DNA of 41,223 nt from Planctomycetes bacterium RIFCSPLOWO2_12_FULL_50_35 (GCA_001828605.1 MHZB01000066.1:1202-42424); one strand, 5' to 3'; positions 1 to 41,223 are shown, counted from the stretch's first letter. The notes: generated by a model not told the origin, from the letters alone. Translations and numbers: made by a program.

Positions 1-52
1 CAGACCTTTAGGTCTGTCCTTCTTGTGGACAGGTCTAAAGACCTGTCCCTAC
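1..52. repeat. Paired REP-like hairpins (one cut by the window edge)
   Basis: Two inverted repeats lie side by side. The arm at 27-35 (GGACAGGTC) pairs with 40-48 around a TAAA loop and is followed by CTAC (49-52), so on the minus strand the element starts with GTAG. The second, at 1-19, has CAGACC/GGTCTG arms and is truncated at its outer end by the window edge; its full form is seen at 4418-4443. The head-to-head arrangement resembles a BIME. It lies just downstream of pabC and may also act as a terminator. Confidence 0.7.
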
Positions 53-104
53 GTTCTTTACAACATGCACTCTCCAGTTAAGCGAAAATTCACGAATCCT
101 TGGC

Positions 105-1037
105 TCAAAGGTAAGTCTTACCCTTGAGTGGTATGCTCTCCGTCAGTTTACTGTACGCCTCCATGAGACGCCGTGTAATCTTTCCCGGGATTTTGGTGCC
201 AATTTTACGATTATCTATAGTGGCCACCGGCATTACTTCCATGAGTGAGTTTGTTATAAACACCTCATCTGCCTCTAGAAGCCTTGATGCCGGAAAGAGT
301 TCTTCTGTGGCGGTAGTGTCACGTTCGCCGCAGATTTTAAGGACAACCTTACGGGTTACACCGGGCAGTAAGTTTGCCGAAAGGGATGGTGTAACCACCC
401 TGGAATCCTCAACCATAAAGATATTCCACACCGTCCCCTCGCATACGTCCCCGTCGGTGTTCACGAAAATGGCATCCTGGCCGCCCTTTCTTAAAGCCTC
501 CTGCCTGGCCAGTATGGCCGTTAAAAAATTCGTGGTCTTATGGTATGTGACTGGGTTGGTGGTGCTCCTCCGATAATCGGATATTATCAGCCGCATACCC
601 TCTTTGTATAGTTTGTCAGGATACGGTCTGAAGGGGCGGTTCTCGATGAACAGTGTGGAATCGGAGGTCTCCGGGGGCGTGAGTCCCTCTCCACCCTCAC
701 CTCTGGACAAGGTTATCCTTATGTAGGCATCTCTCAGCTTATTTACTTCGAGCAGGTGCATAACCGCCCGCTCAAGTTCGTCAGCGGTATATTCTGTATT
801 TATACGCAGCGTTTGAGCTGAGGCCATCAGGCGTTCCAGGTGGTTACGCAGCATAAACGGTCTTCCGCCATAAGAGCGCAGGGTCTCGAATATGGCGTCA
901 CCGTAGAGGAGTCCCCTGTCCCTTATTGACACCGCCGCCTCTTTCTCTACGATCACGTCTCCGTTTAGATAGGCGTAAACCGATGCAGTTTCGCCGAACG
1001 AGGGTGTTGTGGGAAAGTCTTCTGCGCCTTTTACCAT
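105..1037 (-). CDS. pabC: 4-amino-4-deoxychorismate lyase (class IV PLP aminotransferase family)
   Basis: A 310-residue fold-type IV PLP enzyme. It shows the family opening YLNGDVI, the motif RDRGLLYGDAIFET (about residues 39-52), the PLP-binding lysine K167 in TYHKTTNFL, and the cofactor-loop motif EGTVWNIF (about 200-207). The family also contains branched-chain and D-amino-acid aminotransferases (IlvE, Dat), which these motifs alone do not exclude. The lyase call rests on context: it follows pabB by 18 bp on the same strand, and PabB plus PabC convert chorismate to 4-aminobenzoate for folate. No PabA glutaminase subunit gene is in the window. The first ATG gives an N-terminal tail of about 20 residues before the conserved region; its ribosome site is weak, so a shorter start is possible. 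Confidence 0.8.
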   Translation of the reverse strand: MVKGAEDFPTTPSFGETASVYAYLNGDVIVEKEAAVSIRDRGLLYGDAIFETLRSYGGRPFMLRNHLERLMASAQTLRINTEYTADELERAVMHLLEVNKLRDAYIRITLSRGEGGEGLTPPETSDSTLFIENRPFRPYPDKLYKEGMRLIISDYRRSTTNPVTYHKTTNFLTAILARQEALRKGGQDAIFVNTDGDVCEGTVWNIFMVEDSRVVTPSLSANLLPGVTRKVVLKICGERDTTATEELFPASRLLEADEVFITNSLMEVMPVATIDNRKIGTKIPGKITRRLMEAYSKLTESIPLKGKTYL

Positions 1038-1055
1038 TGTGCAAGGGACTCTTCT

Positions 1056-2447
1056 TTAAACAATTGACTCCATAAGGGCCCTTGCCTTGTGGAGGGTCTC
1101 CTGATACTCTTCCTCGGGGTCCGAGTCGGCAACTATGCCCCCACCGACCTGGAAATATGCCCTGGAATCCTTTACCAGGAATGTCCTTATGGCGATGTTG
1201 AAATCCATGTTGCCATTGAAGCCGATGTAGCCTATTGCCCCCGTGTAGAGACTGCGGCTGGTAGGCTCCAGTTCGTCAATTATCTCCATGGCGCGTATCT
1301 TTGGGGCACCTGTTATAGAGCCTCCCGGGAAGGTGGCCTTAATCAGGTCAACTGCATCGTATCTTGGGTGGAGGTCTCCCTCTACGGTGGCTACCAGGTG
1401 GAAGACCGTGGGGTGCGCCTCCAGCGTCCTATTGCCGGTAACCCTGACAGAGCCGTAATTGCAGACACGACCGAGGTCATTGCGCTCCAAATCAACTATC
1501 ATGGTTAATTCTGCGTTGTCCTTCGGGCTTTTTATTAACTGGGCCTCAAGATTTTTATCGGACTTTGCGTCACTTCCCCTGGGACGCGTGCCCTTAATCG
1601 GCCTGGTCTGTACGCGCCCTTGGCGCAGACGCAGAAAACGCTCCGGGGAGGAGCTTACCACCGCTTTATTGTCAAACTGGAGGTATGCTGAAAAAGGCGC
1701 CGGGTTTACGGCTCTCAATCTCATATACAGTTCATGCGGCGGTACGCCTATCTCCGTCTCAAATCTCTGTGACAGATTTACCTGGTAAATATCTCCCTGT
1801 GCAATATATTCCTTTGCCCTTCTTATCGCATCGAGATAAGAATCCTTCGTAAAGTTACTCTTAATAACCGGCCTATTGTTGCTTTTGGACGGGCAACTGC
1901 CTGTTTTCGACGCAGCGCCCTTATTGCGTACCGCGGCTGCAAGATAATCGTCTTCCTCATTTCCTCCCGCCAATAGGCATTTGTTTGCATAATGATCATA
2001 AATAATAACCTTGTCGTAAAACCCAAAGTACATATCCGGAAACCCGACGTCGTCTACAGTGGTTGAGGGGAGTCGCTCTATAAAACGGCAGAGGTCGTAT
2101 GACATGTAACCTACGGCACCGCCGGTAAAGGGTATATTTGACGCCGTAGGGTCTTCTGGCCTAAACGTTTTGAGAATCCGGCGGAGTTCCTCAAACGGGT
2201 TGCCCGTCTTCTTTACGCTGCGATTGCGGTCTTTTATGGTGATGTTACGGCCCTTCGACTTCAAGACCATAAGGGGCTTACAGCCGAGGAACGAGTATCT
2301 GACCAGGTCTTCTCCCATCGAGAGGGCGCTGTCCAGAAAGAACGCACCGTTACCAACCAATCTCTTAAAGGCCTCGGTAGGGATGCAGGGGGAAATCACC
2401 TCTGCGACGGGTGTCTTTTCAGGCTGTGATTTTATGACAGATGGCAT
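1056..2447 (-). CDS. pabB: Aminodeoxychorismate synthase component I
   Basis: A 463-residue member of the chorismate-using TrpE/PabB/MenF family. The decisive signature is TRPIKGTRPRG with K285: PabB enzymes carry PIKGT with the catalytic lysine, while anthranilate synthase TrpE carries PIAGT. Other family blocks are GDIYQVNLSQRF (218-229), SSPERFL (266-272), DLERNDLGRV (319-328), and the Mg/chorismate region FPGGSITGAPK (373-383). The C-terminal catalytic domain is complete; the N-terminal domain (about 20-160) is the usual TrpE_N type. It converts chorismate and ammonia to 4-amino-4-deoxychorismate in the cytoplasm and needs a glutaminase partner encoded elsewhere. pabC follows after 18 bp, so the two are one transcription unit. 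The start is the ATG at 2447, which has no clear Shine-Dalgarno site. Confidence 0.93.
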   Translation of the reverse strand: MPSVIKSQPEKTPVAEVISPCIPTEAFKRLVGNGAFFLDSALSMGEDLVRYSFLGCKPLMVLKSKGRNITIKDRNRSVKKTGNPFEELRRILKTFRPEDPTASNIPFTGGAVGYMSYDLCRFIERLPSTTVDDVGFPDMYFGFYDKVIIYDHYANKCLLAGGNEEDDYLAAAVRNKGAASKTGSCPSKSNNRPVIKSNFTKDSYLDAIRRAKEYIAQGDIYQVNLSQRFETEIGVPPHELYMRLRAVNPAPFSAYLQFDNKAVVSSSPERFLRLRQGRVQTRPIKGTRPRGSDAKSDKNLEAQLIKSPKDNAELTMIVDLERNDLGRVCNYGSVRVTGNRTLEAHPTVFHLVATVEGDLHPRYDAVDLIKATFPGGSITGAPKIRAMEIIDELEPTSRSLYTGAIGYIGFNGNMDFNIAIRTFLVKDSRAYFQVGGGIVADSDPEEEYQETLHKARALMESIV

Positions 2448-2451
2448 ATTT

Positions 2452-2487
2452 TTACTCTATTATAAGCTGGAACAAGGTACAGAGTAA
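2452..2487 (-). promoter_or_regulatory. Candidate sigma70 promoter for pabB-pabC
   Basis: On the minus strand a perfect TATAAT occupies 2464-2459, with TTACTC (4 of 6 to TTGACA) at 2487-2482 and a 17-bp spacer. The predicted transcription start is only about five bases before the pabB ATG, which agrees with the missing Shine-Dalgarno site and suggests a nearly leaderless message. Confidence 0.4.
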
Positions 2488-2552
2488 TTTCTGTGTCAAA
2501 GCGGCCCCGATTCTATAAGGGCTATTGAACATTGTCAAGGCAAGGGTTTAGC

Positions 2553-2581
2553 TTGATATTTGCCTGTGCATTTGCTAATAT
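2553..2581 (+). promoter_or_regulatory. Candidate sigma70 promoter for xerC
   Basis: TTGATA (5 of 6) at 2553-2558 and TAATAT (4 of 6) at 2576-2581 are separated by 17 bp, about 45 bp ahead of the xerC start codon. It lies in the divergent pabB/xerC intergenic region. Confidence 0.45.
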
Positions 2582-2626
2582 GTTGCCCTAACTCAAGGGG
2601 TGGCTGTGTTGTAGGGAACATAGCCG

Positions 2627-3499
2627 TTGAAGGAACTTGTTGAAAAATTTCTGCGCAGACTTGAACACGGGGTAAATTACTCCGAACACACCCTGAGGGC
2701 ATACAGGGAAGATCTTCGACAGCACCTGGAATTCCTGGAGTCTCACGGCTGTATCCGCCCCCAGGACGTAACCCCGGTACTCCTCAGAAAGTCCCTTGTA
2801 AAGCTCAGATCAAATGGCTATAAGAGCGCCTCACTCTCCAGAAAGGTTGCCGCCATTCGATCCTTCTATAAATTCCTCTGCAAGGAGAATGCCCTTGAAC
2901 ACAACCCTGCAACTGTCATGCGCTCCCCCAAAAAAGAGGGGAAAATCCCCAGGTTCTTGACAGTTAAAGAGATGGAATCCCTGATCACCGCCGCAAAACC
3001 CGATAACCTGCAGGGACGCAGGGACAGGGCAATCCTAGAGACCCTCTACAGTACGGGCATAAGGGTAAGCGAGCTGGTGGGACTCAACGTTGAAGACCTG
3101 GACACCCTTAGTGAACTGCTCAAGATAAGGGGAAAGGGCAAAAAGGAGAGGATTGCACCTGTAGGCTCCCACGCACTGGAGGCGTTGAAGATGTATATTG
3201 CATCCAGGGGCAGTAACAGCTCACCCGCCCTGTTTTTAAACAAGGACAAGAAACGACTCTCCGTCCGCAGCATATCAAGGATACTTGATAAGTACATGAA
3301 GCTGGTGGACATAAGGCACAGCCCGTCACCGCATATCCTGAGGCACAGCTTCGCCACACACCTCCTTGACAGGGGCGCCGATCTCCGAGCCGTGCAGGAG
3401 CTGTTGGGGCACGCACATCTATCATCCACCCAGATATACACCCACGTCACCACCGAAAAGCTCCGCAGGGTCTACGGTAGGAGCCACCCAAGGGCGTAG
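2627..3499 (+). CDS. xerC: Tyrosine recombinase XerC/XerD type
   Basis: A 290-residue tyrosine site-specific recombinase, the usual Xer length. The N-terminal SAM-like core-binding domain (1-100) precedes the catalytic domain with the full active-site set: R146 (TGIRVSEL), K170/K172 (GKGKKE), H236 and R239 (HILRHSFATHLL), H262 (LGHAHLSSTQ) and nucleophile Y271 (IYTHV). Xer enzymes resolve chromosome dimers at dif together with FtsK. The start is TTG at 2627, supported by AGGGAA eight bases upstream; no better ATG exists before the conserved N-terminus. XerC versus XerD cannot be settled from sequence alone. It is a lone gene convergent with cobU, not next to an integrated element, which favours the housekeeping role over a phage integrase. 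Confidence 0.9.
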   Translation: MKELVEKFLRRLEHGVNYSEHTLRAYREDLRQHLEFLESHGCIRPQDVTPVLLRKSLVKLRSNGYKSASLSRKVAAIRSFYKFLCKENALEHNPATVMRSPKKEGKIPRFLTVKEMESLITAAKPDNLQGRRDRAILETLYSTGIRVSELVGLNVEDLDTLSELLKIRGKGKKERIAPVGSHALEALKMYIASRGSNSSPALFLNKDKKRLSVRSISRILDKYMKLVDIRHSPSPHILRHSFATHLLDRGADLRAVQELLGHAHLSSTQIYTHVTTEKLRRVYGRSHPRA

Positions 3500-3590
3500 C
3501 AGGAGTAACGGTGGCTTCGACTGAGGCTTCTCTAATACCATTGCTATTATTCACGAAATGAGTAGGCGTGGCGGCCCGCTTTCGCGAACA

Positions 3591-3615
3591 CGTGCGACAC
3601 GAGGTCGCACGCTAC
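3591..3615 (-). repeat. REP-like hairpin, CGTGCGAC family
   Basis: Arms CGTGCGAC (3591-3598) and GTCGCACG (3604-3611) with loop ACGAG, then CTAC, giving GTAG at the 5' foot on the minus strand. The 26 bases 3590-3615 are identical to 14546-14571 beside the RAYT gene. It sits between the convergent xerC and cobU genes. Confidence 0.8.
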
Positions 3616-3656
3616 GTTTTCCGGATAACATCGTTCAGGGATAGGTACCACCGTTT

Positions 3657-4178
3657 CTACTTGAGTCTTTGTGGAATTCCGGCAGTGACAAAGTACACCT
3701 CATCAGCCTGTAACGCTACTATCTGATTTACCTTACCGGCGATGTCACGGAACTTTCTGCCAAGCGGGTCTGTGGGGACTATCCCAAGACCCACCTCGTT
3801 GGACACCATTATGACGTCCGCACTGACATTCTCCGAGACATCGCAAAGCCTTTTTATTTCATTGGTTATGTATTCCTCTTTTGCACCCTCACAGTCAGCG
3901 TCCAGGAGCAGGTTGGAGACGTAAAGCGTAAGGCAGTCTATCAGTATCAGGTCTGCCTTAAGCCTTTCTACCGTGTCGGCCACATTTATGTGTGACTCCA
4001 CCACTTTCCACGAGGCCGGGCGGAGTTTCTTGTGCATCTCCACCCTCTCCCGCATCTCATCGTCAAGGACCTGGGCTGTGGCAACATAGGCGACGTTCCT
4101 GTACTGCTTGGCAAGCTCCACAGCATAGGTAGATTTGCCGCTCCTCGCACCGCCCAGTATGAAAGTCAGTTTGGCCAT
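3657..4178 (-). CDS. cobU: Adenosylcobinamide kinase / adenosylcobinamide-phosphate guanylyltransferase
   Basis: A 173-residue CobU-type bifunctional enzyme that phosphorylates adenosylcobinamide and then transfers GMP to it, in nucleotide-loop assembly of cobalamin. The P-loop GGARSGKS is at 9-16. H49 in MHKKLRP matches the position of the guanylylated histidine of the family. LIDCLTLYVSNLL is the Walker B region. The C-terminus has the typical EVGLGIVPTDPLGRKFRDIAGKV block followed by NQIVA. Length is normal. cobS, the next enzyme, is upstream on the same strand, separated by 285 bp full of REP-like hairpins, so the two may be co-transcribed through the repeats or have separate promoters. 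Confidence 0.92.
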   Translation of the reverse strand: MAKLTFILGGARSGKSTYAVELAKQYRNVAYVATAQVLDDEMRERVEMHKKLRPASWKVVESHINVADTVERLKADLILIDCLTLYVSNLLLDADCEGAKEEYITNEIKRLCDVSENVSADVIMVSNEVGLGIVPTDPLGRKFRDIAGKVNQIVALQADEVYFVTAGIPQRLK

Positions 4179-4193
4179 ATATTATCTCTCTAT

Positions 4194-4262
4194 GTAGGGA
4201 CAGGGCTTGTCCCTGTCCCTGTCCGTTCGGCTACAGACGGACAGCCCAAGGGCTGTCCCTAC
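4194..4262. repeat. Head-to-head pair of REP-like hairpins (BIME-like)
   Basis: The plus-strand element starts GTAGGGACAGGG at 4194 with complementary CCCTGTCCC ending at 4219. A minus-strand element at 4239-4262 has arms GGACAGCCC and GGCTGTCC and ends in CTAC. The same GTAGGGACAG foot occurs at 1-52, 4418 and 13999. The pair separates cobS from cobU. Confidence 0.75.
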
Positions 4263-4308
4263 AAAAATCTCTGTAGCCTCCGATCTCTGCATCAGGCAAA
4301 TAAAATGA

Positions 4309-4370
4309 CGTCTGGTGCGGAGACCAGACGCTACGACAACCTTGTAGCTGCTCGATTCATCGAGCGTACA
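4309..4370. repeat. REP-like hairpin plus a degenerate copy
   Basis: 4309-4334 has arms CGTCTGGT and ACCAGACG and ends in CTAC (minus orientation, GTAG foot). Next to it, GTAG at 4344 is followed by arms GCTCGAT and ATCGAGC (4350-4365), a plus-oriented element with a different stem. The stems differ in sequence but keep the foot. Confidence 0.6.
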
Positions 4371-4417
4371 TAAATAAAGGCCCCATGAATGAGGCAACTA
4401 CGTGTTATTGATTAACT

Positions 4418-4443
4418 GTAGGGACAAACCTTTAGGTCTGTCC
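4418..4443 (+). repeat. REP-like hairpin, GTAGGGAC family
   Basis: GTAGGGACAAACC, TTTA, GGTCTGTCC: GTAG at 4418-4421 followed by nearly complementary arms with one mismatch. It closely matches the truncated element at the left window edge. It lies 20 bp beyond the cobS stop codon. Confidence 0.65.
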
Positions 4444-4463
4444 AATTGCAACGTTTACCTTCC

Positions 4464-5261
4464 TCAAATTATATAGAGGAGAAGCAAGAATAGCAGCTCC
4501 GTAACTTCGTTAATTGCGCCAAGGGTGTCGCCCGTCAAACCACCTATCCTGACGTTGATATAAGACGCCTGAATTAGGACGGACCCTGCAAGGATTGCAG
4601 TTATAATGAGACCCTTTTCCCCCAAAAGAAAACCGGCCAGAAGGATGGGTACAATTGATGCAACTATAGAGTGTCTTAGATGGGTATTGTTTATCAGGGC
4701 CCAAGCCGTACCTGGCTCATTCCTGGCATATGAGTATATACCGGCAGCCAGCACCTGAGACCATCTCCCTACCACCGGCAGCATTAACAAGATTGTTGCC
4801 TTTTCCGCACAAGAATCGTAGACCGGCAGGTATGCTTCAAGAAAGGTACTGTTTGTCGTTATATATCCACCTATTTCATGAAACGATAAATACTTGAGCC
4901 CGAGCACAATTAAGAGACTCAAGACACCAAAGACGCCTATACGGCTGTCCTTCATTATCTCAAGCCTCCGGCTGGCGTCCCATCCGCCCAGGATACCATC
5001 CGCTGAATCTGCAAGGCCGTCGAGGTGAAGGGCGCCTGTTATGACTATAAAGGTCACAATAACGAGGGCATCGGCAAGTGAGACAGGAAACAGTTTTACC
5101 AGTGGAATGTATACCAATACCAAAAGCAGCCCGATAATGAGGCCCACCAACGGGAAAAGGGACATCACCACACCCGTCCTCTGCGGCTGGATTTCTTCCT
5201 CCCAACCAAGGCGAATGGGTATTATGGTCAAAAACCTTAGTGCCCACAGAAATTCTGCCAT
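4464..5261 (-). CDS. cobS: Adenosylcobinamide-GDP ribazoletransferase (cobalamin synthase)
   Basis: A 265-residue polytopic inner-membrane enzyme of the CobS family that joins adenosylcobinamide-GDP with alpha-ribazole to make adenosylcobalamin. The N-terminus FLWALRFLTIIPI is typical. The catalytic acidic motif HLDGLADSADGILGG (79-93, with D81, D85 and D88) and the C-terminal GLTGDTLGAINE motif are intact. Several hydrophobic helices follow the motif (about 36-58, 64-80, 108-125, 195-235 and the C-terminus). Length is normal. cobU lies downstream on the same strand. Other cobalamin genes are not in the window, so this is only the tail of the pathway. Confidence 0.93.
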   Translation of the reverse strand: MAEFLWALRFLTIIPIRLGWEEEIQPQRTGVVMSLFPLVGLIIGLLLVLVYIPLVKLFPVSLADALVIVTFIVITGALHLDGLADSADGILGGWDASRRLEIMKDSRIGVFGVLSLLIVLGLKYLSFHEIGGYITTNSTFLEAYLPVYDSCAEKATILLMLPVVGRWSQVLAAGIYSYARNEPGTAWALINNTHLRHSIVASIVPILLAGFLLGEKGLIITAILAGSVLIQASYINVRIGGLTGDTLGAINEVTELLFLLLLYII

Positions 5262-5291
5262 ATACCAAGCTCCAAGAGTAAGGCATCACCA

Positions 5292-5399
5292 TGTCATTCT
5301 GAGTCCGCCTCTGGCGGACGAAGAATCCCTGATGTAGCGTTGGAGCTTGCTCCAACGTGGCAGTAAACTGCCACGCTACACGCTTAGCTCAGAATGACA
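5292..5399. repeat. Composite repeat: two REP hairpins nested in a larger inverted repeat
   Basis: The outer arms are TGTCATTCTGAG (5292-5303) and CTCAGAATGACA (5388-5399), a perfect 12-bp inverted repeat. Inside are GTCCGCC/GGCGGAC, a plus-oriented REP at 5334-5357 (GTAGCG, TTGGAGC/GCTCCAA) and a minus-oriented REP at 5356-5379 (CGTGGCAG/CTGCCACG then CTAC), which share two bases. Related outer sequences recur at 10060-10118 and near 25244-25275. Confidence 0.75.
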
Positions 5400-5501
5400 A
5401 ATGACACTACAGAGACTTTTTCAACACCTTTATGAGCGGTAATATCTCAGAAACGGCCCATGCATTCAATAAATTTTCACAAGTTAAGCAGTAACAAAAA
5501 C

Positions 5502-5530
5502 TTGACAAATTTTATTAATTTTGATATTCA
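5502..5530 (+). promoter_or_regulatory. Candidate promoter for eno
   Basis: A perfect TTGACA (5502-5507) is followed after 17 bp by TATTCA (5525-5530), a weak -10; GATATT at 5523 is an alternative at shorter spacing. The segment is AT-rich and lies 35 bp before the eno start codon. Confidence 0.5.
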
Positions 5531-5540
5531 GTCGCTGTGA

Positions 5541-7315
<1,775 letters not shown>

Positions 7316-8726
7316 GCTGACTCGTGGAGCGAAAGAGGCATCGAGGCGGCTGGCCTGCACCGGCACTGCACAGAAAGATGCAGCCATCTTAGCTATAGTT
7401 GCGGGTCTGGTTGATTCAAGAAACAACCTGCAGAGAGAGAACCAGCGCGACATAGAGGCCGCACGCAGGGCTGGCCTGGGTAATGCCCTTATAGACAGGC
7501 TCCTCCTGAGCGACAGGCAGATAAAGACCATGACGGACGGACTGCGTACCATAGTCTCCCTCAAAGACCCTGTGGGCGAGGTCATGAGCGGATGGAAGAT
7601 GCCTAACGGGATGTTGATAGAGAAGGTTCGGGTACCGCTGGGCGTGATAGCCATAATATACGAATCGAGGCCGGACGTAACAGCAGAGGCTGCGGCACTC
7701 TGCCTTAAGGCCGGTAATGCCGTGATACTGCGCGGAGGCAAGGAGGCTATAAACTCAAATCTCTCTATATATAAAATCATTAAGAAGGCCCTCAGTGATT
7801 CCGGTCTGGACCCGAGATGTGTCCAGATAGTAGAAACCACGGACAGGGCGGCAGTTGACCTACTGTTAAAGGCGGAAAGGTATATAGACGTAGTAATACC
7901 GAGGGGAGGAGAGGAACTTATCCGCGCCGTTGCAGAGAAGTCTAGGATCCCGGTGATTAAGCACTACAAGGGCGTGTGCCACGTCTACGTGGACGAGTAC
8001 GCCGACCTGGATAAGGCGGAAAAGATATGCATAAACGCCAAGGTGCAGAGGCCGGCCACGTGCAATGCCATGGAGACTATGCTGGTCCACAAGAACATAG
8101 CGGAAAAATTTCTGCCGGGAACTGCCAAAAAGATGAAAGAGGCGGGCGTGGAATTAAGGGGATGCAGTAACACCAGAAAAATACTCCCGGACATAAAAGA
8201 GGCTACAGAGGACGACTGGTACGCAGAGTATCTTGACCTCATACTTGCGGTCAGGGTGGTGTCATCGTTTGATGAGGCGGTGGACCATATAGCCAAGTAC
8301 GGCTCTTCACACTCCGACGCCATCGTTACCGAGAACGTCACCAGCGCAAATCGGTTTACCAACGAAGTAGATTCCGCAGCCGTATATGTCAACGCCTCGA
8401 CAAGACTCACCGACGGCGGCCAGTTCGGTATGGGCGCCGAGATAGGCATCTCCACCGACAAACTTCACGCCCGCGGCCCCATGGGACTGCCCGAACTAAC
8501 CTCTTACAAATTCGTCATCCACGGCGACGGACAGATAAGGGAGTAACCAGGTGTCTGTTGTAGGTCTATATTTAGGATCGCAAGCGTGGTAATGTGACAT
8601 CGACCCATTGCATATCCAAGCGGAAGTTCCCTACTACCAACCAGCTTTTATTTCCCTTTGTTATCCTGCTTGAGGAACAACAGGAAATATTGTAGGGTGC
8701 GTCTGGATGGACCTGATACAACATCT

Positions 8727-10010
8727 TCAGCACGTCTTCTTCCCCTCTGTTATCTCCTTAAGGCGCGGGGGGAGCACGCAGGCCAGGTCAATCTCATGCG
8801 TGCCGTAGATAATCTGGGACTGTACCCTGGACTGGGTCTTTAGTGAAAGGCCGTGTATCTTAATAAAACCCTCTGCCGCCTTATGGTCGAATTGGTCCGC
8901 CTTATCGTAGGTGGCGAGTTCGTGCCGGTACAATGCCAGCGGAGAACGGCGGCCCACCACGGTGGCCGAGCCCTTAGAGAGCTTTACCTTGACCGCACCG
9001 GTGACCAGTCTTTGGGCGCTCAGGACATACGCAACCAGGTCGAGATGAAACGCCGAGAACCACTGACCGCCGTATATAATGTCTGCGTACTGGTTGGCGA
9101 CAATATCCCTGAAGCGCATGGCATCACGCGTCATTACCATTGACTCAAGCGCCCTGTGGGCCTTATGGAGTATAACCGCTGCCGGGGCCTCGTAGACCTC
9201 GCGAGACTTTATGCCCACCACACGGCTCTCCACGTGGTCAATACGGCCTACTCCGTGCAGACCGCCCAGCTTGTTCAGTTTCTCTATTATATTAATCCCG
9301 TCTAGGTAATCCTTGTTTATACGGAATGGAATCCCCTTTTCTATACCAATTTCAATGATCTCCGGTCCATCCGGGCAATCTTTAATGGAATTTGTCCACT
9401 GCCAGACGTCGTCCGGGGGTTCTACCCAGGGGTCTTCCAAGACACCACATTCGATGCTGCGTCCCCATAGGTTTTCATCTGTGCTGTAAGGGCTCTCCTT
9501 ACGAGTCTTTATGGGTATTTTGTGGGTCTGAGCGTACTCTATTTCTTCTTCCCTGCTCATCCCCCATTCCCTTAACGGAGCTATAATCTTTAACTGTGGC
9601 GCCAGGGCCTGTAATGTCAGTTCAAAACGCACCTGGTCGTTACCCTTGCCGGTGCATCCATGAGCAACCGCCTCCGCGCCTTCATCCTCCGCCACCTCGG
9701 CAAGAAGTTTGGCAATCAGGGGCCTGCCGAGCGCTGTCGCCAGGGGGTAGACTCCTTCGTACAGGGCGCCGGCCTGGAGCGCAGGAAAGACAAAATAGCG
9801 GACGAACACCTCGCGGGCATCTATAACAACCGCCTTGCACGCCCCCTGTTTTAATGCCCTTTCCTTTATCTCGTTGAGGTCCTTTGAGTCGGCGCCGCCA
9901 AGGTCCACCGTCAGGGTAATAACCTCCATGCCATAGTTCTCCTTAATCCACCTTACGGCCACAGAGGTATCGAGTCCGCCCGAATAGGCTAGTACCACTT
10001 TCTTACTCAT
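8727..10010 (-). CDS. argG: Argininosuccinate synthase
   Basis: A 427-residue cytoplasmic enzyme that couples citrulline and aspartate with ATP in arginine synthesis. The ATP-pyrophosphatase loop AYSGGLDTS is at residues 8-16. Other family blocks are AVAHGCTGKGNDQVRFE, ENLWGRSIECG and GGLHGVGRIDHVE. The start at 10010 is chosen over a 16-codon longer frame because TAGGAG lies four bases upstream and the product then begins directly at MSKKVVLAYSGG. argH, the next enzyme, is 15 kb away on the other strand, so they are not an operon. A candidate structured RNA lies about 190 bases upstream on the same strand (10200-10293). Confidence 0.96.
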   Translation of the reverse strand: MSKKVVLAYSGGLDTSVAVRWIKENYGMEVITLTVDLGGADSKDLNEIKERALKQGACKAVVIDAREVFVRYFVFPALQAGALYEGVYPLATALGRPLIAKLLAEVAEDEGAEAVAHGCTGKGNDQVRFELTLQALAPQLKIIAPLREWGMSREEEIEYAQTHKIPIKTRKESPYSTDENLWGRSIECGVLEDPWVEPPDDVWQWTNSIKDCPDGPEIIEIGIEKGIPFRINKDYLDGINIIEKLNKLGGLHGVGRIDHVESRVVGIKSREVYEAPAAVILHKAHRALESMVMTRDAMRFRDIVANQYADIIYGGQWFSAFHLDLVAYVLSAQRLVTGAVKVKLSKGSATVVGRRSPLALYRHELATYDKADQFDHKAAEGFIKIHGLSLKTQSRVQSQIIYGTHEIDLACVLPPRLKEITEGKKTC

Positions 10011-10059
10011 ATTTCTCCTACAGAGAGTCTTAGAAAAATCCCTGAAAATTCTTTTCACC

Positions 10060-10118
10060 TGTCATTCTGGGTGAGGTAGAATCATGCCAGAGGTGGACTT
10101 TGCTCCCTCAGGATGACA
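10060..10118. repeat. TGTCATTCTG-type imperfect inverted repeat
   Basis: TGTCATTCTGGG at 10060-10071 faces CCTCAGGATGACA ending at about 10117, with GAATC in between. It resembles the outer arms of the composite repeat at 5292-5399 but carries no GTAG hairpin inside. Confidence 0.55.
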
Positions 10119-10199
10119 GCTTCACAAGATTCTTCGGTGATCTCAAAACATGAAAAAGAGAAGAATTATATCACTTAGGAGTTTGTTTGGCTAGACACT

Positions 10200-10293
10200 A
10201 AAACAAAAAGCCGCCAAGGGCTATGCAACGGGGGCAGCTGCACAACAGAGAATCCCTTATTAGGTAGGAAGGATCCTCCTCTGCTTGGCGGCC
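10200..10293 (-). ncRNA. Candidate structured small RNA or leader element upstream of argG
   Basis: A perfect 9-bp closing stem, GCCGCCAAG (10210-10218) with CTTGGCGGC (10284-10292), encloses about 65 bases that can fold into further arms: CAGAG (10246-10250) pairs with CTCTG (10279-10283) and ATCC with GGAT inside it, and TGCA/TGCA with a GC-rich core lies on the other side, giving a three-way-junction shape. On the minus strand the closing stem is directly followed by a T-tract (CTTTTTGTTTT), as at a factor-independent terminator, and TATAAC stands about seven bases before the stem. It matches no RNA family I recognise. A simple long-loop terminator or an argG attenuator are alternatives. 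Confidence 0.35.
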
Positions 10294-10603
10294 ATTCCAG
10301 GTTATAGATTAGACATATTTTATGGAGTTACCGAAGCCGTGGCGTCCAACATTTTATCTATTAATAGAATCCCAAACAAAATAGGAGCCGATTATTTTTA
10401 TTAAACTCAAATGGTATACACACCCGATCATGCATCTGTAGACATGATAGGCAACAGATGTCCCCGTTAAGACCAAATGTGCTAATACACGCCGTGCCCC
10501 TCGGCATCTTTCGAGCAATATATCAACTTATGAACAGCTTGTCAAGCACCGAGTAGCAAATTATTCTGTGCATATGCAGGATATAGCCCTGACACAAAAC
10601 AGA

Positions 10604-10632
10604 TTGACAAGGAAGGCATAAATCTTTAAACT
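10604..10632 (+). promoter_or_regulatory. Candidate promoter for the DUF4175 gene
   Basis: A perfect TTGACA (10604-10609), a 17-bp spacer and TAAACT (10627-10632, 4 of 6) stand about 38 bp ahead of the GTG start. The surroundings are AT-rich. Confidence 0.5.
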
Positions 10633-10669
10633 AAATAATATAAAGTACTGAAATAATAGGGACTTATGT

Positions 10670-13600
10670 GTGAGTGCAAATTACGGGGAAATTAAGAAAT
10701 ATCTGCGGAACGTAGGCCAAACAGCCTGGCGGGTGCACCTCGGCAAAGGGGCCGCCCTGTTAGGAACCGTATTACTGCTGCTTCTCTTGGTAGGGCTTGT
10801 ATTTGCCAACCAGCTTTTGTCAATCCCGTATGCACATGCAGGCTACCTCATCCTCTGTATATCCATACTCATTTATGTCTCCTACCGCTACGTCATTACC
10901 CCCGCTCTGCCCCTGGGGTCGGAAGACAAACTAGCGTTAATCATAGAAGAGCGGCTTCCGGGGCTGAAGGATTTACTTATCAGCTCTCTCCAGCTTGGAA
11001 GGGATTTGGAAAAACCGGAGAGGGCACAGCTCTACTCCCACGAACTTATCTATTCACTGTTTAAACAAACTGCAGAAAAACTTCACGATGTAAGACCTAC
11101 AGATATAGTGGAGAGGCAGGACCTAAAGAGAAACGTAAAGGTGTTTGGGGCGGCTGTCTGTATTTTCGTCTTACTTGTAATAATGAATCCCAGGTATGTT
11201 TCGCAAAGATTTCATCTTCTACTGGGATCCCAATATGCCCCTTCCGCTCTGATTCACCCCGGCAAACCCGTCATAGGCGACATAACGCTGACGTACAGGT
11301 ACCCCGCATACACGGGTCTTATGTCAAGGACCATAAGCGGCTCAAGCGGTGATGTAAAGGCACTGAAGGGCAGTGAGGTAGAGATATTGGCGTCCAGTAA
11401 CCAGCGAATCGCCTCGGCAAGTATTCTAGTAAACGCGTCAACCAAGGTACCGATGGCTGTGGAGACGGTAAATACAATAAAAGGGTGCTTGATAGTGTTG
11501 GAAGACGGCAGCTACAGCTTCGAGGTCATACCCGTCGGTGAAAAACTTGGACATACGTCACAATCCCACAAAATCGTGGTAGAGGAAGATGCCTATCCGG
11601 AGATAAATATACTGTCGCCAACGTCGGAAAAGGTGGTGAGCGAAAGAGACGTGATTGGTCTCTTGTACGACGCCGCGGACGACTTTGGCCTGAAGGAGAT
11701 AAGGCTGGTAGTTGACGAAGGCCCTGAAGCCGAACCGGTAAAAAAGGACCTGAAGGTCGTGAAAGAGACCGAAAGGCAGTGCAGGGATACCTTCAACTGG
11801 GACCTCTCTACGCTCAGGCTGACGCCGGGCAAGAAGGTGTCTTACTACCTGGAGGCGGTGGATAATGACGCCGTATCGGGGCCGAAGGTCGCAAGGTCCA
11901 AAACCCAATACCTTGAGGTATACAGTACGCAAAAGAGGCATGAAGAACTCCTTTCATTACAGGACGAACTTCTTCAGGAGATGGTACAGCTGCTGGCGGA
12001 AAAACTGGTAAACCGCCCGGATGCTACAAAGTCGAAAGACGAGCTGCTGTTACAACAGGACACCCTTCTGGAAAGAACCGTCAACATGCTTGTGCTTTTT
12101 GACAAGGTTCTAACTAATATGGAAAACGACGTCCTGGCCAACTACGCCGTCTATTACAGCCTCGAAAACATGCGCAACACGGTATCCCAGCTCAGTGACG
12201 GCAGAAAGAAGTATCTCGAGGAGATAGAGAGAGGCGGCCCCATCCTGCCCGTAGGCGTTATAACGGAGATTCAGGGTATGCAGGACCGCGAGGTGGTGGA
12301 GTTGGAGAACGACATTATGTTTCTCGTAGAGCTTTTGAGAAAACAGAGGCTTGACGACATGCTTAACCAGGACAGAAACATAGAGGACATGGAAAAGACC
12401 CTGACGAACCTCCTGCAGGACCTGGAACAAGGCAAGACGGGCGAACTCGAAGACAGGGCGTTGAAGGAGCTGCAGAAACTTGAGGATGTGATACGCTCTA
12501 TAATGGAGAAACTTGCCAAGATGTCCAGCAACTGGGGTGACGAGTTCCTGAACATGGATGCCCTGGATTCCCTTAAAGAACTTACCCTCAACAAAGACAT
12601 ACAGGAAATGAAAGACGCACTCGCAAGGGGTGACCTTGAGGCGGCCCTCAAGGCGGCTATGAATGCGACAAACTCGCTGGGGAAGATGCTGGCTGAAATG
12701 GAGCAACATGCCCAGCAGTACGCTGATTCTACCTATTCGCGCACCCTTCAGGAAATGAACGCCCTTGAGAAGGGGCTCCGGGAATTGGAAGAAGGGGAAC
12801 GTAAAGTGGCACAGCAGACAGAGGATCTGAAAAAGGATATGCAATCCCGAACCTTCGGAGACATGGACCAGGCCCTGAATGGATTTTTTGAGAAACAACT
12901 CGATAGACTTGGAAAAATGAAAGACGACATTTCCCACGTCGAAAAATCTTTCGCCGAAAATTCCACCCTTGCCGAGTACTCGCGCGTGGAAAAAGAGGTG
13001 GACAGACTGCTCAAAAGGCGAAACCAGGCGATGAGAAGCCCCTTCTCCCTTAAAGACAGCGAGGCCGAAGGCTTCGGCGAGAAAGAGTATGTCGAACTCA
13101 ACAAAAAACTGCGCGAGTTAAACGAGGCGAGGAACCGGGAGCCGCTGCTCGATACATACGAAGAGGTGTCCAAGGCGCTGCCCCAACTGGAGGAAAAACT
13201 TTCACAGTTGGATGAAATGCTTAAGGGCCAAGATTTTAAGGAATCGCTGAATCTGGCGATGGATAGCCTTAGAAATCTAAGATTCTGGGACTTCGAACTG
13301 GAAAGGAGTTCTTCGGAAAGCGTCCGCCGCCCCGGGGAGAAAGAGGAATTCCCTGACGAGGGACTTCAGGAGATGAGCAAGGATACAGGCGAGATGCTGG
13401 CGGACGCCGCACGCCTTAACGAGCAGATGGTCAACGACCTTGAGTCAGTGGAAGAGTCCTTCGAGAAGATGAGTAAGGCCGAGCCCACAGAGGAAGAGAC
13501 AAAACAATTCGCACAACTTACCCAGAAACAAGGTGAACTGAAGGAGGATGCCCAGAGTTTGGCGCGTTCCATGGAGGAGCTTGCCGGTAAAAGCCGCTCT

Positions 13601-14002
13601 ATGGGTGGTGAGGCAGCCGAAAATATGGAAGAGGCCGAGGAATTCATGGAAGCGGCAGAGGGCAAGCTGCAGGGCAAAAACGGCCCTGGGGCGCTAACAG
13701 ACGAGAGGGAGTCGCTCTACAGACTCTCTCAGGCCAGAAAGAATCTGGGAGAGGCCATGGACAGGGTGGCCAAGGGCATGATGTCACGCGGACTCCCCAT
13801 GCCTAAGTACGTTCTTAAGTACCGCGACAGGTGGGACGACGGCAGGGACGGTTTCGCCATGGGTGAGGTGGAGATACCATCCGAGGAGTCGTACAAGGTA
13901 CCCAAGGAATTCCGAGAGGATATTCTCGAGGCGATGAAAAAAGGCCTGCCCCAGAGGTATCACGAACTCAACAAGGATTATTACAGAAAATTGGTAGAGT
14001 AG
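10670..14002 (+). CDS. DUF4175-like large membrane protein with coiled-coil body
   Basis: An 1110-residue protein of unknown function, resembling DUF4175-family proteins of Planctomycetota and other Gram-negative phyla. Three hydrophobic helices lie near the N-terminus (about 29-48, 56-76, 157-174). They are followed by an extracytoplasmic beta-rich region with TLTYRYPAYTG (about 205-215) and DDFGLKEIRLVVDEG, and then by some 700 residues of highly charged, Glu/Lys/Leu-rich predicted coiled coil. The end (PKYVLKYRDRWDDG, VPKEFREDILEAMKKGLP) is the compact C-terminal block usual in the family. GTG start at 10670, with AGGG eight bases upstream. The family often sits in MoxR/DUF58/VWA clusters, but none of these is here. 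The stop codon TAG is the TAG of a REP foot (13999-14002). Confidence 0.7.
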   Translation: MSANYGEIKKYLRNVGQTAWRVHLGKGAALLGTVLLLLLLVGLVFANQLLSIPYAHAGYLILCISILIYVSYRYVITPALPLGSEDKLALIIEERLPGLKDLLISSLQLGRDLEKPERAQLYSHELIYSLFKQTAEKLHDVRPTDIVERQDLKRNVKVFGAAVCIFVLLVIMNPRYVSQRFHLLLGSQYAPSALIHPGKPVIGDITLTYRYPAYTGLMSRTISGSSGDVKALKGSEVEILASSNQRIASASILVNASTKVPMAVETVNTIKGCLIVLEDGSYSFEVIPVGEKLGHTSQSHKIVVEEDAYPEINILSPTSEKVVSERDVIGLLYDAADDFGLKEIRLVVDEGPEAEPVKKDLKVVKETERQCRDTFNWDLSTLRLTPGKKVSYYLEAVDNDAVSGPKVARSKTQYLEVYSTQKRHEELLSLQDELLQEMVQLLAEKLVNRPDATKSKDELLLQQDTLLERTVNMLVLFDKVLTNMENDVLANYAVYYSLENMRNTVSQLSDGRKKYLEEIERGGPILPVGVITEIQGMQDREVVELENDIMFLVELLRKQRLDDMLNQDRNIEDMEKTLTNLLQDLEQGKTGELEDRALKELQKLEDVIRSIMEKLAKMSSNWGDEFLNMDALDSLKELTLNKDIQEMKDALARGDLEAALKAAMNATNSLGKMLAEMEQHAQQYADSTYSRTLQEMNALEKGLRELEEGERKVAQQTEDLKKDMQSRTFGDMDQALNGFFEKQLDRLGKMKDDISHVEKSFAENSTLAEYSRVEKEVDRLLKRRNQAMRSPFSLKDSEAEGFGEKEYVELNKKLRELNEARNREPLLDTYEEVSKALPQLEEKLSQLDEMLKGQDFKESLNLAMDSLRNLRFWDFELERSSSESVRRPGEKEEFPDEGLQEMSKDTGEMLADAARLNEQMVNDLESVEESFEKMSKAEPTEEETKQFAQLTQKQGELKEDAQSLARSMEELAGKSRSMGGEAAENMEEAEEFMEAAEGKLQGKNGPGALTDERESLYRLSQARKNLGEAMDRVAKGMMSRGLPMPKYVLKYRDRWDDGRDGFAMGEVEIPSEESYKVPKEFREDILEAMKKGLPQRYHELNKDYYRKLVE

Positions 14003-14053
14003 GGACAGGGCATGCCGTGCCCCTACCTGTAGCGTGCGAGTTTATCTCGCACG
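13999..14053 (+). repeat. Two tandem REP-like hairpins upstream of the RAYT gene
   Basis: The first (13999-14025) starts with GTAG overlapping the stop codon of the preceding gene, and folds as GGGCA/TGCCC with outer CTAC. The second (14029-14053) starts GTAGCG and has arms CGTGCGAG and CTCGCACG around TTTAT. Bases 14028-14053 are identical to 14587-14612 on the other side of the RAYT gene. Confidence 0.85.
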
Positions 14054-14062
14054 CTTAACGAA

Positions 14063-14545
14063 GTGAAACCGAAACAATATAAAACTTATGCCAAGAACAG
14101 GTCTCCCAGACTTAAAGGTTTTGACTATTCAACGGATCGTCCATACTTTATCACAGTATGTACAAAAAAGGGCATGTCGGTTCTCAAAGGTGATTTCGCT
14201 TTAGAGATAACCCAATGTTTAAGGCAGTTGAGAGAAAAGTATTCATTTAAGATATACGCATACTGTGTAATGCCTGATCACATACATTTACTGTTAGCAC
14301 CCGGAGACAGCAAACTAAGTGTTTCCAGATTCATCCAAGGTTTTAAAAGTATAATCACTCGGATATACAGTTCCACTGGTAGACAGGGAAAGTTGTGGCA
14401 AAGATATTTCTACGATCACGTCTTGCGAAATGAAGAGGATTTAAAAAATGTAGCACTTTATGTCTTGGAAAATCCTGTCAGGAAAGGCATGGTGGAAAAC
14501 TGGCAGGATTATCCATATTGCGGCATTGTAGATAAACTAGAATAA
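14063..14545 (+). CDS. REP-associated tyrosine transposase (RAYT), Y1/HUH type
   Basis: A 160-residue single-domain member of the TnpA_REP family related to IS200/IS605 transposases. The HUH metal motif is MPDHIHLLL (H73 and H75). The block LWQRYFYDHVLRNEEDL (111-127) and the following ALYVLENPVRKGMV, with the likely catalytic tyrosine Y133, are typical. RAYTs nick single-stranded REP hairpins, recognising a GTAG tetranucleotide at the stem foot. Here the gene is bracketed by GTAG hairpins on both sides, two of them identical copies, which is the usual arrangement of a domesticated RAYT with its target repeats. GTG start at 14063, ten bases after the upstream hairpin; no clear ribosome site, so translation is probably low. 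Confidence 0.93.
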   Translation: MKPKQYKTYAKNRSPRLKGFDYSTDRPYFITVCTKKGMSVLKGDFALEITQCLRQLREKYSFKIYAYCVMPDHIHLLLAPGDSKLSVSRFIQGFKSIITRIYSSTGRQGKLWQRYFYDHVLRNEEDLKNVALYVLENPVRKGMVENWQDYPYCGIVDKLE

Positions 14546-14546
14546 A

Positions 14547-14612
14547 CGTGCGACACGAGGTCGCACGCTACACTTACCCGCAAAAATGTAGCGTGCGAGT
14601 TTATCTCGCACG
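14547..14612. repeat. Two REP-like hairpins downstream of the RAYT gene
   Basis: 14547-14571 is minus-oriented (CGTGCGAC/GTCGCACG then CTAC), identical to the copy at 3591-3615. 14588-14612 is plus-oriented (GTAG, CGTGCGAG/CTCGCACG), identical to 14029-14053. The first starts two bases after the RAYT stop codon. Confidence 0.88.
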
Positions 14613-14655
14613 GTATTTTTCTTTCCTGCGTCATTAAGGAAATGGGAACCGTATA

Positions 14656-15234
14656 ATGGATTCCAACGTTCTTATCATAGCTGGAGCAACGATAGGAGGC
14701 GCCTTAGCTGGTGGTGGAATTGCTTTTGGTGTAGCAATATGGAGAGAAAGGTATAAAGAAAATAAGATTAAAGAAGGTCTCATAAACTTGTTAATCAATG
14801 ATGTAGGCTCTCTTTTGAAACTATATGATGAATTAATTGGAGAAAACGTAAAACAACACGATGAGAAAGAAATTTTCACGTCTTATCTTGTCGTTAAGCA
14901 GGATTACTTCTCGGTTTTCGACAATAACTCAGACAGACTTTCATATCTTGATGATGAGACTTCGAAATTGCTTATTCAATTTTATAATCGCGCAAAGGCT
15001 CATATAGATACTATTGTTAGATACGGCAAACACTTCGAAGATTACCGTAATCTTCCGCCTTCTATAGAATATATGGGAGACATCATGAGGCGTGAACGGG
15101 AAGCCAACTACTTGAGAACACTATTTAAATTCATAAGAGACAATCATTTTGAATTAGAAGAAATGGCACTTGAAACATTATTAGCTCTTAAAAAGCAATC
15201 AAAGAAATACAAGAAAAACTATAAAAGCGGGTAG
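14656..15234 (+). CDS. Hypothetical membrane-anchored protein, 192 residues
   Basis: Not assigned to a family. The N-terminus carries a glycine-rich membrane helix (about 5-29, IIAGATIGGALAGGGIAFG) and then a basic stretch (WRERYKENK), so the bulk is probably cytoplasmic. The rest looks all-helical and charged, ending in a lysine-rich tail. Base composition is more AT-rich than the peptidase gene that follows, suggesting separate ancestry. The ATG at 14656 has GGGAA seven bases upstream. It stands between the RAYT/REP block and a further hairpin, and its TAG stop is the TAG of that hairpin's GTAG foot (15231-15234), so its C-terminus may have been reset by repeat insertion. Confidence 0.65.
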   Translation: MDSNVLIIAGATIGGALAGGGIAFGVAIWRERYKENKIKEGLINLLINDVGSLLKLYDELIGENVKQHDEKEIFTSYLVVKQDYFSVFDNNSDRLSYLDDETSKLLIQFYNRAKAHIDTIVRYGKHFEDYRNLPPSIEYMGDIMRREREANYLRTLFKFIRDNHFELEEMALETLLALKKQSKKYKKNYKSG

Positions 15235-15256
15235 GTCAAGGCGTGTGGCCTTGACC
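15231..15256 (+). repeat. REP-like hairpin overlapping a stop codon
   Basis: GTAG (15231-15234) is followed by GGTCAAGG and CCTTGACC arms around a short loop. The TAG is the stop codon of the 192-residue protein, a second case of this arrangement in the window. Confidence 0.7.
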
Positions 15257-15286
15257 ATTAATTATCAGAAAATGGGAATATAGAAT

Positions 15287-16969
15287 ATGCAGTTGTTATT
15301 AACTATTCTTACAATATGCCTTGCTCTTGGTAGCAACCCCACGGTGTACTGCCAGTCTAACGCTTCTCCGCTTGATGTGGCGGCAGATAGTACAAACCCT
15401 GCCGAAACTATCCAGGCGCACCATGGCGACATCGGTACACTCTTTATCCTCGGTGAAGACCACATCTCTCACTGTGAAATAAACGAAGCGGACGCGGTGG
15501 CCAAAAAAATCTTTAGTCTCCAGCCCGACAGCCCCGAAGGTCTTTACCTCGCCGCCAAGGTGCGATTCTACCAGGGACGGTATAAAGAGGCCATAAAACT
15601 GCTTAAAGGGCCGCCGCAGAACTTCCTGGACGGCAGGAGGTTTCTTGCCCTTGTCATGGAAATCAATGAAACGGCCCAAAACTTTGTAGAACGTCCCACG
15701 GAGCACTTTGTCATCAGGTACGTTCCGGGTACAGACGAGGTGTTGCCTGAGGATGCCGAACTGGCGCTTGAACACGCTTACAGCGAGATAGGGAAAGATT
15801 TGGGATATTTCCCAACGGAAAAAGTAGTGGTTGAGGTGTACCCAAGTGTGGACGGTTTTTCCGCTGCGTCCACACTTACGCGGGAGGAAATCGAGACCTC
15901 CGGCACGGTGGCCATCTGCCACTTCAACCGGCTCATGATAATGTCACCCAGACTGCTCCTCAGGGGATACCCCTGGATGGACACCCTGGCCCACGAGTAC
16001 GTGCATTATGTAATAACCAAGAAGACGAGAGACCTTACACCCATCTGGTTTCACGAGGGCCTTGCCAAGTGCGAGGAATCCAGATGGAACTCTCCTCAAA
16101 GGAGGGAGCTTACGCCCATCCAGTCACACCTGCTTGCCCAGGCCATTGAGGAGAACTACTTTATAACCTTCGAGCAGATGCACCCCTCGATAGCCAAGCT
16201 TAAGTCCGCCGAGGACGCCGCACTGGCCTTCGCCGAGGTGCAGACAGCCACGAAGTACATCATAGAGAAGGGCGGCTACCCGGTGCTCAATGAGATATTG
16301 GACGCAATAGGCACGGGCAGGAGCGTGGAAGAGGCGGTAGAGGCGGGACTCGGCATGCCCTTTGAGGGCTTTGAGCGGGGCTGGAAGTCGTATCTGGGCA
16401 CAATCAGCCTAAAGAAGATACCCGGACTGAAGGTCATGCCGCTGAAGATAAGAAAATCAGGCACGGCTGGTGAAAAGGAAGAAAGTCCCACCGAAATAGA
16501 GGCAGCCGATGCCAGAAAGTTTACCATGCTGGGGGATTTGCTAGAGGAAGGGAACAGACCGGATGCCGCACTGTTTGAATACGAGAAGGCGCGCCAGTGT
16601 GCAGGGCTTGGCTCGCCCCAGATACTGAATAAACTCGCAATGGCCTACATCCAGAACCACCGGGATGATGATGCGCGTAGCGTGATAAACGATGCCATCA
16701 GCTACTACCCCAACTACGTGACCACATACATCACAGAGGGGGAACTCTACAAAAAGAAGGGTGACATAGGCAGGGCGATAGAGAGTTTCGTATCGGCCAG
16801 CCGCATAAACCCATTTAACCCCGCCGTGCACCAGAGACTTGCCCAGCTTTACACCGAGGTAGGCGATAAAGACGCCGCCAAGAAGTCTCTGGAAAAACTG
16901 GCAGTGGTCCTGAGGGACCATAGTAATAAAGAAGAAAACTATAAAACTGAGAATAAAATGTCAGAGTAG
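15287..16969 (+). CDS. Secreted peptidase-MA-like metallopeptidase with TPR repeats
   Basis: A 560-residue protein. The N-terminus (MQLLLTILTICLALG, cleavage near residue 22) is a signal peptide, so the protein is exported. Residues about 48-110 form TPR-like helices. The central domain has the gluzincin motif TLAHEYVHYV (H236, E237, H240) and the downstream WFHEGLAKCEE, where E257 is the probable third zinc ligand; this is the arrangement of peptidase MA (M1-like superfamily) domains. After a linker of about 40 residues come C-terminal TPR repeats (about 405-545; LFEYEKARQ, AIESFVSASRINPFNPAVH). The active-site residues are intact, so it is probably a working protease. The ATG at 15287 has GGGA nine bases upstream. 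The substrate is unknown. Confidence 0.8.
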   Translation: MQLLLTILTICLALGSNPTVYCQSNASPLDVAADSTNPAETIQAHHGDIGTLFILGEDHISHCEINEADAVAKKIFSLQPDSPEGLYLAAKVRFYQGRYKEAIKLLKGPPQNFLDGRRFLALVMEINETAQNFVERPTEHFVIRYVPGTDEVLPEDAELALEHAYSEIGKDLGYFPTEKVVVEVYPSVDGFSAASTLTREEIETSGTVAICHFNRLMIMSPRLLLRGYPWMDTLAHEYVHYVITKKTRDLTPIWFHEGLAKCEESRWNSPQRRELTPIQSHLLAQAIEENYFITFEQMHPSIAKLKSAEDAALAFAEVQTATKYIIEKGGYPVLNEILDAIGTGRSVEEAVEAGLGMPFEGFERGWKSYLGTISLKKIPGLKVMPLKIRKSGTAGEKEESPTEIEAADARKFTMLGDLLEEGNRPDAALFEYEKARQCAGLGSPQILNKLAMAYIQNHRDDDARSVINDAISYYPNYVTTYITEGELYKKKGDIGRAIESFVSASRINPFNPAVHQRLAQLYTEVGDKDAAKKSLEKLAVVLRDHSNKEENYKTENKMSE

Positions 16970-16988
16970 TTACAAAGGAAACTGCTTA

Positions 16989-17600
16989 GTGGAACTGCAT
17001 GACGAAATAGAACATCTCACACGCTATACTCTGCATGAACTTGCTGTTTGCGTGACTATAGCTGCCGTTGCCAAAGAATCGGCAAAAACTTACTTCAAAG
17101 ACACACTTGAGCCTGTAAACGAAGAGACTAAAAAACTTCTTGATAAAATAGACGTTGCGTTATTCCTTGAAGATTCAGATACTCTTATTAGTAAATGGGT
17201 TTTCATTAATTTTGTCGCTATATACGAAGCATGGACGAGTGACATTTTAAGGGCGATTCTCAGAAAGTATCCTCAAAAGTTAAAAAAAGAAAAGGAAGAA
17301 TTAAGAGGGATTCTGTATGGTGGACCAAAAGGGGTTACTAAACGTCTTCAAGAAATAACCTCAATTGAAATGGGAAATATTCCTGAACTAGCTGAGGTAA
17401 TTAGGCTTAAAGCAGTTCGTGATATCCTTCTGCACAACAAAGGAATTGTTAATAAAACATACTTAAGAAAATCTGGAGATACCAAAGCAACGGAAGGCGA
17501 CAAGATAAAAACAGATGCACATTTTCTTCTAGTCAATTGTTGTATTTTTAACTCTTTTGTCATAAAAGTTTCGGATGAGCTAGTGAAAAAATATAAATAA
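16989..17600 (+). CDS. HEPN-like hypothetical protein
   Basis: A 203-residue all-helical protein not assigned by name. Near its C-terminus it carries RDILLHNKGIVNKTYL: R144 and H149 form an R-x4-H motif in the style of HEPN ribonucleases, whose usual form is RN...HN.G.V. An aromatic-rich helix (SKWVFINFVAIYEAW, 68-82) is consistent with the HEPN dimer core. HEPN proteins are RNases in toxin-antitoxin and abortive-infection systems, but no nucleotidyltransferase (MNT) or other antitoxin gene adjoins it. It starts with GTG at 16989, 19 bp after the peptidase gene, with AAGGAA upstream, and is AT-richer than that gene. It could also be a non-catalytic HEPN relative. Confidence 0.5.
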   Translation: MELHDEIEHLTRYTLHELAVCVTIAAVAKESAKTYFKDTLEPVNEETKKLLDKIDVALFLEDSDTLISKWVFINFVAIYEAWTSDILRAILRKYPQKLKKEKEELRGILYGGPKGVTKRLQEITSIEMGNIPELAEVIRLKAVRDILLHNKGIVNKTYLRKSGDTKATEGDKIKTDAHFLLVNCCIFNSFVIKVSDELVKKYK

Positions 17601-17604
17601 AAAG

Positions 17605-17668
17605 ATTGGGTATAGCAGGTCTTCTTGACCTGCTATATCGCAGGGCGGCAGGCCCTGCGATACCCAAT
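17605..17668. repeat. Double hairpin with GTAT feet
   Basis: The outer arms ATTGGGTA and TACCCAAT enclose two hairpins: TAGCAGGTC/GACCTGCTA and TCGCAGGGC/GCCCTGCGA. This is the same head-to-head layout as the GTAG pairs, but the feet read GGGTATAGC and GGGTATCGC, a variant of the usual tetranucleotide. It follows the HEPN-like gene. Confidence 0.7.
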
Positions 17669-17768
17669 GAAAGTGTTGTGCAGAGGCACCCACCTGAGGC
17701 GGACAGCGTACCCCTGCAAAAACAAAGGGTTCTCCATTTTAAATCTTTCGTGGTGGCTTGATTCATGG

Positions 17769-17831
17769 GTAGCGCAGGGCTTAAGTCCTGCGGCACCCTT
17801 CACTAGTGGGTGTGATAAATCGCACCCCTAC
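17769..17831. repeat. Head-to-head pair of REP-like hairpins
   Basis: Plus element: GTAG at 17769 with CGCAGG (17773-17778) and CCTGCG (17787-17792). Minus element: GGGTGTGAT (17808-17816) pairs with ATCGCACCC (17819-17827) with one wobble, followed by CTAC. It ends five bases before the pepA stop codon. Confidence 0.7.
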
Positions 17832-17835
17832 ATTT

Positions 17836-19356
17836 CTATTTTTTGCCCCTTTTTGCAGTTGCCGGAAATTTTTTCCAGTTCATAATCAGTTCCACCAGAA
17901 GCCTTACACCGGTGCCGCTTGCACCCTTTGGGATGTAGGGAGCATCTTTATCGTTCCACGCCACGCCCGCTATGTCCAGGTGCACCCAGGGGGTTTTGTC
18001 TACGAATTTTTCCAGAAATTTTGCACCGGTTATGGTACCCGCACTGCCGTCACCAATATTCTTCACGTCGGCTATGGTACTCTTGATGGCCTCGCCGTAC
18101 TCATCCCACAGCGGAAGTTCCCAAACCCTCTCATGTGCAGCATCCCCCGCCTCCCTTACCCTCTTCCTCAGCTCTTCATTATTGCCCATCATGCCCATAG
18201 CCATGCGGCCCAGTGCAACCACGCAGGCCCCGGTAAGTGTAGCAATGTCAACCACGGCCGTTGGTTTATAGCGTTTTGTATATGCCAGTGCATCCGCAAG
18301 GATTAGTCGGCCTTCCGCATCGGTGTTTGCCACCTCTACCGTCTTGCCGCCCATACACGATATTATGTCGCCGGGCTTCATGGCCTTGCCGCTGGGCATG
18401 TTCTCCACACAGGGGAGCAATCCGACCAGGTGCGCCTTGGGCCTTAACCGTGCAAATACGCGAAAGGCGCTGAGGACCGTTCCCGCACCCGCCATATCGT
18501 ACTTCATTTTATCCATGTCCTGCGACGGCTTTATGGATATGCCACCACTGTCGAACGTCACGCCCTTGCCCACCAGAACCACCGTATCCTGCCCCGGGCG
18601 CCTCTTGCCGTACTCAAGTATGACGAACTTGGGCGGCTGAGCACTGCCCCTGCCCACACCCAAGACTCCGTTCATGCCAAGTCGTTTCATTGTATCCGCA
18701 GAGAGCACCCGTACCTTGATACCGGAACGGCGTCCCAGCTTCTTGGCCTCGTTTGCAATCATGCTTGGCGTGGCCTCACTACCCGGCAGGTTTACTAAGT
18801 CCCTGGCCTGACAAGCGGCCTCGGCTATCAACTGACCCCTTCTTGCACCGACCTTTGCCCCTCCCAGCCGAGCCTTGTCCTCCACCATAATCGTTAATGA
18901 CTTTACCTCCTTGGCCTCATCCGGCTCCAGATGTTTGAATCTATCAAACCTGTAGAGACCGAGCACAGCCCCTTCCGCCATCGCCCGAGATACCTGTTCT
19001 ACAGAATCTTTCAGTGGATAGAGTTGACTTGTCACCCCTTTTATACCAAACCCTTGCACCGTCTTGAGAGCAGTGCCGGACACCTGGCGAACCTTGTCCA
19101 GCGTAAATTCATTCTCTTTACCAAGGCCAATGAGCAGCAGCCTCTTAGTCGGCAACAGCCCGTAGGTGGGCAGTAAAAATGTCTTATTGAGTCTAGGCCT
19201 GAAATCTCCGCTCTTTATTAGACGGCTTATCTCCCCGCCCAGCGCCTTATCAAAACGCTTAAGAACAGGGGTTATCCGCGGTGCGTCGAAAAGCCCAAGC
19301 ACAATTGTCTCAGCCCTCTCTTTTACCAGCATGCCATACCTGACAGTCAGCTTCAT
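17836..19356 (-). CDS. pepA: Leucyl aminopeptidase (M17, cytosol aminopeptidase)
   Basis: A 506-residue M17 aminopeptidase that removes N-terminal residues from peptides with two metal ions, in the cytoplasm as a hexamer. The metal and catalytic blocks are intact: VLVGKGVTFDSGGISIKPS, MKYDMAGAGTVL and the family signature NTDAEGRLILADAL, followed by the C-terminal LPLWDEYGEAIKS and IPKGASGTGVRLLVE. The N-terminal macro-like domain (1-170) is present, so length is normal. I chose the ATG at 19356; an ATG ten codons upstream would place the strong AGGAGG inside the coding region. Divergent from the HEAT-repeat gene. Confidence 0.94.
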   Translation of the reverse strand: MKLTVRYGMLVKERAETIVLGLFDAPRITPVLKRFDKALGGEISRLIKSGDFRPRLNKTFLLPTYGLLPTKRLLLIGLGKENEFTLDKVRQVSGTALKTVQGFGIKGVTSQLYPLKDSVEQVSRAMAEGAVLGLYRFDRFKHLEPDEAKEVKSLTIMVEDKARLGGAKVGARRGQLIAEAACQARDLVNLPGSEATPSMIANEAKKLGRRSGIKVRVLSADTMKRLGMNGVLGVGRGSAQPPKFVILEYGKRRPGQDTVVLVGKGVTFDSGGISIKPSQDMDKMKYDMAGAGTVLSAFRVFARLRPKAHLVGLLPCVENMPSGKAMKPGDIISCMGGKTVEVANTDAEGRLILADALAYTKRYKPTAVVDIATLTGACVVALGRMAMGMMGNNEELRKRVREAGDAAHERVWELPLWDEYGEAIKSTIADVKNIGDGSAGTITGAKFLEKFVDKTPWVHLDIAGVAWNDKDAPYIPKGASGTGVRLLVELIMNWKKFPATAKRGKK

Positions 19357-19438
19357 CGTTGTTTCTTCTCCTCCTTGTCGGAACATTATACCAACCGCAG
19401 AGGCTTTTTTCTAATGCGGATATCTCCAGCCTTCTGGG

Positions 19439-19510
19439 TTTTAGGACTCTCTTCTCTGATTGGAAAAGTCCTAAAAACATGACTGCAGAATATGTATTTA
19501 CCTTAAGGTA
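19439..19510. promoter_or_regulatory. Inverted repeats in the divergent pepA / HEAT-gene region
   Basis: TTTTAGGACT (19439-19448) and AGTCCTAAAA (19467-19476) form a perfect 10-bp inverted repeat around 18 bases, and TACCTTAAGGTA (19499-19510) is a perfect 12-bp palindrome. Either could be an operator for one of the divergent genes. No regulator is encoded nearby. Confidence 0.35.
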
Positions 19511-19585
19511 TCCTCCGTGTAAAATATGCGCTTCGCCCTGAGAAAGGACCAGGCATCTTAAAAGGTCTTATTGCGTGTTGCATAT

Positions 19586-20431
19586 ATGACTGCAAGAGTA
19601 ACTGGGATATCGTTAAAAAGACTGCTTCATGTCTTAGTGCTCACAACCTCGATGTTTCCAGCGCTTGAACTGAGCCGGAGGTGCGCGAGTGGTGACACCT
19701 TGGGTGACGGTCCGGACATAGAAAGTAAGGTCCGGATTAACGTCGAGGTCCTTAAGAATGACGAGAGTGTGGTAATGCGCGCCGGCGCCGCAAAAGCCCT
19801 GGGGAATATTGGTCCAGACGCTGCCGACGGCACACCCGTCCTCGCCGAGACCCTTTTAAAAGACAAACACCCGATGGTCCGCGCCCAGGCCGCAAAGGCC
19901 CTCGGCAAGATTGGCTCCGGCACAGAGCAGGGCGTGCTTGCGCTAAACAAGGCCATATGGTACGACGAGGACGCCGACGTATGCAAGAATGCCATCCATG
20001 CCCTTGGTGAGATTGGAGATAATTCCGAGACCACCTTAAAGGTGCTTTCCGCCGTCATAAAGGAGAAAGATCAGGAACTTGGAGTCGAGGCCCTCCATGT
20101 ACTCGTATGGCTAGGCCCCGATTCTCATACCGTGATATATGGTCTCTGCGAGGCCCTTCTTTATAACGACAGTGTCGAGATACGTAAGAACGCCGCTGTT
20201 GCCCTTGGCGAAATCGGCCCAATGGCCAGAGAGGCCACCCCGGCGCTGGCTAAGGCGCTGGAGGACGAGGACGCCGATGTGCGTCTATGCGCAGCCGATG
20301 CTATAGGCAGGATTGGGCGTGAGGCGCTTGAGGCTGCATCTGCGCTGGTCAAGGCCACCAGGGTGGACCCGGACATGCGTGTGCGCACAAAGGCCAAAGA
20401 GTCCCTTGTCAATCTAGCCAAGAATAGATAA
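19586..20431 (+). CDS. HEAT-repeat (PBS-lyase-like) protein, probably exported
   Basis: A 281-residue protein from the ATG at 19586; a TTG five codons earlier has an AAAGG site and is an alternative start. The N-terminus (LLHVLVLTTSMFPALEL) is hydrophobic and may be a signal peptide. The rest is about six HEAT/PBS-lyase repeats of 37-38 residues, each with a core like VRAQAAKALGKIG: VMRAGAAKALGNIG, VRAQAAKALGKIG, VCKNAIHALGEIG, a divergent repeat at ALHVLVWLG, IRKNAAVALGEIG and VRLCAADAIGRIG. Such repeats make a protein-binding solenoid; no catalytic motif is visible. The beta-propeller gene follows on the same strand after 111 bp, so the two could share a role. Confidence 0.75.
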   Translation: MTARVTGISLKRLLHVLVLTTSMFPALELSRRCASGDTLGDGPDIESKVRINVEVLKNDESVVMRAGAAKALGNIGPDAADGTPVLAETLLKDKHPMVRAQAAKALGKIGSGTEQGVLALNKAIWYDEDADVCKNAIHALGEIGDNSETTLKVLSAVIKEKDQELGVEALHVLVWLGPDSHTVIYGLCEALLYNDSVEIRKNAAVALGEIGPMAREATPALAKALEDEDADVRLCAADAIGRIGREALEAASALVKATRVDPDMRVRTKAKESLVNLAKNR

Positions 20432-20542
20432 ATGTCCAGACATGACCCTGTGCAAACTGTGTTTATAGGGCCCGTGTCCTGTTGGCAGCATTAAGATTCG
20501 TGAGTTATCGCCTATAATCTACACACGGAACGACAAAATACT

Positions 20543-21595
20543 ATGAAGCGCCCGTACCTCTTTGTCTCTGTCTTCCTATGCTCTGTCCTCTTGCCTTTTG
20601 TCACCATCTTTTGCGGCATCCCCTGTTGCCGCAGCGTCCTCGGACAGGAACCCTGCGGTAAGGCAGTCACAACAAACCCGGCCTTCCAATACTACCCACA
20701 GATATGGGGCACAAACATCCTATGGCTCGACCGCCGAAGCGGCAACTCCGACATGTTCATATACAACTTCGCAAAGGGAAGAGAAGTTCGTGTGCCCCCA
20801 GGCCACGAAGAGGTCAACTCCATTAATATCTACAAAGACAATGTCGTATATCAAGTCTGGGGAGGCAACTGGGACGTGTGGCTCCTCAACATAAAGAGCG
20901 GCAACAAGAGGCAAATATCCGCCAACCACTCGTGGCACGAGATGCTGCCAAGAATATGGGGAGACTCAGTCGTCTGGGAAGACTGGCGCAACGGATACGG
21001 TCTTGGTGATATATATCTATACAACCTTAAGACCAAAGAAACACGCCAGATAACTACCGACCCGGGGGCACAGGGAAAGCCGGATATATACAAGGACGTC
21101 ATCGTATGGCATGATAAGCGTAACGGCAACTGGGACATATACTTATACGACCTGGACAAAGGGGAAGAACGCAGGCTGACAGACGACCCCGCCGACCAGT
21201 TCAGCCCGGTTATCCATGGAGACCACGTCGTCTGGGTAGACAGCCGTAACGGCAATTGGGACATATTCACGCACAACCTGTCCACCGGTACTACGACATG
21301 TATATGCAATGACCCATCCAAGCAGTGGTGGCCTCAAATCTGGAAGAACACAATACTATGGGTAGATGAAAGGGCCGGGGAGAGTGCCATTTACGTATAC
21401 GATATAACCACCGGTAAGGGAAAACCGCTCTGCAACTCGCCCGCCCCCCAGCGGCAGCCTGCCATTTACGAGAACCGAATAGTATGGATGGATTTTAGAA
21501 ACGGCGCCCCAGGGGAGATGCGGCAGGGAAACTGGGATATATTCGCCACATCCTTACCCATGTATCACATCACAACCTCGACTAGTTACCCATAA
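20543..21595 (+). CDS. Secreted TolB-like beta-propeller protein
   Basis: A 350-residue protein with a signal peptide (MKRPYLFVSVFLCSVLLPFV, cleavage near 35). The mature part is six or seven repeats of about 43-48 residues of the form P-x-I-x-G-x-x-VVW-x-D-x-RNGNWDIYLYDL-x-x-G, the WD40/TolB (PD40) blade pattern. The blades vary little: RNGNWDI occurs twice and QGNWDI closes the last. No enzyme signature is present, so it is probably a periplasmic or surface binding scaffold. The ATG at 20543 is the obvious start. It lies downstream of the HEAT-repeat gene and ahead of the nitroreductase. Confidence 0.8.
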   Translation: MKRPYLFVSVFLCSVLLPFVTIFCGIPCCRSVLGQEPCGKAVTTNPAFQYYPQIWGTNILWLDRRSGNSDMFIYNFAKGREVRVPPGHEEVNSINIYKDNVVYQVWGGNWDVWLLNIKSGNKRQISANHSWHEMLPRIWGDSVVWEDWRNGYGLGDIYLYNLKTKETRQITTDPGAQGKPDIYKDVIVWHDKRNGNWDIYLYDLDKGEERRLTDDPADQFSPVIHGDHVVWVDSRNGNWDIFTHNLSTGTTTCICNDPSKQWWPQIWKNTILWVDERAGESAIYVYDITTGKGKPLCNSPAPQRQPAIYENRIVWMDFRNGAPGEMRQGNWDIFATSLPMYHITTSTSYP

Positions 21596-21625
21596 GAACC
21601 TTACCAACAGCGTGGAGTCCCCATT

Positions 21626-22141
21626 ATGAGTCTACTGGAAATTATCAAAAAAAGACGGAGTGTGAGAAAATTCCAAAGTAAGGAGATAGCCAAAAACATC
21701 GTAGACGAACTTATAGAAGCGTTGATATGGGCCCCAAGCGCAGGGAATCTTCAGAGCCGCAAGTTCTATATAATCAGCAATGCAGGGGTTAAAGACGACC
21801 TGGTAAAGGCCGCCTTGGGGCAGAGGTTCATCGCGGAGGCCCCACTGGTAATAGTGGCCTGCGCGGACATGCGCATAGGAACATATTACGGCAGACGGGG
21901 CACAGACTTATATGCGCTTCAGGACGTTGCAGCAAGCATACAGAACTTCCTTCTCCTGGCCCACGAACACGGCCTAGGCACGGTCTGGGTAGGAGCCTTC
22001 GATGAAGATAGTGTCACAGAAACGCTTAAACTATCAAAGCAGCTGCGACCAGTAGCGATTGTCCCCGTGGGTTATCCAGCGGAGCACCCCTCCACCCCTC
22101 AACGCATATCCAGAGAAAAGGCCGTCGCGTTCGTTGCATAG
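21626..22141 (+). CDS. Nitroreductase-family FMN oxidoreductase
   Basis: A 171-residue nitroreductase-fold protein, likely an FMN-dependent NAD(P)H oxidoreductase working as a dimer. The N-terminal KKRRSVRKFQSKEI is the FMN-phosphate-binding motif. APSAGNLQSRKFYII and the C-terminal LGTVWVGAFDED and PVAIVPVGYPAE blocks are typical. It belongs to the short subgroup without extra insertions. The substrate cannot be named. It starts 30 bp after the beta-propeller gene. It is the last clear gene before the 1.77 kb gene-poor stretch. Confidence 0.88.
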   Translation: MSLLEIIKKRRSVRKFQSKEIAKNIVDELIEALIWAPSAGNLQSRKFYIISNAGVKDDLVKAALGQRFIAEAPLVIVACADMRIGTYYGRRGTDLYALQDVAASIQNFLLLAHEHGLGTVWVGAFDEDSVTETLKLSKQLRPVAIVPVGYPAEHPSTPQRISREKAVAFVA

Positions 22142-23915
22142 AAAGCAACCTATTAATTTCCGGCCTGAGGTCCCGGGTGCCACACGCCACCAAATGTAGT
22201 GACAATATATTTCGTTTGTGCTGTAGGTTAATGAGTTCTATACTGGTCGTACGGCCATATTTCTATATTATTGCCAATGCCTGCTGTAATGACAACACAT
22301 ACTGAGAGGCTGAATCTGACAAGTAGGTCGTTGGGTGTTGATCGGATTGGTTCCAAGGTACGAGGAACATGAAAGCATTAATTAATTACATGGACTGTAC
22401 CTAAACTGCTGTAAATGGCGTTGCCTGCCCGCTTCACCAGAGTGACATAGCATACAAGCGTACTTTTCCAGAGCTTCCCGGTCTCGGACACCCCGATAAA
22501 CCACAATTACACAGTTCAAACAAACCGAAACATACCGGACAATACTAGCAAACCCCGCCTGGAGCGCGTTGCAAGGTATATTCCTCAGCTCCTTATCACC
22601 GAAGAACACGTCCAGCACATGTAAATTCGACATAACATGTTCAAAACCATTATATTACATGAAAAGGTCTGCAAATAGGTAAAATAGCACAAAAAGCCTG
22701 GTCTTAAAGGTGAAATTAGGTATTCCAGGGGGGATAATTAACAAATCGGTGCGCGACAGACATCTCAAACCGGTAACTCGGTCTGTTACGGCAAAAAGGC
22801 GGGTTTTCAATCACAAATACCCGAGTAGAATAGCCGATTACCACATTACAGCACGGAACAAGGAGGGTAATGTAGCGGTTGTCTGTTTGGAGCCCATCAT
22901 GAATACCTTTTTGGACAAAGGATGTCAGACCCGGCACCCTTTTACAAACCAAAGTTACCAAGAAAGAGCCGGTCCGAGCGCCAAAAACGGGTCAATGCAA
23001 CATAATATATATTATCAGACGTTGTGCGCATGTTCTAATACATGAAACCTGCGGCCAGACTGGCAGCCCACCTGCCCCTCCCAAGGCACAAAATCCCACC
23101 GAATAGAGCGCCGCTCATTCCTCATTCATCCGTAGGCGGCACGCCTGGCCCGACCCGGATTCGCAAATACAGCTTGAGCCCGTCGCTGAACATCCGCCTG
23201 CACGTCTCCGGTAAGTTACCAACCAGCTTGCAATCGAGTGTGGCTGGATGGGTAAGGTTCGATATGCAGTGGCCATAACAGATTGGGCAACTTAACTATT
23301 CTACAGTTCTACAGTAAACATTTAGAGTAGCTGCAGTGCATGAGTTGGAAATTGCCCCCTCCCGATCTCGCATTGAAACGGGGGTTAACCGCTTGAAAGG
23401 CCTGCTGCAAAAATTTAGTAAGGGAAATGGCTAGGGTGATTACCAGCCGCCGGCCTCAAGCGGCATAGTCACTCGAACTCAACGAAGGGCAAGCGTTTAG
23501 AAGTCCCCGTCCGTTTCTATTACGCAAAGTCCGGAAGCGCAAACACTTAGGAGAGACGCCCTGGACAAAACCGGCCAGATATGTAGTGACAATATAAATA
23601 CATAACATTTTATTAAATAGCTATTAATATAGATATTGGTAATGACAATTATCACTTAGGCATCGGTGAAGCTGTGCTATTTAGAAATCGTCGGGATGGG
23701 TATACAGATTTTTTCTTTTTCAATGCAGACCGCCTCCGTGCCCACAGCGCCAACAAAGTAATCCTGGGGAATTTGTCCTTTACAACACGCCTCATCTCAT
23801 GTAATTTGTTTAAGTATTGGAAGCAACCAGTCTTACATTGGGGGTACCTTATTGAAAGTGGGCATTTACGTTATCACATTAGATACTACAAACATCCCCA
23901 GCACAAACTAAAATC
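22142..23915. other. 1.77 kb gene-poor stretch with a direct repeat pair
   Basis: No convincing gene is visible. Open frames of 78-111 codons exist on both strands but lack family motifs and good ribosome sites. The longest (22710-23045, plus) has an unlike-protein composition. An 81-codon frame (23674-23919) overlaps the aroF start by ATGA. The 16-mer ATGTAGTGACAATATA occurs at 22194-22209 and again at 23581-23596 in the same orientation, each followed downstream by GTAATGACAA (22286-22295 and 23639-23648). The stretch may be a decayed element or a region of non-coding RNA. Confidence 0.5.
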
Positions 23916-24938
23916 ATGATAATCGTCCTTAAGAAAGGTGCTACGGAGGCAGAACTGCAAGAGATAGTGTCTCGAATCGAAGAGCACCACCTCTCCGCCC
24001 ACGTCTCAAAAGGTGAGGAGACAACGGTGATAGGCGTAGTAGGAATCCGCATACCTCCGGAACTACCCGACCTTATTGAGCGGCTTCCTGGGGTAGAGAG
24101 AACCATGCGGATTTCCAAACCATATAAGCTTGCCAGCAGGGAATTCAAGGCAGAAAACACCGTAATAACAATAGGTGATGTCCGTATTGGCGGTGGAGAC
24201 GTGGTAATCATGGCCGGCCCATGTTCTATTGAAAGCCGGGACCAGCTCCTCAAGACCGCAAAAGCGGTGAAAAAGGCGGGCGCCCACGTCCTGAGGGGCG
24301 GAGCCTTCAAGCCCCGCACTTCGCCGTACAGCTTCCGCGGCATGGGAGAGGATGGGCTCAGGATACTGAAGGACGTCGGCGCGGAAGCCGGTCTGAAGGT
24401 AGTAACTGAGGTGATGACGCTTGGGCACGTAGAACTTGTAGCCCGATATGCAGACATTTTGCAGATCGGCACCAGAAATATGCAGAACTACCAACTGCTC
24501 GAGGAGGTAGGCCGGATAGACAAGCCCTGCGTGCTGAAGCGCGGCATGTCAGCCACCATTGAAGAATGGCTCCTCTCTGCCGAATATATTATGGGAAAAG
24601 GAAACAAACAGGTAATCTTGTGTGAGCGAGGCATCCGTACCTTTGAAACGGCTACTCGTAACACGCTGGATTTGAGTTCCATACCCGTAGTCAAAAAGAT
24701 TAGCCACTTGCCCATAATCTGTGACCCAAGCCATGCAACAGGCAAGTGGTATCTTGTGCCTCCCATGACCTTTGCCGCCCTGGGGGCGGGAGCAGACGGC
24801 CTATTAATTGAGGTACATCCAGACCCCGACCATGCGTTGTCTGATGGCGCCCAGTCCCTCACCCTGGAGAATTTTTCCGCCCTTATGAAGAAGATTACGC
24901 CTCTTGTGAACCTCTTAAAGCAGAACATGAACTTCTAG
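23916..24938 (+). CDS. aroF: 3-deoxy-7-phosphoheptulonate synthase with N-terminal regulatory domain
   Basis: A 340-residue DAHP synthase of the AroA-Ibeta/KDSA-like class, condensing PEP and erythrose 4-phosphate as the first step to chorismate. An N-terminal ferredoxin-like domain (about 1-70; [18 protein letters not shown]) is the kind that lets Thermotoga-type enzymes be inhibited by Tyr or Phe. The barrel has [51 protein letters not shown] and ICDPSHATG, all family blocks. The ATG at 23916 has no clear ribosome site. It stands about 390 bp ahead of argH on the same strand. Chorismate from this pathway feeds PabB at the left end of the window. Confidence 0.94.
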
Positions 24939-25328
24939 AACAAAGTTGACTATAAATCGTCAGCACGTTCATGTCCTGAGGGCCCCATAACCCTTCTGTT
25001 ACTATTACCCTTGCTTCTACACGACTATTTGTTAGAATCTTTCTGGCATAACCGATGCTTGAAAACCTCTGGAAACCCCACACGTAATTATGATTCTGAG
25101 GGAATGAAACTGTAGACAGCGAAGAATGCGGCGTTGGAGCTTTGCTCCAACGCCGAACGTGGCGGCAAGCCTTCGGCCCGAGCCCTTCGATAGACTCAGG
25201 GGCTGAGCTTGCCGAAGCCTCAGGCCGAGGGCTGCCACGCTACATGACCAGATTCTCCGCTTCGCTCGAAATGACGCTTGTTTTTGAGGCGACTTTTGCA
25301 GAGGTTCCGTCTAATAAGGATTTAAGAC
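24939..25328. other. aroF/argH intergenic region
   Basis: 390 bp without a gene. It contains the composite repeat at 25130-25275. The left part shows nothing clear. AAGGA lies about ten bases before the argH ATG. Confidence 0.6.
25130..25275. repeat. Composite repeat cluster with a CTAC-footed hairpin
   Basis: GGCGTTGGAGC (25130-25140) pairs with GCTCCAACGCC (25144-25154); its core also occurs at 5338-5357. A second, long element runs from CGTGGC (25158) to GCCACG (25234-25239) and ends in CTAC (25240-25243), enclosing GGCAAGC/GCTTGCC and two GCCTTCGG/CCGAAG-type arms. After it come GATTCTCCGCTTCGCTCG and AAATGACG, a degenerate half of the TGTCATTCTG repeat. The nesting suggests repeated insertion of one repeat type into another. 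Confidence 0.65.
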
Positions 25329-26714
25329 ATGAAACAAGAGAAAAAGCCCTGGGCAGGCAGGTTCGAGAAAGAAACGCAGCCGCTGGTAGAGGCCTTTACG
25401 GAATCGGTCTCATTCGACTGGAGGCTGTATAAACAGGACATTCAGGGTTCAATAGCCCACTCCACCATGCTGGCTGCCTGCGGACTGTTATCTAGTGAGG
25501 AAAGGGACGATATCATAAGGGCGTTAAAAGAGATCCAAAAAGAGATAGAATCCAACCACTTTAAATTCAGCAAGAAACTGGAAGACGTGCACATGAACAT
25601 TGAGGCAGCCCTTATAGAAAGGATTGGTGAGACCGGGGAAAAGCTCCATACGGCCAGGAGCCGGAACGACCAGGTGGCGCTTGACATGAGGCTGTGGTGC
25701 AGGGAGGAAATACATTCTATCATCGGCTTAACAGAAGGGTTACAACGCGAGTTGGTGTCGAAGGCGGGGCAATACATTGAGACAATCATCCCCGGCTTCA
25801 CCCACCTCCAACATGCGCAGCCTGTGCTGCTGTCACATTATCTTCTTGCCTACGTAGAGATGTTTGAGAGGGACAAGGAAAGACTTGCTGACTGTCTCAG
25901 CCGGGTTAACAAATCGCCTCTCGGCGCCTGCGCACTGGCCGGTACAACACTTCCGATAGACCCGGCCATGACGGCAAAGATCCTCGGATTCCAGTCCATC
26001 TGCACCAACAGCGTGGACGCCACCGGTGACAGGGACTTTTGTATTGAATTCGCCTCGTGTCTGTCCATACTGGCCATGCACGTATCAAGGCTCGCTGAGG
26101 AGTGGATTTTATGGTGCACCGAGGAGTTTGGTTTCTTAGACATAGACGAGTCCCTCTGCACAGGTTCAAGCATAATGCCGCAAAAGAAAAATCCGGATGC
26201 CCTCGAACTCCTGCGGGCAAAGTGCGCACGGGTGTATGGCGGTCTGGTATCACTCTTTACGCTCATGAAGGCACTGCCGCTGTCTTACAATCGTGATATG
26301 CAGGAGGACAAAGTCGCCGTCTTTGACATGACCTCCACGGTAAGTGCCTCTCTCAAACTCCTCTGTGTTATTGTAAGGGGTGTCAGCTTCAAGGTTGACA
26401 ATATTAAAATGGCCTGTGAGAAAGGGTTTCTTGACGCCACTGCATTGGCGGAATATCTGGTACAAAAAGGTCTGCCATTCCGTCAGGCCCACGAGGTGGT
26501 CGGCAAGATAGTAAAAAAGGCGCTCAAAGACAAAAAAAAGCTGGCAGGACTGTCCGTTGACGAATTCAAGAAATTCTCAAGTCTCATAGACAGCGACGTA
26601 TATGACCTGTTGGGAGTCGAGAACTGCATAAAACACTACAAGGGACCAAGTTCCACAGCCCCGCGTGCAGTCAGGAAAAGGCTGACCTTCTGGGACAATA
26701 AGCTAAAGACCTAG
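25329..26714 (+). CDS. argH: Argininosuccinate lyase
   Basis: A complete 461-residue cytoplasmic lyase of the fumarase/aspartase superfamily that splits argininosuccinate into arginine and fumarate. The N-terminal KKPWAGRF, the substrate-binding TARSRNDQVALDMR (108-121), THLQHAQPVLLSHY (158-171) and the flexible-loop signature GSSIMPQKKNPD (279-290, with the catalytic serine region) are all intact. The ATG at 25329 has AAGGA upstream. lysA follows 24 bp later on the same strand, so argH-lysA are likely co-transcribed, a frequent order. Confidence 0.96.
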   Translation: MKQEKKPWAGRFEKETQPLVEAFTESVSFDWRLYKQDIQGSIAHSTMLAACGLLSSEERDDIIRALKEIQKEIESNHFKFSKKLEDVHMNIEAALIERIGETGEKLHTARSRNDQVALDMRLWCREEIHSIIGLTEGLQRELVSKAGQYIETIIPGFTHLQHAQPVLLSHYLLAYVEMFERDKERLADCLSRVNKSPLGACALAGTTLPIDPAMTAKILGFQSICTNSVDATGDRDFCIEFASCLSILAMHVSRLAEEWILWCTEEFGFLDIDESLCTGSSIMPQKKNPDALELLRAKCARVYGGLVSLFTLMKALPLSYNRDMQEDKVAVFDMTSTVSASLKLLCVIVRGVSFKVDNIKMACEKGFLDATALAEYLVQKGLPFRQAHEVVGKIVKKALKDKKKLAGLSVDEFKKFSSLIDSDVYDLLGVENCIKHYKGPSSTAPRAVRKRLTFWDNKLKT

Positions 26715-26738
26715 ATTGAGATACCGTGAGAAATCCCC

Positions 26739-28031
26739 ATGGAAGAACATTTTATTTACCGTGATGGTGCACTTTACTGTGAGGACGTAAAGGTAGAAGA
26801 CATAGTGCGAGGCGTAGGAAGTCCCGCATATATATACAGCGAGAAGTCCGTCCTCGACCATTACCACGAGTTGGAGAATGCATTCAAGGAGGCAGGACCT
26901 CTAATCTGCTTCTCCGTTAAATCCAATTCTAATATCTCCATATTAAAACTCCTCGCAGACGCCGGTTCAGGATTCGATGTGGTTTCCGGCGGAGAGCTTT
27001 ACAGGGTACTCAAGGCCGGCGGCAGGCCTTCAAAGATAGTCTTTGCCGGCATCGGTAAAAACACAAGAGAGATACAATATGCACTGGACCTGGACATATT
27101 CGTATTCAACGTGGAATCGCGGGAAGAACTTGATAATATCAACCGGGTGGCCATCGGCGTCAGTAAAACCGCCCGTGTGGCCCTGAGGTTGAACCCTGAT
27201 ATAGACCCGGGGACCCACGCAAAGACCACCACCGGCAAAAAGGAAAACAAATTCGGTATAGACATTAAGATGGCCAGGGAACTGTTCGATGACGACTACC
27301 TTCCGAGTCTAAAGGGTGTGCGCCTTGTTGGACTTCACGTACATCTCGGCTCTCCCATCTGGACGCCGGAACCGTACGTGCGGGCACTAAAGAAGATTAA
27401 AGACTACCAGTCCTTTTGCCGTAAACAAGGAGCGAAAATTGAGTATATAAACATCGGCGGCGGTTACTGTATTTCATATACCGGCGAGGCGGTCGCCAGA
27501 CCAGCCGATTATGCAAAAAAGATACTGCCGGTGCTTAAAACCATGGGTTGTAAATTAATTATGGAGCCTGGGCGGTTCATCGTAGGCAACGCAGGGATAC
27601 TGGTTACCAGGGTAACGTACAATAAGGAATCCAGCTTCGGCAAAAGATTTATAATCTGCGATGCGGCGATGAATGACCTCATCAGGCCGACCCTTTACGA
27701 CGCCTTTCACAGGATATGGCCGGTAAGGCCCAGCATACCAATTCCCAAGGTGTTGCGTCCGAAAGGTCTCAGGAAAACCAAAAAGATGGTGAAGGCAGAT
27801 ATTGTAGGTCCGGTATGTGAATCGAGCGACTACTTTGCCAAGGACAGGATTCTTCCTGATGTAAAGGACGGCGAGTATCTGGCCATCTTCAGCGCGGGTG
27901 CATATGGCTTTACCATGAGCTCCAATTACAATTCCAGGCCCAGGCCGTGTGAGGTATTGGTCAGCGGCAGTAAATTCAGGGTCATAAGACGCCGTGAGAC
28001 CAACGAAGACCTGGTTGCATGCGAAGTGTAG
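26739..28031 (+). CDS. lysA: Diaminopimelate decarboxylase
   Basis: A 430-residue fold-type III PLP decarboxylase giving lysine from meso-diaminopimelate. The PLP lysine K61 lies in CFSVKSNSN (usually YAVKAN). Other blocks are GFDVVSGGELYR, HVHLGSPI, NIGGGYCISY, the phosphate-binding EPGRFIVGNAG, and the C-terminal substrate region GPVCESSDYFAKDR and GAYGFTMSSNYNSRPRP, whose cysteine is donated across the dimer. Length and order are normal. It starts 24 bp after argH. Confidence 0.95.
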   Translation: MEEHFIYRDGALYCEDVKVEDIVRGVGSPAYIYSEKSVLDHYHELENAFKEAGPLICFSVKSNSNISILKLLADAGSGFDVVSGGELYRVLKAGGRPSKIVFAGIGKNTREIQYALDLDIFVFNVESREELDNINRVAIGVSKTARVALRLNPDIDPGTHAKTTTGKKENKFGIDIKMARELFDDDYLPSLKGVRLVGLHVHLGSPIWTPEPYVRALKKIKDYQSFCRKQGAKIEYINIGGGYCISYTGEAVARPADYAKKILPVLKTMGCKLIMEPGRFIVGNAGILVTRVTYNKESSFGKRFIICDAAMNDLIRPTLYDAFHRIWPVRPSIPIPKVLRPKGLRKTKKMVKADIVGPVCESSDYFAKDRILPDVKDGEYLAIFSAGAYGFTMSSNYNSRPRPCEVLVSGSKFRVIRRRETNEDLVACEV

Positions 28032-28139
28032 ACTAAAATCCATGGTATCATTTCCATATTGAGTGTTAAGTAAGGCCCGCCATAGGTTATAAATGCCACA
28101 GGCAGGTGTGTACCTTTGGTATAGGATTCGCACAGCGGT

Positions 28140-28159
28140 CCTTAATTTAAGGCTATAAT
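28140..28159 (+). promoter_or_regulatory. Palindrome abutting a TATAAT box
   Basis: CCTTAATTTAAGG (28140-28152) is a 13-bp palindrome; one base later stands a perfect TATAAT (28154-28159), 52 bp before the next gene. No good -35 box is at the right distance, so an activator or repressor site is possible. Confidence 0.3.
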
Positions 28160-28210
28160 CACACGCGGCAGCGGCCTAGTATTGTCAATACGTCTATATT
28201 AGGAATAGAA

Positions 28211-28855
28211 ATGCCTAGATATTATCCCATATACCTGGACATAAGAGACAAGAAGTGCGTGGTGGTAGGAGGCGGCGATGTGGCCTACAGGAAGGCCGTC
28301 AGCCTTAAGGAAGCGGGGGCACAGGTGGTAGTAATAAGTCCGGATTTCTCCAAAGATTTTCTAAAAGAAGAAGGTATAACCATGCTCCGGCAAAAATACG
28401 AAGAAAGATGCCTGGAGGGCGCAACGTTAATAATTGCCGCCACCAACGACAAGGAGATCAACCAAAGGGTCTGGGAAGAGGCCCGGCGTCACGGGCTGTT
28501 GGTCAACGTGGTTGACCAGCCGGAACTCTGCAATTTTATAGTCCCTTCCGTCGTAAACCGGGGTGAACTCCAGATAAGCATCTCAACCGGAGGTGCAAGT
28601 CCTGCATTTGCCCGCAGGTTACGTCAGGAGCTGGAAAACCATTTCGGCCCCGAATACGGCGAGTTTGTAGAACTGCTCTCCAAGATGCGCTCCGAGGCAC
28701 GTTCTCAAATCAGCGACGGCACCAAAAGACAGAAGTTAATGGAACGCCTGGCGTCTCCGGACATGCTCGACATGATAAGAACCAAGGGAACAAGAGAGAC
28801 TGAGAAGGAAATGAGGAAAATTATCGGTGAAGAAACGGAAAGGAACGGATATTAA
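28211..28855 (+). CDS. Precorrin-2 dehydrogenase / sirohydrochlorin ferrochelatase-type protein (Met8/CysG N-terminal)
   Basis: A 214-residue protein matching the NAD-binding half of siroheme synthase. The N-terminal YYPIYLDIRDKKCVVVGGGDVAYRKA (5-30) holds the GGG dinucleotide loop, and IIAATNDKEINQRV, VNVVDQPELCNFIVPSVV and ISISTGGASPAFARRLRQ follow in order. In this family the enzyme oxidises precorrin-2 to sirohydrochlorin and often inserts iron to form siroheme. No methyltransferase half is fused. The C-terminal 60 residues are a charged helix. In some phyla this family sits near heme-d1 or heme biosynthesis genes; here it is followed by an unrelated GlmU-like gene after three bases, an operon-like spacing. 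Confidence 0.9.
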   Translation: MPRYYPIYLDIRDKKCVVVGGGDVAYRKAVSLKEAGAQVVVISPDFSKDFLKEEGITMLRQKYEERCLEGATLIIAATNDKEINQRVWEEARRHGLLVNVVDQPELCNFIVPSVVNRGELQISISTGGASPAFARRLRQELENHFGPEYGEFVELLSKMRSEARSQISDGTKRQKLMERLASPDMLDMIRTKGTRETEKEMRKIIGEETERNGY

Positions 28856-28858
28856 GTC

Positions 28859-30112
28859 ATGAAGGGGCTCTGCATTTTTGAAGATGGCGGTTACGCCGGT
28901 CTATTGCCGCTTGTCTACGGCCGCGCCGCGTATGAGCTGCGGCTGGGCATGTACACACTCCTGGAAAGAATCCTGCAACAATATCCGGGGAAGACTGCAA
29001 TCAGTTTATTCGTAAGGGAGTATCTTGCAGGCGTCCTAAAGGAGAGATACCCATCCTACCATATAAACACCCTTGACCCGGACGCAGACGGATACCTGTT
29101 TATAAACGGTCGAAGCCTCGACCTTGGCCACATACCCCTGGACGGGAAAAATGAAATCGGACTATGTAAAGGCGCACTGGTTTATGCGAGGCTGAGCAAG
29201 AATAACTGTCAAGGTTTGTCTTCAGATTTCTTCGTCAATAACAAGCCTCTGAAGTTAGAGGAAAATCCGCCGGTTACCCATGAAGTCGAAGTCAGGTTAG
29301 CCGACTATCTGTGGGACATCGTAAAAAACAATCGGGCAGAGGTGGAGAAAGACTGTAGCGCCTTCAAAAAGAACAGGATACATGGCAAGGTATGCGAGGG
29401 AGTTCACATACTCAACCCGCAAGGCGTCTTTTTGGGCGATGGCTCCAAGGTTAAGCCGGGGTGCGTGCTCGATGCAGAGAAAGGTTCTATCTACATAGGA
29501 CAAGGCGTCGAGATAATGCCGAACGCAGTCATCATCGGGCCGGCCTACATAGGCAAAGGTTCGACCATACTGCTGGGCGCAAGGCTGAGAGAGGGCGCGA
29601 ATGTCGGAGAAGGCTGCAAGGTCGGCGGAGAGGTGTCCAACTCCATACTTCATAGCTACTCCAACAAACAGCACGACGGCTTCCTGGGCGACTCTTATAT
29701 AGGCTCCTGGGTAAACATCGGTGCCGGGACCGTCACCAGCAACCTGAAGAACACTTACGGAAACGTCCAGGCACAACTGGATAGAGGCGACAAAACCGTA
29801 GATACCAAGCAGATGTTCTTCGGGGCGGCCATAGGAGACCACACCAAGATTGGCATTAACTCCAGTCTCGATGCAGGGAGTCACATAGGTTGTCACTGCA
29901 GTATTACAGGCAGAGAACCCATCCCGAAATACCTCCCTCCATTCAGTTTTGTCACGGACGGCGGGCAGCGGGTGTATAACATGAGAAAGGCCTTCATAGT
30001 CGCCTCGACGGCCATGGCGCGCCGGGAGCAGATTATGTCTGCGGCCGAGGAGGAGATGTTCAGAAACCTCTTCGCCCTCACTGCACCAAAGCGCAAGGGG
30101 ATGAAGAAGTGA
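28859..30112 (+). CDS. GlmU-like putative sugar nucleotidyltransferase with left-handed beta-helix
   Basis: A 417-residue protein of the NTP_transf_4 / GlmU-like family common in Planctomycetota and Bacteroidota. The N-terminal part (1-150; LCIFEDGGYAGLLPLVYGRAAYELRLGM) resembles a nucleotidyltransferase core but lacks the usual GlmU loop LAAGxGTRM. Then a left-handed parallel beta-helix of hexapeptide repeats (about 180-365; IYIGQGVEIMPNAVIIGPAYIG, IGSWVNIGAGTVTSN) ends in EPIPKYLPPFSFV. Such proteins are thought to transfer a nucleotidyl or acyl group to a sugar, but the substrate is unknown. It starts three bases after the siroheme-type gene and ends 33 bp before the convergent res gene. 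Confidence 0.8.
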   Translation: MKGLCIFEDGGYAGLLPLVYGRAAYELRLGMYTLLERILQQYPGKTAISLFVREYLAGVLKERYPSYHINTLDPDADGYLFINGRSLDLGHIPLDGKNEIGLCKGALVYARLSKNNCQGLSSDFFVNNKPLKLEENPPVTHEVEVRLADYLWDIVKNNRAEVEKDCSAFKKNRIHGKVCEGVHILNPQGVFLGDGSKVKPGCVLDAEKGSIYIGQGVEIMPNAVIIGPAYIGKGSTILLGARLREGANVGEGCKVGGEVSNSILHSYSNKQHDGFLGDSYIGSWVNIGAGTVTSNLKNTYGNVQAQLDRGDKTVDTKQMFFGAAIGDHTKIGINSSLDAGSHIGCHCSITGREPIPKYLPPFSFVTDGGQRVYNMRKAFIVASTAMARREQIMSAAEEEMFRNLFALTAPKRKGMKK

Positions 30113-30145
30113 TGTTGCACCAATAAGTGCGTCTGGACTCTGGCA

Positions 30146-32833
30146 TTAAGAGCGGGTGGATATTGATATAACGTCTTCCCAATTCTTCGGCCTATACTTC
30201 TCCCAATCTTCCTGCTTCACATAGAGCATTTTGTAAGCAATCTTTTTCTGCCGGGCATTTGCGTCATCACACCACTGAGCAAGCCTTTTAATCTTCAAAG
30301 GATCGTCTAAATCCTCACGCCCCTTAGTCTCAACGATATACACCATCTTTTCATCCGTTTTGACAAAGAAGTCTGGGTAATAATTCGCTATCGTCCCATC
30401 AGCATTTTTATAATCTATCTTAAAATGCACTTCATAATAATTCTTCGCAAACGAAACAACTTCGTCGTCACCCAATCGTTCAAGGAAATCCGCAAACTCA
30501 AGTTCAAACTGGCTATCCCCCACAATTCTATTAAACACACTTTTTTTCGGCACCAAATACGCTCTGTCATTGACAACAAAAGGACGGCTGTTGCTGACCT
30601 TAACGTAATTCTTGATTTCCGTATCGCCGACATCTTTCACAGTCAACGCATTGATCTCTTTCTTGAACGTTTGAATGATAGTCTTTGTAACTTCGATCTC
30701 TGAAAGATTCCTTAAAATGTTCTTATCTTCAAGATTAACCTCGGCTTCAAATAAATACGAATGAATAAATTCTTTAACCTTGCCAAATAATATGCCATAA
30801 CATCCGAAAAGCCGAAGTTCCCGCATAATGCTTTGAGCAAAGAACCCCACAACACTTTGATAATTCGGCTCAATATTGCTTTCTAAAATGGTGATGTGGT
30901 GAACCTTTTCTTCAACTACATGCTTAAACACAATCTCTCTTTGTTCCTGCTCGGTAAACGTCTTGACCTTCAACTTGTTATGCTGAAAACCTGCCACATT
31001 CAAACTCGCCAAGTCTTTATATTTCCGCTGAATCCTCGGTGTTAAAATTGGAAGCTCAATGTCGAGTTTTTTAATATCTTTCTTTGGATTATTATGATCA
31101 ATCTCGATGACGGTCGGTGTCACCGCCTTTGTCGTGCCGTCCATTTTTCGCTTTTCAAGCTCCACACCTTCCGCCTTGATAGATTCCACAAAATCCATAA
31201 ATGCGGGCGTTCCAATAACACTCACATATTCTTCAACATCTTCCCGTCCAAAAAACATCCGTCTCAAACCACGTCCGAGAGTCTGTTCCGGCAAAATATT
31301 TGAAGCCGCCGCATACGCCCGTAAGCCGACAATCGTTGTCACATTCTTGACATCCCATCCTTCTTTCAACATCAAAACAGAAACGATCACTTTATATGGG
31401 CTCTCGTTGCTATCAATAGTGTTTGCCTGCTCGCGCAATCTGTCCAGCTCTTCTTTAGCCCTGCCAGTTACTTTTTCTGAAATATCTCCGCTTTTATTAG
31501 TATGAATTGTTAAAACCTTTCCGTTCAAATCAGGATAATTCCGCTCCAAATACGCCTGCACCTCATCGCAGTTCTTTGTGTCATCCGTCATAATAAACAA
31601 AATCGCTTTTTTGCCGGTAGGCTCAAGCTCTTTATACGTCTTTCGCCACTCTTCAATACCAAGATTGATATAATCCTCATACTTTTCCGTAAAAAGAGCG
31701 CTCTGCTTTTCCTGTAACTTTGCCCGGCTTGCCTGATCCGGGAGCACGGGAGTCTTAACAACACCTTGATGAATAGCCTCTACAAGCGGATAATCGGAAA
31801 CTGTCTGCACAAACATCCCGCCGTTATTGTGTTTCGGTGTCGCCGTGCAGTCTATCTGTAAAGAAATGTGTCTGCCTTTTTGGAGTAACTTGTTATGGAT
31901 GTCTTGAATAGACTTAAACCACGCCATTTTAGGATCATGGATATGATGAGCTTCGTCGTTAAAAACAACTATCTCGTCAATATCTCTTACCACATTACTC
32001 AGCTCAACCAATGACTCGTTTGTTTTTGAGACCGGCTTTTGCCCTAAGAAATAATCCGTCAAGTCCTCATCGCTGAAAGACGCTTCTTTAACATCGCCCT
32101 CATAAACCCGGTGAATATTGGTAAGGAAAATATTCCCGGTAGGGGAAATCGCCGTCAAATCATCCTGCAAATGTAATGTTATCTGAAAATCATCCTGCCA
32201 GTTTCTGCCCTCATAGCCGTTATCCGGTAAAATGGGGTCTTGATAAAATATTTTCAACCCATCAAAATCTGTCTTAATCCGCTCAAGTACAATAATATTC
32301 GGCGTGATTAAAAGAAAATTGCGGGAAAGCTCTGAATCCGGCTCATAGAGTTTATGAAAATATGACCACGCAAGGAGCAGGCTCATTACCTTTGTCTTAC
32401 CGCTTCCGGTCGCCATCTTAATAACCAGCCGGAGCCAGTCCTCATCAAACATATTAGGGCTTACACGTCCCAGAGAATCAAACGGCAAAAGGTCATATTT
32501 GTTTCTTACACCCGCAACATCATAAAGCCAGATAATCGTTTCAACAGCTTCCCGCTGGGCAAAATAATAGCGAAATGAAAATGCATTGCCATCCGTACCA
32601 TAAACAAGATGTTCTTCTTTAAACCACCAGTTTAAAAGAGCCTTTGAGGTAGCACTCACTCCCTCATAGCCCTTATCCCGCCACTCCTTAACACGTTTCC
32701 TTAACTCCGGCACAAACGGCGGAAGCAGTTTTTCATAACCCTGTTCACGCAATGCCTCATCAGCCGGAAACCAGCGGATGTCCGGGTCTAAAATCGCAAA
32801 TTTATCTTTGGGAAAACCCTTGTGCAGTGCCAT
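30146..32833 (-). CDS. res: Type III restriction enzyme, Res subunit
   Basis: An 895-residue DEAD/DEAH-family helicase-nuclease. Walker A is ATGSGKT (141-147), motif II is DEAH (293-296), and motif VI is QTLGRGLRR. The C-terminal PD-(D/E)xK nuclease is visible as YYPDFFVK and VETKGRE, with D821, E835 and K837. All key residues are intact, so it should be an active ATP-dependent restriction subunit that translocates and cuts after meeting two inversely oriented sites with Mod. The ATG overlaps the mod stop codon by one base (TAATG), a tight coupling. Its DNA is AT-richer than neighbouring housekeeping genes, consistent with acquisition by transfer. Confidence 0.93.
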   Translation of the reverse strand: MALHKGFPKDKFAILDPDIRWFPADEALREQGYEKLLPPFVPELRKRVKEWRDKGYEGVSATSKALLNWWFKEEHLVYGTDGNAFSFRYYFAQREAVETIIWLYDVAGVRNKYDLLPFDSLGRVSPNMFDEDWLRLVIKMATGSGKTKVMSLLLAWSYFHKLYEPDSELSRNFLLITPNIIVLERIKTDFDGLKIFYQDPILPDNGYEGRNWQDDFQITLHLQDDLTAISPTGNIFLTNIHRVYEGDVKEASFSDEDLTDYFLGQKPVSKTNESLVELSNVVRDIDEIVVFNDEAHHIHDPKMAWFKSIQDIHNKLLQKGRHISLQIDCTATPKHNNGGMFVQTVSDYPLVEAIHQGVVKTPVLPDQASRAKLQEKQSALFTEKYEDYINLGIEEWRKTYKELEPTGKKAILFIMTDDTKNCDEVQAYLERNYPDLNGKVLTIHTNKSGDISEKVTGRAKEELDRLREQANTIDSNESPYKVIVSVLMLKEGWDVKNVTTIVGLRAYAAASNILPEQTLGRGLRRMFFGREDVEEYVSVIGTPAFMDFVESIKAEGVELEKRKMDGTTKAVTPTVIEIDHNNPKKDIKKLDIELPILTPRIQRKYKDLASLNVAGFQHNKLKVKTFTEQEQREIVFKHVVEEKVHHITILESNIEPNYQSVVGFFAQSIMRELRLFGCYGILFGKVKEFIHSYLFEAEVNLEDKNILRNLSEIEVTKTIIQTFKKEINALTVKDVGDTEIKNYVKVSNSRPFVVNDRAYLVPKKSVFNRIVGDSQFELEFADFLERLGDDEVVSFAKNYYEVHFKIDYKNADGTIANYYPDFFVKTDEKMVYIVETKGREDLDDPLKIKRLAQWCDDANARQKKIAYKMLYVKQEDWEKYRPKNWEDVISISTRS

Positions 32834-35031
32834 TATGGAATATTGACCTCAATTACTCTTGTCGTGTCATTGCCGAAAATATCAACCACCTTAACGGCAA
32901 TCTTGCGCCGTCCTTTAAAAACTTCCTTTTCGGCTGAAACAAGCTCAAGTTTTCTATCTTTTTTTGTCCTAAACGATTGCCATTCATTCTCAAAAATATA
33001 CCCACCAGTCCATTCTTCTTTTTCTTCTCCGGTCTTAGAATCAACCGAGCGGACAATCTCTTTTTTACTCTCCATATTAAAATCAACCGACCAGTAATCC
33101 ACCCAATCCGTCCATTTCTTCGTCAAAACTTCTTTAGTTACAACTGCTGTCTTTTTTTCTTTGGATACCTTGATGGCCTGTCCATTTTCAATAACAATCT
33201 TGCTCGAACCCTCTTTAAGCGAACCCTCTGTTTCTTCAACACTATCCTGATTATAAAAAACACTAAAGTCGTACAATTCAACCGCTATCGTTTTATTATT
33301 TCCACGCCCCTTGATGATCGGCTTTACTTCAATATAAGCAACGTCATAAAATTTAACATACCCCTTTTCAACCGCACGACGGTCAAAAACTTCCCGGGGA
33401 ATAACCTTAAATTGTACATCAACACCCTGACGGCTAAGCTCCGCAAAGTCAATCCCCATCTCATAATCAAAGCCTAAAACATCGAATTTCGTAATTCCTT
33501 TCTCCTGAGCTTCCTTTATTGCTTCATCAACAAAAGTGGATGATACTGGCGTATTGACAGGGCCGACTGCAACAAGCCGGTCACGTTTCTTACCGATAAA
33601 TGAATTATAAGAATCAACGGCTTGAGCGTTATAGGCGGAAAGAATCAGTTCAATAAACTGCCTTTCTTTGTTTTCTAAAATCTGCTGTTTTCCCTGTTCC
33701 CGAAAATCAACATCCACGTTGATATACTGCTCTCGCTCATACTTGCCGAGGTTAAGGATTTCAAACGCCCTGAAACTTTTACCCTCTTTTTTCATCTCCC
33801 GCTGAACCCGAATCAACCGCTTGCGGGATGTGTGAATCGCAAACCGCCCAAGGTCTGATCCTATCCATTTACGACCCAGCTTTTCGGCAACGGCTAATGT
33901 TGTTCCCGAACCGCAGAAGAAATCGGCGACAAGGTCGCCTTCATTAGTCGAAGTTAAAATTATTCTCTCAATAAGCTTTTCAGGCTTTTGGGTAGGATAA
34001 TCAACTCTCTCAACGGCCATAGAGTTTAATTCATTTATATCTGCCCAAATATCAGAAATAACCTCACCCTTTTGTTCGTCTAAATATCGAATTAAACCAA
34101 GTTTGCCAGAAGGATAATCATAAATCTTGCCCTCTTTTCTAAATTCTTTTATCGATTTCTCAGAATACATGCCGATATTATCAATCCTATATCTCCTTCC
34201 ATTTTTGTCTACTTGGTTAAATTTGGAATCAACATAGTCCTGATCATATTCTTTATAAAGTTTGTTGAAAATATATGTATCTCCCTTGGAATAAAAAATA
34301 ATAGAATCACACACTTTTGCTAATTGATTAGATATAGCCCTTGCTCCTCTTGGCGTTGACCTTTTCCATGAAATTTCATTTCGATAACATGATGTCCCAA
34401 AAATTTCATCCAACACAATGCGCACATGACTATTCAACCGCCAATCGCAATGGACATAAATACTACCGTCATCTGCTAACAATCCATGCATTAGCTTGAG
34501 GCGTTCATATATCATAGCAACAAAGCTATCCGCACCCTTGCCCCACGTGTCTCGGTAAGCGACTTCTTCAATAACCGACGGCTTTTTGGTAAAAGACTCA
34601 TCTCCAATCTCGACATTCATGGAGAAATCAGCCCCGACATCAAACGGCGGGTCAATGTAGATGAGCTTTAAACTACCCTGTTTTTCAATTTCTCGTCTCA
34701 TGGGTCCATTCTTTAAAGACGATAGAATCAGCTTGTTATCGCCCCAAATGAGCTTGTTTGTCCATCCTTTAATCTGCCTGCCGGAGGGGTCATAAAAATC
34801 AAAGGTTCCTTGATCCTTACCTTGTTTTATTCGTTCCGTACGAGGCTCATCAATATGTTCAATCGTCTGAAAAGGCAGGACAAGATTGCAGACTTCCTGT
34901 GTCTTGCCGTTCCACATAAGCTCAACTTCACGATCATCATCAAACAAAAGAAAGCGGTATTTATCAGGCAGGGGTTTGCCTTCCTGAATATATTTTATTG
35001 CGTCTCGTCTTTCGTTATCAGACAATCTCAT
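32833..35031 (-). CDS. mod: Type III modification DNA methyltransferase, Mod subunit
   Basis: A 732-residue beta-class amino-methyltransferase: catalytic motif IV DPPF (127-130) comes before the AdoMet motif I DFFCGSGTT (370-378), followed by RKWIGSDL. The target-recognition region (about 200-330) lies between them, as expected for type III Mod proteins, which methylate adenine on one strand. KLIWGDNKLILSSL and YPTQKPEKLIERII are typical family blocks. The long C-terminal part (400-732) carries no further motif that I recognise. It starts with ATG at 35031 with AGGA upstream. It is the first gene of the mod-res pair, and no phase-variable simple repeat is visible. Confidence 0.93.
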   Translation of the reverse strand: MRLSDNERRDAIKYIQEGKPLPDKYRFLLFDDDREVELMWNGKTQEVCNLVLPFQTIEHIDEPRTERIKQGKDQGTFDFYDPSGRQIKGWTNKLIWGDNKLILSSLKNGPMRREIEKQGSLKLIYIDPPFDVGADFSMNVEIGDESFTKKPSVIEEVAYRDTWGKGADSFVAMIYERLKLMHGLLADDGSIYVHCDWRLNSHVRIVLDEIFGTSCYRNEISWKRSTPRGARAISNQLAKVCDSIIFYSKGDTYIFNKLYKEYDQDYVDSKFNQVDKNGRRYRIDNIGMYSEKSIKEFRKEGKIYDYPSGKLGLIRYLDEQKGEVISDIWADINELNSMAVERVDYPTQKPEKLIERIILTSTNEGDLVADFFCGSGTTLAVAEKLGRKWIGSDLGRFAIHTSRKRLIRVQREMKKEGKSFRAFEILNLGKYEREQYINVDVDFREQGKQQILENKERQFIELILSAYNAQAVDSYNSFIGKKRDRLVAVGPVNTPVSSTFVDEAIKEAQEKGITKFDVLGFDYEMGIDFAELSRQGVDVQFKVIPREVFDRRAVEKGYVKFYDVAYIEVKPIIKGRGNNKTIAVELYDFSVFYNQDSVEETEGSLKEGSSKIVIENGQAIKVSKEKKTAVVTKEVLTKKWTDWVDYWSVDFNMESKKEIVRSVDSKTGEEKEEWTGGYIFENEWQSFRTKKDRKLELVSAEKEVFKGRRKIAVKVVDIFGNDTTRVIEVNIP

Positions 35032-35295
35032 GGGCGTTGTCCTAAAATTCCTGTAAAAACTTGAATTGATAAGGGTATGGCGTAAGATACCTCAAATGTT
35101 TAGTTTGGTTAAAGTTAACTTTAAGAAAAGATACCACCAAGTACAGCCATTACGCAAGAGACTTCTGGGCTTCTTAATGGGGGACGGGAAGCTAGGGGAC
35201 ATCCTCTGGATGAACTGGTTCGTCACCGATGAGGCTATCTTATGCGATGAACTTTTACAGGAAAGATGGGGCTTGACCGCGAATATAAGCCCTTG
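35032..35295. other. mod/glmS intergenic region with a perfect palindrome
   Basis: 264 bp. TTAAAGTTAACTTTAA (35109-35124) is a perfect 16-bp palindrome 78 bp ahead of mod. Minus-strand TATCTT lies between it and the start codon as a possible -10, but no good -35 is present. The rest shows nothing clear; a 100-codon frame here runs into the glmS end and is not supported. Confidence 0.4.
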
Positions 35296-37143
35296 CTACT
35301 CCACCGTCACGCTCTTGGCGAGGTTGCGGGGCTTGTCCACGTCGCAGCCGCGCATGACGGCCATGTGATAGGCAAGTAACTGCAGGGGTATTACTGAGAG
35401 GATAGGCGTCAGAGGTTCTATGGCCTCGGGGATGTAGAACACGTGGTCAACCTTTTTCCGAATCTCCCTGTCCCCGTGAGTGGCAATCGCAATCACCTTG
35501 CCGCCCCTTGCCTTTACCTCCTCGATGTTGCCGAGTATCTTGCCGTAGGTGCTGTCTCTCGTGGCAATAAACACAACCGGCATGTCTTTCGTGATTAGGG
35601 CTATTGGGCCGTGCTTCATTTCGGCCGCCGGATAGCCCTCGGCGTGGATATAGGATATCTCCTTCAGCTTCAGCGCACCCTCCAGGGCAACCGGGAAATT
35701 ATAGCCCCTGCCAAGATACAGGACGTTCTCGCTGTCCTTGTATAATTCGGCAAGGTCTTCCAACTGTTTCTCCCTATGGAGGATGTTGTCCACCTGTTCC
35801 GGTATCTCCCTGAGTGCCTTTATCATGTCGGAGGCATCCCCTTCTCCCAGGCCGTTCCTCCTGCCCAGGAAGACGGTCAACAGGTACAGTGCGGCTATTT
35901 GTGAGGTAAATGCCTTTGTGGAAGCAACCCCAATCTCAGGTCCGGCATGGAGATAGATGCCGCCTTCAGACTCTCTGGCGATTGTGCTGCCCACCACGTT
36001 GCATACTGAAAGGGTGGTCGCGCCCCTCTTCTTCGCCTCCTTGAGGGCCGCCAACGTATCGGCAGTTTCGCCGGACTGGCTTATGGCCAGGACAACGGTG
36101 CCTTCTTCAATAATCGGCTTCCTGTAGCGGAACTCCGAGGCATATTCCACCTCCACCGGTATGCGGGCAAACTCCTCAAGCATGTATTCTCCCACCAACC
36201 CGGCATGCCAGGAAGTGCCGCAGGCCACAATTAATATTCGCTTGAGACTCTTGAGCGCCTCCTCTTTTTCAAAAAACACGCCAAGCCGCACGTTGCCATC
36301 GCGGTCCATCCTGCCCCTCATGGTGTTCAAGAGAGACTCGGGCTGTTCATGAATCTCTTTATGCATGAAATGTCTGTAGCCCTTTTTCTCAATCTGCTCC
36401 ACGTTCCACTGGATCTCTTCCGCACGGCTGTACATGTCGCAGTGAAGATGTTCCGTATACATTGAGACACTGGTAGTGGCGTTTTCCACCTTCTTCTTGG
36501 TCAGGACGGCCAGCTCGTGATCCTCCAGGTATATTACCTTCCTTGTATGGTTAAGTATGGCCGCCACGTCAGACGTGACAAAATGTTCACCCTCGCCTAA
36601 ACCCACGGCCAGGGGACTGCCGCATCTTGCCACCACAACCTTTTCCGGGTCATCCTGGCTTATGACCGCCAGCCCGTACGTCCCTTCCACCTCGCAAAGG
36701 GCCTTGCCGAGGGCATGTGACAGGTCTCCACGGAAGTATTTTTCCACCAGATGCACCAATACCTCAGTATCTGTATCGCTTACAAAACGATATCCATCCC
36801 TTTCAAGCATAGACCTCAGATAACCATGATTCTCTATTATACCGTTATGAACCAGGGCAATCTTCTGATGGCGGTCTATGTGGGGGTGGGCGTTATTTAT
36901 CGAAGGAAGGCCGTGTGTGGCCCAGCGGGTGTGAGCAATACCAACTGTACTTTGACACTTATAACCTTCCAGCCTACGGCTTAATGCCTCAACCTTGCCG
37001 ACCGACTTAACGCAGGTTATTCCCTCTGGGTTGATGTAGGCCACCCCTGCGGAGTCGTACCCCCTGTACTCAAGCCTCTTGAGTCCCTCTATGAGGATAG
37101 GCAACACTTCCTTATCACCAACATAGCCAATTATGCCGCACAT
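35296..37143 (-). CDS. glmS: Glutamine--fructose-6-phosphate aminotransferase (isomerizing)
   Basis: A complete 615-residue enzyme making glucosamine-6-phosphate, the entry to UDP-GlcNAc for peptidoglycan and lipopolysaccharide. The N-terminal glutaminase domain starts MCGIIGYVG, with the nucleophile Cys2 exposed after Met removal, followed by LEYRGYDSAGVAY and TRWATHGLPSINNAHPH. The two SIS domains follow, with CGTSWHAG, AISQSGETADTLAAL and the second-domain LGRGYNFPVALEGALKLKEI, and the conserved C-terminus DKPRNLAKSVTVE. All domains are intact. No glmS ribozyme-like sequence was recognised upstream. It is the end of a minus-strand run but separated from the envelope operon by 350 bp including a REP pair. 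Confidence 0.97.
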   Translation of the reverse strand: MCGIIGYVGDKEVLPILIEGLKRLEYRGYDSAGVAYINPEGITCVKSVGKVEALSRRLEGYKCQSTVGIAHTRWATHGLPSINNAHPHIDRHQKIALVHNGIIENHGYLRSMLERDGYRFVSDTDTEVLVHLVEKYFRGDLSHALGKALCEVEGTYGLAVISQDDPEKVVVARCGSPLAVGLGEGEHFVTSDVAAILNHTRKVIYLEDHELAVLTKKKVENATTSVSMYTEHLHCDMYSRAEEIQWNVEQIEKKGYRHFMHKEIHEQPESLLNTMRGRMDRDGNVRLGVFFEKEEALKSLKRILIVACGTSWHAGLVGEYMLEEFARIPVEVEYASEFRYRKPIIEEGTVVLAISQSGETADTLAALKEAKKRGATTLSVCNVVGSTIARESEGGIYLHAGPEIGVASTKAFTSQIAALYLLTVFLGRRNGLGEGDASDMIKALREIPEQVDNILHREKQLEDLAELYKDSENVLYLGRGYNFPVALEGALKLKEISYIHAEGYPAAEMKHGPIALITKDMPVVFIATRDSTYGKILGNIEEVKARGGKVIAIATHGDREIRKKVDHVFYIPEAIEPLTPILSVIPLQLLAYHMAVMRGCDVDKPRNLAKSVTVE

Positions 37144-37495
37144 TCACACTACCTCACTATATCTCAGATAACATTAGTAACATGCAAGCACCCCTCATTG
37201 GAAGACTCGCCTTTCATATCCGAGAGCTCTGGAAAAGTAGTTTAATCATCAATTCAATGGGTAGCCGCAGGCTTTAGCCTGCGTTATGCGCACCCATAAA
37301 GGGTGCGGCTACATTTACACCTTCAATTTTGCTACTTTTTCAGAGGTCTCATCCATGTGAAAAACAACGGTTGTCGCATCTTAGCAAAACCCCTTGGAAA
37401 AGGCAAGCTTTATTGACGTTAGGCACACAGTTTACCAAGTAGTGCCATGCAATTTCCGCAAAAGAGACGGCAGACCAGTTCTCCGGCCCTAATCT
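37144..37495. other. Intergenic region upstream of glmS
   Basis: 352 bp containing the REP pair at 37261-37312. The hairpin CGGCCCTA/TAGGGCCG begins inside this region (37483-37490) and ends in the stop end of the following small ORF (37496-37503). Nothing else clear was seen. Confidence 0.5.
37261..37312. repeat. Head-to-head pair of REP-like hairpins
   Basis: Plus element: GTAGC, CGCAGGC/GCCTGCG (37261-37283). Minus element: CGCACCC (37289-37295), loop ATAAA, GGGTGCG (37301-37307), then GCTAC. Both share the GTAGC foot. It lies upstream of glmS. Confidence 0.75.
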
Positions 37496-37594
37496 CTAGG
37501 GCCGAAAGAACCTCCTCCTTGTCCCTCTAATCGACAGGAACCATGCAACCGAACATATCATAGTCATTCCTATAAGTCCAAATATCTTCCTCAA
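37496..37594 (-). CDS. Small membrane peptide, 32 residues
   Basis: An unannotated-size ORF with a perfect AAGGAG site exactly six bases before a TTG start (37594). The product is one hydrophobic helix (MRKIFGLIGMTMICSVAWFL) followed by a basic tail (SIRGTRRRFFRP), the layout of a small single-pass inner-membrane protein. It starts 30 bp after the DUF2325 gene on the same strand. The stop lies in the arm of a CGGCCCTA/TAGGGCCG hairpin that could be its terminator. The function is unknown; the ribosome site and helix are the only support, and chance cannot be excluded. Confidence 0.5.
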   Translation of the reverse strand: MRKIFGLIGMTMICSVAWFLSIRGTRRRFFRP

Positions 37595-37624
37595 GATACA
37601 CTCCTTCTGTTAAAGGTCTTCAAA

Positions 37625-37933
37625 TTATTCAACAAGTCTTTTCTTACCGTCTGTAATGCGAAAACAACTGAGCTTCTCGTGGATAGACGACCAAGAGCGC
37701 CTGGCAAAAATAATGGGGACGTTTCGCGCCTGTGCCTCCTTCTTCACCTTGTGAGTAATATTATGATTCACGTAGTCGTGGAGAAGTATAACCAGATCCA
37801 TCCCCTCTGGAATCCCATTCCTGATACCCCTGTTATCCCTGCCGGTCACATGGTCTATCCTGGTAGCGCCTAACTTACTAAGCTCCTTGGGGATAGAACC
37901 CAGGTGGTCACCGCCTACGATTAGAACAGACAT
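37625..37933 (-). CDS. DUF2325-family protein
   Basis: A 102-residue protein of the DUF2325 family, seen in many anaerobic and metal-reducing bacteria. The start SVLIVGGDHLGSIPKEL resembles a nucleotide-binding glycine loop, followed by TRIDHVTGRDN, the segment PEGMDLVILLHDYVNH and a C-terminal KKEAQARNVPIIFARRS. The function is unproven; the fold looks like a Rossmann-type domain. It lies between the response regulator (40 bp upstream) and the 32-residue peptide (30 bp downstream), all minus strand. Confidence 0.75.
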   Translation of the reverse strand: MSVLIVGGDHLGSIPKELSKLGATRIDHVTGRDNRGIRNGIPEGMDLVILLHDYVNHNITHKVKKEAQARNVPIIFARRSWSSIHEKLSCFRITDGKKRLVE

Positions 37934-37972
37934 TTACCTTCCTCCTTTCATGCACAATTCCTCAGAACAAAG

Positions 37973-38356
37973 TTACTGCAACATGTTGGCAAACTGGGGT
38001 CTCTCTGACCGTGCAAGAAGCCTCCTGACTGAAGATACCAACTGACTTCTATCGTCAGACTTGACAAGACACCGGTCTGCACTCCAGGCCATGTAGCTGT
38101 CCTTGTACGACTGGCAGTCTGTGTACATTATCACGGGAAGCCCCGGATGCGATGATTTGATCATCATAACCAGGTCCGTACCGCTTACGCCGGGTAGAAT
38201 GCCGTCTACTATTACAAGGTCGGGAGGATTTGTTACTATCTCCCTGACCGCTACGAACCCATCGGAAAGGCACCTTACGTGATAGCCTTCCTTCACTAAT
38301 TCATCGGCATATAACCTGCCGGATTCTTCTCTATCCGCTATTAGAATTCGTTTCAT
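37973..38356 (-). CDS. Single-domain response regulator (CheY-like receiver)
   Basis: A 127-residue receiver domain with no output domain. Key residues are all present: acidic D8 (ILIADREE), phospho-acceptor D51 (LVIVDGILPGVSG), T79 (VIMYTD) and K99 (CLVKSD). The first acidic pair reads ADREE rather than the usual DD/DE, which may weaken magnesium binding. The start at 38356 is preferred over one eight codons upstream because the product then begins at beta-1 (MKRILI), with GGGA upstream. No histidine kinase is in the window. It lies just after the flavoprotein operon, 71 bp from the membrane protein. Confidence 0.85.
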   Translation of the reverse strand: MKRILIADREESGRLYADELVKEGYHVRCLSDGFVAVREIVTNPPDLVIVDGILPGVSGTDLVMMIKSSHPGLPVIMYTDCQSYKDSYMAWSADRCLVKSDDRSQLVSSVRRLLARSERPQFANMLQ

Positions 38357-38427
38357 CAAGGTTTCCCATTTCTTTTTCATACATTAATTGAGACTGAGAC
38401 TCTATCACACATATATGCCAAAAAATT

Positions 38428-38961
38428 TTAGTCTTCAAAAGACCTGCCTCTCTCATCTTCCACTCTGCCCCACATCTCATACATGGGACACGCTATGTAT
38501 ACGATAATCACCGAACCAAGCAATACATAAGAGGCAATAAGCCACACTGAGAAACCGGGGGAAACAAACCTGACAAGCCAGGGGCCTGTGAGATTCAATA
38601 TTATGCCCACAAAGGCCGTAATATGTGTCGCCGCCCTCGCTCTATCCGGCACAGTAGTCATATTCAGTATACGAGACAGCACAAAGAATATCAGCGGTAT
38701 CGTAAATGCGTGCACATGCAGCACCTCTGCCAGTTCCCTGGAACTCTTCGGAAACATCAATCCCTCCTCCGGCAGCGGTGCATCCTCCGGCTCATCTTCC
38801 CTTACATTACCAAGATAGTGCAAGACCACCTTGTCCGGCGAAAAACTCGTCCTCTGGTAAAACATCCAGAACGCAATACCCATACTCAGACCCATAAGTA
38901 TGAGGAAGAAGCTTATCGCCAGCTTGTTACTTAAGGAAGCTGAGTTCAGGCGTTTCGGCAT
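38428..38961 (-). CDS. Four-helix membrane protein with clustered histidines
   Basis: A 177-residue protein, not assigned to a family. Four hydrophobic helices are visible (about 13-35, 84-100, 111-130, 138-158). Histidines H48, H82, H84 and H113 sit at or near helix ends, and LHVHAF and ATHITAF could be heme or metal ligands, though this is only inference. Between helices 1 and 2 is an acidic extracytoplasmic loop of about 45 residues. The gene overlaps the end of the flavoprotein gene by 35 bases, so translation is coupled. Given the neighbour, it may pass electrons between the quinone pool and the periplasmic flavin. Confidence 0.6.
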   Translation of the reverse strand: MPKRLNSASLSNKLAISFFLILMGLSMGIAFWMFYQRTSFSPDKVVLHYLGNVREDEPEDAPLPEEGLMFPKSSRELAEVLHVHAFTIPLIFFVLSRILNMTTVPDRARAATHITAFVGIILNLTGPWLVRFVSPGFSVWLIASYVLLGSVIIVYIACPMYEMWGRVEDERGRSFED

Positions 38962-40567
38962 TGTCTTCGACTACTGCCAATTCTTTCTTGAATAATTTAT
39001 TCATAGACTTGGTGAGCGTAAAACCTATCTCACCTCCATCACCTTCGCAGGCAAATATCCCACCCACCCCCTCGCGACCGTCCAGAAGCTCTGCGCCGCG
39101 CTTAGGACCCAAGATAAAGGCCCCCGTGGATAATGCGTCAGCTTCCATAGCGCTGTCCGCCGTCACCGTCACGCTGATCAGCCCCTGGGCAGGCATACCG
39201 GTTCTTGGGTCAATTATATGTGAATATCTCTTACCGTCTATCATGAAAAACCTCTCGTAATCCCCGGAAGTTGCGACACCCTTATTTTCAAGCTCCAGGT
39301 ATCCAAGGAGAAAATCCCTTTGTCTGGGATGCTGCACGCCTATCTTCCAGGCGCTGGCCCCGGGAGGACGTCCAAGGGCATATATATTACCCCCGAGGTT
39401 TACCAGGGCCGACGTTATCCCACGCCTTTTCAGCACCTCAACCGCTTTATCGGCGGCGTATCCCTTCCCGATACCACCCAGGTCTATCTTTGTGCCGGGA
39501 TGCCTAAATGCGATTAATTTAGAGTCACCCTGCCCCTGGATATCTATGTTCTTGTAGGACACGGCGGGCAGTATGGACTTTATCTCATCCATATTCGGCA
39601 CCCTAACCTTGCCTGTATAAAACCCCCATTTGTCAACCAGGGGTTCGACGGTTATATCAAAGGCCCCCTCCGTAAGAGTGCTGTAGTCCAGGGAATCTTC
39701 AATCACACCCAAAAGCTCCGGGGCGCACTTAGTCGGTGCACGTGACGCCTCCCGGTTTATACGGGAGAGTTCGCTTGAAGACTTATAATTGCTCATCAGC
39801 CCATCAAGCCTCTCCATCTCTTCAAATGCCTCCTTTATCGCTTGGGCTGCGTTTTCTCTATCGGAACCGTAGACGGAAATGTCCGCATACGTCCCCATAA
39901 TGAGCCTTGTCTCTTTAAGCAGCGCCGGCGATCCTTGCGACGACGTCTTTGACACCAGTGGGGAGGCGTTCTCCAGACCCCTCTTCCCGCTCAAATAAAA
40001 CTCGTCCACCACCCCCAACACCTTCTTTACCCCGCTACACATCGTAACCACGGACATGGTGGCACCAGTAATATTTATAATGTCCCTGTTTATCTTTACG
40101 GGGCTGCGGACGGATTTACCTATAAACTGGTGCAAGAACCGCCTCCTCGCCACATCCCCGCCCCGGCTCTCCCTATAAATCAGGACTGCCAGGTCCTTTA
40201 TCTTGCCGTTCGGCTCTACCGCCACGATGAAGGTAAATGGATGAAACTTGCCTACCTCCTCGGTTATGATGGCGTAGCCCTGAACTTCACCCTCTTCTTT
40301 GCCGATGAACACCTCAAAGCCCTGCTCGTATATCTTCCTCTTCAGGCGCTCTTCAAGGGCGTTTTTCTCCTCGTCCGTAAGGATAATCACGTCCCTGAGT
40401 ATCTCATCGCAGTCAGGAAACATCTCTGAAAGGGCCTGCTCCTGGGTAAGAAAGACCTGCGGCTGGAAGTTGTCAGGAGGTTCCAGCTCTTGCGATACCT
40501 GCGCCAAGACATCTGCCGCTGACAAGAATGCCATAAAGATAATTAAAGGCACGTGTCTCAAACTCAT
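38927..40567 (-). CDS. apbE: FMN-binding domain fused to ApbE flavin transferase
   Basis: A 546-residue exported protein. A signal peptide (1-22) is followed by an FMN-binding domain of the NqrC/RnfG type (about 60-195) with ITGATMSV: T170 is the expected residue for covalent FMN through a phosphoester. After a linker comes an ApbE domain (about 218-525) with LIMGTYADI, GAFDIT (301-306), IDLGGIGKGYAADKA (361-375), VNLGGNIYALG, ATSGDYERFF, HIIDPRTG and DALSTGAFILG. ApbE uses FAD to attach FMN to such domains. Having substrate and enzyme in one chain implies self-flavinylation in the periplasm. Its start overlaps the lipoprotein stop by four bases (ATGA) and its end overlaps the next gene. Confidence 0.9.
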   Translation of the reverse strand: MSLRHVPLIIFMAFLSAADVLAQVSQELEPPDNFQPQVFLTQEQALSEMFPDCDEILRDVIILTDEEKNALEERLKRKIYEQGFEVFIGKEEGEVQGYAIITEEVGKFHPFTFIVAVEPNGKIKDLAVLIYRESRGGDVARRRFLHQFIGKSVRSPVKINRDIINITGATMSVVTMCSGVKKVLGVVDEFYLSGKRGLENASPLVSKTSSQGSPALLKETRLIMGTYADISVYGSDRENAAQAIKEAFEEMERLDGLMSNYKSSSELSRINREASRAPTKCAPELLGVIEDSLDYSTLTEGAFDITVEPLVDKWGFYTGKVRVPNMDEIKSILPAVSYKNIDIQGQGDSKLIAFRHPGTKIDLGGIGKGYAADKAVEVLKRRGITSALVNLGGNIYALGRPPGASAWKIGVQHPRQRDFLLGYLELENKGVATSGDYERFFMIDGKRYSHIIDPRTGMPAQGLISVTVTADSAMEADALSTGAFILGPKRGAELLDGREGVGGIFACEGDGGEIGFTLTKSMNKLFKKELAVVEDNAETPELSFLK

Positions 40568-41031
40568 CTAACTCCTTTTTGAGTCAGCAATTCAACATTC
40601 TCCCCGATAGCATTGAGCACCTCCCGTTCCAAATCTCCTGTGGACTCCATCCTTGTCCATCGGTAGGCCTGTGTGCCGCCGGGGCCCTTTTCTTCCACAA
40701 TTGCGTAGGCGCTCACCTCTGTAACCCGTCCTTTGTCCTTGATGCGCAGCGTGAGCCTATGCCTCTCCTCCCATGGTACTCTTCGCACTCCCATGGATTT
40801 CTCACCTTCCCTGTAGAGCCACTGGGTTACTATCTTCCCCTGGCCATTGTCCGTCTTTTCAAGCTCCACCTGCCTTGCCTCAAACATCTTTATGGTTGCA
40901 TCCCATACCACGTCAAATGGGGCCTGAAAGGTCTCGGAGTACGTATGCGGCTTCCCTCCAAGTCCTCCCAGGCCGGCACAGCCAGCGATAACCAGTGGCA
41001 AGACAATCCACAAGAGCCTTAAGAGGCACAT
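40564..41031 (-). CDS. Lipoprotein upstream of the flavoprotein
   Basis: A 155-residue protein with a lipobox: LVIAGC, acylated C18. The mature part begins AGLGGLGGKPHTYSETFQAPFDVVWDATIKMFEARQ, a style of small periplasmic lipoproteins with an alpha/beta fold (comparable to DUF3576 or BamC-type proteins, not assigned). There are no heme motifs. It overlaps the ApbE fusion start by ATGA and follows the barrel gene by 69 bp. It probably anchors to the outer or inner membrane next to the flavoprotein. The start at 41031 is the only one giving the signal sequence. Confidence 0.8.
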   Translation of the reverse strand: MCLLRLLWIVLPLVIAGCAGLGGLGGKPHTYSETFQAPFDVVWDATIKMFEARQVELEKTDNGQGKIVTQWLYREGEKSMGVRRVPWEERHRLTLRIKDKGRVTEVSAYAIVEEKGPGGTQAYRWTRMESTGDLEREVLNAIGENVELLTQKGVR

Positions 41032-41100
41032 AGCACTTTCATAAGCATCGTGTCAAAAAATCCATTTTACTAGAGAAACTCCCTTCCTTACAAAGGATTT

Positions 41101-41223
41101 TTAGAAATACGACGCCACACCGAATACGAAGGTATTGTCGGCTTCCGTACTTCGCCGATTTTCATGGTCCCATTCATAATCCACCTTGAAGACGGTGTCC
41201 TCCGTATAGCGGAAGTTAAATCC
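41101..41223 (-). CDS. C-terminal end of an outer-membrane beta-barrel protein (partial)
   Basis: The last 40 codons of a gene that continues beyond the right edge. The visible residues alternate polar and aromatic/hydrophobic residues (FNFRYTEDTVFKVDYEWDHE, then a turn, then NTFVFGVASYF) and the chain ends in Phe, the BAM recognition signal of outer-membrane barrels. It reads in the same direction as, and lies 69 bp upstream of, the lipoprotein gene, so it probably starts the same operon. Which barrel family is not visible. Confidence 0.75.
   Translation of the reverse strand, partial: GFNFRYTEDTVFKVDYEWDHENRRSTEADNTFVFGVASYF

Follow-up and report, generated by a model that had tools for sequence, protein, structure and literature searches.

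What does a flavin transferase fused to its own predicted acceptor domain do in an operon that also encodes an outer-membrane barrel, a lipoprotein and a small membrane protein? The window, by which we mean the whole stretch of 41,223 nucleotides analysed here, corresponds to positions 1202-42424 of contig C66 in the 2.0 Mb, 90% complete genome (G000) of Planctomycetes bacterium RIFCSPLOWO2_12_FULL_50_35. Since this genome carries the hydrazine synthase alpha gene and has its relatives in an order that holds Brocadia, Jettenia and Scalindua together with other Planctomycetota, the source organism is an anammox bacterium, placed in a family (f1) distinct from those of Brocadia and Scalindua.

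The operon and its flavoprotein

The genes considered here all lie on the minus strand, in the order barrel C-terminus, lipoprotein, FMN_bind-ApbE fusion, four-helix membrane protein (named 4TM in the following), response regulator, DUF2325 protein and GlmS. Reading frames overlap by 4 bp (ATGA) between lipoprotein and fusion, and by 35 bp between fusion and 4TM, confirming the initial annotation, which had described the first four genes as co-directional and close or overlapping. The stand-alone response-regulator receiver just downstream of 4TM (37973-38380, minus strand) was considered as a member of the module and rejected, because relatives have no response regulator at the corresponding site; it probably lies outside the module. 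The DUF2325 gene (37625-37933, minus strand) is a conserved neighbour in the window's family, and DUF2325 is found near the lipoprotein and fusion genes in three families of the order (L052, L053, L060, L064, L177, L178 and L180-L182). Elsewhere in the window (30146-35031) an N6/N4 DNA methyltransferase adjoins a helicase whose C-terminus is TnsA-like/restriction endonuclease-like; the two resemble a restriction-modification pair of a type III-like kind.

The fusion (38927-40567, minus strand) is a secreted protein of 546 residues with a signal peptide and no lipobox, and is on this sequence reading expected to be periplasmic. Its RnfG/NqrC-like FMN_bind domain (residues 110-184; 40016-40240, minus strand) scores 23.9 bits with PF04205 against the Pfam cut-off of 22, and its ApbE FMN transferase domain (residues 224-501; 39065-39898, minus strand) is full-length and above the curated cut-off (PF02424, 311 bits, E 9.6e-93). 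The predicted FMN acceptor is T170 (codon 40058-40060, minus strand) in the motif DIINITGAT, and this D162-IINI-TGAT stretch including T170 is invariant in 18 relatives. When conservation is judged by alignment, the acceptor Thr is also retained in distant members of the phylum, as GAT or in one case as GST, the sole exception being a second FMN_bind repeat in L166; the strict acceptor-motif pattern alone gives 52 of 59. The protein thus combines the domain and the D-x(n)-[ST]GA[ST] acceptor of the FMN_bind type of flavinylation substrate. In the other half of the chain, the ApbE domain is accompanied by its active-site residues (the His of the H-I-I-D motif and the Asp/Thr metal region): K368, H450, D477 and T481 align with FmnB and E. 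coli ApbE, and these aligned columns are retained in most relatives. An AlphaFold model of the fusion (18 sequences, pLDDT 79) matches FmnB and ApbE structures with E ~1e-28, while its N-terminal part matches RnfG/NqrC with E 1e-6 to 1e-4. We infer that the fusion is covalently flavinylated at T170.

The fusion shares the FMN_bind fold and the TGAT acceptor motif with NqrC and RnfG. It differs from them in having a predicted signal peptide instead of a membrane anchor, in being fused to ApbE and in the absence of Nqr/Rnf neighbours, and its rnfG score of 23.9 bits is far from the equivalog cut-off of 102. The initial annotation was right to distinguish the operon from an NqrC or RnfG setting, the genome having a separate Rnf elsewhere. 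A flavin transferase and its acceptor are also joined in one polypeptide in the fumarate reductase of T. brucei (PMC12052999) and in DUF2271-ApbE proteins (PMC8238504), from which the present fusion is distinguished by its FMN_bind acceptor, by being secreted and by containing the only ApbE found in the genome.

Conservation of the module and the probable reach of its ApbE

The distribution of the module was followed in a phylum-wide sample of 294 genomes, with the distribution outside Planctomycetota covered through plasmids only. 4TM was found in 57 of the 294. At the 20 4TM loci outside the order, FMN_bind is in the same operon or adjacent in 19, the exception being a short contig; ApbE is also present in 16, mostly as a fusion, and a barrel of the same family in 15 (E 1e-17 to 1e-140). 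Homologous barrels stand directly upstream of the fusion in relatives. The order of the genes is kept in relatives from high to approximately 20% identity, showing that the gene set is not due to chance. Two doubts raised in the initial annotation, that the neighbours might not be conserved with the fusion and that the barrel might belong to an unrelated transport gene, are removed by these counts, and the co-occurrence of 4TM with ApbE/FMN_bind fusions, which it had suggested searching for, extends across the phylum.

The constant partner of 4TM is FMN_bind, since at two loci (L154 and L156) 4TM adjoins an FMN_bind protein without ApbE; at two others (L162 and L166) ApbE is a separate gene. 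Within the order, the arrangement fusion followed by 4TM with the lipoprotein upstream is found in three families. Scalinduaceae have retained the lipoprotein followed by the fusion, with 4TM relocated beside murJ, and in five of their loci (L044, L046, L067, L068 and L069) 4TM occurs a second time, flanked by a DtxR/FeoA-domain regulator and a VIT1-like gene. This paralogue has no adjoining flavoprotein, and FeoB lies downstream of it in L044 and L046. Full-length fusions without a detected 4TM were seen in two genomes (G121 and G186).

A search with PF02424 found a single ApbE in each of four genomes (G000, G001, G002 and G004), in every case the fusion of the operon; G029, a genome in a single contig, has two ApbEs, both of them fusions, and three Rnf/Nqr loci. 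G000 is about 10% incomplete, and the result of one ApbE is the same in relatives that are 93-100% complete. All five genomes also carry NqrB/RnfD-type subunits and separate FMN_bind proteins. The Rnf of G000 lies on another contig (C8) and is devoid of an ApbE of its own, and its RnfG reads ...VTAITGATITT... Because no ApbE other than the fused one was found in G000 and an RnfG with TGAT is nevertheless present, the simplest reading is that the fused ApbE would flavinylate RnfG in trans too. This changes the initial annotation on one point: the term self-flavinylating had implied a private arrangement, whereas the only transferase of the genome would serve RnfG as well. In G005, from the same family (94% complete, 10 contigs), neither fusion, 4TM nor ApbE was found and an RnfG with TGAT is present, which may reflect either a locus lost in an assembly gap or a different flavinylation of Rnf in that organism.

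The single ApbE could also be taken to mean that the operon is mainly a flavin-transferase unit that supplies Rnf/Nqr, with the fused FMN_bind domain used for docking or FMN storage and no electron transfer of its own. The sole ApbE in four genomes and the two fusions of G029, a genome with three Rnf/Nqr loci, are in keeping with this. It is nevertheless very unlikely in our judgment, considering that FMN_bind stays with 4TM also where the operon lacks ApbE or has it as a separate gene, and that the acceptor Thr is retained.

The membrane protein and the barrel

4TM (38428-38961, minus strand) is a four-helix inner-membrane protein of 177 residues without a Pfam family. Its model (monomer pLDDT 81) has four long helical regions (residues 10-38, 74-100, 106-131 and 135-165), and the positive-inside rule places H82-V-H84 (38710-38718, minus strand) at the predicted periplasmic end of helix 2. 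H82 and H84 are the only invariant residues among 25 divergent copies of 4TM; among 29 Brocadiales sequences many residues are invariant. A third histidine is common at position 97, 13 residues further on from H84: 18 of the 19 sequences from outside the order have it, whereas every sequence of the anammox order has Arg there. A similar spacing separates the two haem ligands that share a helix in b-type cytochromes, and for this reason we propose that haem b is held in a 4TM dimer. The invariant H82 and H84 together with the usual third His are suggestive of a b-type cytochrome, and the HxH...R that stands in place of HxH...H in the anammox order would bear on the number of haems or on a quinone site.

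No relationship to a described family was found for 4TM. A Pfam scan of 25 family members gave chance-level matches to other families only; none of the 25 matched the NapH-, MsrQ-, PepSY-, DsbD- or NqrB-like donors or DUF4405, and neither a Foldseek search of the PDB with the monomer model nor a PDB profile search gave anything significant. 4TM thus matches none of the described flavinylation-linked membrane proteins, and if it acts as proposed the known flavinylation-linked electron donors gain a further family of membrane proteins. The DUF4405 cytochromes and FezC are likewise small all-helical membrane proteins with histidines as conserved residues; haem b binding and a link to apbE are known for some of them, and the haem sites of FezC have been proposed to form via homodimerisation (PMC10979944). 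They differ from 4TM in carrying four histidines over six helices, as opposed to HxH...H over four.

A role of 4TM as electron donor is supported by operons on alphaproteobacterial plasmids (Methylocystis heyeri, Bradyrhizobium, Novosphingobium and Sphingomonas; L194-L197) that have the same functional order and look like equivalent sets in which another membrane donor has taken the place of 4TM. On the plasmids of Methylocystis and Bradyrhizobium the order is barrel, FMN_bind, ApbE and a small membrane protein with four histidines, and these two barrels are homologous to that of the operon (E ~1e-15). Novosphingobium and Sphingomonas have the same order with another protein in the place of the barrel (DUF6662 in the annotated sphingomonad). 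Unlike in our operon, FMN_bind and ApbE are separate genes, and homology between 4TM and the four-histidine protein was not detected; the plasmid search with the window's 4TM also found nothing. The membrane proteins of L194-L197 are 139-148 residues long, the one from Methylocystis having a weak cytochrome b561 match, and in the Methylocystis operon genes for a multicopper oxidase and a ferritin-like protein follow.

At the other end of the operon, the window contains the C-terminal end of an OprO/OprP-like outer-membrane barrel (41101-41223, minus strand, stop at 41101) with a terminal Phe. The initial annotation had suggested reading rightward to see the barrel: the frame does continue past the window, giving 194 readable residues (L002:3303-3887), but the contig ends 462 bp beyond the window's edge, leaving the 5' part of the gene off the contig. 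A run of N interrupts the reading near its end (nine X in the translation). The terminal Phe is invariant in the barrel family, which aligns across the phylum and into Alphaproteobacteria. When its profile was compared with the PDB, OprO and OprP were matched over the C-terminal third (4rjx, 3e-6; 2o4v, 5.5e-5); the profile similarity and the C-terminal aromatic residue are shared with Porin O/P, although full-length homologues of the barrel had no Pfam family above cut-off, Porin O/P included. The barrel further differs from OprO/OprP by an N-terminal coiled-coil-like stretch and by its place in a flavoprotein operon. The flavinylated DUF3570 was considered as an identity for the barrel and rejected, there being no Pfam match and no conserved motif. 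The lipoprotein between barrel and fusion (40564-41031, minus strand) has the lipobox IAGC followed by Ala, from which sorting to the outer membrane is expected; its BamC/NlpB-like domain is a weak match to PF06804 (E 7e-5, 22.3 bits, below the cut-off of 25). It is the least constant part of the operon and mostly confined to the order, with one match outside (L157).

The initial annotation had seen in these genes a trans-envelope electron path, and a flavin-based conduit from quinol via 4TM and the flavoprotein to the lipoprotein-barrel pair, and from there across the outer membrane to an extracellular acceptor, is the corresponding explanation. It draws on the constant operon partnership of barrel and flavoprotein, which reaches as far as the alphaproteobacterial plasmids with a homologous barrel, and on the extracellular electron transfer reported for anammox bacteria (PMC7188810). 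We regard it as unlikely, however, because the barrel resembles OprO/OprP, the barrel family has no conserved [ST]GA[ST] motif, and no CxxCH is found in the four gene products (the barrel as far as readable, its 5' part being off the contig), among which there is consequently no multihaem c-type cytochrome to form a porin-cytochrome conduit with the barrel. The anammox study itself invoked a CymA-like protein together with a porin-cytochrome complex, and added riboflavin had no effect (PMC7188810). For the same reasons the barrel is more likely a substrate porin than an electron conduit, and its cargo would, on the reading of the operon given below, presumably be a metal chelate. What stands from the initial annotation is the compact extracytoplasmic flavin electron-transfer operon, with neighbours that are conserved together with the fusion.

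The link to iron

A connection that the initial annotation did not contain is the one to iron genes, namely FeoB, the DtxR/FeoA regulator and the VIT1-like gene. With true FeoB defined by E below 1e-16, it lies within 6.5 kb of 4TM in 14 of 44 genomes, where 0.16 is expected from genome size, and when counted by family in 5 of 19 (0.08 expected), so that the association is approximately 85 times expectation; 9 of the 14 genomes belong to one family. The genes are arranged in four independent ways: FeoB, barrel, fusion and 4TM in G184 and G237; fusion, 4TM and FeoB in G104; barrel, fusion and FeoB with a divergent 4TM in family f21; and DtxR/FeoA, 4TM, VIT1-like gene and FeoB in G015. These independent orders suggest that the proximity of FeoB reflects function and not descent. 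FeoB was not found beside the module in the window's own family or in Brocadiaceae, and a true FeoB was not found in the 90% complete G000.

The lack of FeoB beside the module in the window's family and in Brocadiaceae fits with a periplasmic carrier for some other acceptor, such as a respiratory or nitrogen-cycle oxidoreductase or redox homeostasis, for which the proximity of FeoB would be incidental or secondary. That the fusion can take other partners is indicated by the different gene contexts of its paralogues in Brocadiaceae (L184, 5841-7481; L189; L192), where a second FMN_bind-ApbE fusion stands beside a metal-type P-ATPase (HMA_2 domain), a TlpA-like thioredoxin and c-type cytochromes. 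An association so far above expectation in five families and with differing gene orders argues against this explanation, which we consider improbable.

With a probability of about one half, we instead read the operon as an extracytoplasmic reductase that works with flavin and has a porin of its own, its task being most likely the periplasmic reduction of Fe(III), or of a similar metal chelate, for iron uptake. Ferric reduction for uptake is favoured over an outer-membrane wire because FeoB is near 4TM, because the barrel looks like one that admits substrates and because a multihaem protein is lacking. The porin would admit the chelate. Electrons would reach 4TM from the inner membrane, with quinol as their probable source and perhaps by way of a haem b bound by the HxH motif in the dimer, and would move on to the FMN attached covalently to T170 of the periplasmic fusion. 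Once reduced, this flavin would in turn reduce Fe(III), and Fe(II) would enter via FeoB or a similar carrier, while the ApbE half would attach FMN to its own FMN_bind domain and also to RnfG. The gene set and its order, the domains, the acceptor motif, the ApbE active-site residues, their conservation, the proximity of FeoB in relatives and the single-copy ApbE are read directly from sequence, and it is from these that we infer the direction of the electrons, the binding of haem or quinol and iron as the substrate. Speaking against this reading are the results that FeoB was not seen next to the module in the window's family and in Brocadiaceae nor anywhere in G000, the weight of one family among the FeoB-linked genomes, the failure of 4TM to match a known structure, its separation from the fusion in Scalinduaceae and the fusions without a detected 4TM in G121 and G186.

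A wider claim, which we put forward tentatively, is that 4TM represents a hitherto undescribed class of quinol (or haem) donor in the inner membrane, and that with the OprO/P-like porin and the fusion it makes up a module dedicated to ferric reduction throughout Planctomycetota, which in anammox bacteria also carries the only flavin transferase of the cell. If so, the maturation of Rnf in anammox bacteria would be tied to an iron-linked operon, and loss of the sole apbE is predicted to have consequences for iron reduction as well as for Rnf. The great abundance of haem enzymes in anammox bacteria makes them dependent on iron, and the module would be a concrete candidate for a flavin-based reductase in them. 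Neither such a reductase for anammox bacteria nor the combination of barrel, fusion and 4TM was found in the open-access literature searched.

We rate the operon as a variant of flavinylation-based electron transfer and not as a separate category. The NapH-, MsrQ-, PepSY-, DsbD- and NQR/RNF-like systems described by Meheust et al. 2021 (PMC8238504) likewise consist of ApbE, an extracytosolic FMN-binding acceptor and a small membrane donor. The operon departs from them in having a 4TM outside their Pfam families, an OprO/P-like porin and ApbE and its substrate in one chain; porins and planctomycetes are unmentioned in the main text of that paper. VIT1 was there reported to be colocalised with MsrQ-like, PepSY-like, DUF3570 and NQR/RNF-like flavinylation systems, and assimilatory iron reduction was proposed (PMC8238504). 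With these MsrQ/PepSY and VIT1 assimilatory iron reductases the present module shares the iron transporter genes nearby.
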